DNA of 64,000 bases from the NCBI GenBank assembly GCA_937902925.1, contig CALFNN010000105.1, forward strand, positions 186,001 to 250,000. The letters are read 5' to 3'. The position numbers and the translations under genes were made by a program. The notes below the pieces were generated by a model, which ran no database searches, was not told the DNA's origin, and was given only the letters and a program-made list of their open reading frames with translations. This stretch comes from an uncultured Opitutaceae bacterium (GTDB taxonomy: Bacteria > Verrucomicrobiota > Verrucomicrobiia > Opitutales > Opitutaceae). Below, piece after piece: positions 1 through 64,000 of this stretch (within the stretch, counting starts at the first letter, position 1; each line of letters opens with the position of its first letter).

Positions 1-256
1 GAAGGGCCGCAAACTCGTCCTCCTGCGACCGCAGCTCGTGGACGAGGCCAATCCCGCCCAGCTCCGCTCCGGCGCGAACACCATCGTCGCGGTCGACGCC
101 CTCGGCGCTGGCTTGGACGAACTCGTGTTGTTCTGCCAGGGCAGCTCCGCGCGCCAGGCGACCGGCATGAAGACGCTGCCCGTCGACGCCGTCATCGTCG
201 GACTCGTCGACGTCGTCGATGTCCTGAACAAACAGATCTATCCTGCGAAAAAATGA
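1..256 (+). CDS. BMC vertex protein (EutN/CcmL family), 5' truncated
   Basis: The gene enters from outside the window; the in-frame codons start at base 2 and end at the TGA at 254-256. The visible part has the conserved core of BMC-P pentamer proteins: a VAVDALGAGLDELVLF strand, then a GSSAR turn, then LPVDAVIVGLVD. These proteins cap the vertices of bacterial microcompartment shells. It is the first of three such genes in this operon and the closest of the three to the canonical EutN/CcmL sequence. The start codon and upstream shell genes are not visible. Confidence 0.9.
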   Translation, partial: KGRKLVLLRPQLVDEANPAQLRSGANTIVAVDALGAGLDELVLFCQGSSARQATGMKTLPVDAVIVGLVDVVDVLNKQIYPAKK

Positions 257-321
257 CGGCCCGTCCGTCGTCGTCCGCGCCCGCGCGCCGCCAATCATCC
301 GGCTCCCGATAATCCACCGCC

Positions 322-1815
322 ATGAGCACCACTCTTCAACTCGATGAAACCGCGCTGCGTGCCGTCGTCGAGGATGTCATGCGCAGCCTCGGCCGCTCGC
401 CCGTCATCTCGCCCGCGCCGGCGCCGTCCGCGCCCGCCGCGACGGCGAAACCCGCGGCCCCTGTCGTCCGTAGCAGCGGCGGCCCGCGCTTCGGCGTGTT
501 TGAGGATGTGAAGGAGGCCTGCGCCGCCGCGCAGGTTGCGTTCGAACAACTCAAGGAAAAGGGCATGGCCGGCCGCGCCAAGGTGGTCGACATCGTGAAG
601 GAAATGGTCACCGCGAAAGCCGCGGAGTGGGGTAAGTTCGAGTTCGAGGAAACGAAGATCGGCCGGCTCGAGCACAAGATCGAGAAGCTCCAGATCGTGA
701 AACTCGTCCCGGGCGTCGAGTGGATCAAGCCCTACGGTCTCAGCGGCGACCACGGCATCACGATGGAGGAGCACACGCCGTTCGGCGTCGTCGGCGCGAT
801 CCTGCCGGTCACGCATTCCGTGCCCACGCTCAGCGGCAACATCATCAACATCGTCGCCGCGGGCAACTCGGTCGTTTTCAACCCGCATCCCGGCGGCGCC
901 CGTTCCGCGGCCCTCGCGGTCCGCGCTTACAACGAGGCGATTCACGCCGCGCTCGGCATCGAGAATCTCGTCTGCACCGTCGAGAAACCGACGCTCGAGT
1001 CGTTCGACGCGCTGACGAAGAACGAATTCATCCGACTCCTGTGCGTCACCGGCGGCCCGGCCGTCGTCAACGCGGCGATGAGGTCCGGCAAGCGCGCGAT
1101 CTGCGCCGGTCCCGGCAACCCGCCCGTCATCGTCGACGGCACCGGCTGTCTGAAGAAGGCGGCGCGCGATGTCCTCCAGGGTGGCGGCTACGACAACAAT
1201 CTCCTCTGCATCGGCGAAAAGCAGGTCTTCATCCTCGAGCAGTATTTCGACAAATTCATCGACGGCTTGAAGGCGGCCGGCGGCGTGCAGCTCAATGCCG
1301 CGCAGCTCGCGAAGCTGACCGCCGTGGCGTTTACGACGTCGAAGGACGCCGGCGGTTGCTCCCACGCCGTCCTCAACCGCAAGCTCGTCGGCGTCGATGC
1401 CGCCGTGCTCGCGCAGCAGGCCGGCACGTCCGCGCCGGCGGACACGCCGATGCTGTTCGCCGAGACCGACGTCGATCACGAGTTCGTGATGGAGGAGCAG
1501 ATGATGCCGATGCTGCCCATCGTGCGGGTGAAGAACATCGAGCAAGGCATCGAGTTCGCGAAAAAATCCGAGCACGGCTACAAGCACTCCGCGATCATCC
1601 ATTCGCTGAACGTCGACCACATGACGGTGATGGCGCGCGCGCTCGACACGACGTTGTTCGTGAAGAACGGCCCGAGCACCGCCGGCCTCGGGCTCGGCGG
1701 CGAGGGCTACCTCAGCTACTCGATCGCCACGACGACCGGCGAGGGCATCACCAACCCCGGCACCTTCACGCGCACGCGCCGCTGCGTGATGGTGGACAAC
1801 CTCCGGATTTACTGA
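322..1815 (+). CDS. CoA-acylating aldehyde dehydrogenase, PduP/EutE-like, BMC-associated
   Basis: 497 residues, the usual length for PduP-type enzymes, which oxidise an aldehyde with NAD and CoA to an acyl-CoA inside a microcompartment. The likely catalytic cysteine is Cys296 in DNNLLCIGEK, matching the family DNNLPCIxEK motif. Residues 1-24 form a short amphipathic helix, followed by a Pro/Ala-rich linker (about residues 26-50). This is the layout of an N-terminal encapsulation peptide that targets enzymes to the shell. The gene lies between BMC-P genes, three bases upstream of the next one. In PVM-type compartments the substrate is thought to be lactaldehyde from fucose or rhamnose; that substrate is inferred here. 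Confidence 0.93.
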   Translation: MSTTLQLDETALRAVVEDVMRSLGRSPVISPAPAPSAPAATAKPAAPVVRSSGGPRFGVFEDVKEACAAAQVAFEQLKEKGMAGRAKVVDIVKEMVTAKAAEWGKFEFEETKIGRLEHKIEKLQIVKLVPGVEWIKPYGLSGDHGITMEEHTPFGVVGAILPVTHSVPTLSGNIINIVAAGNSVVFNPHPGGARSAALAVRAYNEAIHAALGIENLVCTVEKPTLESFDALTKNEFIRLLCVTGGPAVVNAAMRSGKRAICAGPGNPPVIVDGTGCLKKAARDVLQGGGYDNNLLCIGEKQVFILEQYFDKFIDGLKAAGGVQLNAAQLAKLTAVAFTTSKDAGGCSHAVLNRKLVGVDAAVLAQQAGTSAPADTPMLFAETDVDHEFVMEEQMMPMLPIVRVKNIEQGIEFAKKSEHGYKHSAIIHSLNVDHMTVMARALDTTLFVKNGPSTAGLGLGGEGYLSYSIATTTGEGITNPGTFTRTRRCVMVDNLRIY

Positions 1816-1818
1816 GCC

Positions 1819-2094
1819 ATGATTCTTGCGCGCGTCGACGGCGTGGTTGTCACGACAGTCTGCCATCCCAGCATGGTCGGCTGCCGCTCGATCATCTGCC
1901 AGCCGCTCGACGAACAGGGTCGCGAGGAGGGCGCGCCGATCCTCGCGATCGATCCGCTCAGCGCCGGCCAGCACCAGCGCGTGCTGATTTCCACCGACGG
2001 CTCGAACACCCGCAATCACGTGCAGGATCAGAAATCGCCCCTGCGAAACATGATCCTCGCGATCGTCGACGAGCCCGAAAAGGAGACCGCCTGA
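1819..2094 (+). CDS. BMC vertex protein (EutN/CcmL family), second copy
   Basis: 91 residues starting at an ATG three bases after the aldehyde dehydrogenase stop. It has the EutN/CcmL fold signature: an N-terminal strand MILARVDGVVVTT, then ICQPLDEQG, and a C-terminal strand ILAIVD. The segment that is usually GSSAR...PVDA is replaced by DGSNTRNH and KSPLRN, so this copy is clearly diverged from the first one. Multiple different BMC-P paralogues are typical of PVM-type loci, where they probably occupy distinct vertices or subunit positions; that division of labour is not shown by the sequence. Confidence 0.88.
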   Translation: MILARVDGVVVTTVCHPSMVGCRSIICQPLDEQGREEGAPILAIDPLSAGQHQRVLISTDGSNTRNHVQDQKSPLRNMILAIVDEPEKETA

Positions 2095-2096
2095 CC

Positions 2097-2396
2097 ATGC
2101 GCCTCGGCCACGTCATCGGGAAAGTCACCCTCTCGAAGCAGGATCCCGCCTTCAAGGGCGCGCGGTTCCTGCTCGTGCAGCCGTTCGCGAAGGCGCAGTT
2201 CCAGGGCGCGCCGATGACGCCGCTCGCGAAGGGCTCGAGTCTCGTGGTCTACGACAATCTCGGCGCCGATCTTGGACACACCATTGGGTTTACCGAGGGC
2301 GCGGAGGCCACGGCGCCCTTCGACCAGCCGACGCCCGTCGATGCCTTCAACGCCGCGATCATCGACCAGATTTTTTACACGCCGCCGCCCGCCTGA
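2097..2396 (+). CDS. BMC vertex protein (EutN/CcmL family), third copy
   Basis: 99 residues from the ATG at 2097, two bases after the preceding stop. The frame is open far upstream, but the EutN homology begins at this Met (MRLGHVIGKVTLSKQDPAFKG). The family pattern LLVQPF, then GSSLVVYDNLGADLG, then TPVDAFNAAIIDQI is complete. This makes three BMC-P genes in about 2.4 kb, all on one strand and tightly spaced, so they are almost certainly co-transcribed with the enzymes. Confidence 0.9.
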   Translation: MRLGHVIGKVTLSKQDPAFKGARFLLVQPFAKAQFQGAPMTPLAKGSSLVVYDNLGADLGHTIGFTEGAEATAPFDQPTPVDAFNAAIIDQIFYTPPPA

Positions 2397-2406
2397 TTTT
2401 TTCAAC

Positions 2407-3480
2407 ATGTCCAAAGTCATCACTGCCCGCGAAGCCGAGGAACTGGTCCGCAAAGGGGAAAAGCCGCCCGCCGGCGCGATTCTCACGCCGTCCGCGCGCG
2501 ATGTCTTCGGCGGCGGCAGCCTCCGGCCCGCCTTCAAGCCGTCCGGCGCCGCCGCGTCCGCGAAAAAGTCCGCCGCGCCGAGCATTCCCGACTACGAGTT
2601 CAAATGGACGCCCGGCACCGATGCCAAGACGCCGTCCGAGATCGAAAAGTTCTTCAATTCGCCCGCGCTGCAGGTGCTCAAGGAGCGCATCTGCGACATG
2701 GGCCGCCGGCTCTGGCAGCGGGACTACACCGATGGCAATGGCGGCAACATCACGATCCGCGTCGGCGACAATCTCGCGCTCTGCACGCCCACGCTCATTT
2801 GCAAGGGCTTCATGAAGCCCGAGGACATGTGCCTCGTCGACCTCGACGGCAACCAGCTCGCCGGCACGCGCGTCCGCACGAGCGAGGCGAAGACGCATTT
2901 CGGCATCATGAAGCGCCAGCCGAACGCGAAGGCGTGCGTGCACGCGCATCCGCCGCACGCGACCGCGTTCGCCATCGCCAACGTCGACATCCCGTCCTGC
3001 CTCATTCCCGAGGCGGAGGTTTTTCTCGGCAAGATCGGCGTCGCGAAATACCAGACGCCCGGCACGCCGGCCAACGCCGACGAGGTTGGCGAGGTCGGCA
3101 AGACCCACCAGGCCGTGCTCATGCAGAACCACGGCGTGATCGTGTGGGGCAAGGATGTCGAGGACGCCTATTGGAAGATGGAGAACATCGACTCCTACTG
3201 CCGCACCGTCTGGATCGCCGCCGGCCTCGGCGGCGGGCTGCACCGGTTCACCGGCGGGCAGGCAAAGGAACTGATCGACCTTCGCCAGAAACTCGGCATG
3301 CCCGATCCGCGGTCCGGTCTCAAGGAGTGCGAACTCTGCGACAGCGCTGATTTTCGTCCCGGCGTCGTCTGCGCGACGCCGTCGGCCGAGAGCGGGTCTT
3401 CGTCGGCATCCGCGGATCCGGCGATCGAGGCCGTGGTGCGGGCAATCACCGAGCAAATCCTGAAACAGATGAAAGGGTAG
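2407..3480 (+). CDS. BMC class II sugar-phosphate aldolase (fuculose/rhamnulose phosphate type)
   Basis: 357 residues from the ATG at 2407, ten bases after the third BMC-P gene. The class II aldolase core has the catalytic glutamate in SEAKTH (Glu160) and zinc-binding histidines in VHAHPPHA (His179, His181) and QNHGV (His242). Such enzymes split a deoxyhexulose 1-phosphate into DHAP and lactaldehyde. Both ends carry extra helices: residues 1-18 (MSKVITAREAEELVRKGE) and residues 337-357 (DPAIEAVVRAITEQILKQMK). Both are amphipathic and joined to the core by low-complexity linkers, as expected of encapsulation peptides. The choice between fuculose and rhamnulose phosphate cannot be made from sequence alone. 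Confidence 0.9.
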   Translation: MSKVITAREAEELVRKGEKPPAGAILTPSARDVFGGGSLRPAFKPSGAAASAKKSAAPSIPDYEFKWTPGTDAKTPSEIEKFFNSPALQVLKERICDMGRRLWQRDYTDGNGGNITIRVGDNLALCTPTLICKGFMKPEDMCLVDLDGNQLAGTRVRTSEAKTHFGIMKRQPNAKACVHAHPPHATAFAIANVDIPSCLIPEAEVFLGKIGVAKYQTPGTPANADEVGEVGKTHQAVLMQNHGVIVWGKDVEDAYWKMENIDSYCRTVWIAAGLGGGLHRFTGGQAKELIDLRQKLGMPDPRSGLKECELCDSADFRPGVVCATPSAESGSSSASADPAIEAVVRAITEQILKQMKG

Positions 3481-3528
3481 GGCCCGATCTCCGGGCGAGC
3501 CATTCTGTTTCCAATTCTCAGTTCTCAC

Positions 3529-4458
3529 ATGAAAGTTTCCATCATCGGCGGCGGCGGCCGCGTCGGCTCCAATGCGGCATTTGCGCTCCAGTGCGCAGGC
3601 GTCGTTTCCGAAATCCAGATTCTCGACGCCAACGCGGACATGGCCGAGGGCGAGGCGCTCGACCTCCTGCACGGTGCGTCGTCGATCGCCGACCAGCGGA
3701 TCTACGCCGGCGACTATGCGCGCGCGAAGGACAGCGACATCTTCGTCATCACCGCCGGGCTGCGGCGCAAGCCCGACGAGTCGCGGCTCGACCTCATCAA
3801 CCGCAACGTCGCGCTCTTCGCGGGCATCCTCGACAGCATCGCGACCGCCGGTTTTCGCAAGGACGCGCTGGTGTTCGTCGTCTCGAATCCCGTCGACATC
3901 CTCACGCAACTCGCCGCGAAAAAACTCGGGCTGCCGTGGCAACAGGTGCTCGGGCTGGGCACGATGCTCGACACCGCGCGCTTCCGGTCGCTGATCGCGC
4001 AGGAGCTGAAGCTCGCGCCCACGCAGGTCAAGGCGCTCATCCTCGGCGAGCACGGCGATTCGATGTTTCCCGTGTGGTCGTCGGCGACCTACGCCGGCCT
4101 GCCGCTCGTCAAGGTCGCCGGCTGCACGCCGACGTTTCAGACGCAGATTTTCGACCGCACGAAGGGCAGCGGCGCCGAAGTCATCCGCCGCAAGGGCGGC
4201 GCCGGCTGGGCCGTCGGCCTCACGATCGCGGAGGTCGTCCACGCGATCGCCCACGACAAGCGCCAGGTGCTCCCCGTCTCGACGGTGCAGCAGGGCGCCT
4301 ATGGTTTGAAGGGCGTGGCGATCAGCGTGCCGACCGTCGTCGGCCGCGCGGGTGCGCTTGCGCACATCGAGGTCGAACTCTGGCCGAAGGAGCAGCAGGC
4401 GTTGCAGGCCTCGGCGCGGGCGCTCAACGAGACGTTCGCGAAGGTGAAGGCGGGCTGA
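3529..4458 (+). CDS. BMC-associated malate/lactate dehydrogenase
   Basis: 309 residues of the LDH/MDH family. The NAD site is IIGGGGRVG near the N-terminus. The catalytic histidine lies in GEHGDS (His175), the substrate arginine pair in ESRLDL and LDTARFR. At the substrate-specificity position (102 in LDH numbering) the sequence reads GLRRKPDESR. An Arg therefore replaces the Gln of true lactate dehydrogenases, which favours malate/oxaloacetate. Family members in PVM compartment operons are usually labelled lactate or malate dehydrogenase and may recycle NADH within the shell. The gene follows the aldolase by 48 bp. Confidence 0.88.
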   Translation: MKVSIIGGGGRVGSNAAFALQCAGVVSEIQILDANADMAEGEALDLLHGASSIADQRIYAGDYARAKDSDIFVITAGLRRKPDESRLDLINRNVALFAGILDSIATAGFRKDALVFVVSNPVDILTQLAAKKLGLPWQQVLGLGTMLDTARFRSLIAQELKLAPTQVKALILGEHGDSMFPVWSSATYAGLPLVKVAGCTPTFQTQIFDRTKGSGAEVIRRKGGAGWAVGLTIAEVVHAIAHDKRQVLPVSTVQQGAYGLKGVAISVPTVVGRAGALAHIEVELWPKEQQALQASARALNETFAKVKAG

Positions 4459-4547
4459 GATGGGGCGGATCTGCGCTGGATGGCGCTGCCTCGATCTTTG
4501 ACCTCTGAGGCCGCGTGCGATTGATTCGCCTGGTCCCACCCCCCCCC

Positions 4548-6740
4548 ATGCCTTCCTACAAGTTCGTTAATTTTCTCTGGGACGATGCCAAGGCCGCTAC
4601 GCTCGATCCCGTCGGCCGGCTCGTCTATCGTTCCAATCTCCTCGGCAGCGACCAGCGGATAACCAACACGGGCGGCGGGAACACGTCGTCAAAGATCGCG
4701 GAGAAAGATCCGCTCGACGGCCAGCCAGCCGACGTGCTCTGGGTCAAGGGCTCCGGCGGCGACCTGCGCACAAGCAAGCGCGAGAATTTTTCCTCGCTCT
4801 ACCAGTCGAAGCTGCTCGCGCTCCAGCCGCTCTACGCGGCACGTGCCGATAAAGGGCTCAAGTCGCCGGCGGAGGACGACATGGTCGGGATGTATTTCCA
4901 CACGACGTTCAACCTGAATCCGCGCGCGTCCTCGATCGACACTCCCCTGCACTCGTTTCTCCCCGGCCGGCACGTCGATCACATGCATCCGAATGCGATC
5001 ATCGCGATCGCCGCCTCGGCGAATTGCGAGAAACTCACGAAAGGGATTTTCGGCGGCCAGATGGCCTACGTGCGGTGGATGCGGCCCGGTTTCGAGCTGG
5101 GTCTTGCGATGCAGCAAATCGCCCGGGCGAACCCGGGGACGCGCGCCATCATGATGGGGCAGCACGGGTTCATCTCGTGGCACGACGACGACAAGGCCTG
5201 CTACACCTGGACGCTCGACTGCATCGAAAAGGCCAGCGCCGACATCGAGGCGAAATATGCGGCGAAGGGCGGCGACGCCGCGGCATTTGGCGGCGCGAAA
5301 TACCAAACCCTCGAGCCGGCGAAACGCCAGGCCACGCTCGCGGCAATCCTGCCGTGGTTGCGGGGCCAGGTGTCGCAGCAGCGGCGGTTCATCGGCACGG
5401 TGCAGGATGACGAGAAAATCCTGCGTTTCGTGAACTCGAAGGACGCGCCGCGGCTGGCCGGTCTCGGCACGTCGTGCCCGGATCATTTTCTCCGCACGAA
5501 GATCAAGCCGCTCTACGTCGATTGGAACCCGCAGGCGGAGGACGCTGCGGCGCTGAAGGCGAAGCTCGCCGCGGGCCTCGACGCCTATCGCCAGGACTAC
5601 GCGGCCTACTATGCGAAGTGCAAACACGCCAACTCGCCGGCGATGCGCGACCCGAATCCGACCGTCGTGCTCGTGCCCGGGTTGGGCATGGTTGCCTGGG
5701 GCAAGGACAAGTCCGAGTCGCGCGTAACGGCCGAATTCTACAACTGCGCGGTCGAGGTCATGCGCGGCGCCGAGGCGATCGACCAATATATCGCGCTGCC
5801 GCAGCAGGAGGCGTTCGACATCGAGTATTGGCTGCTCGAGGAGGCGAAACTCAAGCGGATGCCCGCCGAAAAGGAACTCGCGCGCAAAGTGGTCATCGTC
5901 GTCGGCGCGGGCTCGGGCATCGGCAAGGAAACCGCCCACCGGCTCGTGCAGGAGGGCGCCCACCTCGTGTGCGTTGACCTCAACGAGGCCTCGGCCAGGG
6001 CGACCGCGAAGGAAATCACCGACAAATACGGCGTCGGCATCGGCGTGGCCGGCACCGGGCTTTCGAACTGCGGGCCGGCCATCGGGCTCGCGGCGAACAT
6101 CACCGACCGCGCCAGCATCCGCCGGATGCTTGACGACGTGGCGATCGCCTATGGCGGGTTCGACTCGATCTGCGTGACGGCGGGCATCTTCGTGCCGGTC
6201 GACACGACCGGTCACATCCCCGACGACAAGTGGGCGTTGACCTTCAACATCAATGTCACGGGCAGTTATCTGGTGGGCGACGAGGCCGCGAAGACGTGGA
6301 AGGAGCAGGGCTTGAAGGCGACGCTCGTCCTCACGACCTCGGCCAACGCGACGGTCGCGAAGAAAGGCTCCATGGCCTACGATGCGTCGAAAGCCGCCGC
6401 GAACCATCTCGTCGGCGAACTCGCGATCGAGCTCGCGCCGCTCGTCCGCGTCAACGGCGTCGCGCCCGCGACGGTGGTGCAGGGGAGCGCGATGTTTCCG
6501 CGCGATCGCGTCATCGGCTCGCTCGCCAAATACAACATTCCCTACAGCGAGACCGAGGAGACGCCGTCGCTGGTCAACAAGCTGGCGCAGTTCTACGCGG
6601 ACCGCACGCTGACGAAGACGCCGATCACGCCAGCGGATCAGGCCGAGGCGTATTTTCTGCTCGTGAGCAATCGGCTCAACAAGACGACCGGCCAGGTCAT
6701 CGCGGTCGACGGCGGATTGCACGAGGCGTTTCTGCGTTGA
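4548..6740 (+). CDS. Bifunctional rhamnulose-1-phosphate aldolase / short-chain dehydrogenase
   Basis: 730 residues from ATG 4548; an upstream in-frame GTG at 4515 would add eleven residues of poor quality. The N-terminal half is a class II aldolase: GGGNTSSK for phosphate, zinc ligands in HVDHMHPN (about His142, His145, His147) and GQHG (about His206). The C-terminal part (from about residue 440) is a short-chain dehydrogenase with the dinucleotide motif VGAGSGIG and the catalytic YDASK (Tyr611, Lys615). This fusion is known from L-rhamnose catabolism. The aldolase gives DHAP and L-lactaldehyde, and the dehydrogenase oxidises lactaldehyde to L-lactate. No shell-targeting extension is obvious. 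It follows the BMC genes on the same strand, and the kinase that makes its substrate is at 20126. Confidence 0.92.
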   Translation: MPSYKFVNFLWDDAKAATLDPVGRLVYRSNLLGSDQRITNTGGGNTSSKIAEKDPLDGQPADVLWVKGSGGDLRTSKRENFSSLYQSKLLALQPLYAARADKGLKSPAEDDMVGMYFHTTFNLNPRASSIDTPLHSFLPGRHVDHMHPNAIIAIAASANCEKLTKGIFGGQMAYVRWMRPGFELGLAMQQIARANPGTRAIMMGQHGFISWHDDDKACYTWTLDCIEKASADIEAKYAAKGGDAAAFGGAKYQTLEPAKRQATLAAILPWLRGQVSQQRRFIGTVQDDEKILRFVNSKDAPRLAGLGTSCPDHFLRTKIKPLYVDWNPQAEDAAALKAKLAAGLDAYRQDYAAYYAKCKHANSPAMRDPNPTVVLVPGLGMVAWGKDKSESRVTAEFYNCAVEVMRGAEAIDQYIALPQQEAFDIEYWLLEEAKLKRMPAEKELARKVVIVVGAGSGIGKETAHRLVQEGAHLVCVDLNEASARATAKEITDKYGVGIGVAGTGLSNCGPAIGLAANITDRASIRRMLDDVAIAYGGFDSICVTAGIFVPVDTTGHIPDDKWALTFNINVTGSYLVGDEAAKTWKEQGLKATLVLTTSANATVAKKGSMAYDASKAAANHLVGELAIELAPLVRVNGVAPATVVQGSAMFPRDRVIGSLAKYNIPYSETEETPSLVNKLAQFYADRTLTKTPITPADQAEAYFLLVSNRLNKTTGQVIAVDGGLHEAFLR

Positions 6741-6821
6741 GATTGTCTGCGAAGGACGCGAGGAAGACGAACCAAGGATAACGCCGCGTCGACGCGGCCA
6801 TCGTATTTTGCGCGAGCACTC

Positions 6822-7739
6822 ATGATTTCATCGATCGCCATCGTCAGCGCCGGAGCGCTCGGCAGCTATTATGGCGCGCGGCTGGCGCTGGCCGGGAGCC
6901 GCGTGCGTTTTCTCGCTCGCAGCGACTTGGCGGTCCTGCGCGAGCGCGGGTTGACGCTCCGCGAGAAAGACGGCGTGCGACGGCTGGCGCCGGTCGAGGC
7001 ATTCGCGACGACCGGGGAAATCGGCCCGGTCGATCTCGTGTTGGTCACGCTCAAGGCGACCGCCAATGCCGGACTCGCGCGGCTGCTCCCACCGCTGCTG
7101 CATGATCGCACCGCCGTCGTCACGCTGCAGAACGGTCTTGGCAACGAGGAGCTGATCGCGGCGCTGGTCGGCGGCGAATGCGTGCTGGGCGGACTCTGCT
7201 ACGTCGCCATCAATCGCACCGCGCCAGGCGAACTCACCGGCTTTCACACGCCCGGTGCGATCACGCTGGGCGAGTTTGGCCGGCCGGCCGGCGAGCGGAC
7301 GCGAGCGGTCGCGGCATTGCTTGAAAGTGCCGGGATGAAGCTGCGCGTCGTCGACGACCTGGTGGAGGCGCGCTGGCAGAAATTGATCTGGAATATCCCC
7401 TTCAACGGGCTCGCCATCGCTTGCGGCGGCATCACGACGGATCGGATTCTCGGCGATCCTGCGATCGCGGGCGAGGTTCGGCCGCTGATGGAAGAGATCG
7501 CCGCGGCGGGCCGGGCGCTCGGCTGCGACGTGCCGGAGGCGTTCATCCAGGCGCAGCTCGACATCACGCCGCCGCCGGGCGCCTACGCGCCGTCCAGCCT
7601 CGTCGATTTCCTCGCCGGCCGCGAGGTCGAGGTGGAGGCGATCTGGGGCGAAGCGTTGCGCCGGGCGCAGGCGGCGGGCGCGCCGATGCCGCGGCTCGCG
7701 GCGCTTTACGGGCAATTGCGAAACGTGACGAAAGCCTGA
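6822..7739 (+). CDS. Ketopantoate reductase family protein (PanE/ApbA)
   Basis: 305 residues, normal family length. The N-terminal Rossmann motif reads SAGALGSYYG (usually GxGAxG), so the first glycine is replaced by Ser. LVTLKATAN carries the conserved LxxK, and EARWQKLIWNIPFN has the catalytic Lys and conserved Asn. The reaction for true PanE is NADPH reduction of 2-dehydropantoate in CoA synthesis. Because the gene follows sugar-catabolic genes and precedes a pectinesterase, it could instead be one of the many PanE-like 2-hydroxyacid dehydrogenases. The substrate is therefore uncertain. Confidence 0.82.
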   Translation: MISSIAIVSAGALGSYYGARLALAGSRVRFLARSDLAVLRERGLTLREKDGVRRLAPVEAFATTGEIGPVDLVLVTLKATANAGLARLLPPLLHDRTAVVTLQNGLGNEELIAALVGGECVLGGLCYVAINRTAPGELTGFHTPGAITLGEFGRPAGERTRAVAALLESAGMKLRVVDDLVEARWQKLIWNIPFNGLAIACGGITTDRILGDPAIAGEVRPLMEEIAAAGRALGCDVPEAFIQAQLDITPPPGAYAPSSLVDFLAGREVEVEAIWGEALRRAQAAGAPMPRLAALYGQLRNVTKA

Positions 7740-7759
7740 CCGGCGCGTCTGGCTCACAC

Positions 7760-8716
7760 ATGCCCATGAAATTCCCCTGTCATCTCGCGTTTGTCTTCAC
7801 CTTGCTCGGCGTAGTCGCGTCGACCCATGCGAAAGACCTGACGGTGGCCGCCGACGGCTCCGGCGACTTCAAGACCCTGCAGGCCGCCATCGACGCCGCG
7901 CCCGACAACTCCGAGGCGCGGACGACGATCCTCGTCCGCAACGGCACGTATCCCGAGCTCATCGTCGTCGGCCCGGAAAAGAAAAACCTCACGATCCGCG
8001 GCGAGGACCGGAAGGACACCATCATTGCGGCGACGAACAACGCCCGGCTCAATCCGCGGCGCCGCGAAATGTTCTCGATGCGGGCCGACGGTTTCCATCT
8101 GGAGAACATCACGCTGCACAACACGACGCCGAAGGGTGGCTCCCAGGCGGAGGCCATCCGGGCGCGCGCGGACCGCGTCGTGTTCGACCATTGCGACTTC
8201 AAGAGCTTTCAGGACACCCTGCAGGTGGACGGTCGCGTCTACGTCCACGACTGCTACATCGAGGGCGACGTGGATTTCATCTGGGGTTCCGGCACGGTTT
8301 ATTTCGACCGCTGCAATATCCTCGCGGTGCACGACGGCTACCTTGTCCAGTCGCGCAATGGCGCGGACAAACTTGGCTACATTTTTGCCGACTGCAAAAT
8401 CGACACCGTGCCCGGACTCAACCGCTTCGTGCTCGCGCGGATCGATCCGGGCCGGTTTCCCGCCAGCCACGTCGCCTTCCTGAATTGCGCCCTCGGCAGC
8501 GGCGTATCGCCAGCCGGCTGGGTGTTCGACGGACCGGGCGCCGCGGCGTCGAAGGAACACATCAGATTTTGGGAATTCCAATCGACTGATCTTGCCGGCA
8601 AGCCGCTCGATGTGTCGTCGCGGATCGCGGGCTCGCGCCAGCTGACGGCGGATGAAGCGGCGAAGCAGCGCGACCTGGCCGCCGTTTTCGGCGGCTGGAA
8701 TCCGGCCAAGCCGTAA
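7760..8716 (+). CDS. Secreted pectinesterase (CE8)
   Basis: 318 residues starting at ATG 7760 (a second ATG is at 7766). A signal peptide covers about residues 1-24, ending STHA. The mature enzyme starts with the repeated pectinesterase opening TVAADGSGDFKTLQAAID. The active-site residues are present: Gln129 in GGSQAEA, Asp152 in QDTLQVD and Asp172 in GDVDFIWG. The family arginine motif LGRPW appears as LARIDP. The enzyme removes methyl esters from pectin in the periplasm or outside. It is a compact paralogue of the catalytic domain inside the 16132 protein. It starts 20 bp after the reductase gene and may share its transcript. Confidence 0.92.
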   Translation: MPMKFPCHLAFVFTLLGVVASTHAKDLTVAADGSGDFKTLQAAIDAAPDNSEARTTILVRNGTYPELIVVGPEKKNLTIRGEDRKDTIIAATNNARLNPRRREMFSMRADGFHLENITLHNTTPKGGSQAEAIRARADRVVFDHCDFKSFQDTLQVDGRVYVHDCYIEGDVDFIWGSGTVYFDRCNILAVHDGYLVQSRNGADKLGYIFADCKIDTVPGLNRFVLARIDPGRFPASHVAFLNCALGSGVSPAGWVFDGPGAAASKEHIRFWEFQSTDLAGKPLDVSSRIAGSRQLTADEAAKQRDLAAVFGGWNPAKP

Positions 8717-8793
8717 GCGCGCAGCGCGGGTGGGGCCGCCCGCGTTTGTCATAAATACTTGCCCGATGGGTTCCGGGCGGTGGAAAGTGGAGC

Positions 8794-10854
8794 ATGATAA
8801 AACGCATCCGCACGGTGTTGGCCGTGTTCACCCTCGTCGTGTCGTGCGCGCGCGCCGGCATCGACCTCCAAAACCTCGACCGGGCGGTCAAACCGCAGGA
8901 CGATTTCTTCCGCTACGTCAACGGCACCTGGCTCAAGACGATGACGATCCCACCCGGCGAGTCGCGCTGGGGCTCCTTCACGGAGTTGCGCGAGCGCAAC
9001 TGGGAGAACGTCCGCGCGATTTGCGAGGAAGCCGCCGCGAAGACGTCCGGGGCCTCCGCGATCGAGCGGATCGTCGGCGATTTCTACGCAAGCGGGATGA
9101 ACGAGGCGGCGGTCAACGCCGCTGGCGTCACGCCATTGCAGCCCGCGCTCGCGCTGATCGCGGCGTGCCGGACGCCGGCTGACATCCTGCTCGCGCAAGC
9201 ACACCTCCGGCTGCTCGGGGTGACGGCGGGGTTTTCGTTGTCGGCGGGAGCCGACGCAAAGGACAGCAATCGCGAACTCGCGCAGTTGCGGCAGAGCGGG
9301 CTCAGCCTGCCGGCTGACGGCACACTGTCGGACCGCGATTATTATTTGAACGACGACGACAAGTCGAAGTCGATCCGGACGCAGTTCGTCGCCCACGTCG
9401 CGAAGATGCTCGAACTGCTCGGCGATTCGCCCGACCGCGCCCAGGCCGGTGCCGCGGCGGTCCTGCGGATCGAGACGGCGCTGGCCAGGGGCGAGTTGTC
9501 GCGGGTGCAGTTGCGCGACGCGGATCTCAACTATCACAAGCTGCCGGTGGCGGAGCTGGCGAAAAACGACGGCGGCCTCGACCTGGCGCCCTATTTCTCC
9601 GCGATCGGTGCGCCGGCATTCACCGAGGTCAATCTCGCGCACCCGGAATTCCTGAAGGCGTTTACGGCACAGCTCGCCTCGGCGCCGGTCGCCGACTGGC
9701 AGGCCTACCTGCGCTGGCATCTCGTGCTCACCGCGGCGCCGTATCTTAGCGCACCCTTCGAGGACGAGAATTTCCGCTTCTACCAGACGGTGCTCTCGGG
9801 CGTGAAGGAGCCAAAGCCGCGCTGGCGCGAGGTGGCCGCGGCGGTCGACGGCTCGCGGTCGGATGGCATCGCGGGCATCGAGGGCGGCGTCGGCGAAGCG
9901 CTCGGCCAGCTTTACGTGGCGAAATATTTTCCGCCTGAAGCCAAGGCGAGCGTGCTCCAGCTCGTGGCCAACGTCCGCGCCGCCCTGCGCGAGCGGCTGC
10001 AGAACCTGGAGTGGATGGACGCACCGACGCGGGCGAAGGCGGTGGCAAAGCTCGATGCGTTCACCGTGAAGATGGGCTATCCGGACAAATGGAAGGACTA
10101 CAGCGCGGCCCGCATCACCCGCGATTCGTTCGTGTTGAACGTGCTTCACGCGCGCGGCCTCCAGGTGAAACGCGACCTCGCCAAAATCGGCGGGCTGGTC
10201 GACAAGTCGGAATGGAACATGACGCCGCCGACCGTGAACGCCTACTACAGCGTCGAGGTGAACGGCATCGCGTTTCCCGCCGGCATCCTGCAGCCGCCCT
10301 TCTTCGACCCCCAGGCGGACGACGCCGTCAACTACGGCGGCATCGGCACCGTGATCGGCCATGAGATGACGCACGGCTTCGACGATCACGGCCGGCACTA
10401 CGATCTGCACGGCAATCTCGTCGACTGGTGGACGCCGGAGAGCGCCGCGAAGTTCAACGAACGCGCCGCGGGCATCGTCAGGCAGTTTTCGAGCTACACC
10501 GTGCTCGACGGCGTGCACCTGAAGGGCGAGCTGACGCAGGGAGAAAACATCGCGGATCTCGGCGGGTTGAAGGTTTCGTTCGCCGCCATGGAAAAGGCGC
10601 TCGCCGGCAAGCCGCGCGAAAAGATCGACGGCTTTACGCCGGAGCAGCGCTTCTTCCTCAGCTATGCGGGAGTGTGGCGCGATGCCTTCACGCCGGCCGA
10701 GCAGCGGCGGCGCGTGAACATCGATCCGCATTCGCCGGGCGAGTGGCGCACGAACGGCCCGCTGTCGAACCTGCCGGAATTCTGGGCGGCATTCGACGTG
10801 CCCGAGGGCGCGCCGATGCACCGGCCCGCGGGCGAACGCGTGACGATCTGGTGA
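8794..10854 (+). CDS. M13 family zinc metallopeptidase (PepO/neprilysin-like), secreted
   Basis: 686 residues with an N-terminal signal peptide (about 1-22). The zinc site is GHEMTHGFDDHGRHYD, with the HExxH at residues 523-527. The third ligand is the Glu of GENIADLGG, both typical of M13. The C-terminal NIDPHSPGEWRTNGPLSN matches the family end (RVNxxxxNxxEF). These enzymes cut short peptides outside the cytoplasm. The stop TGA at 10852-10854 directly abuts the convergent gene, with no intergenic space. Confidence 0.93.
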   Translation: MIKRIRTVLAVFTLVVSCARAGIDLQNLDRAVKPQDDFFRYVNGTWLKTMTIPPGESRWGSFTELRERNWENVRAICEEAAAKTSGASAIERIVGDFYASGMNEAAVNAAGVTPLQPALALIAACRTPADILLAQAHLRLLGVTAGFSLSAGADAKDSNRELAQLRQSGLSLPADGTLSDRDYYLNDDDKSKSIRTQFVAHVAKMLELLGDSPDRAQAGAAAVLRIETALARGELSRVQLRDADLNYHKLPVAELAKNDGGLDLAPYFSAIGAPAFTEVNLAHPEFLKAFTAQLASAPVADWQAYLRWHLVLTAAPYLSAPFEDENFRFYQTVLSGVKEPKPRWREVAAAVDGSRSDGIAGIEGGVGEALGQLYVAKYFPPEAKASVLQLVANVRAALRERLQNLEWMDAPTRAKAVAKLDAFTVKMGYPDKWKDYSAARITRDSFVLNVLHARGLQVKRDLAKIGGLVDKSEWNMTPPTVNAYYSVEVNGIAFPAGILQPPFFDPQADDAVNYGGIGTVIGHEMTHGFDDHGRHYDLHGNLVDWWTPESAAKFNERAAGIVRQFSSYTVLDGVHLKGELTQGENIADLGGLKVSFAAMEKALAGKPREKIDGFTPEQRFFLSYAGVWRDAFTPAEQRRRVNIDPHSPGEWRTNGPLSNLPEFWAAFDVPEGAPMHRPAGERVTIW

Positions 10855-12138
10855 TCAACCCACGTCGAACACCCGGCGCAGCTCCGTGATCGCGGCGTCG
10901 GGCATCGGGACGACGGGGCCGAGGGGACGGGCAAGTTGCAGCGCCTCGGTCGTCGCCTCGAGCACCTCGAGCCGGTCGAACGCGTCGAGCACGTCCTTGC
11001 CGAGGACGAGCGCGCCCTCGTTTTCGATCAACACGACGGGCCGGCGACGCAGCGAAACCTCGTTCGCGATCCGGTCGGCATCCTCGACGATGCGGAGGAA
11101 CGGGAGCTTCGGCGCGTCGTTGAGCACGATGTAGCTTTCCGGGATCGTGCGCGTGCTCAGCGTCGCGTCGGTCATGCAGAACGCGCTGGCGTGGGCCGGC
11201 TGCGCGTTGACGATCGCGCCGACCTCGGGATGACGCGCGTAGATCAAGGCGTGGAGCAGCGCGGCGCGGCTGGGCCGCTTGCCGCGTTCGCAGGCGTCGC
11301 GGCGGGTGCGGACGATGCCGCCGGGGCCGACCTCGAGGCGGTCGCGGCGGCGCGGCGTGATGAGAAATTCCCCGCCGTCCAGCCGGGCGGAAAACGCGCC
11401 GGCCGTGCTGATGAGCAGGCGCTGCTGGTAGGCGCGGTGCAGGAAACGGCAGATGGACGTGCGCAGTTCCTTCTCGCGGTTCGACGGCGCGAGGTCGGGC
11501 AACTCGCCGAATTCCGGCATCGTCTCGAGGCGGAGGTGCTCGGGCGGCAGGACCTTGATCGGGCCGAGCGCGGCCGCGTTGATCAGCGTCTGGGCGACGA
11601 ACTCGAGCGTCTCGAAGCGTTGAAACGCCTCGCGCAGATCGCGCGCGCCGATCACGACGCCGTGATTCTCGAGGAGCACGCAGTCCGCGCCGCCGGCGAA
11701 GGTGGCGGCGATTTTTTCACCGAGCTCCGCGGTGCCGGGACAGGCGTAGGGCGCGAGCGCCACGCGGCCGCACATAGAGTGGGCGTGCGATTGCACGCGC
11801 GTGTCGGGCAGCAGCCGGCAGATCGAGAACGCGACGAGCGCACCCGGGTGCGCGTGGACGATCGCCTTGATGTCCGGTCGCCGACGGTAGATTTCGCGGT
11901 GAAAGGGAAACTCGGACGACGGCGGGTGCAGGCCGGTGCGGGTGCCGTCGGCGTGGACGCAGACGACGTCGCTCGGTTGCAGGCTGCCCTTGTCGACGCG
12001 CGACGGCGTGATCCAGATGCCGCCGTCGGGATCGAGGATGGAGAGGTTGCCGCCCGACGTCGTCGTCATCTTGTAGCGGTAGATGCGCCGCATCGTCTCG
12101 ACGAGTTCCTCGCGGGGGTGGAGCCAGGTCATTTCCAT
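10855..12138 (-). CDS. Two-domain class II aldolase/adducin family protein, second domain degenerate
   Basis: 427 residues made of two consecutive class II aldolase folds. Domain 1 (about 1-205) keeps the catalytic set: Glu76 in SSEF, His95 and His97 in VHAHPG, His159 in ENHGV. Domain 2 (about 222-427) aligns over its whole length but the same positions are Ala292, Asn311, Gln313 and Glu374 (VNAQPAHA and ENEGA). All metal and catalytic residues are therefore lost. It is the last gene of a minus-strand set behind a sensor kinase and LuxR regulator, 85 bp after the regulator. The substrate is unknown. A sugar-phosphate aldolase or a related lyase with a regulatory pseudo-domain is likely. Confidence 0.85.
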   Translation of the reverse strand: MEMTWLHPREELVETMRRIYRYKMTTTSGGNLSILDPDGGIWITPSRVDKGSLQPSDVVCVHADGTRTGLHPPSSEFPFHREIYRRRPDIKAIVHAHPGALVAFSICRLLPDTRVQSHAHSMCGRVALAPYACPGTAELGEKIAATFAGGADCVLLENHGVVIGARDLREAFQRFETLEFVAQTLINAAALGPIKVLPPEHLRLETMPEFGELPDLAPSNREKELRTSICRFLHRAYQQRLLISTAGAFSARLDGGEFLITPRRRDRLEVGPGGIVRTRRDACERGKRPSRAALLHALIYARHPEVGAIVNAQPAHASAFCMTDATLSTRTIPESYIVLNDAPKLPFLRIVEDADRIANEVSLRRRPVVLIENEGALVLGKDVLDAFDRLEVLEATTEALQLARPLGPVVPMPDAAITELRRVFDVG

Positions 12139-12223
12139 GATGCGGCGCGATTCTGGACGCCGGCCGCGCGCGGAGGCGAGTCGTTTCCCTTCGGCGACCG
12201 CGGGGTCGCAGCGTCCGAAGCGG

Positions 12224-12850
12224 CTAGTTTCTCAGGAAGGTCGCGATGGCTTGGGAGCGCGACCGCACATGGAGTTTCTCGTAGATTCGCCGGATGTAGG
12301 TGTTCACGGTCGGCACGCTGATCGCCAGCGAGTCCGCGATTTCCTTGTAGAGCAGACCCTGGGCGAGCAGCGACAGCACCGATTGTTCGCGCGGCGACAG
12401 CGCTTCCAGTTCGGACCGCGACGAATCGGGCTTCGCGAACGACTGGACGACCTTGCGGGCGATGCCGCTGCTCATCGGCGAGCCGCCCCCGACAATCTGC
12501 TGGATCGCGGTCAGCAGGTCGGCGCGACTCGTGCTCTTCAGCAAGTAACCGGTCGCACCAGCGGCGAGCGCGGCGAAGATGTGGTCGGCATCCTCGTAGA
12601 CGGTCAGCATCAGGAACTGGGTCCGCGGCAGCAGCGGCCGGAGCCGGCGCACGCACTCGACGCCGCTCAACTGCGGCAGATTGATGTCCGTCAACACGAC
12701 GTCCGGCTGGTCGCGTTGGAGGGCGTCGAGCGCGCTCTCCGCATCGACAAACAGGCTGACCAGCTCGATGCCGGCGGTGCTGCGGATGAGGTCGCCGAGA
12801 ATCCGGCGGGTGGGCTCGTCATCCTCGATGATCGAAAGGCGGATCTTCAT
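12224..12850 (-). CDS. NarL/LuxR-family response regulator
   Basis: 208 residues: an N-terminal receiver domain with acidic pair EDDE and phospho-acceptor Asp55 in VVLTDINLP, and Lys in YLLKSTS. A C-terminal LuxR helix-turn-helix follows (LSPREQSVLSLLAQGLLYKEI, then VNTYIRRIYEKL). It is encoded 28 bp downstream of the HisKA_3 kinase at 12879-15878 on the same strand, the standard arrangement of a NarL-type pair. The likely targets are the neighbouring aldolase family gene and the divergent pectinesterase gene; this is inferred from position only. Confidence 0.93.
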   Translation of the reverse strand: MKIRLSIIEDDEPTRRILGDLIRSTAGIELVSLFVDAESALDALQRDQPDVVLTDINLPQLSGVECVRRLRPLLPRTQFLMLTVYEDADHIFAALAAGATGYLLKSTSRADLLTAIQQIVGGGSPMSSGIARKVVQSFAKPDSSRSELEALSPREQSVLSLLAQGLLYKEIADSLAISVPTVNTYIRRIYEKLHVRSRSQAIATFLRN

Positions 12851-12878
12851 GGCGGGCGTCGGTCAAAACGGATGCGGG

Positions 12879-15878
12879 TCAAGTTTCGGGGACGACGGTT
12901 TGGGCCGGGGCCAGCGCGACCTCGAACGCCACCACGGTTTCGGTGCCGCCCTCGCGGGTCATCGTGCAACGGCCGCCGAGCTCGGTCATGCGTTGCCGCA
13001 TGTTTTCGAGTCCGCGGCCGGCGGAGATGCGATTTTCGTCGCGCGGCCCCGGCGGCGCACCGGCGCCGTTGTCCGCGACCCGGAGCGTGAACGTCGGCCC
13101 CGTCAGGCTGACGGTGATTGTGACCGCATCGGCGCGGGCGTGCTTCACCACGTTGTTCAATGCCTCCTTGAGGCAGAGAAAAAGGTGGTGGCGCATCTGG
13201 CTGGTGAGATCCATCGCCGGCAGCGAATCGGGCATGCTGAGCCGGCAGCGGATCCCGGCCACCTGCAGGAAACCCTGGGCGAAATTTCCCAGATAGCCCA
13301 CCAGGCTCTCGAGGTTGTCGTGCCGGGGATCGACGGCCCAGACGATCTCGTCCATCGAGCGCGTGATCTCGCCCGCGGCATGGTAGATGTGCTGGATGCG
13401 CGCGGCACCGGCGGCGTCGCTTTCCGGCTCCGCGCACTGGGTGAGAAGGCTGATGCGCGTCAGGCCCGCGCCAAGGTCGTCGTGGATGTTGCGGGCGATG
13501 CGCGTGCGCTCGCGTTCGATGGCGCTTTCGCGCTCGAGGCGCTCGAGCCTGGTGCGCAGCCGCCGGTGCGACCAGGAACGCACGACGATCGCGACGGCGA
13601 AAACCAGCCCCGCCAGGACGAGCAGCCGGAACCAGAGCGTCTGCCACCAGAGCGGGACCACGGTGATGGCGAGCGTCCGGGGCGTGTCGTTCCAGATGCC
13701 GTTGCCGAGGCTCGCGAGAACCTGGAGGCGGTATTGGCCCGGCGGCAGTCCGGGATACGTGGCGACGCGGTCCGGGCCGGCGGCAACCCATTCGCTGTCG
13801 AAGCCGTCGAGCCGGTATTTCACCTGCACCCGGTCTGGCGCGGAGAAACGCAGCACGGAGAAGCGGAACTCCAGTTTACGGACATTCGCGGGAATCCGCA
13901 GTGCGGCGCCGAGGGCGTGCGGATGATCGTCGAACCTGACCGCCGCAATGGCGACCGGCGGCGGTGCGTCGTCGGAAATGACCGCCGCGGGATCGAACGT
14001 GAGCACGCCCTTGCGCGTGGCGAACCAGAGGCGGCCATCGTGACTCTTCCAGACCGACGGCTGGAAAATCCCGAGGCACGAGATGCCGCGGACGCCGTCG
14101 TCGCGGCCGACGATGGTGGGATGAACCTGGGGAAGATGGCCCGCGAGGCAGGCGGCCAGCTCCTTTTGCGGCACGCAGAAGATCCCGCGCATCGAGCCGA
14201 ACCACAGGTAATCGCGGTCGTCGGCGATGATCTGGGAGATGAAGTTGTCGGGCAGGCCGTCGCCCTTGTCGAGGTGGAGGAATTTTCCGCCGACGAGGGC
14301 GCCGAGGCCGTCGCCGGCGGTGCCGATCCAGACGACGCCATCGCGGCCGAAATAAATCGCCTGGACCGGCACGGGGTTTTCCTCCGCGTCGAGCGGGACG
14401 CGGAGGAAGCGCGTGCCGTCGAACCGGAAGATTTTTCCATCGGTGGTGCCCACCCAGATGCGACCGTCGGGATCCTCGCTGGTGCACCGGACCTGCTGGC
14501 CGTCGAAGCCCTCCCCGGCGCCAAAGAGAGTGAAGCGATCGCCGGCCAGCCGGCCGATCTTGTCGGGATCGATCGAGAACCAGAGGTCGCCGTTACGGGT
14601 CACCTGCGTCACGCGGATGCTCGAGAGCGAGGGCACGGTGTCGATCCGCGCCCACGATCCGCCCGGCTCGGTGCCAAGCCGGTAAATATGCGTGCCGGCC
14701 GAGATCCACAGGCCGTCCTTGCCGTCGGGAAAAACCGACATGGCGCTGAGCTTCGACCAGCCGGCGGGCAGTGGGACGGCGCCGACCGCGCCGTCATGCA
14801 TGCGGGCCACCCCGCCGTCGCGGTTGCCAAACCACATTGTCCCCCGGTTGTCCTCGCAGACGGTATAACTGAAGTTGTCGAGGAGGCCGGCGGTTTTGTC
14901 GAAGAGCCGGAAATCGCGCCGGCGGAGCCGGTCGAGTCCGCCGCCGTTGGTCGCCACCCAGATGTCGCCTTCCGAATCCTCGCAGATCGAGAGGATGTCT
15001 TCACTGGAACTCGGCATCGCGCGACACTGCCCGCGCGAAATCAGGAACAGGCCTTGCGAACGCGTGCCGAGCCAGAGGTCGCCGTGGCTGTCCTCGAACA
15101 GGGCCCGGACATAGTGCGCGCCGACCAGCGGCGGGATGGGCAGGCCGGCGTCGAGCCGTTCGCCATCGTGGTGATAGACGCGATCCTGCGTGACGATCCA
15201 CGGACCGTTGCCGTGGCTGGACGCGACCCGGAGTTCCGAGCGACCGAAATCGTTGGGCAGCGGCACGAGGCGGCCGGCCTCGTAGTGCGCGATGAACAGG
15301 CCGGTGGCGACCCAGGTCCGGTTCCGGCCGTCGGTCGCGAAGTAGGCGAGCGGCCGGCCGTTCGGGATCTCGGCGGGGCCGAAGGTTTCGGTCTGGTCGC
15401 CGTGCCGGCGGAGGAGCGAGCGATCCTCGCAGCTCGCCCACAGCGTGCCGTCCGCCTCGGCGAAGAGCGCGTTGACCACCTTGTCCGCGGCGAACGGCAA
15501 TTTTTGAAACGCGCCGTCGCTCCGGACGAGGAGCCCGCCGGATTCCGGTGCGAACACGAGGCCGAGCGCGGGAGTTTCGGCGATCGCGCGGACGATCCCG
15601 GCTTTCGGCACGGCGGCGAGGGCGGCGGAGAAGTCCTCGAAGTGGACGCCATCGAACCGCGCGACTCCGCCCGAGGTCGCGGCCCACAGGTAGCCGTCGC
15701 GATCCTGGTGCACGCTGGAGACCTCGTCATGCGGCAGGCCGTCCTGCACATGCCATTCGCGGAGCGAGTAGTCGGGCGGCGCGTCGTCCCCCCGTGCGAC
15801 GAGCGGGGCCAGCGCCAGCGCAGTCAGGATTCTCAACGCCCGCGGCGCGAGGGACTGAAATGAAAATCGGGGTGGCAC
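12879..15878 (-). CDS. Two-component sensor kinase with beta-propeller sensor (Reg_prop, Y_Y_Y, HisKA_3)
   Basis: 999 residues from GTG 15878. This start gives a clean signal sequence (PRALRILTALALAPLVARG). The frame continues to 16382 but would then overlap the divergent pectinesterase. The periplasmic part has many propeller blades of the Reg_prop type, such as HQDRDGYLWAATSGGVARFD and CEDSEGDIWVATNGGGLDRL. A Y_Y_Y domain follows (YRLDGFDSEW), then one membrane helix. The cytoplasmic kinase has the phospho-accepting histidine in ARNIHDDLGAG and ATP-binding motifs NNVVKHA, DNGAG and GRGLENM. Such sensors typically detect polysaccharide fragments. The partner regulator is immediately downstream. 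The ligand is not identifiable, but pectin pieces are plausible given the divergent pectinesterase. Confidence 0.9.
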   Translation of the reverse strand: MPPRFSFQSLAPRALRILTALALAPLVARGDDAPPDYSLREWHVQDGLPHDEVSSVHQDRDGYLWAATSGGVARFDGVHFEDFSAALAAVPKAGIVRAIAETPALGLVFAPESGGLLVRSDGAFQKLPFAADKVVNALFAEADGTLWASCEDRSLLRRHGDQTETFGPAEIPNGRPLAYFATDGRNRTWVATGLFIAHYEAGRLVPLPNDFGRSELRVASSHGNGPWIVTQDRVYHHDGERLDAGLPIPPLVGAHYVRALFEDSHGDLWLGTRSQGLFLISRGQCRAMPSSSEDILSICEDSEGDIWVATNGGGLDRLRRRDFRLFDKTAGLLDNFSYTVCEDNRGTMWFGNRDGGVARMHDGAVGAVPLPAGWSKLSAMSVFPDGKDGLWISAGTHIYRLGTEPGGSWARIDTVPSLSSIRVTQVTRNGDLWFSIDPDKIGRLAGDRFTLFGAGEGFDGQQVRCTSEDPDGRIWVGTTDGKIFRFDGTRFLRVPLDAEENPVPVQAIYFGRDGVVWIGTAGDGLGALVGGKFLHLDKGDGLPDNFISQIIADDRDYLWFGSMRGIFCVPQKELAACLAGHLPQVHPTIVGRDDGVRGISCLGIFQPSVWKSHDGRLWFATRKGVLTFDPAAVISDDAPPPVAIAAVRFDDHPHALGAALRIPANVRKLEFRFSVLRFSAPDRVQVKYRLDGFDSEWVAAGPDRVATYPGLPPGQYRLQVLASLGNGIWNDTPRTLAITVVPLWWQTLWFRLLVLAGLVFAVAIVVRSWSHRRLRTRLERLERESAIERERTRIARNIHDDLGAGLTRISLLTQCAEPESDAAGAARIQHIYHAAGEITRSMDEIVWAVDPRHDNLESLVGYLGNFAQGFLQVAGIRCRLSMPDSLPAMDLTSQMRHHLFLCLKEALNNVVKHARADAVTITVSLTGPTFTLRVADNGAGAPPGPRDENRISAGRGLENMRQRMTELGGRCTMTREGGTETVVAFEVALAPAQTVVPET

Positions 15879-16131
15879 GAGAAGCGGGGGGGGCGGAGGC
15901 TTCGCGGCGGGCGACCAACCGCGAGCTGTCGAGTGCGGACCGACGCGGCGGCCTGTCAAGCCATCGGCGTGATCGTCATCAATATTGACGACATGAACTC
16001 CGGGGCGCGGGTCGATAGACTCTCTCCCCCCAGCACGCAGTCGCGACCCGACCGGCGTTGCTGGCACCGGCGATCGTTCCCGGCGAACGCGCTTGATCGC
16101 AACCCCGCTCCCCTTGCACCCCAAAACTCGC
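15879..16131. other. Divergent intergenic region, kinase / modular pectinesterase
   Basis: 253 bp between two outward-reading genes, so it must hold both promoters. A run of eight G follows the GTG start of the kinase. No clear operator, riboswitch or hairpin was recognised. Confidence 0.5.
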
Positions 16132-19100
16132 ATGAAGACCCGCCTCCGCTCCACCCCGCGTCGTTTCCTGCCGGCCGCGTTTCTCCGGTCGGCCATACTC
16201 GCGCTCCTCCTGCCGCTCGGCGCCCACGCCCAGCTCACGTGGAGCGTGTTCAACGAAACCTCGACGACGGCCGCACCCGCCTCCGACGCCAACAGTGGCG
16301 TGAAAGTCACGGTGCCCGCCGGACAGCGGGTGACGCTGGTCGCGACGAACTTCGTGCCGGTGGATTTTTCCGGCGGCAGCACGGCGCAGGTTTATGCGAC
16401 GATCAACTTCAAGGTGTCGGGCGCGCTGTCGAGCGTCGGCAGCGGCACGCGCGCGATCGGATTCGGCCTCTACAACAACGGCGGCACCGCCACGAACTTT
16501 GGCGACGACAACGGCTACTTCACGTGGCTGAACGGCCGCAACACCGGCAGCCTGATCGAGCTGCGCCGCCGGAACGGCGACGGCACCTCCGCGAGTCTGC
16601 TCAATCCGTCGGGCACTGCGTTCAATTCGCTCGGCACGGGCACGACGACCCAGACGGTGGGCGCGTTGTCGGACAGCAACAGCTATTCGATCCAGCTTCA
16701 CCTGATGGGCCGCAACCCCGGCGTCTCGCTGGGCAACACCAGCTCGACGACGAGCGGGGCCGGCATCTGGGTCAGTGGCGACGGGATCAGTCAGACCGCC
16801 TACACCAATCCCGATAATCCGCCGTCGACGTATGTCTTCAACGAGATCGGTTTCATGTTCTATAACTCCTCGAGCGCGGACGTGACGCTCACGATCAATT
16901 CGCTCACCGGGCTCACCGCCATCAACCCGCCCGCGGTCGCGACACCGCCGGCCGCGATCACCGTGAACCCCGGCCAGTCCGCGACCTTCAGCGTCGGCGC
17001 CACCGGCACGGCGCCGCTGACCTATCAGTGGACGAAGGGCGGCACGGCCATCACGGGTGCCACGAGCGCGAGCTACACGATTGCGAGCGCCGCCACCGGC
17101 GATGCGGGCAACTATGCGGTGACGATCACCAACACCTACGGCACCGCCACGAGTGCGGCCGCCGCGCTGACCGTGACATCGGCCACGATTCCAGCCACGC
17201 TCACGAGCCAGCCGGCCAGCCTCACAGTTAATGCCGGCCAGAGCGCGACATTCTCGGCCACGTCCTTCGGCAGTGCACCGGTCAGCTACCAATGGAAAAA
17301 GGACGGCACGGCGATTGCCGGAGCCACGAGCGCGACCCTTGCGATCGCCAGCGTCGCGGTGGCCGATGCCGGCAGCTACACCGTGGCAGTCAGCAACAGT
17401 GCGGCATCGGTCACGAGCACTGCCGCCGTCCTCACGGTCAACACCGCACCGACGATCACGACGCAGCCGGTGAGCGCGACGGTCCTCGCCGGGCAGAGCG
17501 CGACTTTCAGCGTCGTGGCGACCGGCAGTCCCGCGCCGACCTATCAGTGGAAGAAAAACGGCACCGCGATCTCCGGCGCCACCGCGGCGAGTTATACGGT
17601 GACGGGGGCCCAGCTGGCCGACACGGGAGTTTACACGGTCACGCTCGTCAACTCGGTCGGCGCGGTGACCAGCAACGCCGCGGTGCTGGCGATTCCGTCG
17701 ACCATGGGCGCGACGGCGGTGGCGCCGGCGATCGGCGCCACCGGGATCAACACGGACACGTTGCTCAGCGTGACCTTCGACCGCGTGCCAGTCATCGGCA
17801 CGACCGGGCGCATCCGGATTTACAAGGCGTCGGACAATACGCTGGTCGACACGCTCGACCTCGGGGTCACGCCGTATACGCGGAAGATCGGGACGCAGAC
17901 GGTCGATTTCATTTTCTATCCGATCATCGTGACGGGCAACACGGCGACGATCTTCCCGCACGCCGGCGTGCTCGCCTACAATACGAAGTATTACGTCACC
18001 ATGGAGCCGAGCGTCATTCGGGACAGCACCGGCGCGTCTTACGGAGGCTTCTCGTCACCCACCGGGTGGACGTTTACGACGAAGACGGCCGGACCGGCCG
18101 CGGGGGCGTCGGCTATCACGGTCGCCGCGGATGGCTCGGCCGATTTCAACACGGTGCAGGGCGCGATCGACTTCGTGCCGAGCGGCAACACCAGCCCGGT
18201 CGTCATCACCGTGAAGAAGGGCACCTACACCGAGATGACCTATATCGGCTCGCAGAAACCCTTCATCACCGTCCAGGGCGAGGATCGCGCGCAAACGATC
18301 ATCCAATACGCGAACAACGGAAACTTCAACACGCTCACCGGCAACAATCGTGCGATGTTCAACGTCGATGCGAGCGACTTCACGCTGCAGAACATCACGC
18401 TCCACAACCTGACGCCGCAGGGCGGCTCGCAGGCCGAGGCGTTCCGGGGCAACGGCCTCCGGCTCTACCTCAACCAAGTCAACCTCCTCAGCCGGCAGGA
18501 TACATTCCTCGTCAACGGCAACGCCTGCTCCGCGTTCGTCGTCGACAGCTACATCGAGGGCAACACCGACTTCATGTGGGGCAGCGGGGCGGTCTACATG
18601 CTGCGCACGGAGCTGAAGGCGCTCGACACCGGCACCGCCACCGAGGGCTATTACACGCAGATGCGCAACGGCCAGACCGGCGTCGGCGCCGTCTACGTCG
18701 ACTGCCGCCTCACCGTGGCGGACGGCGTCGCGGGCAAGAGCACTTATTACCTCGGCCGCATCGATCCGACGCCCGGCAACTTCCCCTACAGCCAGTGCAT
18801 CTGGGTGAATTGCGCGATGGGGCCGCACATCAACCCCGCCGGCTGGCTCCTTAATAACGCCACCAGTTCGACCACGGTGCAGTATTGGGAATACAAGAGC
18901 ACCGACCTCACCGGCGCGGCGCTCGATGTCAGCAAGCGCATCGCCTCTTCCCGGCAGTTGACCGACGCCGAGGGCGCGTCCTGGCGCATCCCGGCGAATG
19001 TCCTCGGTGGCTGGAGCCCGTCGGTTCCACCGGCCGTCACCGCGACGACTCCGCCGACGAGTGCGACGACTGGCGGCAGCGTCAACCTGACGGCGACGAC

Positions 19101-20049
19101 GGTGGGCTCAACCTCGCCGGCGCTGCAATGGACGCGCAACGGCACCGCCATCGCGGGCGCGACCGGTTCCACACTGACGGTCGCCAATGTTCAGTCGGCC
19201 CAGGCCGGAGTCTACAGTGCCGTCGTCAATCCGACGCGCATTGCGCCGCTGACCGTGCTCGGCATCACGAGCACGGCGAAGGTCGTGGGCAGTGCGACCG
19301 AGACCGGCCCGAACATCTTCGTCCCGGCGAACGGCTTCACCTACGACCAGGTTTTGCTGCAAGGCGCCGCGGCGACCGTCACCGCCGACGCCGGCCAGAT
19401 CGTCCGTGTTTCCTACGTCGATCTGACCAACGACATCGTGCAGGTGGAATTCAGCGGAGCCGGATCGCTCACGCTGAACCTCGACAATGCGACCGGACCC
19501 GCGACGGCGACGAACTACACCCAGCCCTCGGTTTCCTACATGAAGGGCCATGGCTCGATCGTCATCACCGGGGCAAACGAAACGACGAACCTCGCGGTGT
19601 ATAGCCTCGGCATCCTAACCGCCGGGGATCCGACCATCCTGCGCAGCGGTGTGACCTACGATGGCATGGCGGACCTGGCCTACGTCGCGATCGCCTCGGC
19701 GAACGGCAAGTTCGGCGGTCTGCGGACGGCGAATGCGAGTTATTACGGCACGAAGGGCATCACCGGCGTCTTCGCGCCCAACGTGCAGTTCACCGGGCCG
19801 GTCTATGTGGGCGACATCAACGCGTTCGACGCCGCCACACCGGTGCTGGTGATCGGCAGCGCGAGCGATGTGCGCGTCACCGGCGGCGATCTGCTACAGG
19901 CGAACGGAAGCCATATCCTCGTCGACGGATTGAGCAGCGTGCAACTGACCGCCGGGACGACATCGCAGGGCACCGCGCAACCCGTGCAGCCGGTGCGCGG
20001 CCTGCTCGAGCGCAACGGCGTCGATGTGACGAGCCAATTGGTGCACTGA
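16132..20049 (+). CDS. Large modular secreted pectinesterase with Ig-like domains
   Basis: 1305 residues from ATG 16132, with a signal peptide ending GAHAQ (about residue 35). Order of parts: an unassigned beta-rich region (about 36-265); three Ig-like repeats each with xYQWxKxGTAI; and a Big_5/SbsA-like domain (ATAVAPAIGATGINTD onward). Next is a CE8 pectinesterase domain opening TVAADGSADFNTVQGAID, with active-site motifs GGSQAEA, RQDTFLVNG and NTDFMWGSG. It ends with one further Ig-like repeat and a C-terminal region of about 260 residues. That last region is also present at the end of the 28155 protein. Ig repeats probably act as spacers or in surface attachment. The gene diverges from the propeller kinase and ends at a strong terminator. 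Confidence 0.9.
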   Translation: MKTRLRSTPRRFLPAAFLRSAILALLLPLGAHAQLTWSVFNETSTTAAPASDANSGVKVTVPAGQRVTLVATNFVPVDFSGGSTAQVYATINFKVSGALSSVGSGTRAIGFGLYNNGGTATNFGDDNGYFTWLNGRNTGSLIELRRRNGDGTSASLLNPSGTAFNSLGTGTTTQTVGALSDSNSYSIQLHLMGRNPGVSLGNTSSTTSGAGIWVSGDGISQTAYTNPDNPPSTYVFNEIGFMFYNSSSADVTLTINSLTGLTAINPPAVATPPAAITVNPGQSATFSVGATGTAPLTYQWTKGGTAITGATSASYTIASAATGDAGNYAVTITNTYGTATSAAAALTVTSATIPATLTSQPASLTVNAGQSATFSATSFGSAPVSYQWKKDGTAIAGATSATLAIASVAVADAGSYTVAVSNSAASVTSTAAVLTVNTAPTITTQPVSATVLAGQSATFSVVATGSPAPTYQWKKNGTAISGATAASYTVTGAQLADTGVYTVTLVNSVGAVTSNAAVLAIPSTMGATAVAPAIGATGINTDTLLSVTFDRVPVIGTTGRIRIYKASDNTLVDTLDLGVTPYTRKIGTQTVDFIFYPIIVTGNTATIFPHAGVLAYNTKYYVTMEPSVIRDSTGASYGGFSSPTGWTFTTKTAGPAAGASAITVAADGSADFNTVQGAIDFVPSGNTSPVVITVKKGTYTEMTYIGSQKPFITVQGEDRAQTIIQYANNGNFNTLTGNNRAMFNVDASDFTLQNITLHNLTPQGGSQAEAFRGNGLRLYLNQVNLLSRQDTFLVNGNACSAFVVDSYIEGNTDFMWGSGAVYMLRTELKALDTGTATEGYYTQMRNGQTGVGAVYVDCRLTVADGVAGKSTYYLGRIDPTPGNFPYSQCIWVNCAMGPHINPAGWLLNNATSSTTVQYWEYKSTDLTGAALDVSKRIASSRQLTDAEGASWRIPANVLGGWSPSVPPAVTATTPPTSATTGGSVNLTATTVGSTSPALQWTRNGTAIAGATGSTLTVANVQSAQAGVYSAVVNPTRIAPLTVLGITSTAKVVGSATETGPNIFVPANGFTYDQVLLQGAAATVTADAGQIVRVSYVDLTNDIVQVEFSGAGSLTLNLDNATGPATATNYTQPSVSYMKGHGSIVITGANETTNLAVYSLGILTAGDPTILRSGVTYDGMADLAYVAIASANGKFGGLRTANASYYGTKGITGVFAPNVQFTGPVYVGDINAFDAATPVLVIGSASDVRVTGGDLLQANGSHILVDGLSSVQLTAGTTSQGTAQPVQPVRGLLERNGVDVTSQLVH

Positions 20050-20067
20050 CGGGTTTTCCCGCCGGTG

Positions 20068-20100
20068 GGGGCGGCGATTGAGGTCGCCGCCCCTTTTTTT
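20068..20100 (+). terminator. Rho-independent terminator after modular pectinesterase
   Basis: A perfect 10-bp stem GGGGCGGCGA / TCGCCGCCCC with loop TTGAGG, followed directly by seven T. It lies 18 bp after the stop codon. The opposite strand has no T-run, so it is expected to act on plus-strand transcripts only. Confidence 0.92.
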
Positions 20101-20125
20101 GCCCGCACCCGAACGCCGCGCGCTC

Positions 20126-21556
20126 TCAGGCCGGCGAATAGACCTTTTGTTGCAGGGTCGCGCCGAGATGTTGACGGAACGTGGCGATGTCCTTCACGAC
20201 GCGGAGCGCGACGAGCTGGTTGGCGATGTTGCCCACCGCGGTGCCTTCGAGCGCAAACGACACGACCGGGACGCCGGCGGCGTTCGCCGTCGCCTGGCAG
20301 AGCAGCCGGTTCTTCGAGCCGCCGCCGACGATCAGGATCCGGCGGAACTTTTTCCCGGCCATCTTTTCGAAGGCGCGCATCGCGTCGGCGTGGCCGCGGC
20401 CGAGCGAGTCGCAGACCAGCCGCGTGTAGCCGGCGAGATTCCTCGGCACGGGGAGCTTGCGGCGCTTCAATTGCGCGTCGATCGCCACCTTCATCGAGGG
20501 CGGATTGCTGAACGCGGGATCGGCGACATCGAGGAGTGCGGCGGGTGCGGGGAGTTTTTCCGCGGCGGCGATGAGGCCGGTCCATTCGCGGTCGTTGCAC
20601 GGTCGCGACGCGAAATCCTTGCACAGGCCCTCGAGCAGCCAGAGGCCGATGACGTTCGTGAGCGGCCGGTAGCGACCGTCGCCGATCCGCTCGTTCGAGA
20701 TGCGCGCGGCGAGCGCGTCGGCGCCGAGGACGGGCGTGGCGCTTTCGAAACCGACGAGCGACCACGTGCCGGAGCTGATGTAGAGATCGTCGCCAGCGGG
20801 CGAGGCGGGCATCGCGTCGTAGGCGCAGGCGGTGTCATGGCCGGGCACGGCGATGACCTGCGTGCCCGTGAGTTCGGGCAGGCCGTGCACGCGGCCGAGC
20901 TTCGTGCCGGCGAGGACGGGTTTGGAAAACCACTGGGGCGGGATGCGGAAGTGGTCGAGCGCGGCACGCGACCAGTCGGTCGAGTGCACGTCGAGCAGTT
21001 GCGAGGTGCTCGCGATGGTGAGCTCGTTCGCCATCCGGCCTGAGAGGAGAAAATTGAAATAATCCGGCAGAAAGAGGCAGTGGGTGGCGGCGTCCTCGAT
21101 GGCCGGACAGTGCGCGACGACTTCCTCGAGTTGCAGCGAGGTGTTGTAGAAAACGTTCGGGATGCCGGTCGCCGCGTAGATGCGGGCGAGGGCAGCGCGC
21201 GTGTTGCCGAGCCGCTGGAGGCCGGCTTGCGTGCGGGAGTCGCGATAGGCGTGCGCCGGGAAGACGAGCCGGCCGGTGTCGTCAACCAGCACGTAGTCGA
21301 CGCCCCACGTGTCGACGCCGACCGAGGCGAGTTTCGCGCCCCGCGGGAGCGCGGCGACGGCCTGGCGCAAGCCGGTCAGCGCCTCGTGCCAGAGCGTGCC
21401 GAGGTCCCAGTAGTCGTGGCCGCCCAGCGTGCGAAAGGTGTTGGGGAAGCGGTGCGCCTCGGTGAGCGTGAGCCGGTTTTTCGCCCATGCGCCGAGGATG
21501 ACGCGGCCGCTGGTGGCGCCCAGGTCGATGGCGGCGGAATAAGTGATTTGGGGCAT
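20126..21556 (-). CDS. rhaB: Rhamnulokinase (FGGY carbohydrate kinase)
   Basis: 476 residues from ATG 21556 (MPQITYSAAIDLGATSGRV); the frame is open further upstream but homology begins here. The FGGY kinase phosphate-binding motif DLGATSGRV and the catalytic-region GVDTWGVDYVL are present. The C-terminal GGGSKNRLLCQATANAAGVPV is the ATP-site segment typical of rhamnulokinases. It phosphorylates L-rhamnulose to rhamnulose 1-phosphate, the substrate of the aldolase/dehydrogenase at 4548. It diverges from lutABC across 82 bp, so the kinase and lactate-oxidation genes may share control. Confidence 0.92.
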   Translation of the reverse strand: MPQITYSAAIDLGATSGRVILGAWAKNRLTLTEAHRFPNTFRTLGGHDYWDLGTLWHEALTGLRQAVAALPRGAKLASVGVDTWGVDYVLVDDTGRLVFPAHAYRDSRTQAGLQRLGNTRAALARIYAATGIPNVFYNTSLQLEEVVAHCPAIEDAATHCLFLPDYFNFLLSGRMANELTIASTSQLLDVHSTDWSRAALDHFRIPPQWFSKPVLAGTKLGRVHGLPELTGTQVIAVPGHDTACAYDAMPASPAGDDLYISSGTWSLVGFESATPVLGADALAARISNERIGDGRYRPLTNVIGLWLLEGLCKDFASRPCNDREWTGLIAAAEKLPAPAALLDVADPAFSNPPSMKVAIDAQLKRRKLPVPRNLAGYTRLVCDSLGRGHADAMRAFEKMAGKKFRRILIVGGGSKNRLLCQATANAAGVPVVSFALEGTAVGNIANQLVALRVVKDIATFRQHLGATLQQKVYSPA

Positions 21557-21638
21557 AACGGAAAAAACAATCTGCCGGGACGACCCCGGATTTTCTTGGC
21601 AAGAAACTCTGCGGGTCGCACGGTTTTCCAACTCAAAA

Positions 21639-22397
21639 ATGCTCAACTCGGAGCGATCTCCCATCACCGGCAAGCGCGTGCAACTCATGGCGACCTGCCT
21701 GTGCGATGCCTTCTACGACGACGTGGCCGCGGCCACGGTCGAAGTTTTGGAGCACCTCGGCGTCGAGGTGGTTTTCCCCGAGGGGCAGACCTGCTGCGGG
21801 CAGCCGGCCTTCAACGGCGGCGACTGGGTCGCCTCGCGCAAGGTCGTCCGGCATACCGTGCGGACCTTTGCGGGCGAGGACCCGGTCGTGGTGCCGAGCG
21901 GCTCCTGCGCCGCGATGATGTTCCACGGTGCCGTGCTCGAGTTCGAAAAGGAGCCCGACCTGCCGGAGGTCGAGGCGCTCGGGCGGCGGACGTGGGAGCT
22001 CGGCGACTTCATCGTGAACGGCCTTGGCGTGAAGACCTGGCCGGGACGGTTCGAGGCGACCGTCGCGCTGCATCGCGCCTGCCACACGCGCGGCACCGGA
22101 AGTTGCGAGGCCGCGGCGACGCTGCTGGGATCGATCGCGGGCGTGAAGGTCGTCGAGTTCGGCGAGGTCGAGCAGTGCTGCGGGTTCGGCGGGACGTTTT
22201 CGGTGAGTTTTCCCAACATCTCGTCGGCGATGGGCGAGTTGAAACTCGATCACATCCGCGCGGTGAAACCCGACGTGCTCGTGTCGCCCGACATGAGCTG
22301 CATGATGCACATCTCCGGGCTGGCGGCGAAGGAAGGCAAGCCGATCAAGGCGCTGCACCTCGCCCAGGTGTTGCGCGACGCACTGAAGGCCCGATGA
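21639..22397 (+). CDS. lutA: Lactate utilization protein A (CCG-domain Fe-S protein)
   Basis: 252 residues from ATG 21639; an internal ATG at 21687 is less likely. It has the two CCG cysteine motifs of the LutA/GlcF type: TCCGQPAFNGG and EQCCGFGG. Together with LutB and LutC it oxidises L-lactate to pyruvate. The stop overlaps the lutB start (ATGA), indicating translational coupling. In this setting the substrate is most likely L-lactate formed from rhamnose-derived lactaldehyde. Confidence 0.92.
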   Translation: MLNSERSPITGKRVQLMATCLCDAFYDDVAAATVEVLEHLGVEVVFPEGQTCCGQPAFNGGDWVASRKVVRHTVRTFAGEDPVVVPSGSCAAMMFHGAVLEFEKEPDLPEVEALGRRTWELGDFIVNGLGVKTWPGRFEATVALHRACHTRGTGSCEAAATLLGSIAGVKVVEFGEVEQCCGFGGTFSVSFPNISSAMGELKLDHIRAVKPDVLVSPDMSCMMHISGLAAKEGKPIKALHLAQVLRDALKAR

Positions 22398-23806
22398 AAT
22401 TCCAGCAGATCGACCAGTTCGCCGCCGAGCTCAAGGCGGACACGCGCGCGGCGGTTTACGACGGCTCGAAGAAGGGCCACGAAAAACGCACCAAGCTGCT
22501 CTTCGACGAGTTTCCCGATCCGAACCACCTGCGGCGCGTCGCGGGCAAAATCAAGCAGCACGTCGTCGAGAACCTCGACACCTACCTGCCGGCGGTCGAG
22601 GCGAAGATGAAGGCGAATGGCGTGCAGGTGCACTGGGCGGCGACCGCCGACGCGGCGAACGCCGCCGTGCTCGGCATCATGCGCGCGCGCGGGGCGACGA
22701 AGATCGTCAAGGCGAAGACGATGGTGAGCGAGGAGACAGAGCTGGCGCACTTCCTCGAGAAGGAAGGGATCGAGACGCTCGAGACGGACCTCGGCGAATT
22801 CATCGTGCAGATCGACCACGATCACCCGTCGCACATCGTCAAGCCGATCATCCACAAGAACCGGCGCGAGATCGCCAGGAGCTTCGAACGCGAGGGGCTC
22901 GGCGCCTACAACGACGACCCGGAGACGATCACGCGGCGCGCGCGAACGTTCCTGCGGCACAAATACCTTGAGGCCGACGTCGGGCTGACGGGCGCGAACT
23001 TCGTCTCGGTGGAGAGCGGCCGGATCGTGCTGGTGACCAACGAGGGTAATTCGCGTTTCTGCCTCGCGGCGACGAAGTGCCACATTGCGATGATCGGCAT
23101 CGAGAAGCTCGTGCCGCGCGATTACGATCTCGGACTGCTGCTCAACCTGCTCGCGCGCAGCGGCACGGCGCAGGAGGTGACCGTCTACACCGAGTTCATC
23201 AGCGGCCCGAAGTCCGCGGCGCAGCCCGACGGCCCGGAGGAGATGCACGTCATCTTCGTCGACAACGGCCGCACCGAGGTGCTCGCGAGCGAGTGCCGCG
23301 ACATCCTGCGCTGCATCCGGTGCGGCGCGTGCCTCAACGTGTGCCCCGTCTACCGGCAGGCGAGCGGCCATGCGTATCGCAGCGTCTATCCGGGTCCGGT
23401 CGGCGCGGTGCTGTCGCCATTGCTGATGGGCGAGAAGTTCGCCGAGAAGGCCGATTTGCCGAAGGCGTCCAGTTTGTGCGGCGCCTGCAACGAGGTCTGC
23501 CCGGTCAATATTCCGATTCCCGATCTGCTTCTCCGACTGCGCAACAAGGCCAAGGAAGAAAACATCCCGTCGCCCGGCACGCCGCCGATGGGAGCATGGG
23601 CGCTGCTGGCTTCGCAGCCGACGGCGTGGCGCGCGGCGCTCTGGGGCGGGAAAGCGATCAATTATCTGCCGACAAATCTGCTCCCAATCCCGGCGCTGCG
23701 CGCCTGGGAGGCAAAGCGGACGCTGCCGGCCTGGCGCGGCGGAGAGTTTCGGAAATGGATGAAAGGTCGCGCGCGAACCCCGGGGGCGTCGGCCAAAACG
23801 ACATGA
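22394..23806 (+). CDS. lutB: Lactate utilization protein B (ferredoxin-like iron-sulfur protein)
   Basis: 470 residues, ATG 22394 overlapping the lutA stop. The N-terminal two thirds are the LUD domain (from about EKRTKLLFDEFPDPNHLRR). A ferredoxin-type double cluster region follows, with CIRCGACLNVCPVY (Cys307, 310, 313, 317) and CGACNEVCPVNIP. It is the electron-transfer subunit of the LutABC lactate oxidase system. Length and layout match the family. Its own stop overlaps the lutC start. Confidence 0.94.
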   Translation: MKFQQIDQFAAELKADTRAAVYDGSKKGHEKRTKLLFDEFPDPNHLRRVAGKIKQHVVENLDTYLPAVEAKMKANGVQVHWAATADAANAAVLGIMRARGATKIVKAKTMVSEETELAHFLEKEGIETLETDLGEFIVQIDHDHPSHIVKPIIHKNRREIARSFEREGLGAYNDDPETITRRARTFLRHKYLEADVGLTGANFVSVESGRIVLVTNEGNSRFCLAATKCHIAMIGIEKLVPRDYDLGLLLNLLARSGTAQEVTVYTEFISGPKSAAQPDGPEEMHVIFVDNGRTEVLASECRDILRCIRCGACLNVCPVYRQASGHAYRSVYPGPVGAVLSPLLMGEKFAEKADLPKASSLCGACNEVCPVNIPIPDLLLRLRNKAKEENIPSPGTPPMGAWALLASQPTAWRAALWGGKAINYLPTNLLPIPALRAWEAKRTLPAWRGGEFRKWMKGRARTPGASAKTT

Positions 23807-24417
23807 GCGACGACCGCGAATCCATTCTCTCCCGCGTCCGGGGCGCCCTGGCGCCGCTGCGGGAGCGCGCCGCGATGCCCGATTACACCACCGAGATCGC
23901 GGTGATGCGGAATCTCCTCGCGGGCCGCGACGCGCTGGCGGTGTTCTCCGAGCGGATCAAGCGGGTGAACGGCATCGCGCTGACGGATCCGGCGGCGCTG
24001 GTGGAAAAGCTGCGCGCCGGCGGCTGGCTCCACGGCTACTGCGACCCCGCGCTCTGGCCGACGCTCGCGCCGCATTTCGGCGAGGGCTTCAAGGTCGAGA
24101 CGGTGTTCGACCGGACGCGGGTGGACGACTATGCGTTTGGCATCACGCGTGCCGCCGGGGCGATTGCCGAGACGGGCACCGTGATCCTGGACGACGTCAC
24201 GACCTCGAGCCGGCTCGCGGCGCTGGCGCCGTGGGTGCACGTGGCCGTTGTGAATCGCGCGCAGATTTTTTCGGATTTGCCCCAGGCGGTGGCGGCGCTC
24301 GGCGCGGACAGCAATGTCATCTGGTGCACCGGCCCGTCGAAGACGGCGGACGTCGAGGGCATCCTCATCGAGGGCGTGCACGGCCCGGGCGTGCAGATCG
24401 CGCTGGTGGTGGATTGA
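23803..24417 (+). CDS. lutC: Lactate utilization protein C (LUD domain)
   Basis: 204 residues, ATG 23803 overlapping the lutB stop by ATGA. The LUD fold is recognised by AGAIAETGTVILDD and the C-terminal GPSKTADVEGILIEGVHGPG, which are strongly conserved in LutC/YkgG proteins. It is the third subunit of the L-lactate oxidation complex. The gene ends 60 bp before a convergent hypothetical gene; no terminator hairpin is obvious. Confidence 0.93.
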   Translation: MSDDRESILSRVRGALAPLRERAAMPDYTTEIAVMRNLLAGRDALAVFSERIKRVNGIALTDPAALVEKLRAGGWLHGYCDPALWPTLAPHFGEGFKVETVFDRTRVDDYAFGITRAAGAIAETGTVILDDVTTSSRLAALAPWVHVAVVNRAQIFSDLPQAVAALGADSNVIWCTGPSKTADVEGILIEGVHGPGVQIALVVD

Positions 24418-24477
24418 CCGGAGCCTCGCGATTTTAGATTCACGGGCTGGATGGCTTGGTCCGCGAATTTCGGCGGA

Positions 24478-25215
24478 TTATTTCCGGTTCGTTGCAGGCG
24501 GTTCAACGGGTGGCGCGAGGACTTCCATCTTTGGGAGTTCGCGCGGTGTGATGGGTGTCGGCGCGCTGGACTCCACTTTCGGCACGATCATCTTTTCCGC
24601 GGGCGAAGAAGTTGATGCGTCGCCGTGGCGAAAGGCAGGGCGTTGTTGGCGATGGGGCAGCAGCAGGGTGCGGAACTGTTTTACTCCCACGTCACTTTGA
24701 TCGACCTCCTCGACCCGATCGCCGACCCGGAATTCGGCCTCCGCGCAGGAAAAACAAACCAATGCCTGGGCAAGCGTAGCACCCTTGGCGCGCCACTCGA
24801 CGGCATAGTCGGCGTGAAAGCCGCCGCAAAATTTATAGCCTGACCAGAGCTTGAAATTTTCGATATGGTTGAGCACGGCGCTGCTGATGGCTGTCTTCTC
24901 CTCGTCCTTCAGGGGCAGGGCGACCGCATAGAAGTTTTGGTCGCCGATCCGGAACGTCTTCCTAGTCGCCAGTTCCCGGCTGAAGGCATCCGTTTCGGAT
25001 ACCGGATGAGGCAGGCCTTCCCATAAAATCAACTCGTCAAATCCGGCCGTGGCCCGGACGACGTCGGCGTAGTGAAGGTTGTTCGCTTCCGGCCCGGGTG
25101 CCGGCTGGCTGAGAGTGGATGCCGTGGCGCTGAGTCCGGATAGCAGGACACCGACTAATGCCGATTGGATCGACCGGCGGGCCGCGAGGCGAAAAGTGGA
25201 AGGCACGAAGAACAA
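24478..25215 (-). CDS. Hypothetical secreted protein
   Basis: 245 residues with a signal peptide (about 1-32, LVGVLLSGLSATAS). The central region has four cysteines: one in KFCGGFHADYAVEW and a CFSCAE motif near residue 150, the latter spaced like a redox CxxC. The last 40 residues are Pro-rich (VEPPATNRK end). No family is recognised. It stands alone on the minus strand between lutC (convergent) and the small ORF at 25410. Codon use looks like its neighbours, so it is likely a real gene. Confidence 0.65.
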   Translation of the reverse strand: MFFVPSTFRLAARRSIQSALVGVLLSGLSATASTLSQPAPGPEANNLHYADVVRATAGFDELILWEGLPHPVSETDAFSRELATRKTFRIGDQNFYAVALPLKDEEKTAISSAVLNHIENFKLWSGYKFCGGFHADYAVEWRAKGATLAQALVCFSCAEAEFRVGDRVEEVDQSDVGVKQFRTLLLPHRQQRPAFRHGDASTSSPAEKMIVPKVESSAPTPITPRELPKMEVLAPPVEPPATNRK

Positions 25216-25409
25216 GACGTGGATGCCGGAAAATAATTAGGGATATCCGGGCGGGGCCGAGATTGCCGATGCGACGAAAAGAGTCGAGTGCCGGAACCGT
25301 GCATGCCGGCGACGGGAGCGGATATTTGACGGGCATCGATGGCGGAAGTCGGGGCGTGCGGTTTCTGGTGAGCGCTTTTGAACGGCCGCGATGGATGCGG
25401 CGGGCCACC

Positions 25410-25637
25410 TCACTCCTGGTCGTTGCTGGTCAGACCGGCGAACCGGGCGCATTGCTCCCAGGTGGTGGAGTTGTCGGTCGAATCGGTGGTGAAAAGTTCG
25501 GGCATCACTTTCGCGGCGGCGATGGCGGGCGGGAAACCGAGGATGACGAGCCATTGATAGGTGTTCATGGGGGAGTTGTCCGGCGCGCCGGCCGTTTCGG
25601 GGGAAGCAGCGGGAGAGGAATCGGAGCGGGAGAACAT
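25410..25637 (-). CDS. Small protein of unknown function under the shared four-box promoter
   Basis: A possible 75-residue protein from ATG 25637 (an inner ATG at 25568 would give 52 residues). It has a short hydrophobic stretch QWLVILGFPPAIAAA and a polar C-terminus ending NDQE; no family is recognised. Support comes mainly from context. The four-box motif at 25660-25708 faces this gene. Its last box is 27 bases from the start codon, almost the distance seen before the MbnP-MbnH gene (26 bases). The upstream EF-hand gene has its own terminator in between, so this would be a separate transcription unit. It may also encode a small RNA instead. Confidence 0.4.
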   Translation of the reverse strand: MFSRSDSSPAASPETAGAPDNSPMNTYQWLVILGFPPAIAAAKVMPELFTTDSTDNSTTWEQCARFAGLTSNDQE

Positions 25638-25659
25638 GCGCCGATTTAAGCGCGGGCGT

Positions 25660-25708
25660 GTTAAAGAATGATGAGGGCGGAACCGGAAAAGTGTTAAGGC
25701 CGGGTAAA
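25660..25708 (-). promoter_or_regulatory. Four-box regulatory array, site A
   Basis: On the minus strand: TTTAC (25708-25704), TTAAC 11 bp on (25697-25693), CTCAT (25675-25671) and TTAAC 11 bp after that (25664-25660). The second and fourth boxes are 33 bp apart. It is the same arrangement as sites B, C and D in this region, pointing toward the small ORF. Confidence 0.75.
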
Positions 25709-25746
25709 TGCCGGCCGGAAAAAGTGGAGGGCGCCGGGGGCGTGAA

Positions 25747-25773
25747 CAAAAAACCCCGCCAGTGCCGGCGGGG
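25747..25773 (-). terminator. Rho-independent terminator after EF-hand gene
   Basis: On the minus strand a 7-bp stem CCCCGCC / GGCGGGG with a 6-base loop (GGCACT) is followed by six T. It lies 25 bp after the stop codon of the EF-hand gene and separates it from the small ORF downstream. Confidence 0.85.
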
Positions 25774-25797
25774 TTGCAGCTGGGCTTGCGTGGCGGA

Positions 25798-26355
25798 TCA
25801 GTCGCGCGGCGGGCGGTTGCCACGGGGCGCGGGGCCGCCGTCAGGCGGGCCACCCGCGCCGTCGAACGCACCGGCGGGCGGGAGCGGGCGCCACTCATCG
25901 GGCGTCAGCTTGCCATCGCCGTTGGCATCGAGCGCGCGGAGGCTGGCGGGAGCGTTCGCGATTTCGGCAGCGGAGAGCGCGCCGTCCTGGTCCGCATCAA
26001 GGGCGAGCATGATCGGCGGCAATGGGTGCGGAGGCCGGACCGCATCGGGCGGCGGCGCACTTTCGGGCGGAGTTGGCGCATCGGCGGGACGAGGCGGCCG
26101 GAGTTCGTCGACGGTGAGTTGACCGTCGCCGTTGGCGTCGAGCGTCAGCAGGCTCGTTGACGCTGCGGCGATTTCGGCGGCGGAGATTTCGCCGTCATGG
26201 TCGGTGTCGAGCACGCGAATCACCGGCATGGGTGGATGACCGCGACCGCCACGGGGCGGCTGGCGGGGGCCGTCGCCCGATGGGGGTTGGGCGGCGAGCG
26301 CGGTGGCGAGGCCGAGCGGGAGCGCGGTCAGGAGGAGGCGATGGATTGTCTTCAT
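25798..26355 (-). CDS. Secreted EF-hand (calcium-binding type) protein
   Basis: 185 residues from ATG 26355 (MKTIHRLLLTALPLGLATALAAQ is a clear signal peptide). Four EF-hand loops in two pairs: DTDHDGEISAAEI, DANGDGQLTVDEL, DADQDGALSAAEI and DANGDGKLTPDEW. The pairs are joined by Pro-rich linkers, and the C-terminus is Gly/Pro-rich. All four loops keep Asp at positions 1, 3 and 5 (or the N/Q variant) and Glu at 12, so they should bind divalent cations. It sits downstream of the HAMP kinase with its own four-box site (26445-26492), so it is probably regulated together with the YHYH and MbnP-MbnH genes. Confidence 0.9.
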   Translation of the reverse strand: MKTIHRLLLTALPLGLATALAAQPPSGDGPRQPPRGGRGHPPMPVIRVLDTDHDGEISAAEIAAASTSLLTLDANGDGQLTVDELRPPRPADAPTPPESAPPPDAVRPPHPLPPIMLALDADQDGALSAAEIANAPASLRALDANGDGKLTPDEWRPLPPAGAFDGAGGPPDGGPAPRGNRPPRD

Positions 26356-26444
26356 GAGGAGATTGTCGCCCGGCCGGACTGCCGTCACCCGGAGGGGCGG
26401 CGAAAGAACAGGAGGCGGGGGACAGGAGAAGAGACGCCGCGATT

Positions 26445-26492
26445 GTTTCGGAACGGTTAGCGCGGACGGGAGAATTGTTTCGCCCGGGTAAA
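26445..26492 (-). promoter_or_regulatory. Four-box regulatory array, site D
   Basis: On the minus strand: TTTAC (26492-26488), GAAAC 11 bp on (26481-26477), CTAAC (26460-26456), GAAAC 11 bp after that (26449-26445). Boxes two and four are 32 bp apart as in site B. It shares ACAATTCTCCCG with site C directly after the second box. It lies about 90 bp before the EF-hand start codon. It is the most diverged of the four sites. Confidence 0.65.
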
Positions 26493-26505
26493 GTTTGCCG
26501 CGCGT

Positions 26506-28017
26506 TCAGCCCGCCGCGAGTTGCAGGGCGGCGCGGAAGCCGTGCGGGGTGCGGTTCTCGAAGCGGACTTCGCCGCCACAGGCGGCGATGCCGCTGCGCA
26601 CGATGGCGAGGCCGAGCCCGACGCCGCCCGTCTCCCGCGTGCGCGCGGTTTCCGGGCGGTAAAACGGTTCCCCGAGTCGCGCGAGGGCCTCGGCCGGCAC
26701 GCCCGGCCCATCGTCCTCCACCGTGATTACGATGTTTTCACCGTCGCGACGGGCGCTGAGCTGGATCGGGGCGGCGTCACCCGCGTAGCGGAGGGCATTG
26801 CGAACCAGATTGCCGAGCGAGCGGGAGAGAAGCGGGGCGTCGGCGCGCGCGGCGAGGCCCGCGGGCACGTTGACCGAGACGCGCGCGGTGGCCGCTTCGC
26901 GGGCGAGCATGGCGCCGACCAACGAGGCGAGCTCGACGGTGGCGAGCTCGGCGGTGCGCGGTCGCAGGCCGGCCTTGGTGAAGGCGAGCAATTCGCCGAC
27001 GAGCGCGCTCATCTGCTGGACCTCCTCGCGGACATCGGCGATCTGCGGCTGGAGTGCGGCATCGGCGCGGGACTCGAGAATCTCGGTGGCGACCTGCAGA
27101 CGGCCGATGGGCGAACCGAGCTCGTGGGCGATGTCGCCGAGAAAACGTTTCTGGCCGTTGACGAGCGTGTCGAGCCGGCCGGCCATCGCGTTGACGGATT
27201 CGCCGAGGCGGCCGAGTTCGTCGCGGCGCGAGGCGGGCACGCGGGTGTCGAAGCGGCCCTCGGCGATCTGTCCGGTGGCGAGCGTGAGCTGGCCAAGCGC
27301 GCGGGTGATGCCATGGACCAGCGGCAGCCAGAAAAGAACGGAGACGACGAGCACCGCAGCTGCCGCGAGCAGCCACGGCTGGATGTCGAGCAGGCGGAGG
27401 AGGGCCCAGCGCGAGGTCACGTGTGCGAGCAACGTCGCGGGCAGCGGGGGCTCGCCGGCAGCGGCGTGAAACGGCACCCGCAGGCCGATCCAGTAACCGG
27501 CTTCGTTCACGATAAAGCGGCCGCGCCCGCGCGCCTCGGCCAGTTGGGGCGGTTCGGAGCGCGGCGGCCCGTCGGCGGGTGGAGGCGGCTGGGCCGCGGG
27601 CGGCCCGTCGGCGGGCGGAGGCCGTTGGACCGCGGGCGGGCCGCCAAAATCCCGCGGGCGCGGCGGTCCGCCGCGAAGCGCGGGCAGCACGAGTTGCGCA
27701 CGGACGGCGGCGGGCAGCGCGAGTTGCGGGCCAGCGATTTGTTCGCCGCGATTGTAGAAGAGCAGGAATTCCGCGCCATACGCGCCGCCGAACCGGGCGA
27801 GGATCGCACCCCGCGCGTCGGGCGCGGCGGCGTTGATCTCGCCGATGACGATGTCGCCAACGCCCTGCACGCGGTCGCCGGCGGGCCCGCCCATCAGCGC
27901 GTTCCAGCCGAGGCCGCCGTGCGCGAGCAGAAAGCCCACGCCGACGCCGCCGAGCAACAGGAGGTTGGCGAGCAGCCAGAGCGAGATTTTGAGCGAGAGG
28001 GGAAAGGAGACTTTCAT
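26506..28017 (-). CDS. Sensor histidine kinase (HAMP, HisKA, HATPase_c)
   Basis: 503 residues. There is one N-terminal membrane helix (about 10-32) and a periplasmic domain with a Pro-rich segment in which PPPADGPP occurs twice. The second membrane helix is near residue 220, then HAMP (RALGQLTLATGQIAEG), then the phospho-accepting His in GDIAHELGSPIGRLQ. The ATP site has NLVRNALRYAG, DDGPGVP and GGVGLGLAIV. This is the class that pairs with OmpR-type regulators. No such regulator adjoins it; the only candidate is at 32394-33140, beyond the 4.2-kb YHYH gene. The signal is unknown; a metal is a reasonable guess from the neighbours. Confidence 0.92.
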   Translation of the reverse strand: MKVSFPLSLKISLWLLANLLLLGGVGVGFLLAHGGLGWNALMGGPAGDRVQGVGDIVIGEINAAAPDARGAILARFGGAYGAEFLLFYNRGEQIAGPQLALPAAVRAQLVLPALRGGPPRPRDFGGPPAVQRPPPADGPPAAQPPPPADGPPRSEPPQLAEARGRGRFIVNEAGYWIGLRVPFHAAAGEPPLPATLLAHVTSRWALLRLLDIQPWLLAAAAVLVVSVLFWLPLVHGITRALGQLTLATGQIAEGRFDTRVPASRRDELGRLGESVNAMAGRLDTLVNGQKRFLGDIAHELGSPIGRLQVATEILESRADAALQPQIADVREEVQQMSALVGELLAFTKAGLRPRTAELATVELASLVGAMLAREAATARVSVNVPAGLAARADAPLLSRSLGNLVRNALRYAGDAAPIQLSARRDGENIVITVEDDGPGVPAEALARLGEPFYRPETARTRETGGVGLGLAIVRSGIAACGGEVRFENRTPHGFRAALQLAAG

Positions 28018-28074
28018 GCGCGGGGCGCGAGACGGAGGCAGCTATACGCGAGTTCACGGGAAAAATCTGCAACG

Positions 28075-28122
28075 TTTACGCCGGCTTAACAAAATCGCGG
28101 TCGCGGCTCACACGCGCTTAAC
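28075..28122 (+). promoter_or_regulatory. Four-box regulatory array, site B
   Basis: Plus strand: TTTAC (28075-28079), TTAAC 11 bp on (28086-28090), CTCAC (28107-28111), TTAAC 11 bp after that (28118-28122). It shares CGGCTCACAC and GCTTAACCGC with site C. It lies 33 bp before the YHYH start codon and 57 bases from the kinase start on the other side, so it may also serve the kinase gene. Confidence 0.8.
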
Positions 28123-28154
28123 CGCGGCGGGTTTCAATCGGCGGACCCACTCCC

Positions 28155-31100
28155 ATGAAATTCATCCTCCGCCTCCTGCTGGTCGCGGGGTCGGTGCCGG
28201 TTGCGCGGCTGGCGGCGCAATCGGTGACCGATCCGCACATCACGACCTGGCTCACCGCGAACTCCGCGCAATACGCGCGCATCTGGGAAACGTCGTCCGA
28301 CAAATCCTCCGGCAACGCCGTGAGCACATGGCCGCGCTCGGGCCTGACGAACAGCGGCGGCGGCCAGGCGACCTCGGCCTACGCCGACATCCAGCGCGTC
28401 GCCTACTCGTCGACCTACGTCTATGTCTACACGACCGGCCTCGCGAGCTACACGATGGGCAACTGGCTCAACCCGCAGGGCGGCGTGTTCATGTTCTGGC
28501 CGACCAATCGCGCCGCGATCCACCGGATCCCGCGCACGCCAAGTATTCCGACGACGAAGTCGAAAGCCACCGGTGTTGGCGGCGTGTGGCTGAACGGCGT
28601 CTACCTCTGGGAAAACGGCGACGCACAGTCCTACACAACCAGTTCCGGCGCCGTGTCGATGGGCGGCCAGGGCATCTGGAACCGCCTCGCGGGCGTCGCG
28701 GAGGCGTTCAACTTCGACACGGCGAACGGGCACCAGCCGAGCAGCGGCGCCTACCACACGCACATCAACCCGATCGGACTTCGTTACCAGCTCGGCGACA
28801 ACGTCACCTACAACTCGTCGGCGAAGACCTACGCCGAGGCGTCGCCGACACAGCACTCGCCGATCCTCGGCTGGGCGCTCGACGGGCTGCCGATCTACGG
28901 GCCCTACGGCTACTCGTCGGCGATGGACACGACGAGCGGCGTGCGGCGGATGACGTCTGGTTTCCAAAAGCGCGACGGCACCAACGGCTCGACCAATCTC
29001 ACCTCGACGGGGAGGCACACGCTGCCCGTCTGGTCCGCCAGCGTGCAGGGCAAGAGCCAGACGCTCGCGTCGACGGAATACGGTCCGAGCGTCAATGCGA
29101 CCTATCCGCTCGGCACGTTTGCGGAGGACTACGACTACAAGGGCGACCTCGGGCTCACGCAGGGCATCGACTTCGACCTCAACCGGCAGAACGTCCGGTA
29201 TTGCGTCACGCCGGAATATCCCGGCGGCACGTATGCGTATTTCGTCTGCATCGATGCGTCGGGGACGACCACGTTTCCCGACGTGATCAACCAGGAGTTC
29301 TACGGCGCGCTGCCGTCGGGCGGCGGCCCGAGCGCAAACCAGGGCACGGTCACGAGCATCACCGAAGCGGTGACCGAGTATGCCGACGCGGGCCCGGCGA
29401 CGGCGATCGCGGTGACAGCAGCCGCGTCGGGTGCGAACGTCGCGCTGAGCTGGAATTCCGCGGAAGGCGCGACTTACAAGGTCGAGTCGTCGCCGGACAA
29501 CACGACTTGGACCACGTTGTCGTCGGCGGTGACCAGCAGTGGACTCACGACCAACTATACCGCGACCACGAACACGAACTACTACCGTGTCACGCTCACG
29601 GCCATCGCGAGCTACGACACGGGCGGCACCTACGGCGCGCCGGTGGGCAAGACCGGGACCGTGCTTTTCGGCACCGCGGCCACCGCTCCGTCCATCACAA
29701 CGCAGCCGGCGGGTGCGACCGTGACGGCGGGGACCAGCGTGACGTTTTCCGTCGTCGCGACGGGCACGGGCCCGCTCAGCTACCAATGGAAAAAAGGCGG
29801 CGGCGCGATTTCCGGTGCGACGAACACCAGCTACACGATTGCCAGCCCGCAGACTGGCGACGCGGGCAGTTATGCGGTCACGGTGACAAATTCCACCGGC
29901 TCCACCACGAGCAACGCGGTAACACTCGTCGTGAACCCGGTCGTGACGGCGCCGGCGATCACGACGCAGCCGGCCAGCGCCACGGTGACCACCGGCGGCA
30001 GCGCGACCTTCACGGTCGTCGCGTCCGGCTCGGCGCCGCTGAGCTACCAGTGGTCGAAGAACGGCAATGCGATTTCCGGCGCGACTGCGGCGAGCTACTC
30101 CATCGCGGGCGCGCAAGCGGGCGATGCCGGCAGTTACACTTGCGTGGTGAGCAACAGCGCGGGCTCGGCCACCAGCAACGCGGCGGTGTTGACGATCACC
30201 AGCGCGGCGATCGCACCGGCGATTACGACGCAACCGGCGGCGCTGACGGTGGCCGCCGGCGGCAGCGCGACATTCATGGTGGGCGCGAGCGGTTCGAGCC
30301 CGTTCACCTATCAATGGCGGAAGGGCGGCGTGGACGTCGGGGGTGCGACCTCAGCGAGCTACACGATTGCGAATGTGCAGGCGGGCGACGCGGGGAGTTA
30401 CAGTTGCGTGGTGACGAACAGCGCGGGTTCCGCGACGAGCAACGCGGCGACGCTGACCGTGGGCACGCCCGCGGTGGCGCCGACGATCACGATTCAACCC
30501 GGGAACGCGAACGTGACCACGGGCGCCAGCGCGACGTTCACGGTGGTGGCGAGCGGAACCGCGCCGTTGACCTACCAGTGGCAGAAAAGTGGCGGCGCCA
30601 TCGTCGGCGCGACGGGCGCGAGCTACACGATTGCGAGCGCGCAGGCCGCGGACGCCGGTGGCTATGCGTGCGTCGTGACCGACAATGCGGGTTCGGTCAC
30701 GAGCGGCACAGCGACCCTGACGGTGACGACTGCCGCCGTGGCGCCGGGCATCGCCACGCAGCCCACGGGAGCGACGATCGCGGCGGGCGGCAACGTGCTG
30801 CTCAGCGTCGTGGCGAACGGCACGGCGCCGCTCAGTTACCAATGGTATAAGGACGGGCTGCCGATCGCGGGTGTGACGACCGCGAACTACGCGATCACCG
30901 GTGCGCAGGCGATGAGCGCCGGCAGTTACACATGCGTGGTGACGAACAGCCTCGGCTCCGTGACCAGTAGCGCGGCGGTGCTGGTCGTGAGCGCGCCGGC
31001 GACGGCGCCGGCGATCACGACGCAGCCGGTCAGCCTGACAGTGGCGGCGGGTGCCAGCGCGACGTTTACGATTGTTGCGACAGGCACCGCGCCGCTCACT

Positions 31101-32312
31101 TACCAGTGGCGCAAGGCGGGCGTGGCAATTACCGGCGCGACCGCCGCGAGCTATACGATCGGCAGCACGCTGGCGGCCGATGCGGGAAATTATTCGTGCA
31201 CGGTTTCGAACAGCGCGAACTCCGTCAGCAGCAACGTCGCAACGCTCACTGTCACAACAACGGCGGCGCCGGCCATCACCTCCCAACCGGCCAGCACCAC
31301 GGCCTCGGCGGGAAGCAGCGTGAACCTGAACGTTACCGCGACCAGCGGCGGCATAGCGTCCTACCGCTGGCAGCGCAATGGCACCGACATCACGGGCGCC
31401 ATCGGAACGGCGCTCACGCTCGTCAACCTCCAGCCCGGAGACACGGGACTATACGACGCCGTGGTCAGCAGCGGCGCCGCGACGACGAGTGCCGCGGCGA
31501 TCGTGGGCGTGACGACGGGTGCGAAGGTCATCGGGGCGGGCGAGGAGGTGCAGCACGACGTTTTCGTGGCGGCCAACGGCAACACCTTCGACCAGGTGCT
31601 GGTCGAGGGGGCGGCCGAGGCGATCACGTCGGACTACGCGTTGCAGCAGATCACGCGGACGTCGTTCGTCGATCTCAACGACGACATCGTGCAGGTGGAG
31701 TTCAGCGGACCGGGCACGCTCTCGCTCGTGCTCGACAACGCGACCGGCCCCGCGCTGCCGGTGAACTACAATCAATCGGTCGCCTACATGAAGGGCCACG
31801 CGGGGATCGTGATCACCGGGGCGACGGCGGCCACCAATGTGTCGGTCTTCAGCGTGGGCCGGATCACGGCGGTCAACCAGGCGCTGTTCAAGGACAACGT
31901 CGTTTACGACGGCATCGCGGACCTCGCGTTCATCGCGATCTCGAGCGCGGACGGGAAGTTCGGCGGTGTGCGCGCGGCGGACGCGAGCTTCTTTGCGACC
32001 AAGGGGCTGACGGGGATCTACGCTCCGGGCGTGCAGTTCACCGGCCCGGTTTATGTCGGCGACATCAGTGCGTTCGATGCGGCGACCGGCGTGCTCGTCC
32101 TCGGCGGCGCGACTGGCAACACGTGGGTGACCGGGGGCGATTTCGCGCAGGCCAACGGCCGCGCCGTGCAGGTGAGCGGGCTCACGCAGTTGAAATTCAC
32201 CAACGGAAGCGATTCGCACGGCAACCCGATCCCGGCGAAAACCAACCAGGCGGCGCTCCAGCAAAACGGCGTCGATGTGACGGCGCAGATCGTGGTGAAT
32301 CCGACGCCGTAG
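28155..32312 (+). CDS. YHYH-domain protein with seven Ig-like repeats, secreted
   Basis: 1385 residues with a signal peptide (about 1-21). Residues 25-420 are a YHYH-type domain: the motif YHTH is at 200-203 (SGAYHTHINP), followed by the family segment ILGWALDGLPIYGPYGY. A fibronectin-like region follows, then seven Ig-like repeats (29684-31512), each with YQW or YRW and DAGxY. The last 260 residues match the end of the 16132 pectinesterase. The YHYH family is of unproven function; its conserved histidines suggest metal binding. It faces away from the HAMP kinase and is preceded by site B, so it looks like a target of the kinase/regulator pair on either side. Confidence 0.87.
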   Translation: MKFILRLLLVAGSVPVARLAAQSVTDPHITTWLTANSAQYARIWETSSDKSSGNAVSTWPRSGLTNSGGGQATSAYADIQRVAYSSTYVYVYTTGLASYTMGNWLNPQGGVFMFWPTNRAAIHRIPRTPSIPTTKSKATGVGGVWLNGVYLWENGDAQSYTTSSGAVSMGGQGIWNRLAGVAEAFNFDTANGHQPSSGAYHTHINPIGLRYQLGDNVTYNSSAKTYAEASPTQHSPILGWALDGLPIYGPYGYSSAMDTTSGVRRMTSGFQKRDGTNGSTNLTSTGRHTLPVWSASVQGKSQTLASTEYGPSVNATYPLGTFAEDYDYKGDLGLTQGIDFDLNRQNVRYCVTPEYPGGTYAYFVCIDASGTTTFPDVINQEFYGALPSGGGPSANQGTVTSITEAVTEYADAGPATAIAVTAAASGANVALSWNSAEGATYKVESSPDNTTWTTLSSAVTSSGLTTNYTATTNTNYYRVTLTAIASYDTGGTYGAPVGKTGTVLFGTAATAPSITTQPAGATVTAGTSVTFSVVATGTGPLSYQWKKGGGAISGATNTSYTIASPQTGDAGSYAVTVTNSTGSTTSNAVTLVVNPVVTAPAITTQPASATVTTGGSATFTVVASGSAPLSYQWSKNGNAISGATAASYSIAGAQAGDAGSYTCVVSNSAGSATSNAAVLTITSAAIAPAITTQPAALTVAAGGSATFMVGASGSSPFTYQWRKGGVDVGGATSASYTIANVQAGDAGSYSCVVTNSAGSATSNAATLTVGTPAVAPTITIQPGNANVTTGASATFTVVASGTAPLTYQWQKSGGAIVGATGASYTIASAQAADAGGYACVVTDNAGSVTSGTATLTVTTAAVAPGIATQPTGATIAAGGNVLLSVVANGTAPLSYQWYKDGLPIAGVTTANYAITGAQAMSAGSYTCVVTNSLGSVTSSAAVLVVSAPATAPAITTQPVSLTVAAGASATFTIVATGTAPLTYQWRKAGVAITGATAASYTIGSTLAADAGNYSCTVSNSANSVSSNVATLTVTTTAAPAITSQPASTTASAGSSVNLNVTATSGGIASYRWQRNGTDITGAIGTALTLVNLQPGDTGLYDAVVSSGAATTSAAAIVGVTTGAKVIGAGEEVQHDVFVAANGNTFDQVLVEGAAEAITSDYALQQITRTSFVDLNDDIVQVEFSGPGTLSLVLDNATGPALPVNYNQSVAYMKGHAGIVITGATAATNVSVFSVGRITAVNQALFKDNVVYDGIADLAFIAISSADGKFGGVRAADASFFATKGLTGIYAPGVQFTGPVYVGDISAFDAATGVLVLGGATGNTWVTGGDFAQANGRAVQVSGLTQLKFTNGSDSHGNPIPAKTNQAALQQNGVDVTAQIVVNPTP
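29684..31512 (+). repeat. Seven tandem Ig-like coding repeats
   Basis: About 260 bp per unit, each encoding API-T-QP, then SATFxVVAxG, then PLxYQWxKxG, then DAGxYxCxVxNSxGS. The units are similar in DNA as well as protein, implying recent duplication. They are an internal part of the YHYH protein, not a separate element. Confidence 0.85.
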
Positions 32313-32336
32313 CCCAGGCGTCGCGAAAAGTTGTGG

Positions 32337-32397
32337 GGCGGGGTCGCCGAACCCCGCCAAGTTGCGGGCAAGGCGGGGTTCGGCGACCCCGCCCTAC
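32337..32397. repeat. REP-like perfect inverted repeat between convergent genes
   Basis: Two 22-bp arms, 32337-32358 and 32372-32393, are exact reverse complements around a 13-base spacer. The right arm runs into CTAC, whose complement GTAG contains the TAG stop codon of the OmpR-type regulator. There is no T-run, so a mobile palindromic repeat is more likely than a simple terminator, though it may act as one. It resembles the elements at 43612 and 53340. Confidence 0.8.
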
Positions 32398-33140
32398 ATC
32401 GGGCCGGGCGCGACGAGCATGTAGCCGGCGGAGCGCAGCGTGCGGATGAAGCTCGGGTTCTTCGCGTCGTCGTTGAGCTTCTTGCGCAGCGACGAAATGT
32501 GCACGTCGATCGAGCGGTCGAAGACGTCGTAGTTGCGGTCGCGAATCTCGTCGAGCAGCGCCTCGCGCGTTTTCACGCGGCCCCGGGCCTTTGCGAGGCA
32601 GGCGAGCAGGTCGAACTCGACCGGCGTCAGCACAAGCGGCGTGTCGCCGAGCGCAGCCGAGCGCGCGTCGAGATTGACGCGCAACGGACCGACCACGATC
32701 TCCGCGGGTGGCGCGTCGGCGCCGGGTGCGGCGGCGGTTGCGGCGCTGCGGCGCAGGACGGCGCGGAGGCGGGCGAGCAGCTCGCGCGTCGAGAAAGTCT
32801 TGGGGAGGTAATCGTCGGCGCCGACCTCGAGGCCGACGATGCGGTCGGTTTCGTCGCCGCGCGCCGTGAGCATCAGGATGGGCACGGTGCTTTTTTGGCG
32901 AATCCGGCGGAGCACCTCGAAGCCGTCGATTCCGGGCAGCATCACGTCGAGGATGACGACGTGCGGGGCGTCGGCGCCCGTGGCAGTCGCGCGCTCGACG
33001 CCGTCCGGTCCGTGGTGGACGACCGATACCTGGAAGCCGAGCGGTTCGAGGTAGGTCGAGACGAGCCGGCAGAGCTTCTTGTCGTCGTCGATCATCAGCA
33101 GTCGCGTGCGACCGGGGGCGGAGGTGTCGTCGGGACTCAT
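32394..33140 (-). CDS. OmpR/PhoB-family response regulator
   Basis: 248 residues from ATG 33140 (MSPDDTSAPGRTRLLMIDDD); an upstream ATG at 33176 is possible but adds poor sequence. The receiver domain has acidic residues IDDDK, phospho-acceptor Asp65 in VVILDVMLPG and Lys in DDYLPKTFS. The C-terminal winged helix has LTPVEFDLLACLA and DVHISSLRKKLN. It is most likely the partner of the kinase at 26506-28017 despite the intervening gene. It starts 56 bp from box 1 of site C. OmpR-type proteins bind direct repeats spaced 11 bp, which is the spacing found in sites A-D. The stop codon TAG lies in the adjacent palindromic repeat. Confidence 0.93.
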   Translation of the reverse strand: MSPDDTSAPGRTRLLMIDDDKKLCRLVSTYLEPLGFQVSVVHHGPDGVERATATGADAPHVVILDVMLPGIDGFEVLRRIRQKSTVPILMLTARGDETDRIVGLEVGADDYLPKTFSTRELLARLRAVLRRSAATAAAPGADAPPAEIVVGPLRVNLDARSAALGDTPLVLTPVEFDLLACLAKARGRVKTREALLDEIRDRNYDVFDRSIDVHISSLRKKLNDDAKNPSFIRTLRSAGYMLVAPGPM

Positions 33141-33196
33141 CGGGCGGAGTGAGTTTGCTGGAAAACGCGGCGGCACGCAACCGCGGGCTCACCCGC

Positions 33197-33245
33197 TTAA
33201 CACGCCCTTAACAATTCTCCCGCGCCCGGCTCACACCGGCTTAAC
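33197..33245 (+). promoter_or_regulatory. Four-box regulatory array, site C
   Basis: Plus strand: TTAAC (33197-33201), TTAAC 11 bp on (33208-33212), CTCAC (33230-33234), TTAAC 11 bp after that (33241-33245). Boxes two and four are 33 bp apart. The last box is 26 bases before the start of the MbnP-MbnH gene, and the region also separates it from the divergent regulator gene. Confidence 0.8.
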
Positions 33246-33266
33246 CGCCACGGGCTACGATGGCGC

Positions 33267-35099
33267 ATGCGTGGCGTGCTCTGGTATCTCCTCCTCGCCC
33301 TGCCGCTCGGTGCGGCGGAGGTGGAGTTGCGCCTGACGCCGCGCTGGCACGGCGACGCGATCGCGGTGCCCTCGGGCGAACTCGCCAACGATCATGGTCA
33401 GTCGCTGCGGATCACGCGGCTGGCGGCGGTCGTGTCGGGTGTGACGTTGCGGCGCGCCGATGGCGGGACGGTGCGGCTGGACGGGCAGTATGGTTTCATC
33501 GATGCGGCCGACGGTCGGCTGGCGGTTGAATTGCACAACGTGCCGGCGGGCGACTACGCCGGCATCGAATACCGGATCGGGGTGCCGCCGGAGATCAATC
33601 ACGCCGATCCGTCGCGCTGGCCGGCGGGCCATCCGCTGAACCCGCTCGTGAACCGGCTCCACTGGGGCTGGCAGGGCGGCTTCATTTTTCTCGCGCTCGA
33701 GGGCAAATGGCGCGCGGCGGCCGGCGGGCCGGAGGACGGATTCTCCTATCACCTCGCGACGGATGCGCACCTCATGCCGGTGCGATTCCTCGCCGCGTTT
33801 TCCGTCCGCGGCGACACGCGAATCGACCTGGCGCTGGATCTCGCCCGCGTGCTGGCCCGCCGGGAGCTGGCGGCGGGCGGAGCGGTCGAGTCGACGCATT
33901 CCGGCGACGGCGACGCGCTGGCGGGCGAACTCGCGAGCGGGGTGGAGCGCGCGTTTTTCTGGCTGGAGGCGAAGCCGGCGACCCTGGCGTTGCCGCGGAC
34001 GGCGGAGGGCGCGGACGTGGCGCGGGGCGTCGCTGGCGGAAAAGCGACGCCATTTGCGTTCAGCGTGCCCGCGGGATTTCCGCAGCCGAGCCTGCCGGCG
34101 GACAATCCGCTGACGGTCGAGGGCGTGACACTTGGTCGGAGACTGTTTGGCGACCGGCGGCTCTCCGGCAACGGGCGGCAGAGTTGCGCGGACTGTCACT
34201 CGCCGGCGCGGGCATTCAGCGACCGCGTGGCGTTGAGCCGCGGGGCCGAAGGCAAGCTGGGTGCGCGCAATTCGATGCCGTTGATGAATCTCGCCTGGAA
34301 CCCGGCGTTCGCGTGGGACGGCAGCCAGCCGCGCGTGCGCGACCAGACGTTGGCGGCGATGACCAACCCGGTCGAGATGCACGCCGATCTCGCGCAGGTG
34401 ACGTCGCGGCTGGCGCGCGATCCGCGGGTGCGCAGCGATGTCGCGGCAGCGTTCGGCACGCCCGACATCACGGCGCAGCGGCTCTCGCTCGCGCTGGAGC
34501 AATACCTGCTCACCCAGGTCTCCGCCGACTCGAAGTTCGACCGGGCGACGCGCGGCGAGCTGGCGCTGACCGAGGAAGAGAAACGCGGCTTCGCGCTCTT
34601 TGTGACGGAATACGACCCGGCGCGCGGCCAGCGGGGCGCGGATTGCTTTCACTGCCACGGTGGGACGCTGTTCAGCGACTTTGCCTACAAGAACAACGGA
34701 CTCGACCTCGCGCCGGCGGACAACGGCCGGGGGCGCGTGACGAACCAGAGGAGCGACGAGGGGAAATTCAAGACGCCGTCGCTGCGCAATGTCGCGGTAA
34801 CCGCGCCCTACATGCACGACGGCCGGTTTGCGACGCTCGAGGAAGTCGTCGCCCACTACGACCATGGCGTCGCGCGCCACGACAATCTCGATCCCAATCT
34901 CGCGAAGCACCCGGCTGACGGCATGAAGCTGACGGCCGACGACCAGCGGGCGCTCGTGGCGTTCCTCCGGACGCTGACGGACGAGCGATTCCGGGTCGCC
35001 CCGCCGCCCCTGCGCCGGCCGCCGCCATTTCCGCCGCCGCCGCGCGACCGTGGCGGCGAGCAGGCCGGAACCCCCACGGCGGTTCACTCCTCGCCGTAG
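33267..35099 (+). CDS. MbnP-MbnH-like fusion: MbnP domain plus di-heme peroxidase
   Basis: 610 residues with a signal peptide (about 1-16). Residues 17-250 match the MbnP family: a HWGWQGGFIFLALEG segment (Trp133, Trp135) and a THSGDGDALAGEL end. Residues about 275-590 are a di-heme cytochrome c peroxidase/MbnH-type enzyme with two heme sites, CADCH (307-311) and CFHCH (460-464), and TPSLRNVAVTAPYMHDG. In known systems MbnH is a separate protein that oxidises a Trp of MbnP to kynurenine, creating a copper site. Here both are one polypeptide. The C-terminus is a Pro-rich tail. Its end overlaps the convergent cupin gene by 16 bp. It is preceded by site C, so regulation by the adjacent OmpR-type protein is likely. 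Confidence 0.87.
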   Translation: MRGVLWYLLLALPLGAAEVELRLTPRWHGDAIAVPSGELANDHGQSLRITRLAAVVSGVTLRRADGGTVRLDGQYGFIDAADGRLAVELHNVPAGDYAGIEYRIGVPPEINHADPSRWPAGHPLNPLVNRLHWGWQGGFIFLALEGKWRAAAGGPEDGFSYHLATDAHLMPVRFLAAFSVRGDTRIDLALDLARVLARRELAAGGAVESTHSGDGDALAGELASGVERAFFWLEAKPATLALPRTAEGADVARGVAGGKATPFAFSVPAGFPQPSLPADNPLTVEGVTLGRRLFGDRRLSGNGRQSCADCHSPARAFSDRVALSRGAEGKLGARNSMPLMNLAWNPAFAWDGSQPRVRDQTLAAMTNPVEMHADLAQVTSRLARDPRVRSDVAAAFGTPDITAQRLSLALEQYLLTQVSADSKFDRATRGELALTEEEKRGFALFVTEYDPARGQRGADCFHCHGGTLFSDFAYKNNGLDLAPADNGRGRVTNQRSDEGKFKTPSLRNVAVTAPYMHDGRFATLEEVVAHYDHGVARHDNLDPNLAKHPADGMKLTADDQRALVAFLRTLTDERFRVAPPPLRRPPPFPPPPRDRGGEQAGTPTAVHSSP

Positions 35100-36106
35100 T
35101 GATAGTCGAGCGGCTCGGGGCGGAAAAACATCCGTGGCGCCGGCAGGCCCCATTTCTTGGAATCGGGGTAATACCAGTAGTCGACGGGCGGGTTGTCGGC
35201 GACGAGGAAGAACTCGAGATCGACTTCGCCCGTGTTGATCAACTGATGCGCCTCACCCGGCGGGTGGAGGAAGACATCGCCCGGCTTGACGACATGGCGC
35301 TCATCGCCGCACCGCGCGGTCCCGGTGCCGGCGAGGATGTAGTAGAGTTCCCATTGGGCCGCGTGGCGGTGAAACGGGCAGCCGGATTTTCCCGGTGGAA
35401 ATTTCGAAAGTTCGAGGTCGAACGGATGGCCGCCGAGACCGGGCGGCGTCTTGCGTTTCGCGCCGAGCGCGATGGAAAGCTCCTTGCTCGTGCCGAAAAA
35501 TTTTCCGCCGGGTGAATCCCACGATTCCCACGGCAGGTCGTCGGGATGGATTTTGCGCGAGGCGAAAGGCGCGACCGGCGCCGCGACGGGTGCCGGAGCC
35601 AGGGGGTAAGGCGCGGCGCCGGGCACAGGTTCGTCCTCGCCGTCGAAATAGTCGACCTCGGTCATCCGGAAAAATTTCATCGGCGGGCGGAGGGCCCATT
35701 TGTCGGAGTCCGGATAATAACACGCGTCGAGCGGCGGGTTGTCCGTGACGATCAGGACCTCGAGGTCGCCAGTGCCCGAGTTGACGAGCTGATGCGGCTC
35801 GCCGGGCGGATGGATGAAGACGTCGCCTGTCTTGATCGCGTGCGTCTCGCCGCCGGCCCGGACGGTGCCGGTGCCGGCGAGAACGACGAACAACTCCCAC
35901 TGCGCGACATGGGAGTGAAACGGACAAACGGAGGCGCCGGCGGGAATGCGGCGGATCTGGAGATCGAACGGATGGCCGCCACCCCAGATGCCGGTGTTGC
36001 GGATGCCGCCGAGCGCGAGCGAAAGGTTGCGGAAGAACGAGTGAAATTTTTTCGTGGGCGAGTGCTGCTCCTCCCACGGCAGAGCATCGAGGCTGACCCG
36101 GTGCAT
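35084..36106 (-). CDS. Tandem double-cupin protein
   Basis: 340 residues made of two clearly duplicated halves (about 1-150 and 185-340). Each has PFDLxxxxxPxGxxxCPFHxHxAQWEL, then LAGTGTxR, then GDVFxHPPGExHQL, then DNPPxDxxYYPDSxKW. Both cupin motifs keep the metal-binding His residues (CPFHSH, CPFHRH) and the Glu of QWEL. The function is unknown; family members include sugar-phosphate isomerases and dioxygenases. It lies 9 bp downstream of the FAH-family gene on the same strand, so it may be the last gene of a vapBC-FAH-cupin transcript. Confidence 0.85.
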   Translation of the reverse strand: MHRVSLDALPWEEQHSPTKKFHSFFRNLSLALGGIRNTGIWGGGHPFDLQIRRIPAGASVCPFHSHVAQWELFVVLAGTGTVRAGGETHAIKTGDVFIHPPGEPHQLVNSGTGDLEVLIVTDNPPLDACYYPDSDKWALRPPMKFFRMTEVDYFDGEDEPVPGAAPYPLAPAPVAAPVAPFASRKIHPDDLPWESWDSPGGKFFGTSKELSIALGAKRKTPPGLGGHPFDLELSKFPPGKSGCPFHRHAAQWELYYILAGTGTARCGDERHVVKPGDVFLHPPGEAHQLINTGEVDLEFFLVADNPPVDYWYYPDSKKWGLPAPRMFFRPEPLDYHYGEE

Positions 36107-36115
36107 GAAGAGAGC

Positions 36116-36931
36116 CTAGATTTTTTCGTCGACGACCGGATTGGTGAGCGTGCCGATCTTTTCGATCTCGATGCTCACGGTGTCGCCCGCCTTGAGGAAG
36201 ACGGGGGGATTGCGCGCGAAGCCCACGCCGTGCGGCGTGCCGGTCAGGATGACGGTGCCGGGGAGGAGCGTCTTGCTGCTGCTCAGAAACTCGATGATCG
36301 CGGGCACGTCGAAGATCATGTCGTTCGTGTTCCAGTCCTGCATCGTCTGGCCATTGAGGATCGTGCGAATCCGGAGCGCGTTGGGATTCGGGATTTCGTC
36401 GCGCGTCACGAGGACGGGACCGAGCGGGCAGAAGGTGTCGAAGCCCTTGCCCTGGCACCACTGGCCGCCGCCGCCGTCGCGCTGCCAGTCGCGCGCGGAG
36501 ACGTCGTTGCCGCAGGTGTAACCGAGGACGTAGTCGAGGGCGGCGGCGCGGGAGACGTTCTTGCAGCGCTGGCCGATGACGACGGCGAGTTCGCACTCGT
36601 AGTCGACCCGCGTGCTTTCGAGCTTTTTCGGAATCTCGATGGCGTCGCCGGGATTTTGCGCGCTGGCGGTGTTCTTGATGAAGAGGACGGGATACTTGGG
36701 CAGCGGGCTGTTGCTCTCGGCGGCGTGCTTCTTGTAGTTGAGGCCGATGCAGAGGATGTTCGCCGGCACGACGGGCGTGAGGGCCTTGCCGGGTTGGACA
36801 GTGCGATCGGTGACGCGGAAGTCGCCGAAGATATCGCCGAAGATATCGCCGGCGATTTCGCGGGCGGAGCCGTCGGGCTGCAGGGCGGCGTAGGCGGGGC
36901 CGGCGGGGGTGAGGTGGCGGAGGAGTTTCAT
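36116..36931 (-). CDS. Fumarylacetoacetate hydrolase family protein
   Basis: 271 residues from ATG 36931. This start overlaps the toxin stop (ATGA) and fits where homology begins. The FAH-family core is complete: GLNYKKHAAE, the metal-binding Glu residues in RVDYECELAVVIG, GYTCGNDVSARDWQ, and the C-terminal ILTGTPHGVGFARNPPVFLKAGD. Members cleave C-C bonds or hydrate 2-oxo acids, for example 2,4-diketo-3-deoxy-L-rhamnonate or fumarylpyruvate type substrates. The substrate here is unknown; a sugar-acid pathway is plausible. A 12-bp direct duplication near the 5' end gives DIFGDIFGD. Confidence 0.88.
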   Translation of the reverse strand: MKLLRHLTPAGPAYAALQPDGSAREIAGDIFGDIFGDFRVTDRTVQPGKALTPVVPANILCIGLNYKKHAAESNSPLPKYPVLFIKNTASAQNPGDAIEIPKKLESTRVDYECELAVVIGQRCKNVSRAAALDYVLGYTCGNDVSARDWQRDGGGGQWCQGKGFDTFCPLGPVLVTRDEIPNPNALRIRTILNGQTMQDWNTNDMIFDVPAIIEFLSSSKTLLPGTVILTGTPHGVGFARNPPVFLKAGDTVSIEIEKIGTLTNPVVDEKI

Positions 36932-37374
36932 TGGGATTTTGGCGAAATGATATCGCGACCGCGCAATCCGAAATGCGGCGCGGCGGCAAGAAGATGGCGG
37001 TCGTGACTGTAGATTTCGTCGAGACCGGCGTCGGCGGCGCACGCGAGATGGAGCGCGTCGGCGGCCCGGAGGAAGACGGCGGCCGGCAGGTCGAGCACTT
37101 GCTGGCAGACGGTCTTAACCATTTCTTCGGTGAAGGGCAGCCAGCGAATCAGGCCGGACGACTCGTCTTTCTCCAGCAATTGGATCAGTGCCTTCAGACG
37201 CTGACTGGTAAGCGAACCTTCGCGCTGATGTCGCTTAAGGGCGGAAACGAGTTCCAGGCGTCCGTGCATTACGCAGGCAAACTCACCTTTGCCTTCGGCC
37301 CACCCGATCACTTCATCGGCCCCGGGTTCATCGGTGTAGAGCTTTACCAAATAGGACGCGTCAAGATAGATCAT
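36928..37374 (-). CDS. vapC: PIN-domain toxin (VapC-like)
   Basis: 148 residues with the PIN-domain acidic set: Asp5 in YLDASYLVKLY, Glu41 in RLELVSA, Asp106 in RAADALHLACA and Asp125 in SHDRHL. VapC toxins are ribonucleases that cut tRNA or rRNA when freed from antitoxin. The start overlaps the antitoxin stop by four bases, and its own stop overlaps the start of the FAH-family gene. All catalytic residues are intact. Confidence 0.9.
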   Translation of the reverse strand: MIYLDASYLVKLYTDEPGADEVIGWAEGKGEFACVMHGRLELVSALKRHQREGSLTSQRLKALIQLLEKDESSGLIRWLPFTEEMVKTVCQQVLDLPAAVFLRAADALHLACAADAGLDEIYSHDRHLLAAAPHFGLRGRDIISPKSQ

Positions 37375-37601
37375 CGTCCGTTGCGATCTTCGGAGATATA
37401 GATCGTTGAATCGACCGCCACTTTTGGGCGAAAACCTCGGCTCTTGAGGGAAAAGACCGCCAAAGGTTTGGCGGCGGGCACGTGTGGCTTCAGCGTGGCA
37501 ACGTGCTCGCCACGATCGGTCACGATGAAAGTCTCTTTTTTCGCGGCCCGCACCCAGCGGCCAGTCTCGGCGTGGAGCTGCTTGATCGAAATCGTCTTCA
37601 T
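37371..37601 (-). CDS. vapB: Antitoxin of the Phd/YefM type (VapB partner)
   Basis: 76 residues from ATG 37601; a TTG at 37610 would add three residues but would run into the operator. The N-terminal half (MKTISIKQLHAETGRWVRAA, then FIVTDRGEHVATLKPH) is the Phd/YefM DNA-binding fold. The C-terminal tail would neutralise the toxin. It is translationally coupled to vapC by an ATGA overlap. Confidence 0.85.
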   Translation of the reverse strand: MKTISIKQLHAETGRWVRAAKKETFIVTDRGEHVATLKPHVPAAKPLAVFSLKSRGFRPKVAVDSTIYISEDRNGR

Positions 37602-37608
37602 CGCGGAC

Positions 37609-37630
37609 AAAGTGTCACTGGTTACACTTT
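37609..37630. promoter_or_regulatory. Palindromic operator upstream of vapBC
   Basis: AAAGTGT and ACACTTT form 7-bp inverted arms around an eight-base centre with further partial symmetry. It starts eight bases before the vapB ATG. This is the position expected for autorepression by the antitoxin-toxin complex. Confidence 0.7.
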
Positions 37631-37728
37631 CCCGTCAAGCGCGGCCTAGGCGAGGCCGGCGGGGAGGGGAGTCCGATCAGGAAAGCCGGCCCCGAAAAGC
37701 GGCGGCAAGCCTCGGCTTGTCGAGGCGA

Positions 37729-38394
37729 TCACAGGCCTTTTTTGATGAACGCGACGGCCTGGTCGTTCGCGCCGATTCGCGTGGTCGCGACGCCGTCGGT
37801 CGTGGTGCCGATCTGGTTCATCACGACCGCGGCGAGGACAGGCAGACATTCGCGAAGGTCGGTCTTTTCGTCCTCGATGCTCGCCTCGATGCGCCAGAGT
37901 TCGGGCGCGGGCCGGCCATCCGGAGGGGCGCTGTTTTCACGGCAGGAGACCGATAGATGTTGCTCGCGGACGACGGTTGGCGCCGGGGTATTTTCGTGGC
38001 CGACCAACTGGCGGCCGGTCATCTGGCCGATGGCGGGGCAGGTTGGAACATAGACCGGCACCTCCGTCTCCTTGTAGACGATGGGCGGCGGGTCGATGTC
38101 GTAGTCGAGTGCGACGACCAGGGCGGCGGCGGACGGATTGGGCGCCTCCCACAAACCGCGCCCCGAGAGTGCGGTCTTGATGTGCCGGGCGGCCTCGCGA
38201 TAGCGGAGGCTGTCGGTCGCGATGGCCGGGTTGCGATTTTCGACCGTGTAGGAAGCGCGGTTGGCGGCGGGCGCGGGGACGGCGCGGCTGATCGAGTCGA
38301 GCTTGACGTCGTAGGCAGAGCAACCGGCGGCGAGGCCACCGATGGCGGTGGCGGCGAGCGCGGCGGCAAGATGGAATTTCGGAATCGATTTCAT
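37729..38394 (-). CDS. Hypothetical lipoprotein
   Basis: 221 residues with a lipoprotein signal ending LAAGCSAYD (Cys25), so it should be lipid-anchored. The mature part has the segment YREAARHIKTALSGRGLWEAPNPSAAALVVALDYDIDPP. This resembles DUF4136-like outer-membrane lipoproteins in style but is not a firm match. It is a single gene on the minus strand, diverging from the BNR-repeat gene. Confidence 0.7.
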   Translation of the reverse strand: MKSIPKFHLAAALAATAIGGLAAGCSAYDVKLDSISRAVPAPAANRASYTVENRNPAIATDSLRYREAARHIKTALSGRGLWEAPNPSAAALVVALDYDIDPPPIVYKETEVPVYVPTCPAIGQMTGRQLVGHENTPAPTVVREQHLSVSCRENSAPPDGRPAPELWRIEASIEDEKTDLRECLPVLAAVVMNQIGTTTDGVATTRIGANDQAVAFIKKGL

Positions 38395-38642
38395 CGGAGT
38401 CCGGGGGTTGATTTTTGGGGCGTGTCAAGGCATCCCACCGGGCGCGGGTCGGCGGTGGGCGACCGAGATGGAAATGAGCGAGGGGCGGCGTCCATGGGCC
38501 GTGATTGTGCCGCGGGGCGCCGGCGCCGTCTGTGCGAGGCTTGACGAACTCTGCGCAAAACTTGCGGCGCCGGCCGGCGGTGTGAGCCGGGTCGCAGCAA
38601 ATCTCGCTCGCCTGCGGTTTCGGGAATCGCCAACTTCCCGCC
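38395..38642. other. Divergent intergenic region
   Basis: 248 bp between the lipoprotein and BNR-repeat genes. It contains short overlapping frames but nothing with coding character. No repeat or operator was recognised. Confidence 0.4.
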
Positions 38643-39737
38643 ATGCCCAAGGGAAGCCCACGCCCGCGGAAACTCGTGCTGTTGATCGGCACGGTGAAGG
38701 GTGTTTTTCTTTATCACACGGACGAGACGCGCGCGAAGTGGAAGCTCACCGGCCCGCACCTCGGGGGCTGGGAGGTCTTCAGCCTGTGCGGCGATTCGCG
38801 CCACGGCCGGATTCTCGCCGGCACGCTGAGCTTCGAGCACGGTTCGTCGATTCGCGTCTCGAAGGATTTCGGCAAGACGTGGCACGGCGTGAAGCGCGAT
38901 CCGGCTTTCGCGAAGGACGCCACCGCGAAACTGAAGCACATCTGGCAGATCGTGCCCGGTCATCCTTCGCAACCCGGCACCTGGTATGCGGGCGTCGACG
39001 ACGCGGCGTTGTTCGTGAGCCGCGACGACGGCGAAACGTGGAGCGAACTCACCGGCCTCACGACGCATGCGACGCGCCCGCGCTGGATGGGAGGCTTCGG
39101 CGGCTTGTGCCTGCACTCGATCGTCGTCGATCCGGCGAACGCGAAACGCCTGTGGGTCGGCATCTCGGCGGTCGGGGTGTTCCGCAGCGACGACGCGGGC
39201 GCGACGTGGAAGCTCTGCAACGAGGGGCTGCACAATGTCGCGCCGGAGTTCATCAAGGATCCGGACCTCGGCCGGTGCGTGCACAAGATCGTGCTCGATC
39301 CCTCGCGGCCGAATTCCCTCGCGATGCAGTTTCACGGCGGCGTGTTCACGACGGACAACGGGGCGGATTCGTGGAAGCGCGTCTCGGCGGGGCTGCCGCA
39401 CGATTTCGGTTTTCCGATGGCAGCGACGCTGCGCGATCTCTTCGTGGTGCCGCTGCTGGCGGACAGCAACCGCGTGGTGCCCGAGGGCAAGCTGAAGGTG
39501 TGGCGTTCGCGCGACCGGGGCCGGATCTGGCGCGGGCTGACGAAGGGGCTGCCGCAGAAGGAGCACTACGTGGGCGTGCTGCGCGATGCGATGACGTCGG
39601 ATTCGCTCACGCCGGCGGGCATCTACCTGGGCACGACGGGCGGCGAGCTGTTTTATTCGCGCAACGACGGCGACGCGTGGGAGAAGCTGCCCGCGTCGTT
39701 TCCGCGGATCACGACGCTGAAGACTTGGCTGGTGTAG
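38643..39737 (+). CDS. BNR/sialidase-like repeat protein (beta-propeller), function unknown
   Basis: 364 residues without a signal peptide. It contains several BNR/Asp-box-like blades: IRVSKDFGKTWHG, LFVSRDDGETWSEL, VFRSDDAGATWKLC and YSRNDGDAWEKLP. Each is preceded by a hydrophobic strand, as in propeller proteins annotated exo-alpha-sialidase or VPS10-like. Sialidase catalytic residues are not evident, so an enzymatic label is not justified. It is a lone plus-strand gene. Confidence 0.82.
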   Translation: MPKGSPRPRKLVLLIGTVKGVFLYHTDETRAKWKLTGPHLGGWEVFSLCGDSRHGRILAGTLSFEHGSSIRVSKDFGKTWHGVKRDPAFAKDATAKLKHIWQIVPGHPSQPGTWYAGVDDAALFVSRDDGETWSELTGLTTHATRPRWMGGFGGLCLHSIVVDPANAKRLWVGISAVGVFRSDDAGATWKLCNEGLHNVAPEFIKDPDLGRCVHKIVLDPSRPNSLAMQFHGGVFTTDNGADSWKRVSAGLPHDFGFPMAATLRDLFVVPLLADSNRVVPEGKLKVWRSRDRGRIWRGLTKGLPQKEHYVGVLRDAMTSDSLTPAGIYLGTTGGELFYSRNDGDAWEKLPASFPRITTLKTWLV

Positions 39738-39953
39738 CGCTGGACGGCGGGGAAATTGCCACGCGGCCGGGCCGGGTTTTGCCCGAACCAGGCCTTCATC
39801 CCGGCAGGCGCCGGTTGGCAGGCGCTGCCGCGTGGCCCCTTTCGCCGGCGTTTTTCGCATGGAGTTCGATCACCCACTTCCGGGCTTTGCCCCCGTGGCC
39901 TCGGCCCCGCGCCGGGGAAGATCGCAATCCAACCACGAATCCCATCCAGCCCC

Positions 39954-41831
39954 ATGAACACCCGCTGCAACGAAAGGCACCCCGATCGCGCACCCGCAGG
40001 CGCACCCGAAACGACTCCAGGGAGGGCGGACGAGCCGGCCGCCGCCGACCTCGATCCCAACGCCCATGCCACGCCGCGCCGCGGTCTGGCCGTGGTCGGC
40101 GGCGTATTGGGTTTCACCTTCGCCGTCGCTGCGACCCTCGCGGCGGTCGCCGCCGACGAGACGACGGCGCCGCCACCACCGGCGATCACGGTCAGCCCGA
40201 ATCTCCCGGCGGACATCGCCGGCGGCGCACCGAATGCCACACTCTCGCAGGCGGCGGCGTTTGCGTGGCAGGAATTCATCGCGCTCAACTGGCCGGCGGT
40301 CGCGCAGACGGGTTTGGAGAGCGCGCGTCAGACGGCCGACACGACGAAGTTTTTCGGGGACCCCGCCTACACCGACGCCACGCACCCCTTGGTGTGGCAC
40401 ACGTATCGCGGCAAGGTGGAGATTTTCCCGGGGAACGGTCTGCCGCCGGGCAGCCAGGCGGCGCAGGCGGGGAGCAACGCGCTCAAGAACCTGGGCACGG
40501 CCAGCGCGCCCTACTACGGCTACGACGCGCCGCCCGCCTACGACTACAGTGCGACAGCGATTCCGCCCAACAGCGGCACGCCAAGCATGACGACCCCGTG
40601 GATCAACTGCGACGAGAACAGCCAGATCGGCTTGGATTTGATTTACGCGGGCGCCGGTGCGGGCAACACCGGGCTTTCCGGCAACCAGATTCTCTTCATG
40701 GCGAAAGGCAGTCGCGCGGAGTTCGACTACCTCGCGCCGCTCGGCTGGTGGGCGGGCGGTGCGCCGTTCAGCACGACCAAGGCCTACATCCAGCAGAATC
40801 TCGCCAGTCCGCCGGCGGGCAGCACCACGCTCGTCAGCTTTCCCAACGGGACTGTCGAGCTCAAGGCCGCCTGGCGGAAACTCGCGCCCACGGAAAACCC
40901 CGCCCGCTTCTACACGACCACGGTGCGCTATTACGTCAAAAACAACGGCGTGACGCAGTATGTCGACGACACGCTCGCCCTGCTCGCGCTGCACATCATC
41001 CAGAAGACGCCGACGGCACCTTACTTCGTTTTTGCGACGTTCGAGCAGGCTGACAACATCACCGACCCCAGCGGCAATCCCGTGGAAACCGCGGATGGCG
41101 CGAGCATCGGCACGCCGTCGGCGTCGGCCCTCACCCCTGACGTCGTCTCGCAGAACGCCACCGCGCAAAGCTACCAGACATTCCAGCCCGCGAAGAGCAG
41201 CGTCCAAAATCCACTCGGCCAGCTCTATTACCAGAACGAGCCGGGTAACGGTCTGGTGGACGGCACGGTGCTGGTGAATCGTCGCAAGCACGCGATCCTG
41301 CGCGAGGTGGTCGCCGCCAACCATGCCGCGCATCAGGCCATCGCGGCCTACATCCAACAGAATCTCCCGGCCGGGACGGCGAACCCCTGGGCTTACTACA
41401 AGCTCGTCAACGTGCAGAACGTCCCGCTCGGCGGCAAAACGCCCGGCGTCGACTACACGGGCCCCAAGGAGTCCACGTTCTACCAGGCGAACAGCGTGGT
41501 GGAGACGGACTACAACCTGCAGGTGTTCAGCGGAAAATTTTATGCCGGCCCGAACATCAAGACCATCGCCAACACGATCACGGATTTCACGGTCAACGGC
41601 ACGCCGTTCGCGAATGTCGCGCATGCCGGTCGCGGCTATAACATGGGCGGCTGCATGGGCTGCCATGGCAACGCGCAGCAGGGCGGCGCCGACTTCAGCT
41701 TCATCCTCTTCGGCGGTCCCGTGACTTCGGGGCCCGACACGGTCGCGGCTGCGATCGGCATCGTCGGCGCCGAGGCGCCGGTGGCTCCGGTCGGGGCGCG
41801 GCACGTGCAGAAGTATAACCTGCGGCCCTGA
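39954..41831 (+). CDS. Cytochrome c family protein with single heme motif
   Basis: 625 residues from ATG 39954. A hydrophobic segment at about 46-68 (GLAVVGGVLGFTFAVAATLAAVA) is preceded by a 45-residue polar region, so it is either a long export signal or an N-terminal anchor. One heme-binding CMGCH lies near the C-terminus (YNMGGCMGCHGNAQQGGADFSF). The large central part has no recognised domain; it contains many Tyr/Trp and a repeated YIQQNL motif. Single-heme proteins of this kind are often electron donors or fused oxidoreductases. The role here is unknown. Confidence 0.8.
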   Translation: MNTRCNERHPDRAPAGAPETTPGRADEPAAADLDPNAHATPRRGLAVVGGVLGFTFAVAATLAAVAADETTAPPPPAITVSPNLPADIAGGAPNATLSQAAAFAWQEFIALNWPAVAQTGLESARQTADTTKFFGDPAYTDATHPLVWHTYRGKVEIFPGNGLPPGSQAAQAGSNALKNLGTASAPYYGYDAPPAYDYSATAIPPNSGTPSMTTPWINCDENSQIGLDLIYAGAGAGNTGLSGNQILFMAKGSRAEFDYLAPLGWWAGGAPFSTTKAYIQQNLASPPAGSTTLVSFPNGTVELKAAWRKLAPTENPARFYTTTVRYYVKNNGVTQYVDDTLALLALHIIQKTPTAPYFVFATFEQADNITDPSGNPVETADGASIGTPSASALTPDVVSQNATAQSYQTFQPAKSSVQNPLGQLYYQNEPGNGLVDGTVLVNRRKHAILREVVAANHAAHQAIAAYIQQNLPAGTANPWAYYKLVNVQNVPLGGKTPGVDYTGPKESTFYQANSVVETDYNLQVFSGKFYAGPNIKTIANTITDFTVNGTPFANVAHAGRGYNMGGCMGCHGNAQQGGADFSFILFGGPVTSGPDTVAAAIGIVGAEAPVAPVGARHVQKYNLRP

Positions 41832-41845
41832 GTCGCAGTCGGAAC

Positions 41846-41874
41846 ACCGGCCGCCGGGCCTGCCGGCGGCCGGT
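41846..41874. terminator. Strong hairpin after the cytochrome gene
   Basis: A perfect 12-bp stem ACCGGCCGCCGG / CCGGCGGCCGGT around a five-base loop, 14 bp after the stop codon. There is no T-run behind it, so termination is likely but not certain. Confidence 0.6.
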
Positions 41875-41890
41875 CGTGCGCGCGGCTTAC

Positions 41891-42028
41891 ACCAATCGCC
41901 CCAAGTTTTTGCCCATTGCAGGAGAACGGACCTCCCGGTCCGTTCGCGTGTCCCGAGTGGGAGAAAAGTTCCTAAAACGGACCGGGAGGTCCGTTCTCCT
42001 TTAAGGGCATTCGCACCGGGCGATTGGT
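41891..42028. mobile_element. Nested-palindrome element, MITE-like candidate
   Basis: 138 bp bounded by 11-bp inverted ends (ACCAATCGCCC at 41891-41901, GGGCGATTGGT at 42018-42028). Inside are TGCCC/GGGCA and a perfect 25-bp inverted pair (41920-41944 and 41976-42000). Each 25-bp arm is itself a small palindrome (AACGGACC...GGTCCGTT). There is no coding capacity. The structure fits a non-autonomous mobile repeat sitting between two convergent genes; it may also act as a bidirectional terminator. Confidence 0.65.
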
Positions 42029-42081
42029 ATTACGCCTGGGGGGGGCGATCCGTCGCGCGGCGTTTTGCGCCGGAATCGCGA

Positions 42082-45012
<2,931 letters not shown>

Positions 45013-45372
45013 CGGGAGTTGACGGTAGGCGCACGCCCGGAGCGCGCAACCGCGATTTGGCGGCTGACGGGATCATCCGTCCGGTCGCGTGGACTTGGGC
45101 TCCAAGCTGCGCCCGGTGCGGGTTTTCGTGAGCGGCGAAGCATTGGCATTGACGCGGCCGCCGAAGGCTCAAAGCCTCCGCCGCGAAGCTTGGTTTCGTG
45201 AACGCCGGTGCCGCGGGTCCGCCCGCACGCCGTCGTCCTCACGAACGGGCTTCACCACCTGGCGGTTTCCCACTGGCAGCATACCGAGCGTGACAAATTT
45301 GCGACGAGGCCCCTTCTCGCGTGACTTTTCTCCGGCGCCGGCATGCTAACGCCCAACCTTTCCCTTGCGCCC
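45013..45372. other. Divergent intergenic region gcvP / nuclease
   Basis: 360 bp without a credible gene. It has an imperfect hairpin around 45154-45185 centred on AGGCTCAAAGCCT. On searching for a glycine riboswitch before gcvP I found no matching core. Promoters for both genes must be here, but no clear elements can be named. Confidence 0.5.
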
Positions 45373-48300
45373 ATGAATCACCTTCGCGCCGCGTTCGCGG
45401 CATTTGCGTTCTGCCTCACCAGCGTCGCGTCCTTCGCGATCGTCGACCCCGCGCTGCAGGCGCAGCTCGGCAACCCGACCGGCGCCACGGCGGACACGTC
45501 GAACCACACGCACTACCTCATCCCGCGCGCCCAATACTCGCTGGACTACAACGACACCACGCACGAGGCGAACTGGGTGGCGTGGGACTACACTTCCGCC
45601 GACTCCGGCAGCGCCGGCCGCTCGCCGAACTTCTTTCAAGATACGACGCTGCCGGCGGGCTTTTACCAAGTCCAGACGACCGACTACAGCGGCTCGGGCT
45701 ACGATCGCGGCCACATGTCGCCTTCGGCCGACCGCACGGACACCCGCGCCGACAACGATGCGACCTTCTTCATGTCGAACATGGTCCCGCAGTCGCCTGA
45801 CAACAATCAGGGTGTCTGGGCCAGCTTCGAGAGCTACACTCGCTCGCTGGCGGCGGCGGGCAACGAAATCCTGATCACGAGCGGCCCGAGCGGCTTCGGC
45901 GGCTCCAACCTCGCGAGCGGCGTGGCGATTCCGGGCTATACTTGGAAGATTGCTTTGGTAGTCCCGGTCGGTCCCGGCTCCGCCCTCAGCCGCATCACCA
46001 CGTCGACGCGGATCATCACCATCAAGATCCCGAACATCGCAGGCGTCCGCAGCACGCCGTGGCAGAACTTCGTGACCTCGGTCGCGCAGATCGAGGCCGA
46101 CACGGGTTATACATTTCTCACCGCCGTGCCATCGTCCGTTGCCAGTGTGCTCCGGACCGTCGTCGACGGCCAGACGGTCGCAGGCGCGCCGGCGATTACG
46201 AGCCAGCCGGAGTCACAGTCGACCGCCGTCGGAGGCAGCGCGAGCTTCTCCGTCACCGCGACCGGCGATGACCCCCTGTCCTACCAATGGCTGAAGGACG
46301 ACGCCGAGATTGCCGGTGCCACCAGCGACACATTCACACTCCCGGACGTCCACGCGGACGACGCCGGCAGCTACGTGGTCGTGGTCACCAACGCCGTGGG
46401 TGCAACCAGCAGCAACGCGGCCGCCCTGATTGTAACGGGTGTGCCGCCGGGCATCGTCACGCCGCCGGCGTCGATCACCGCTTCCGCGGGGAGCACCGTC
46501 AATTTTTCGGTCACGGCCAGTGGTTCACCCACCTTGACCTATCAGTGGCGCAAGGCCGGCTCGCCGATTGGCGGTGCGACGAACGCCGTGTTGACGCTCA
46601 CCAACGTCCAGTCGGTCGACGCCGTCGCCTACGATGTGGTCGTAACGAACTCCGATGGTTTCGTCATGAGCAGTCCCGCGGTGCTGACGGTGAACGCAGC
46701 GGCGCCCGCCATCACGACTCAACCACCGTCCACGATCACTGCGAACGGCGGCGTCAACGTTAACCTGTCCGTGGTGGCGACCGGCTCGGCGCCGCTGACG
46801 TATCAATGGCGCAAGGGAACCGTTCCGATCGCCGGCAACGCTTCGGCATCCACTGCCACCCTGACTCTGGCCAATGCGTCGAGCGCCGATTCGGGCAGCT
46901 ACGACGTGGTCGTCTCGAACGGTCTGGGTTCGGTAACCAGCGGCGCATCTCTCGTGACGGTCAATGCGGCGACGATCCTTTGGGATTTCACCACCGCGAA
47001 CGCGACCAGCGGCGTGCCGGCCGACATGACCGCCAGCGCCATTACGCAGGGCAACAACAACGTCAGTGCGGCGGGCAATCCTGTCCTGATCGATGGTTCG
47101 TCCGCGTCGCCGACCTCCACGTTCTCCGGCGGTGGCAACGGGGGCATCGCGTCGCGAGTTCTCGCGACAAACCCGACCGTGCTCGACCAGGCGCTCAACG
47201 CCTACTTTCAGTTCACCGTCACGCCCGATGCGGCGAAGAAACTGGTGGTCACCGGACTGACGTTTGGCACCCGGAGCACCGGCACGGGTGCGCAGGCGTT
47301 CGCAGTGTTCACGAGTTTCGACAACTATGCTTCACCCGTTGCCACGGGCACGATTGCCAACAATAGCGCGTGGACGCTCAAGGCCCCGTCGTTCACCGCC
47401 CTGACTGGCAGCACCGGCGCCGCGATCACATTCCGCATCTTCGGTTATTCGGGCTCCGGGAACGCGGCGGTCGGGACGGCCAACTGGCGCGTGGACGACA
47501 TCCGACTCACGGCCAGCACGGCCATTCCGTCCGCCGCCATCGCGCCGGCGGTGACGTCCACCTCTCCGGCGGCAGGCACGAATGGCGTGGCGGTCTCGAC
47601 GCCGATCGCGATCACCTTTAATCAGCCGGTGAGCGTCAGCAGCGGCTGGTTTTCGATCGCCAGCGCAACGAGTGGTCCCATCGCGGCCACCGTCACCGGC
47701 GGTCCGCTCACCTACACGCTGACGCCGCCGACAAGCTTTACCTACGGCGATACCATCAGCGTCACGATTTTTGCCGGCAAAGTCACCGAGAACGACACGC
47801 ATACGCTGACGCTGCCGGCCGATTACAGCTTCTCGTTTGGGACGGGCTTGCCCGTGGCGCCGGCCATCACGGCGCAACCGGCGCCGCGCACGGTGCCGGA
47901 TGGCGGGGCCACGACGTTCACGGTCGCCGCGAGCGGCACCGCGCCCTTGACCTACCAGTGGCGCAGGAACGGCACGCCGATCACGGGCAACGCGTCCGCC
48001 TCAAATCCCACGCTCACGCTTGCGGTGGTGTCCGTGGCGGACATCGGCAGCTTCGATTGCGTTGTTTCCAATGTCGCCGGGTCCGTCACGAGCGTCGCGG
48101 CGACGCTCACGGTGACTCCGGTCGCGCCTGCGATCGCGAGCCAGCCATTGGGGAAGACTGTGACCGTGGGCGCTGCGGCGACGTTTACCGTGACGGCCAC
48201 CGGCACCGCGCCGCTGACTTATCAATGGCGCAAGGACGGCGTTCCGCTCGTCGACGGCGGTGGAATTTCAGGCTCCGCGTCAGCCGGGTTGACGGTGGCA

Positions 48301-51189
48301 GGGGCGACCGCCGCCTCGGCCGGCAGCTACGACGTGGTCGTTTCCAACACCGTCAGTTCGGCGACAAGCTCGGCCGCCGCGCTCAACGTCACCACCGCGA
48401 CGTTGAGTTTGGTCACGTGGAATTTCGATTCGGCGACCGCCCCGGCCGATCCCTCGAGCGGACTGCCGGCCGATATCACCGGCGGCACGCTGAGCCAGGG
48501 CAACAACAACGGCACGACCGCGCTGATCACGTCCACGTCCGCCTCGACTCCGTTGAGCACGTTCTCCGGCAGCAACAATGCCGGGGCCGCGGCACGCACG
48601 GGAGCGCTCGTAAAGACTACCGGCGGGTCGGCCTACTTCGAGTTCACGCTCACGCCGGCGGCAGGCAAACAGGTGGTCGCAACTGCCTTCAGCTTCGGGG
48701 CGCGCAGCACGGGCACTGGCCCGACGAGCTACAGCGTCTTTTCGAGCGTCGACGGATTTGCAGCGCCAGTCGCGACCGGCACCTTCGGCGCCGACAGCGT
48801 GTGGCGCATCAATTCGCCCGCGTTCGCCGGCGTGCGTTGGGCTGTCGACGCGCCAGTCACCTTCCGCCTCTATGGTTACAACGGATCCGGCAGCGCGGGC
48901 ACCAATACCGCCAACTGGCGCGTTGACGATCTCAAGATCACGGTCGGCACGGAGTTCCCGCCGGCCATTGCGAGCACGTCGCCCGCTGCGGGCGCGACGG
49001 GTGTCGCACTGAATTCCGCGATCACGATCACGTTCAACCAGCCGGTCAACGCGGCCGCGGCGGCATTCGCCGTCAGCACCACCCTGCACGGCGCGGTCCC
49101 AGTCAGCGTCTCGGGCGGCCCGACGACGTTTACGCTCACGCCGACAGCGCCATGGAGTTATAGCGATCTCGTCAGCGTTTCGGTGCTGGCCACGGAAGTG
49201 ACGGATCTCACGGGCACGCTTGTGATGCCGGCCAATTACGCCGTCTCGTTTGCGACGTTCAGCCCTGTCCCGCCCAGCATCACGACGCCACCCGTCGCAC
49301 AAACCGCGACTGTCGGTGATAATGTCACGCTCACGGTCGCCGCCACGGGCACCGGTCCGCTCGGCTATCAATGGCGCAAGGCCGGCGTCGCGATCGCGGG
49401 CAATCCCTCCGCCACGACCGACACGCTCACGTTGACCAGCGTCGTCACGGCCGATGCCGCCGACTACGATTGTGTCGTCACTAACGTCGCCGGTTCCGCG
49501 ACGAGCGATGCCGCGACGCTCACCGTGAACAAGGCCGCTGCGACCGTCACGATCAGCGGTCTCACGGCAACCTACGATGGCGCCGCGCATGGCGTCACGG
49601 TGGCCAGCAATCCGGCCGGCCTCGGCGTCATCGTCACTTACAACGGCAGTCCGGCCGCGCCCGCCAACGCCGGGACCTACGCGGTGGTCGCGACGATTTC
49701 CGACGCGAACTACGCCGGTTCCGCCGCCGCCTCGCTTACGATCAGCCCGGCGGCCGCGACGGTGACGCTCGGCGGCCTGAGCCCGACTTACGATGGCACG
49801 CCGCGCGCGGTTTCGGCGACGACCGTGCCCGCCGGAGTCAGCGTCGGCATCACCTATGACGGCAGCGCAACGGCGCCGATCAACGCCGGGGTCTACGCGA
49901 TCGCGGCGACCGTTACCGATGGGAACTACACCGGCAGTGCGTCCGGCATGCTCGTGGTATCGAAGGCAACGGCGACAATCAGCTTGAGTAGTTCGAGCCA
50001 GCCATACGACGGCTCGCCGAAGAGCGTCATTACGTCCACAACGCCAGCGGGCCTGCCTGTGTCTGTCACTTACGACGGCAGCGCCACGCCGCCGACAGCC
50101 GTCGGCAGCTACGCGATCGCTGCGACGATCAGCAATACCAACTACACGGGTTCGGCGACGGGCACGCTCACGATCTCCCCGGGTTCGACGACCATCGTGC
50201 TCGGCGACCTGAACCAGACCTACGATGGCACGCCGAAGGAAGCGACCGCAGTCACGACGCCCGCCGGCCTCACGGTTGACTTCACCTACGACGGCAACGC
50301 CACGGCGCCCACGGCGCCCGGCTCCTACGCGGTTGTCGGCACGATTGACGATCCGAACTATTCGGGTTCCGCCACGGGCACGCTCGTGATTTCGACCGCG
50401 GTGCTCGTGCGCCATGCGCCGACCCTCAACGCCGGGCTCGATGGCTCGCTCCAGTTGCTGCTGCCGGAGAGCACGACGCTCAACGGCAATGCGTGGGTCT
50501 CCGGCGACCTGCTCGTCCCGGGCACGCCGAACGTGCAGTTGAACGGCCACCCGACCTACGGCGGCACGGTCGACGGCACTGGCGGGGCGACGCCGACCAA
50601 CTTCACGATCACGCTCAACGGCAACGCGCTCATCCGCCACGTCGTCCGCCGCACCAACGCGGTCGCGATGCCGGTGGTCGCAGCGCCGCCGGCGCCGGCC
50701 GGCACGCGCAACGTCTCGCTCAACTCGGCGAGCGACAGCCCCGGCGACTTCGCCACGATCCGGAACCTCACGCTCAACGGCAACGCCGGCACGCGCACCG
50801 TGCCCGCCGGCACCTACGGCATGCTGACCATCAACGGCAACAGCGGTCTCATCCTCGGCGTCGCCGGCGCGACCACGCCGTCGATCTACAATCTCCAGGG
50901 CCTGACGCTCAACGGCAACAGCACCCTCCAGATCGTGGGCCCGGTCGTGATCAACCTTGCGAGCGGCGTCTCGGTGAACGGTTCGCTCGGCGACAGCGGT
51001 CATCCCGAGTGGCTCCAGGTCAACGTCGCCTCCGGCGGCTTCACGCTCAACGGCAACGTGACCGTCAGCGGCTCCGTCACGGCGCCCAACGGCACCGTCA
51101 CCATCAACGGCAACAGCAAGCTGAACGGCAACGTCGCCGCCGACCGGCTGACGATCAACGGCAACGGCCTGATCGACACCCTGCCGTAA
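45373..51189 (+). CDS. Giant secreted DNA/RNA non-specific endonuclease with adhesin-like repeats
   Basis: 1938 residues from ATG 45373, with a signal peptide ending VASFA (about residue 20). Residues about 25-265 are a NucA/NucB-like DNA/RNA non-specific endonuclease: catalytic DRGHM motif (SGYDRGHMSPSADRT) and metal-binding NMVPQSPDNNQGVW. Then come Ig-like repeats (six in total) interleaved with two copies of a beta-sandwich region ending NWRVDDIRLT or NWRVDDLKIT and two Big_5-like domains (SPAAGTNGVAVSTPI). Four MBG repeats follow. The C-terminus is a 250-residue stretch rich in LNGN, resembling the DUF7305/polymer-forming type. The nuclease may scavenge nucleotides or act on competitors or biofilm DNA while held at the surface. 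Confidence 0.9.
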   Translation: MNHLRAAFAAFAFCLTSVASFAIVDPALQAQLGNPTGATADTSNHTHYLIPRAQYSLDYNDTTHEANWVAWDYTSADSGSAGRSPNFFQDTTLPAGFYQVQTTDYSGSGYDRGHMSPSADRTDTRADNDATFFMSNMVPQSPDNNQGVWASFESYTRSLAAAGNEILITSGPSGFGGSNLASGVAIPGYTWKIALVVPVGPGSALSRITTSTRIITIKIPNIAGVRSTPWQNFVTSVAQIEADTGYTFLTAVPSSVASVLRTVVDGQTVAGAPAITSQPESQSTAVGGSASFSVTATGDDPLSYQWLKDDAEIAGATSDTFTLPDVHADDAGSYVVVVTNAVGATSSNAAALIVTGVPPGIVTPPASITASAGSTVNFSVTASGSPTLTYQWRKAGSPIGGATNAVLTLTNVQSVDAVAYDVVVTNSDGFVMSSPAVLTVNAAAPAITTQPPSTITANGGVNVNLSVVATGSAPLTYQWRKGTVPIAGNASASTATLTLANASSADSGSYDVVVSNGLGSVTSGASLVTVNAATILWDFTTANATSGVPADMTASAITQGNNNVSAAGNPVLIDGSSASPTSTFSGGGNGGIASRVLATNPTVLDQALNAYFQFTVTPDAAKKLVVTGLTFGTRSTGTGAQAFAVFTSFDNYASPVATGTIANNSAWTLKAPSFTALTGSTGAAITFRIFGYSGSGNAAVGTANWRVDDIRLTASTAIPSAAIAPAVTSTSPAAGTNGVAVSTPIAITFNQPVSVSSGWFSIASATSGPIAATVTGGPLTYTLTPPTSFTYGDTISVTIFAGKVTENDTHTLTLPADYSFSFGTGLPVAPAITAQPAPRTVPDGGATTFTVAASGTAPLTYQWRRNGTPITGNASASNPTLTLAVVSVADIGSFDCVVSNVAGSVTSVAATLTVTPVAPAIASQPLGKTVTVGAAATFTVTATGTAPLTYQWRKDGVPLVDGGGISGSASAGLTVAGATAASAGSYDVVVSNTVSSATSSAAALNVTTATLSLVTWNFDSATAPADPSSGLPADITGGTLSQGNNNGTTALITSTSASTPLSTFSGSNNAGAAARTGALVKTTGGSAYFEFTLTPAAGKQVVATAFSFGARSTGTGPTSYSVFSSVDGFAAPVATGTFGADSVWRINSPAFAGVRWAVDAPVTFRLYGYNGSGSAGTNTANWRVDDLKITVGTEFPPAIASTSPAAGATGVALNSAITITFNQPVNAAAAAFAVSTTLHGAVPVSVSGGPTTFTLTPTAPWSYSDLVSVSVLATEVTDLTGTLVMPANYAVSFATFSPVPPSITTPPVAQTATVGDNVTLTVAATGTGPLGYQWRKAGVAIAGNPSATTDTLTLTSVVTADAADYDCVVTNVAGSATSDAATLTVNKAAATVTISGLTATYDGAAHGVTVASNPAGLGVIVTYNGSPAAPANAGTYAVVATISDANYAGSAAASLTISPAAATVTLGGLSPTYDGTPRAVSATTVPAGVSVGITYDGSATAPINAGVYAIAATVTDGNYTGSASGMLVVSKATATISLSSSSQPYDGSPKSVITSTTPAGLPVSVTYDGSATPPTAVGSYAIAATISNTNYTGSATGTLTISPGSTTIVLGDLNQTYDGTPKEATAVTTPAGLTVDFTYDGNATAPTAPGSYAVVGTIDDPNYSGSATGTLVISTAVLVRHAPTLNAGLDGSLQLLLPESTTLNGNAWVSGDLLVPGTPNVQLNGHPTYGGTVDGTGGATPTNFTITLNGNALIRHVVRRTNAVAMPVVAAPPAPAGTRNVSLNSASDSPGDFATIRNLTLNGNAGTRTVPAGTYGMLTINGNSGLILGVAGATTPSIYNLQGLTLNGNSTLQIVGPVVINLASGVSVNGSLGDSGHPEWLQVNVASGGFTLNGNVTVSGSVTAPNGTVTINGNSKLNGNVAADRLTINGNGLIDTLP
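49531..50397 (+). repeat. Four tandem MBG coding repeats
   Basis: About 217 bp per unit, encoding ATVTLGGLSPTYDGTPRAV followed by VTYDGSATAP and NYTGSATGTLTIS. They are the usual mucin-binding/MBG-type repeats of bacterial surface proteins and lie inside the nuclease gene. Confidence 0.85.
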
Positions 51190-51246
51190 ACGCCAATGCC
51201 CGCCGCGTCCGACCCCGCGAGATCGGGCGCGGCCGCGGTCCACCCG

Positions 51247-51284
51247 GAAATCCGGATTGCGCCCCGCCGGGCGATCCGGATTTC
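51247..51284 (+). terminator. Hairpin after the nuclease gene
   Basis: An 11-bp perfect outer stem GAAATCCGGAT / ATCCGGATTTC with an inner CGCCC/GGGCG pair and a four-base loop. It lies about 57 bp after the stop and just before the next gene. The following bases are TGTTT, so the T-run is weak. Confidence 0.65.
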
Positions 51285-51304
51285 TGTTTCACCGCTCCGC
51301 GCCG

Positions 51305-52675
51305 ATGACACCGTCCGCCCAACGCCGCTTCTTCCTCGTCGGTCTCCTTGTGCTCGGCGTGGCCGCCGGCTGGCTGTTCTTCGGCCGCCGGTCCGCGGCG
51401 CCGGCGGAGGCCGCGCACTCCACCGCGGCCCAGTCGTCACCGCCAGCCGCGACCGCGCCATCGACGGCATCTGCATCCGCATCCGTCGTAGCGCCAGCGA
51501 CCGCGCCCGGTGCGCGGGGCGCGAAACCGGGCGTGGATTTCGCCACGGCGCTCGACGAAACGCGGCGGCTGCCGAATGTGGCGCAGCGTTCCCGCGAGTT
51601 CGGCCGGCTGCTCGCGCAATGGCTCGAGCAGGATTCCGCCGCCGCGCTCGCTTACGTCCGCCGGCTGCCGCCGGGCGCGGATTTCACGCAGGCGCTGCTC
51701 CTGACGCTCGGGGCGATCGGGCAGCGCGACCCGGACCAGGCGCTTGTCCTCGCCCGCGAACTCGCGGTCACGCGCGAGCAGCGCGCGATCTATAGTTCGC
51801 TTTTTGCCGGGCTGGCGCAGCGAGACGTTCAGGGCGCCGTGCAACGACTGGCGCTCGTCCCGGCAGGCGAGGCGCGCGAAAACGCCGTGCGGGCCGTGGC
51901 CGACGAATGGGCGCGCCGCGACTTCGACGCCGCGCTCGCCTGGAGCCGGCAACTCGAGCCCGCGGAGCGCCCGGCCGGCATCGAGTCGGTGATCGCGGCG
52001 CTCGTGCCGGGCGATCCACTTCGCGCCATCCAACTCGCGCAACAATCGCTCACAGGCGCGCCGCGCAATCGCACGCTCGCGGCCGCGCTGCAAAAATTGA
52101 CACCGGCCGACCCCGCCGCGGCGGCCTCGATCGTGACGCTGCTGCCGCCGGGGGAAGTGCAGACGTTCGCCGCGCTCGACGTGGCCCGGGCACTCGCGGC
52201 CCGCGACCCCGCCGGCGCGATCGCCTGGATCAAGACCCTGCCTCCCGGCGACCCGCAGCGTCTGGCGCTCGCCAACGCGCTCGAAAGCTGGGCGGCGAAC
52301 GATTCTGCGGCGGCGGGCGCCTACGTCGCGCGGATGCCCGCCGGCGCCGACCAGGATGCCGCGGCCGGACATCTCGCGCTTTTCACCGGTGCCCACGAAC
52401 CGCAGGCGGCGATCGCCTGGGCGCAATCGCTCGCGAGCGGGTCTGCACGACAGACGGCATTGATCATGGTCGCCTCTGCGTGGGCCCAGCACGAACCCGC
52501 CGCGGCCACGCAGTGGGCCGCGACGCTGCCCGCCGGCGACACGCAGGCGGGGGCGGTGGCTGGCGCATTTTCCTACTGGCGCCAGCGCGATGCCGCGGCG
52601 GCCCAAGCATGGCTCGCCGGGGCGGAGTTGCCGGCCGACGTGAAGGCCCGGCTGGAGACACCGGGCTCGCGTTGA
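51305..52675 (+). CDS. Membrane-anchored helical-repeat protein, function unknown
   Basis: 456 residues from ATG 51305. One N-terminal membrane helix (RRFFLVGLLVLGVAAGWLFF) is followed by an Ala/Ser/Pro linker to about residue 80. The rest is a repeating helical pattern of about 30-35 residues with the signature DPAAAxxWxxxLPxGxxQ, resembling TPR/HEAT-like solenoids common in Verrucomicrobia. No catalytic motif is visible. It probably acts as a protein-binding scaffold in the periplasm. It is followed within 17 bp by nth and may share its transcript. Confidence 0.75.
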   Translation: MTPSAQRRFFLVGLLVLGVAAGWLFFGRRSAAPAEAAHSTAAQSSPPAATAPSTASASASVVAPATAPGARGAKPGVDFATALDETRRLPNVAQRSREFGRLLAQWLEQDSAAALAYVRRLPPGADFTQALLLTLGAIGQRDPDQALVLARELAVTREQRAIYSSLFAGLAQRDVQGAVQRLALVPAGEARENAVRAVADEWARRDFDAALAWSRQLEPAERPAGIESVIAALVPGDPLRAIQLAQQSLTGAPRNRTLAAALQKLTPADPAAAASIVTLLPPGEVQTFAALDVARALAARDPAGAIAWIKTLPPGDPQRLALANALESWAANDSAAAGAYVARMPAGADQDAAAGHLALFTGAHEPQAAIAWAQSLASGSARQTALIMVASAWAQHEPAAATQWAATLPAGDTQAGAVAGAFSYWRQRDAAAAQAWLAGAELPADVKARLETPGSR

Positions 52676-52692
52676 AACGCGAGCGCTCCGCC

Positions 52693-53343
52693 ATGACCCG
52701 GGTCGAACGCGCCGCCTTCATTGACCGCCGACTCGCGGAGCTTTATCCCGAGACGCCGATTCCGCTCGAGCACAAGGACGCGTTTTCGTTGCTGGTCGCC
52801 GTGCTGCTGTCGGCGCAGAGCACCGACAAGGGAGTGAACAAGGTCACACCTGCGCTCTTCGCCGTCGCCGACACTCCGGGAAAAATGATGCACGTGCCGG
52901 TCGAGAAAATCCGCGAAATCATCCGGCCGTGCGGGCTCTCGCCGGCGAAGTCCAGGAACATCTCCGAACTCTCGCGGCTTCTCGTCGAACGGCACGGGGG
53001 CGCCGTGCCGCGGACCTTCGACGAGTTGGAGGCGCTGCCGGGCGTCGGGCACAAGACCGCGAGCGTGGTGATGGCGCAGGCGTTCGGCGTGCCGGCGTTT
53101 CCGGTGGACACGCACATTCACCGGCTGGCGCAGCGCTGGGGGCTGACCGACGGGCGGAAGGTCGAGCAGACGGAGCGCGATTTGAAAAAACTGTTCCCGC
53201 AGGAGCATTGGAACGCCCTGCACCTGCGCATCATTTTTTACGGCCGCGAACACTGCACCGCGCGCGGCTGCGATGGGACCGTTTGCGAGATCTGCCGGAC
53301 AGTGTTTCCCGGCCGACGCCGCGCCGTGCGGACGAAGAAGTAG
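52693..53343 (+). CDS. nth: Endonuclease III
   Basis: 216 residues from ATG 52693. A base-excision repair glycosylase/AP lyase for oxidised pyrimidines. The helix-hairpin-helix LPGVGHKTASVV holds the catalytic Lys121, and the general acid is Asp139 in PVDTHIHR. The C-terminal iron-sulfur loop has four Cys (188, 193, 198, 201) with spacing x4, x4, x2. This differs from the classical x6, x2, x5. Function is still expected. The stop TAG forms part of the GTAG end of a palindromic repeat. Confidence 0.93.
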   Translation: MTRVERAAFIDRRLAELYPETPIPLEHKDAFSLLVAVLLSAQSTDKGVNKVTPALFAVADTPGKMMHVPVEKIREIIRPCGLSPAKSRNISELSRLLVERHGGAVPRTFDELEALPGVGHKTASVVMAQAFGVPAFPVDTHIHRLAQRWGLTDGRKVEQTERDLKKLFPQEHWNALHLRIIFYGREHCTARGCDGTVCEICRTVFPGRRRAVRTKK

Positions 53344-53366
53344 CGCGAGGCTTCAGCCCGCGCTAC
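53340..53366. repeat. REP-like element at the nth stop codon
   Basis: GTAGCGCG (53340-53347) and CGCGCTAC (53359-53366) form an inverted pair with an inner GCT/AGC. The TAG at 53341-53343 is the nth stop codon. It belongs by its GTAG ends to the same kind of element as those at 32337 and 43612. Confidence 0.75.
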
Positions 53367-53470
53367 CTTTGACGCACCGTGCGGACGAGAAAATCGCGGG
53401 CCGCAAGCCGCGCGCAGGCTTGGCCAACGGCTGCGCAGCGAGAGGTGGGGGCCCGGTGTAGGGTCGGCGC

Positions 53471-53680
53471 GTGAACTTGCATCCTCATCCGCTGGCCGGG
53501 CTCTCGCGATTCGAGCGCTGGTTTCTCGGCGTGGCGTGGCTGGTGGTCCTGGCGAAGTGTTTCGTCGTGTGGTGGGCGATCCCGCACTACCACGTGCCGA
53601 TTCACCCGCTGTGGATCGTCGGCCCCACGCTGTTTGCCGCCGCGTTCATCACGGTGCTCTGGACGGCGCATCGCGAGTAG
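53471..53680 (+). CDS. Small membrane protein
   Basis: 69 residues from a GTG start. Two hydrophobic helices (about 18-37 WFLGVAWLVVLAKCFVVWWA, and 46-64 LWIVGPTLFAAAFITVLW) are joined by the short loop IPHYHVPIHP. No family is recognised. The composition is coding-like and the frame is unopposed, so a small inner-membrane protein is likely, but proof is lacking. Confidence 0.55.
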   Translation: MNLHPHPLAGLSRFERWFLGVAWLVVLAKCFVVWWAIPHYHVPIHPLWIVGPTLFAAAFITVLWTAHRE

Positions 53681-53808
53681 ATCGTTACCCCGGCTGGCCG
53701 GATTGGAGGGCAGCCGCCCGAAGACGGCTGCGACCTTCGGTTTGCACGGGCGGATGAAAACGGGATTGATTCGTCCGGGGCGGCTGTCCACGTTCTCGCC
53801 CTCTGATT

Positions 53809-53885
53809 GGACGCTTAGCTCAGTTGGTTAGAGCACCTGCTTCACACGCAGGGGGTCTGCGGTTCGAGTCCGCAAGCGTCCACCA
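53809..53885 (+). tRNA. tRNA-Val (anticodon CAC)
   Basis: A complete cloverleaf: acceptor GGACGCT / AGCGTCC, D arm with AGCTCAGTTGGTTAGAGC, anticodon stem CCTGC / GCAGG with loop TTCACAC (anticodon CAC), variable loop, and T arm with GGTTCGAGTCC. The 3' CCA is encoded in the DNA. It reads GTG valine codons. Confidence 0.96.
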
Positions 53886-54006
53886 TCCTTCGCTCGCCGC
53901 ATAGCGAGCTGGCAAGGACGCGAATTCCCAATGCCAGAACGCCAGGTTCTGGCGGGCAGGCAGCAAAGAGGAAGACAGAACGCAGGGCTCGACCCTTCCG
54001 GGCCCC

Positions 54007-55362
54007 TCACAGGCTCGGGATTTCCACGGCGTAAACGTTGTTGGCGGTGCCCTTGAGATGCACGGTCAGCACGATCCAGTGGTAATCAGGCGTCAGATGG
54101 GGATTGGGTTCGATATACTCGGCCTTCGGGTTTTCGTAGGTCGGGGAGAAATCGCAGATCCGCACGACCGGCACCTCCAGGGTCTGTGGGTTCCGCTGGT
54201 CGAGGCGGTAGATGCACAGCCACGGATTGGTATGCTGGAAACCGTCGCCGACCGCCCACTTGGCGCCCGGCCCGATGGCATAATGGATGGAGCGATTGTT
54301 GGATCGGTCCAAGGCCGCGACGGTCGCGCCACCGTAGGAAGCGGCGGTGACCTTCTCGCCGCCGTAGGAATAGCGCGTCTCCACGCCGGTTTTCACATCC
54401 AGGTGGGCGAGCGCCCCCGCGCTGCTGATGTCATACCAGACGGATTCGCCGTCGCGATCCCAGAACTCATGCGTGATGCCCTCGGCCTCCAGCGCCGCTC
54501 CCGTCCGCGGCATGGTCACCTGCCCCGTCGTCAAGTCGAGCAGGCGCAGGCGATTTTTGATGTGCACCGAGACGAAGCCTTCGTGGATGAACAGCGCCAG
54601 GTTCGAATTCGTGGGTGAGCCCTGCACGTGTCCCAGCCAGTTGTTCTCCTTGTCCTCGAACACCACCGCGACCTTTCCCGAGTCGATGTCGACCGAGTAG
54701 ATGGCGTTGTGCCGCTGCATGTGTTCATACGCCTCCACCCAGTCGACCCGCCGCAGATGCGGGTCGTCCATGACGGGCTTGGCCTTCACCAGCGCGGCAT
54801 GCTCCTCGGCGAGCTGATCGCAATAGGCGAAAAGCAGTTTGCTCTCGTCCGCGGTGAAGCCGAAACCCGCGCCCTGATCCAGCCGGCCATGCGGGACCGT
54901 GGCGATCTTGCGGGTCTCGCCGGTGTCGAGATTCAGCAGGAAGACGTCGTCGCCGCGATCGAACGCCGCGCTCCGCCGACGTGGCAGCACGACGAGGTGC
55001 TGGCCGGTCTGGTGGGTGAGTTGGCGGATCTCGCCAGTCCGGAGGCTCAACGCGAAATAACCGCGGTCTTCGCCGCGCTTGCCGCTGAAGAGCATCAGGT
55101 CGCCGTCGGCGGTAAAGATGTTCTGGTGAAAATAGAACACGCTGGCGGTGTCGAAGCCGCTCGTCAGGTTGACGACGCGGGTGTGGGAGGCGGGATCGCG
55201 CCAGGCCACTTCCGGGTTGCTGGAATACTTTTGCCAGATCGCACCGATGGTCTCGGACGAAGGCGGGGCCGCGGCGGACACGGCTTCTGCTCCCGCGAGC
55301 GCAGCCCCGAAAGTCAGGGCGATGCGGGCGAGAAAACGCGTGGGGTTGGGGGACGTTTGCAT
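54007..55362 (-). CDS. Oligogalacturonate lyase family protein (PL22-like), secreted
   Basis: 451 residues with a signal peptide (about 1-31). It is a seven-bladed beta-propeller of the PL22 kind, recognised by FTADGDLMLFSGKR, LGHVQGSPTNSN and GITHEFWDRDGESVWYD. The conserved histidines of the metal site are present (GHVQ, THEF, and HL near the C-terminus). Such enzymes split unsaturated digalacturonate from pectin into monomers. Most known PL22 proteins are cytoplasmic, so the signal peptide is a small anomaly. The enzyme fits with the pectinesterases and the GH28 protein in this window. Confidence 0.85.
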   Translation of the reverse strand: MQTSPNPTRFLARIALTFGAALAGAEAVSAAAPPSSETIGAIWQKYSSNPEVAWRDPASHTRVVNLTSGFDTASVFYFHQNIFTADGDLMLFSGKRGEDRGYFALSLRTGEIRQLTHQTGQHLVVLPRRRSAAFDRGDDVFLLNLDTGETRKIATVPHGRLDQGAGFGFTADESKLLFAYCDQLAEEHAALVKAKPVMDDPHLRRVDWVEAYEHMQRHNAIYSVDIDSGKVAVVFEDKENNWLGHVQGSPTNSNLALFIHEGFVSVHIKNRLRLLDLTTGQVTMPRTGAALEAEGITHEFWDRDGESVWYDISSAGALAHLDVKTGVETRYSYGGEKVTAASYGGATVAALDRSNNRSIHYAIGPGAKWAVGDGFQHTNPWLCIYRLDQRNPQTLEVPVVRICDFSPTYENPKAEYIEPNPHLTPDYHWIVLTVHLKGTANNVYAVEIPSL

Positions 55363-55577
55363 CGGCTGAATAATTGGACGCGTGGCCCGGGAAAGCGATG
55401 CGCGATTAGCCGATCGCGGACGCGGGGTTGGCCGCTACCGCGGGCGTGCGACATTCGAGCGGCTACGATGAGGCCAGCCAGCTGATTTGCTTGTTGCGGG
55501 ATGGCCGGCTACCCGGGCGGGCCTGAGTTCCACGGCGATACGCGTCCACTAACCGAGGCTGCGTCGGAGACTCCGCC

Positions 55578-57668
55578 CTACCTCGCGGCCGATGCCGCCG
55601 CCGGCGGTCGCGGCGTTCGGGCGCGCAGGACGCTATGGTTGACCGGGCGGCGCTGGTCGACGGTGAGTGGCGGCAGGTCGGGCAGGGCATCGGCTTTTGC
55701 TTCGCGCAACCAGTTTTGCGCGAGCGCGCGAAACACGTCCCAGCGTTCCGCGATGAAATGGTCGCGCCCCGTCATCGGGCTGCCGTCGCCGAGCAGCGGG
55801 CCGGCTCCGGCGACCTGCCGCAGCAGGCTGCGCCACTCGGTGAGCAGCCGGTCGACGTCGCCCCGGCCGGCGGTCTCGATGCCGTCGAGCGCCTCGCGGG
55901 TCTTCGCGCCCTCCGCCACGAGCGCGCGAACCACTTCGCTCGCGCCGGAGCCGTATTGGATCGGCACGCCCTCGTGGAGCCAGCCCTCGATCGTGAGCCG
56001 ATGGTAGGCCCGCTCGCACGCGGCGGCGAGCCGGCCGAGCCGGCGCGGGTTGGTGCCCGCGAACCGGTCGCCGGCGAAGAGGTTGGCGCCGTCGAACAAT
56101 AAATCGTCGAGCGGGTAGCGGCGATCCTCGAGGGCGGCGGCGAGCGCGAGGCCTTCGGGGCCGAGGAAGAACGACACGATTTCCCCGCGGACGGTGAGCC
56201 GCAATTCGCGATCGAGCACGTCGGTGCGCTGCCATTGCCAGAGCAGGGTGGGTTGCGGCGAGAGCGCGAGGCAGGCGGCGCGGTGGACGCAGGTGCGGCA
56301 GGCGGGAAACGGATTGCGCTCGCGGCGGACGAGGCGCGCGCGGCCGGTGTCGGTGCGCTGGCCGCAGGGGAGCGAGTCTGGCGGCAGCGCCGCGGTGTGT
56401 TCGAGGCCGAGCGGGATCGGCTCGTCGGTGAAAAACCGCGCACCATCGGTCACCGCCACGTCCGCTGCGCTGCGACCGGAGCGGAGCTGCCGGAGAAAGA
56501 ACGCCCACGGGAGCGGCGCGGCGCGCTTGAGTTGCAACGGCTCGGCGCGGCGCATCCGGGGCGAGCTGCCGCTCACGAGCACGTAGCCGAATTCGTCGAG
56601 GCCGCGGCGGCCGGCGCGGCCGATCATCTGGAGCAGTTCGTGCGGCTCGATTTCGTGCTCGAAGTGCTCGTGGCGGTAGCCGCCCGCCGTGATGAGCACG
56701 GAGCGGAGGGAAAAGTTGATGCCCGCGCTGAGCCCGAGCGTGGCGACGACCGCGCGCAACTGGCCGGCCTTGGCGAGCGGCTCGAGGACGCCTGCGCGCT
56801 GCGCGTAAGTGAGTCCGCTGTGGTGATAGGAAACGCGGGCGCGGAGGAGCTTCGCGAGCCTCGGCCCGCAGAGTTGCTCCTGCTCCGGCGTGAGCGTGAG
56901 CGGCTCGGCGAGCGGCAATTCGCGCGCGAACTGCCGGGCCAGCCGTTCGGCGTCCGCCCGGTGCGGCGCAAACACGAGCACGGGGCCGAGGTTTTCGCGC
57001 AGGGCGCCGGCCACGCGTCGCGCCCAAAAACCCTCGATGCAGCGCGGCAGCCCGCGCACCATGTCATCGATCTCGACCTCCTCGAGTTGCACGGGACGTT
57101 CGCGATGCGCGATGACTTCCGGCTCGCGCCCAAGCCGACGCAGCCACGCCGCCACATCCTCCGGGTTCGCAACGGCGCCGGAGAGCAACAGAAACTGCAA
57201 GTCGCGCGGCGCGGAGAGCATGGCGCCCTCGTAGTGGTTGCCGCGGTGCTCGTCGGCGAGCCAGTGGTATTCGTCGATGACGAGGAGCCGGAACGGCGGC
57301 TGGTCGCCGCCGGCCGGGCGGATGGCGGGCGCGGGACCGATCTGGCCCTGCACGGCCTCGAGTGTGGCGACGACGACGGGCGCACCGGGCGCGATGCAGA
57401 CATCGCCCGTCATGATGCCGACGTCCCAGCCGCGGGCGCGCCACTCGGCGAACTTGTCGTTGGCGAGCGCGCGCGTGGGGACGGTGAAGAGCGCGCGGCG
57501 CGCAAAACTGGTCTGCTCGGCCCAGCGCTCGAAGACGTAGGTTTTGCCCGCCCCCGTCGGCGCATCGACGATCACGTCGCGCCCGGCTTGCAGCGCCCGG
57601 ACCGCCAGCGCCTGCCAGCGGTCCGGCAACATGAGCTTCTGCAAACCTGCGAACGCGTCCGAGAGCAC
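55578..57668 (-). CDS. Ski2-like DEAD/DEAH-box helicase with a cysteine cluster
   Basis: 696 residues. Helicase motifs in order: Walker A APTGAGKTYVFE, motif Ia TVPTRALANDK, Walker B VIDEYHWLADE, motif III SGAV, and motif VI QMIGRAGRRGLDE. The C-terminal third contains a possible metal cluster: one Cys in SLPCGQRTD and three in PACRTCVHRAACL, which may hold zinc or Fe-S. It probably acts on RNA or DNA-repair structures; the exact role is unknown. It diverges from the AsmA-like gene across 139 bp. Confidence 0.87.
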   Translation of the reverse strand: MLSDAFAGLQKLMLPDRWQALAVRALQAGRDVIVDAPTGAGKTYVFERWAEQTSFARRALFTVPTRALANDKFAEWRARGWDVGIMTGDVCIAPGAPVVVATLEAVQGQIGPAPAIRPAGGDQPPFRLLVIDEYHWLADEHRGNHYEGAMLSAPRDLQFLLLSGAVANPEDVAAWLRRLGREPEVIAHRERPVQLEEVEIDDMVRGLPRCIEGFWARRVAGALRENLGPVLVFAPHRADAERLARQFARELPLAEPLTLTPEQEQLCGPRLAKLLRARVSYHHSGLTYAQRAGVLEPLAKAGQLRAVVATLGLSAGINFSLRSVLITAGGYRHEHFEHEIEPHELLQMIGRAGRRGLDEFGYVLVSGSSPRMRRAEPLQLKRAAPLPWAFFLRQLRSGRSAADVAVTDGARFFTDEPIPLGLEHTAALPPDSLPCGQRTDTGRARLVRRERNPFPACRTCVHRAACLALSPQPTLLWQWQRTDVLDRELRLTVRGEIVSFFLGPEGLALAAALEDRRYPLDDLLFDGANLFAGDRFAGTNPRRLGRLAAACERAYHRLTIEGWLHEGVPIQYGSGASEVVRALVAEGAKTREALDGIETAGRGDVDRLLTEWRSLLRQVAGAGPLLGDGSPMTGRDHFIAERWDVFRALAQNWLREAKADALPDLPPLTVDQRRPVNHSVLRARTPRPPAAASAAR

Positions 57669-57807
57669 GCCGCAAGACTGATGGCCTGGCGGCGGGCGTC
57701 AATTGGCCGCGACGCTTCGGGAATCGGGCGGGATGCGGAGCGTTGCAGCCGGGTAACTTCGATGGCACACCGGCGGGCATGCATGGTCTGACCAGCCGCC
57801 CCATCGA

Positions 57808-60800
57808 GTGAGATTCCTCCGCCGATCTTTATTTTTCCTGACGCTCGCGCTCGCGCTGGTCGCGATTCTCGCGCTCGCCGCGTTCCTGCCCCGAGTGCAG
57901 ACCTTGATCGCGGGGATGATGCTCCCGGATGAGCCGGGCCGCCAAGTGACGCTCGGATCGCTGTCCGCGGGACTTTCCGGCGTCGAGGTCACGGACCTGC
58001 GTGTGGAGGTTGACGGCGCGGTTCTCACGCTGCCGTCCCTCACGGCCAAACTTCCGCTCAAGACCGCCGGCTGGGATCGCAAACTGGTTATCCGAAGCCT
58101 CGTCGCGAAGGGCTGGACGCTGGACCTCACCCGGCAATCCATATCGGCCGGCGGAACTGCGACGGCGTCGGTCGTGACGACGCGCGACGACAACCGGGGC
58201 GGGCCGGCGACGAGCGTCGCTTCCGCGGAACGGGTGGCGCGGGTCTTTCGAGGGATCCTCGGCGACGGGAGATTTCCGTGCGACACATCGCTCGACGGAG
58301 TGGTGCTCGACGGGGATGTGCTGGTCGCAGTGCCGGCGGAACCGGAGCCGGTCCGGGTGCACATGAATTTGACCGGCGGGGGCCTGGCGGCCGGCCATGA
58401 CGGCGATTTCGCAATTGAGGTCACGGGGAAGGTGGCGGATCCGAGCCTTCCGTTCCATGCCGCGATGGCGAGTGGTCATCTCAAGGTGACGATGGGAACT
58501 CCGCAGACGATCAACCGGGTCGAGTTGCAGGCTGCGTTGTCGGCCGAGGGTGGGGCGCTGCCCGGGAATCTCGCGCTGGCGGCGAGTGTCGCCCGGCCCG
58601 GCGGCGTGGGAAAGGAAACTTACCGTGTCGATCTCAGCCGTGGCGCCCGGCATCTCGCCACGGTGCTCGCAAATCATCCGAGCGCGGCCGGCGGGTTCGA
58701 CGGGACGTGGAGCGTGGATCTGCGGGATTCGGACGTGACGGGGCTTTTCCCGGACCATCCGTTCCCGGCGATCGCGACCGCCGGCGAGGGGCGCTTCGAT
58801 GCCGACGGGGATTTCGCGCGGGTGCACGCCACCGGCCGGTTGAACTCGGCGGCGGGCCGGCTGGGAGTGGTCGCGCCGGTGCTGGCGCGAGTCGGGGATG
58901 TCACGGTCGTCGCCGATTTCGATTTGTCCCGGAGCGGCCGGTCGGTGCGGTTCGACCGGTTGAGCGTCGCCGTGGCGGGACGACGACCGATCGCCGCGGT
59001 GAAATCGCTGCAACCTTTCACGTTCGACGAGAAAACGAGCGGATTGACGCCCGGCGATTCGAACGCCGATTGGTTCGAGGGGTCGGTGCAGGGATTGCCG
59101 CTGGGTTGGTTCGCGGGCATGGTGGACGGGATCACGTTGGTGGGGAACGATGCGACCGGCGAATTTTTGGTGCGGCCGACGGCAGAGGGAGTTGCCGTGG
59201 TTTCGAAAACGCCGCTCGCGGCGACGGCGGTTGCAATCAAGTGTGGGGATCGGGCGCTTGGGCAGGGACTCGACCTGTCGCTTCCGCTCACCGCGGAGTT
59301 TTCTCCGAAAGGCTGGCAGATGCAGGCGACACCCCTGACGCTCGGAGTTGACGGGCAGCGGCTCGCGACGATCGAGGCCAAGGCGTCCGGGACGGCGGAG
59401 TCGGACGGGAAGATTCAGGTCAGCGGAACATGGCACGCCGACCTGGCGGCGCTCGAGACGCGACGGGTTATTCCCGGTGTGAGCGGAATCAAGGGTCAGT
59501 CGGCGTCGGGCGATTTCACCGCAAAGTTCGGGAGCGCGACTGAAGTGGAGGGCAAACTGAGTGTGGTCGGCCATGATGCCGGGCATGTGCTCACCGCCAG
59601 CGTGAACGGCTATGTCGGTGCCCGCGGCTCGGCGGCGCTGCGGATTCCCGTGCGGATCGCGCTCGGGTCGAAGGTGGCGGAGTTCACGGCGGAAGGCCGG
59701 AGCAATGCCGGGAAGGACGGAACCCGGTTCGACGTCGATTTGTCGGGAGTGAAGGTCGCGCTCGAACCGGTCGGATTTCTGCTCGGGTGCCTGCCGGTCG
59801 TCGACGGGGTTTTGCGACCGGCGCTGACGGCCGACGCCGCGCTGGTGCACGTGGGCGCGCGGGACGAGCGTCCATTCTGGGGAAACGCGAGCGGGCGGGT
59901 GGGCGTGGATTTTTATCAATTGTCGCTGGGAAGCCGCGAACTCGACGAGGTGGCGGGGACGTTCGAGATCGAGCATGGGGCGATCCGGCTGAAGGGAGGT
60001 CGCGGCAAGATTCCCGCGCCGATTCCGGCGGCGACGGAGCGGCGAAACAGTTTCGGTTCCCGGCGATCGGAAGTGGCGCCAAGTGTCGTGACTGCCGACG
60101 GAGCGGTCACGTTCGATGCCGCCGCCGAAATTCCCTACAGCGTCAAGGCCACGGCGACCCTCGATACGATCGATGCGGCCCGGTTGTTCGGGGCGCGGGG
60201 ATCCGGAGACGATCCGCTGGTCGAAGGTCGCTTCGCGGTCGCGGGCACGCTGGCGTGCGACGGCAAAAACCTGACCGACCTGATCCGGCGCCGCCGCGAG
60301 GAATACCGGTTCACGAGCACGGCGGGAATCATCCGGTTCCTGAAGACGAGCGTGGCGGATTCGATCACGGAGCCGCCCTCGAAGAGCGCGGGCGCGCTCG
60401 TTGCCGTCAGTTCCGCGGTGGGTGCGGTGCTGGGGATCAAGGGGCACACGCTTTATTCGGGAGAGAACAAGCTCGCTCCGAACACCGAGGCGGTGCTCGA
60501 TTTTACCAGCGAGATCGGGGAGATCGGTTTCGACAAGGCTTCGGTCACAGTCGTGCGCGATGCCGACCGCACGATCCATCTCACTGAGATCGCGCTGAGC
60601 GGCCCGAATGCGAGCCTGTCGGGTTCGGGCGAAATCGGCTACGCCGAGGACGTGCCGCTGGCGGGGCGACCGCTGAGTCTGGATTTGCGGCTCGGGGCGC
60701 GCGGCGGAATGGCGGGGCTCCTCTCGAACGCCGGTCTGCTGGCGCCCGGCAAGGACGAGCAGGGCTATTCGCTGCTGAACCAGACGATTCACCTCGGTGG

Positions 60801-60897
60801 CACGTTGCGGGACTTCGACGTGAGCCAGTGGCACGACCTGCTGCTCAAGGCGGCGAACGCAGCGCCGGCGTCGGCCGGGCCGAAGAAAGGTGGGTGA
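57808..60897 (+). CDS. AsmA-like membrane-anchored protein
   Basis: 1029 residues from a GTG start. One N-terminal membrane helix (RSLFFLTLALALVAILALAAFL) is followed by a very long beta-rich periplasmic part (LSAGLSGVEVTDLRVEVDGAVLTLPSLTAKLPL is split over the first strands). Near the C-terminus SGSGEIGYAEDVPLAG resembles AsmA/TamB-type ends. Such proteins form lipid-transfer bridges across the envelope. The assignment rests on architecture rather than on a firm motif. Its stop overlaps the next start by one base. Confidence 0.72.
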   Translation: MRFLRRSLFFLTLALALVAILALAAFLPRVQTLIAGMMLPDEPGRQVTLGSLSAGLSGVEVTDLRVEVDGAVLTLPSLTAKLPLKTAGWDRKLVIRSLVAKGWTLDLTRQSISAGGTATASVVTTRDDNRGGPATSVASAERVARVFRGILGDGRFPCDTSLDGVVLDGDVLVAVPAEPEPVRVHMNLTGGGLAAGHDGDFAIEVTGKVADPSLPFHAAMASGHLKVTMGTPQTINRVELQAALSAEGGALPGNLALAASVARPGGVGKETYRVDLSRGARHLATVLANHPSAAGGFDGTWSVDLRDSDVTGLFPDHPFPAIATAGEGRFDADGDFARVHATGRLNSAAGRLGVVAPVLARVGDVTVVADFDLSRSGRSVRFDRLSVAVAGRRPIAAVKSLQPFTFDEKTSGLTPGDSNADWFEGSVQGLPLGWFAGMVDGITLVGNDATGEFLVRPTAEGVAVVSKTPLAATAVAIKCGDRALGQGLDLSLPLTAEFSPKGWQMQATPLTLGVDGQRLATIEAKASGTAESDGKIQVSGTWHADLAALETRRVIPGVSGIKGQSASGDFTAKFGSATEVEGKLSVVGHDAGHVLTASVNGYVGARGSAALRIPVRIALGSKVAEFTAEGRSNAGKDGTRFDVDLSGVKVALEPVGFLLGCLPVVDGVLRPALTADAALVHVGARDERPFWGNASGRVGVDFYQLSLGSRELDEVAGTFEIEHGAIRLKGGRGKIPAPIPAATERRNSFGSRRSEVAPSVVTADGAVTFDAAAEIPYSVKATATLDTIDAARLFGARGSGDDPLVEGRFAVAGTLACDGKNLTDLIRRRREEYRFTSTAGIIRFLKTSVADSITEPPSKSAGALVAVSSAVGAVLGIKGHTLYSGENKLAPNTEAVLDFTSEIGEIGFDKASVTVVRDADRTIHLTEIALSGPNASLSGSGEIGYAEDVPLAGRPLSLDLRLGARGGMAGLLSNAGLLAPGKDEQGYSLLNQTIHLGGTLRDFDVSQWHDLLLKAANAAPASAGPKKGG

Positions 60898-61202
60898 TGC
60901 GCGTGGCATCTCCCGCTGCATCCGAAGGTGCCGCCCAATCCGGTGGGTTGAACTGCCGTGCCGGTTGCGGCGCGTGCTGCATCGCGCCCTCGATCTCGTC
61001 GCCGATCCCCGGGATGCCGCACGGCAAGCCGGCCGGGATTCCGTGTGTGCAATTGCTGCCGGACTATCGCTGCGCGCTGTTCGGCAAGCCCGAGCGGCCG
61101 GCGGTGTGCGCGAGCCTGCGGCCGACGGAGACGATGTGCGGATCGGACCGCGACGAGGCGATCGCGTTTCTCGAAAGGCTGGAGGCAATGACGCGGAGGT
61201 AG
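60897..61202 (+). CDS. YkgJ-family cysteine-cluster protein
   Basis: 101 residues, ATG 60897 overlapping the AsmA stop (TGATG). It has the zinc/iron-chelating pattern of YkgJ: CRAGCGACCIAP, then PCVQLLPDYRCALFG, then CASLRP and a final Cys near MCGSD. The function of the family is not established; metal binding is likely. Co-transcription with the AsmA-like gene is very probable. Confidence 0.87.
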   Translation: MRVASPAASEGAAQSGGLNCRAGCGACCIAPSISSPIPGMPHGKPAGIPCVQLLPDYRCALFGKPERPAVCASLRPTETMCGSDRDEAIAFLERLEAMTRR

Positions 61203-61242
61203 GTTGAGCTGCGCTGAAGAAGAAATAAGGTTTATGGTGGGA

Positions 61243-61330
61243 GCGGCTCCGAGCCGCCCAGAATCGCAGGTGACGAGGGCGATTTTGGGACGGGAACCCA
61301 AGCCCGCTCGCCCGTTCGACGAGCTCAGGG
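61243..61330. repeat. Intergenic palindromes, possible repeat family
   Basis: GCGGCTC and GAGCCGC (61243-61257) form a tight hairpin. Further on, TTCGACGAGCTCAGGG (61315-61330) resembles a dispersed repeat sequence found in many genomes. They fill the space between the YkgJ-like gene and the convergent GH28 gene. Confidence 0.45.
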
Positions 61331-61404
61331 TCCCGAGCCGGTCGAGGGAGAGATCGAGTCCCGTCGGCGCAGACACGCCAATAGCAACAGCGACGGCGCG
61401 GCGC

Positions 61405-63039
61405 TTACCTCGCTTCCGTCGGGGTCTTCGCGTTGTCGAGGATGTTGCCCTCGAGGTGGAGCGATTTCAGTTCGCCGGCGCCGGCGGAAAGAAATGTTTC
61501 CGTTCCTGGAAAGGTGCGGCTGTTGCGCAGGATCGCGCCCGGAGATTTTGCGAGGCGCAGCACGGGTGAGCCGGCGACGGGTTTCCGGGTCGTTACGTCG
61601 TCGAGTTCGAGATCGCCCGCGGATTCGATGGCGAAGGCGGGACCGCGGTCGGCGTTCACCTGCACGTGGTGCAATTCCAGCGCATCGGTGTAGCGCGCAC
61701 TGAGGCCCGTCTGGCCGGCGCCGACGACGTCGGTCAGCCGGAGCGCCGCGATGCGCATTTCGGGCAGCCCGTCGATGTCGGCCACTTTGCGGGCGCCGTG
61801 GATGGTGATGTTGCTGATGCCGATGTTGCGGAAGACCGGCGTCCGATCCGACACCGGTTCCTCCGTGGTCGCGGATTCACCACCCATGACATAGTAGCTC
61901 GTGACGACGATGCCGGTGCCGACGTTTTCCATCGTCCAGTTGTCGAAGCGGACGTCCTCGACCACGCCGCCGCGTCCGCGACGGCTCTTGATCCGGATGC
62001 CGACCTGCGTGTCGATCGCAGTGATGTTGCTCGCGACGACGTTGCGAACGCTGCCGGCGGTCTCGCTGCCAATGACGACCGCGCCGTGCGCGTGGTGCAC
62101 GGTGCAGTTGGTGATCGTGACGTGCTCGGACGGCCGGTTGACGCGGAGACCGTCGGCGTCCTTGCCGGACTTGATGACGATCCCGTCGTCGCCCGTGTCG
62201 ACGTAGCAGTCGGAGATGTGGACGAAGCGGGAGGAGTCGACGGCGATGCCGTTGGCGTGCGGGCCGGGGTAGGTCTGGATCATCACGTTGCGGACGGTCG
62301 CGTTTTCCGAGTAAAGCAGGTGCACCACAAACATCGGCGCGCCGACGATGCGGACATCCTCCACGAGGACGTTCTTCGCGTTCATGAAGCAGATAAACGA
62401 AGGGCGCAGCTCGCCGGCGGCGTCGCGGTATTCCTGCTCGGAAACCGGCTTTTTGTCCTCCAGCGCCTGCAGCAAGTGATCCCAATGCGGACCGTTGGCG
62501 CTCATCGACTCGTCGCCGCCAGTGGAGACGACGCCGTTGCGCGCCTTGAGATAATTCGCGTAGGCATCCGGGTAGGCCTTGCGCCACGCCTCGTAGTCGC
62601 CGGTGGTGATCACGCCCCGCCCGGTGACGGTGACGTTTTCCACATCGTGACCGCCGATGAGCGGCTGCGGCACCAGCGCTTCGACGCCCAGATAGCGGCC
62701 CTGCACGAACGGCAGCGACGCGACGGGAAACGCGATCGTCGCGCCGGCGTCGACGTCGAGCGTCATGTTGCTGAACAGCTCAATCGGCCCGGAGGAGTAT
62801 TTCCCCGGAGGCACGTAGATGGTGCCGCCGCCGGCGGCCCTGGCGGCGGCGATGGCCTGCCGGAAGGCGTCGGTGGCGAGCGCCGAGCCGTCGCGTTTCG
62901 CGCCATAGTCGGCGACGTTGAACACCTGCCGGCCGGAGTCGGCGGCGAAGGCGCGATCGGCCGTGATCGACGTTGTGGTGAGCACAGCGCTCCAAAGGGC
63001 GACGCGCGCGAATGATTTCTTTCGAGACGAATATGACAT
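61405..63039 (-). CDS. Secreted GH28-family glycosidase (polygalacturonase-like)
   Basis: 544 residues with a signal peptide (about 1-33). Right-handed beta-helix typical of GH28: VADYGAKRDGSALATDAFRQAI and GGTIYVPPGKY at the start. The active-site region reads HANGIAVDSS, then DTGDDGIVIKSGKD, then HGAVVIGSETAG, then GIRIKSRRGRGG. The DD pair, HG and RIK are present, but the first conserved Asp motif (usually NTDGID or NADGID) is changed to HANGIA. The enzyme likely acts on pectin-type chains, perhaps exo-acting, but the altered motif leaves the substrate open. It is downstream of ilvBN on the same strand, with a 73-bp gap. Confidence 0.85.
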   Translation of the reverse strand: MSYSSRKKSFARVALWSAVLTTTSITADRAFAADSGRQVFNVADYGAKRDGSALATDAFRQAIAAARAAGGGTIYVPPGKYSSGPIELFSNMTLDVDAGATIAFPVASLPFVQGRYLGVEALVPQPLIGGHDVENVTVTGRGVITTGDYEAWRKAYPDAYANYLKARNGVVSTGGDESMSANGPHWDHLLQALEDKKPVSEQEYRDAAGELRPSFICFMNAKNVLVEDVRIVGAPMFVVHLLYSENATVRNVMIQTYPGPHANGIAVDSSRFVHISDCYVDTGDDGIVIKSGKDADGLRVNRPSEHVTITNCTVHHAHGAVVIGSETAGSVRNVVASNITAIDTQVGIRIKSRRGRGGVVEDVRFDNWTMENVGTGIVVTSYYVMGGESATTEEPVSDRTPVFRNIGISNITIHGARKVADIDGLPEMRIAALRLTDVVGAGQTGLSARYTDALELHHVQVNADRGPAFAIESAGDLELDDVTTRKPVAGSPVLRLAKSPGAILRNSRTFPGTETFLSAGAGELKSLHLEGNILDNAKTPTEAR

Positions 63040-63112
63040 GGGGGCCTTTCGTGACGACGCGCCGGAGCGGCCGGGGTCCTCACCATTGCCAGTCGCGGCG
63101 GCTTGGGACGAC

Positions 63113-63502
63113 TCAATTCAACGATGAGCCGCACTTACGGGGTTCGAACACGCGGGAGAAGAAGTCCGGGCCGAGGTCGGGGCGGACGCGGACGGAGAGG
63201 ACGTCGTGGAGTTTTTCGAGCTGGCGTTCGACTTGTTCGAGCCGCGGCTCGTCGGCGACAAGGAGGAGGATGCGGCTCGTTGAGCGATCACCGGTCGGCG
63301 CGCAGACGATCGCCTCGAGGTTGAACGCGCGGCGGGCGAAGAGGCCGGTGATGTGTGACATCGCGCCGGGATGATTCCGGACGAGGAGTTCGAGGACGGC
63401 CGTGTTTCCGCAGGGCGGGGCGGAAGAAGTGTCACCCATTATGTGACCCTTTTCGGGAGCGGACGGAGTCGGGCGGGAGGCGATGGTGGTTGATTCAGGC
63501 AT
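63113..63502 (-). CDS. ilvN: Acetolactate synthase small (regulatory) subunit
   Basis: 129 residues from ATG 63502, whose codons overlap the ilvB stop by eight bases; an inner ATG at 63439 gives 108 residues. The ACT domain is clear: LELLVRNHPGAMSHITGLFARRAFNLE (split across the first strand and helix) and LLLVADEPRLEQVERQLEKL. It resembles the short E. coli IlvN type rather than the longer IlvH type. It confers valine feedback control on the large subunit in branched-chain amino acid synthesis. Confidence 0.88.
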   Translation of the reverse strand: MPESTTIASRPTPSAPEKGHIMGDTSSAPPCGNTAVLELLVRNHPGAMSHITGLFARRAFNLEAIVCAPTGDRSTSRILLLVADEPRLEQVERQLEKLHDVLSVRVRPDLGPDFFSRVFEPRKCGSSLN

Positions 63503-64000
63503 GGGAGGCGGCGGGTTGGAGGTTGAGGGCGAGTTCGGGGGCGGTGATGGTCTGGTGATTCGCGGCGCCGGGGGGCACCATCGGATAGACGTTGGTCTGG
63601 TCGTGGATCGGGATGTCGATGAGGCACGGGCCGGGTTGGGCGAGGGCGTCGGCGAGATCGGCGAGCGGATCGCCGGCGGGATCGAGGCGGACGCCGCGGA
63701 TGCCGAACGCGCGCGCAACGGCGGCGAAGTCCGGCGCCCGGTGCAGCGACGACGCAGCGTAGCGGCCGCCGTAGAACAACTCCTGCTGCTGGCGGACGAG
63801 GCCGAGGTTGGCATTGTTGAAGAGGAGGATCGCGACGGGCAGATCGAGTTCGGCGAGCGTGGCGAGTTCCTGGATGTTCATGAGGATCGAGCCGTCGCCG
63901 CTCACGCAGGCGACGCGCCGGCCGGGGCAGGCGAGCGCGGCGCCGATTGCGGCAGGCACGCCGAAGCCCATCGTGCCGAGTCCGCCGGAGGTCAGCAGCG
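63495..64000 (-). CDS. ilvB: Acetolactate synthase large subunit, N-terminal part outside window
   Basis: Only the C-terminal 168 residues are visible; the gene continues beyond base 64000. The thiamine diphosphate-binding motif is present: VSGDGSILMNIQELATLAELD, followed by NNANLGLVRQQQELFYGGRY, which is typical of acetolactate synthases. The end of the gene overlaps the ilvN start, the usual coupled arrangement. Confidence 0.93.
   Translation of the reverse strand, partial: LLTSGGLGTMGFGVPAAIGAALACPGRRVACVSGDGSILMNIQELATLAELDLPVAILLFNNANLGLVRQQQELFYGGRYAASSLHRAPDFAAVARAFGIRGVRLDPAGDPLADLADALAQPGPCLIDIPIHDQTNVYPMVPPGAANHQTITAPELALNLQPAASHA

Follow-up and report, generated by a model that had tools for sequence, protein, structure and literature searches.

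Four genes of one locus in an uncultured Opitutaceae bacterium are each preceded by an array of four short boxes, and each array is very probably an activator-dependent promoter under the control of an OmpR/PhoB-family response regulator whose gene lies in the same block of the window (the window being the whole stretch of 64,000 nucleotides that was analysed). In every array, box 1 is followed after 11 bp by box 2, box 2 is followed after 21 bp (arrays B and C) or 22 bp (arrays A and D) by box 3, and box 3 is followed after another 11 bp by box 4 (Table 1). The original prediction, made from the letters of the window, had placed four such sites in front of a small ORF and of genes for EF-hand, YHYH, and MbnP-MbnH proteins. 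All four were found in the sequence at the positions and on the strands it gave, and both of its spacings, of 11 bp and of 21/22 bp, proved exact at A, B, C, and D. Moreover, the cassette is longer than its four boxes, reaching as far as a -10 element that lies 10 bp past box 4.

Table 1. Arrays, -10 elements, and genes of the locus (positions are those of the window; gap, step from box 2 to box 3; boxes are listed from 1 to 4).
Feature	Position	Strand	Description
Array A	25660–25708	−	Gap 22; TTTAC, TTAAC, CTCAT, TTAAC; small-ORF promoter; matrix score 49
Array B	26445–26492	−	Gap 21; TTTAC, GAAAC, CTAAC, GAAAC; EF-hand gene promoter; matrix score 28
Array C	28075–28122	+	Gap 21; TTTAC, TTAAC, CTCAC, TTAAC; YHYH gene promoter, facing away from the kinase gene; matrix score 61
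Array D	33197–33245	+	Gap 22; TTAAC, TTAAC, CTCAC, TTAAC; promoter of the MbnP-MbnH ORF, divergent from the regulator gene; matrix score 59
-10-like TTAAAT, array A	25644–25649	−	10 bp past box 4; 6 nt upstream of the start codon (ATG, 25637)
TCTCTT within GGCGTCTCTT, in the -10 position of array B	26429–26434	−	10 bp past box 4
-10-like TTCAAT, array C	28133–28138	+	10 bp past box 4
-10-like TACGAT, array D	33256–33261	+	10 bp past box 4; 5 nt before the ATG
Small ORF, 75 aa	25410–25637	−	Conserved (Y/F)(Q/N)WLxxLGFPxxxAAA; predicted leaderless
EF-hand protein gene	25798–26355	−	Signal-like start; ATG 89 nt past box 4
Sensor histidine kinase	26506–28017	−	HAMP, HisKA, HATPase_c; best matches are CpxA models, below cut-offs
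YHYH-domain protein, 1385 aa	28155–32312	+	Immunoglobulin-like repeats
OmpR/PhoB-family response regulator	32394–33140	−	Likely array-binding protein, as judged from sequence
Fused MbnP + MbnH/MauG-type di-haem protein, 610 aa	33267–35099	+	Start 21 nt past box 4; predicted leaderless

What had been named MbnP-MbnH turned out to be a single fused ORF. Pairs of MbnP and MbnH are known from far beyond the producers of methanobactin (PMC3621798). The fused ORF resembles such pairs in reaching the Pfam gathering scores for both MbnP and CCP_MauG, but it differs in carrying both domains in one frame and in falling short of the corresponding NCBIfam cut-offs (37 against 140 bits for TIGR04052, MbnP; 230 against 362.85 bits for TIGR04039, MbnH). 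The small ORF had no match in either Pfam or NCBIfam.

The boxes form AT-rich islands in a window of 67% GC, and one could suppose that they are chance AT-rich pentamers of a GC-rich genome that were picked post hoc. With box 3 held to at most one mismatch from CTCAC, however, the layout occurs four times in the window and not once in 200 first-order Markov simulations, and the left pair alone occurs five times against an expectation of 0.04. The organism’s own genome (6.0 Mb, 95% complete) was searched for further copies with patterns rather than with a matrix scan. With up to three mismatches, the gap-22 pattern matched D and A only, the gap-21 pattern C only, and the pattern modelled on B matched B only, while the left module with up to one mismatch matched C, D, and A only; each reversed control gave zero matches. 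These patterns thus yielded no copy beyond A to D in the 6.0 Mb, and the scatter over random genomic positions that the original prediction had named as a refutation was not seen, as the searches led to just the four places. Also seen was the fifth left pair, at 26663 on the minus strand, which lies inside the kinase gene and lacks a right half.

Loose searches across 252 genomes of the family are a point for the chance reading, at least for the gap-22 pattern. With up to three mismatches, matches were found in 50 of the 252 genomes (gap 22) and in 52 (gap 21), at 67 places against 58 for the reversed pattern and at 75 against 47, respectively (places summed by hand); because the reversed control is nearly as frequent, the loose count alone proves little, and it was rejected as stand-alone evidence. 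When the gap-21 pattern was held to at most one mismatch, 22 places in 19 of these genomes remained against a single reversed match. Given the empty simulations, together with the conservation of the arrays and their linkage to the regulator described below, the chance reading is scarcely credible and is counted as already refuted.

A second line of evidence comes from the sequence that follows the boxes. An alignment of 55 array copies (35 of gap 21 and 20 of gap 22), which were found by their boxes alone and with no part played by the -10, revealed a T....T pattern starting 10 bp past box 4 in both spacing classes, a conserved AAWW after box 2, and a consensus of C(A/T)CA(C/T)A...CTTAAC for boxes 3 and 4. 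Among 90 non-redundant arrays, TnnnnT stands at offset 10 in 51 and is missing there from 39, as against 0, 3, and 3 occurrences at offsets 8, 9, and 11; the maxima elsewhere are 19 (offset 7), 15 (offset 15), and 10 (offsets 5 and 28). At more distant loci the pattern is found at offset 10 in 23 of 27 arrays, with a T at offset 15 in all 27. These 27 arrays come from 35 loci with a regulator identity of at most 74%, after the omission by hand of six (L199, L221, L225, L237, L244, and L247), which are for the most part labelled or recognised as belonging to the Opitutaceae family and of which three have arrays and three do not; the set still holds at least one member of that family (L236, with the same array as L092). 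At spacers of 16 to 18, the best match to a TTGACA -35 hexamer was only 1 to 3 of 6 positions in all 90 arrays, and the mean of 1.90 is below the 2.29 of shuffled sequence. The promoters of PhoB have no -35, and their box lies about 10 bp upstream of the -10. The arrays share the layout of such PhoB-like activator promoters, with a fixed short distance to the -10 and no sigma70 -35 hexamer at normal spacing. Array B matches the matrix only weakly (28 bits) and its -10 is atypical, and the EF-hand class of arrays has GGCGTCT as its -10. A reading of this class as an ECF -35/-10 promoter was rejected by eye, as neither box 3 nor box 4 lies at a distance from CGTC that would fit the usual spacing of ECF -35 and -10 elements.

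The same features bear on whether the arrays could instead be repressor operators, or autoregulatory sites for the divergent kinase and regulator genes, rather than activators of the genes that they face. Arrays C and D do lie in divergent gaps beside the kinase and the regulator, as such sites would, but the offset to the -10 is rigid on the strand of the target gene, no normally spaced -35 is found on that strand, and some arrays, namely A and B of this locus and several others in related genomes, face target genes only. This makes a repressing or autoregulatory role unlikely, and activation of the faced genes remains the preferred reading.

The candidate activator has the domains and conserved residues of a response regulator. 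Its Response_reg and Trans_reg_C domains score 91.1 and 87.3 bits, above the gathering scores of 30.2 and 26.2. Residues D19, D20, D65, T92, and K114, which we take to be the acidic pair, phospho-acceptor Asp, Thr, and Lys of the receiver, are invariant in nine aligned orthologues. Likewise, the stretch VFDRSIDVHIS, which presumably sits in the region of the recognition helix, is invariant in nine aligned regulators of 69–81% identity to that of the window. The nearest solved structures to its DNA-binding domain are RstA (66 bits), CpxR, and OmpR (56 bits), yet the full protein stays below the NCBIfam cut-offs for OmpR (209 against 331 bits), RstA (172 against 330), CpxR (NF008199; 195.1 against 341), and PhoB (TIGR02154; 183.9 against 296.2), and none of the best 25 NCBIfam models listed reached its cut-off. 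The kinase is similarly placed with respect to CpxA: the CpxA models are its best matches, but with scores of 160.8 against 486 (NF007007) and 167.1 against 800 (NF045900). Its neighbourhood suggests that the kinase pairs with the regulator.

The OmpR-type regulator had been put forward as the binder from the 11-bp spacing of the repeats and from its presence in the same block, and the distribution of arrays among relatives supports this. Array presence tracks the regulator both by locus, where all 33 YHYH loci with a linked regulator or kinase have an array beside a target against 5 of 22 without (Fisher 4e-10; 55 loci), and by genome, where, of the genomes that have a full regulator match, 43 of 70 carry a copy with up to two mismatches, against 4 of 182 of the others (Fisher 3e-25), although both Fisher values overstate the certainty because related genomes are not independent. 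Linkage meant a regulator match of at least 250 bits or a kinase match of at least 300 bits within the same stretch, a full match meant an E value of at most 1e-70, and the tally of genomes was made by hand. For four of the five unlinked array loci, the regulator is found at another place in the genome (G212, G079, G245, and G078), and at the fifth (L142, in G095) a regulator fragment is present. The regulator copy of G079 has an internal stop. The four array-bearing genomes without a full match (G095, G101, G123, and G229) each have a kinase or fragments near the array. Conversely, 3 of the 17 array-less YHYH loci are in regulator-bearing genomes (G076, G105, and G115), so not every YHYH gene belongs to the system. 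The array-less locus of G076 (L139) has a 216-bit piece of the regulator on the same short contig.

Loci chosen by regulator sequence alone give a similar picture. Arrays were found at 58 of the best 80 of 402 relatives, with none at threshold at the other 22, and a control with 20 column-permuted matrices had no match at these 80 loci; the matrix was trained on loci L001 to L101 and the window, and the 80 loci partly overlap those genomes (for example, the arrays of L171 are those of L149). With gaps from 19 to 24 allowed, the 77 arrays at these loci comprise 42 of gap 21 and 35 of gap 22, with none at 19, 20, 23, or 24. Among the array-bearing loci are some whose record titles name Spartobacteria, Chthoniobacteraceae, Pedosphaera, and Verrucomicrobiales.

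Such linkage could also come about if a different, co-inherited regulator, such as an ECF sigma factor or an OmpR-type paralogue, bound the arrays and the adjacent regulator had other targets. ECF sigma genes do lie downstream of the arrays in L072 and L095, and the GGCGTCT -10 of the EF-hand class is reminiscent of ECF promoters. Against this, arrays adjoin the regulator even at loci that gave no match for YHYH or MbnP, as well as in records whose titles place them in other classes of the phylum, and both the 11-bp direct-repeat rule and the CpxR-like pentamers fit the adjacent regulator’s own family. Control by some other regulator is accordingly quite unlikely, and the adjacent regulator is favoured as the binder.

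The original prediction would have been refuted by the absence of the pattern from orthologous promoters, and here it held up: in several genera, tblastn with the proteins of the window led to arrays upstream of the YHYH, MbnP-MbnH, EF-hand, and small-ORF genes. The arrangement of the locus recurs as well, with the YHYH array divergent from the kinase and the MbnP-MbnH array divergent from the regulator. A copy with zero to four mismatches precedes the YHYH gene in 38 of 57 usable promoters, the best opposite-strand match having seven mismatches, and precedes the MbnP gene in 17 of 40 usable promoters. MbnP genes without an array, despite a regulator in the same stretch, were found in L064, L080, L097, L098, L135, L136, L139, L140, L148, and L152. 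The YHYH sample consists of matches of at least 200 bits, with the exception of the truncated match in G093, while a match of any kind occurs in 69 of the 252 genomes; its loci were gathered in part through array matches and in part through protein search. YHYH fragments (L084, L143, L146, L149, and L166), a locus with a short upstream region (L160), and the MbnP locus L158 were left out of the promoter counts. Across the arrays collected, the spacing is 21 in 62, 22 in 46, and 20 in one, the only gap-20 array being that before MbnP in L138.

How such a cassette could work can be outlined from these parts. The CpxA-like kinase would phosphorylate the regulator, and one head-to-tail regulator dimer on boxes 3 and 4 would then replace the -35 and hold sigma on the -10. 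A second dimer could occupy boxes 1 and 2 on the same face of the helix, leaving the AAWW after box 2 free for the alpha subunit of RNA polymerase. The YHYH, MbnP-MbnH, EF-hand, and small-ORF genes would in this manner be turned on together. That there are two dimer sites per promoter is inferred by analogy with the family’s 11-bp direct-repeat rule.

That regulators of the OmpR family bind operators of tandem 11-bp repeats is textbook knowledge, and tandem pho boxes follow each other directly. The arrays resemble the PhoB system in their 11-bp direct repeats and in the position of the proximal pair at the place of a -35, but they differ in the boxes themselves (TTWAC/TTAAC/CWCAC against CTGTCAT for the pho box), in having two pairs set 21–22 bp apart at a fixed step where pho boxes are contiguous, and in their targets, those seen here not being phosphate genes. 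Tandem 11-nt direct repeats bound head-to-tail by an OmpR/PhoB-family regulator are described for PhoB in three papers (PMC4415409, PMC3978041, PMC3348028). For CpxR, the site is given as GTAAA-N(4-8)-GTAAA, with N6 at mexA, and a footprinted site of Pseudomonas aeruginosa, GTAAACCTAATGTAAA, is an 11-bp repeat (PMC5063474); an N5 form appears in another report (PMC3127752). On the other strand, the mexA site as quoted there reads TTTAC-N6-TTTAC, which is close to boxes 1 and 2, whereas the arrays differ in having four boxes and a fixed -10.

As far as the openly licensed literature goes, among the best matches listed, the operator, the 21/22-bp step between two putative dimer sites, the regulon, and the spread through the phylum are new, and no operator motif for any regulator of the Verrucomicrobiota was found among those matches. 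The operator, the regulator, the spacing to the -10, and the target genes can all be read from sequence here, which makes for a ready test of control over the MbnP-MbnH and YHYH proteins. Moreover, cooperation between two regulator dimers could be studied on roughly a hundred natural promoters, nearly all of which have one of just two spacings.

What lies behind the arrays of related genomes hints at what the regulon may do. Among ten further downstream proteins that were scanned, with the downstream ORF chosen by length, were a separate YHYH protein (L084), two MauG-type di-haem peroxidases (L090 and L091), TonB C-terminal proteins (L063 and L065), the ECF sigma factors mentioned above, and a CotH/lamin-tail protein (L079); the protein in L088 had no domain match. 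The leader peptidase found in L082 is 277 nt from the array and may not be a target. YHYH and MauG-type genes recur, each behind an array of its own, and this speaks for a single physiological programme, which probably concerns the handling of metal or redox in the envelope. As several targets are exported proteins of metal or haem type, the system probably serves the envelope in responding to metal, perhaps copper, or to redox state, and this is the weakest step of the explanation. CorA is described as a copper-repressible, copper(I)-binding protein (PMC3912023), and no relevant report of a copper role for YHYH was found in the openly licensed literature.

An EF-hand motif lies within 1 kb downstream of 15 of the 27 arrays at distant loci, and the EF-hand gene that adjoins the regulator may therefore be the oldest target of the arrays. 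It is conceivable, at somewhat less than even chances, that the Verrucomicrobiota share a class of rigid cassettes under one orthologous two-component regulator whose recognition helix is invariant, each cassette having two dimer sites, a 21/22-bp step, no -35, and a -10 at 10 bp, with some transcripts starting at the start codon. On this tentative account the EF-hand protein encoded next to the regulator would be the ancestral target, while lineages like the Opitutaceae would have recruited genes of YHYH, MbnP-MbnH, TonB-like, and ECF-sigma type for an envelope response to metal or redox state.

The predicted leaderless starts offer a second testable point. The MbnP start codon lies 21–23 nt past box 4 in 17 of 18 genes behind arrays, the exception being L063. 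Twelve of the 17 were tallied by script at 21–22 nt, and five were added by reading the letters (L069, ATG at 23 nt with another at 14; L072 and L138, GTG at 22 and 23 nt; L074 and L075, ATG at 21 nt). The start of the small ORF is similarly 22 nt past box 4 in four of five cases. Transcription usually starts 6–8 nt after the -10, and the MbnP and small-ORF start codons lie 5–7 nt after it, so transcription should start on the start codon or right beside it, and both the MbnP-MbnH and the small-ORF transcripts are probably leaderless, to judge from these distances. For the YHYH gene, the most upstream ATG lies 32–42 nt past box 4 in 23 of 38 cases and 21–23 nt past it in 6 of 38, and many of these transcripts should thus carry short leaders.

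At the -10 place, 10 bp after box 4 of the four-box array, several EF-hand-type promoters differ from most other array targets, which carry TnnnnT. Common to these promoters, in the window and in loci L070, L071, L072, L074, L080, L097 and L140 of related genomes or records, is (G/C)CGTC at this place, and the same promoters have AATCG-like letters 3′ of box 4. Judging from these motifs, the (G/C)CGTC class perhaps reflects a second sigma preference.

Arrays also precede ECF sigma factor genes in L072 and L095, the two loci where alone this assignment was made by Pfam. Behind the arrays of L080, L096, L097, L185, L196 and L197, protein starts resemble these factors by eye. The placement of such arrays suggests a regulatory cascade via ECF sigma factors in some relatives.

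The small ORF of the window encodes a conserved protein with a WLxxLGFPxxxAAA stretch, which had no family match in Pfam or NCBIfam; it was recognised in the sequence letters of L067, L068, L069 and L077 and matched by tblastn in L074. Another tiny ORF (27 aa), with the look of a single membrane helix, lies downstream of the array in L100, and similar letters follow the array in L083.

Within the window, the YHYH and regulator genes converge on an inverted repeat that could be either a mobile palindrome or a bidirectional terminator. A large protein encoded upstream contains a paralogue of the YHYH protein's C-terminal part. A single ORF combines the MbnP and MbnH/MauG domains, which here do not form a gene pair.

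Features of the window and related loci
Feature	Position	Strand	Detail
Large upstream gene	16093-20049		YHYH C-terminal paralogue at 19255-20043
Small ORF	25410-25637	-	
EF-hand promoter	26492-26428	-	
YHYH gene	28155-32312	+	
Inverted repeat	32332-32398		arms 27 nt, 96% complementary, 13 nt between
MbnP-MbnH/MauG ORF	33267-35099		
ECF sigma gene	L072:14356-15060		
ECF sigma gene	L095:9164-9814		

Finally, four records with the Verrucomicrobiota-type regulator locus (L209, L230, L236 and L249) bear the name of Akkermansia muciniphila or Klebsiella pneumoniae, metagenome-bin titles that look wrong.
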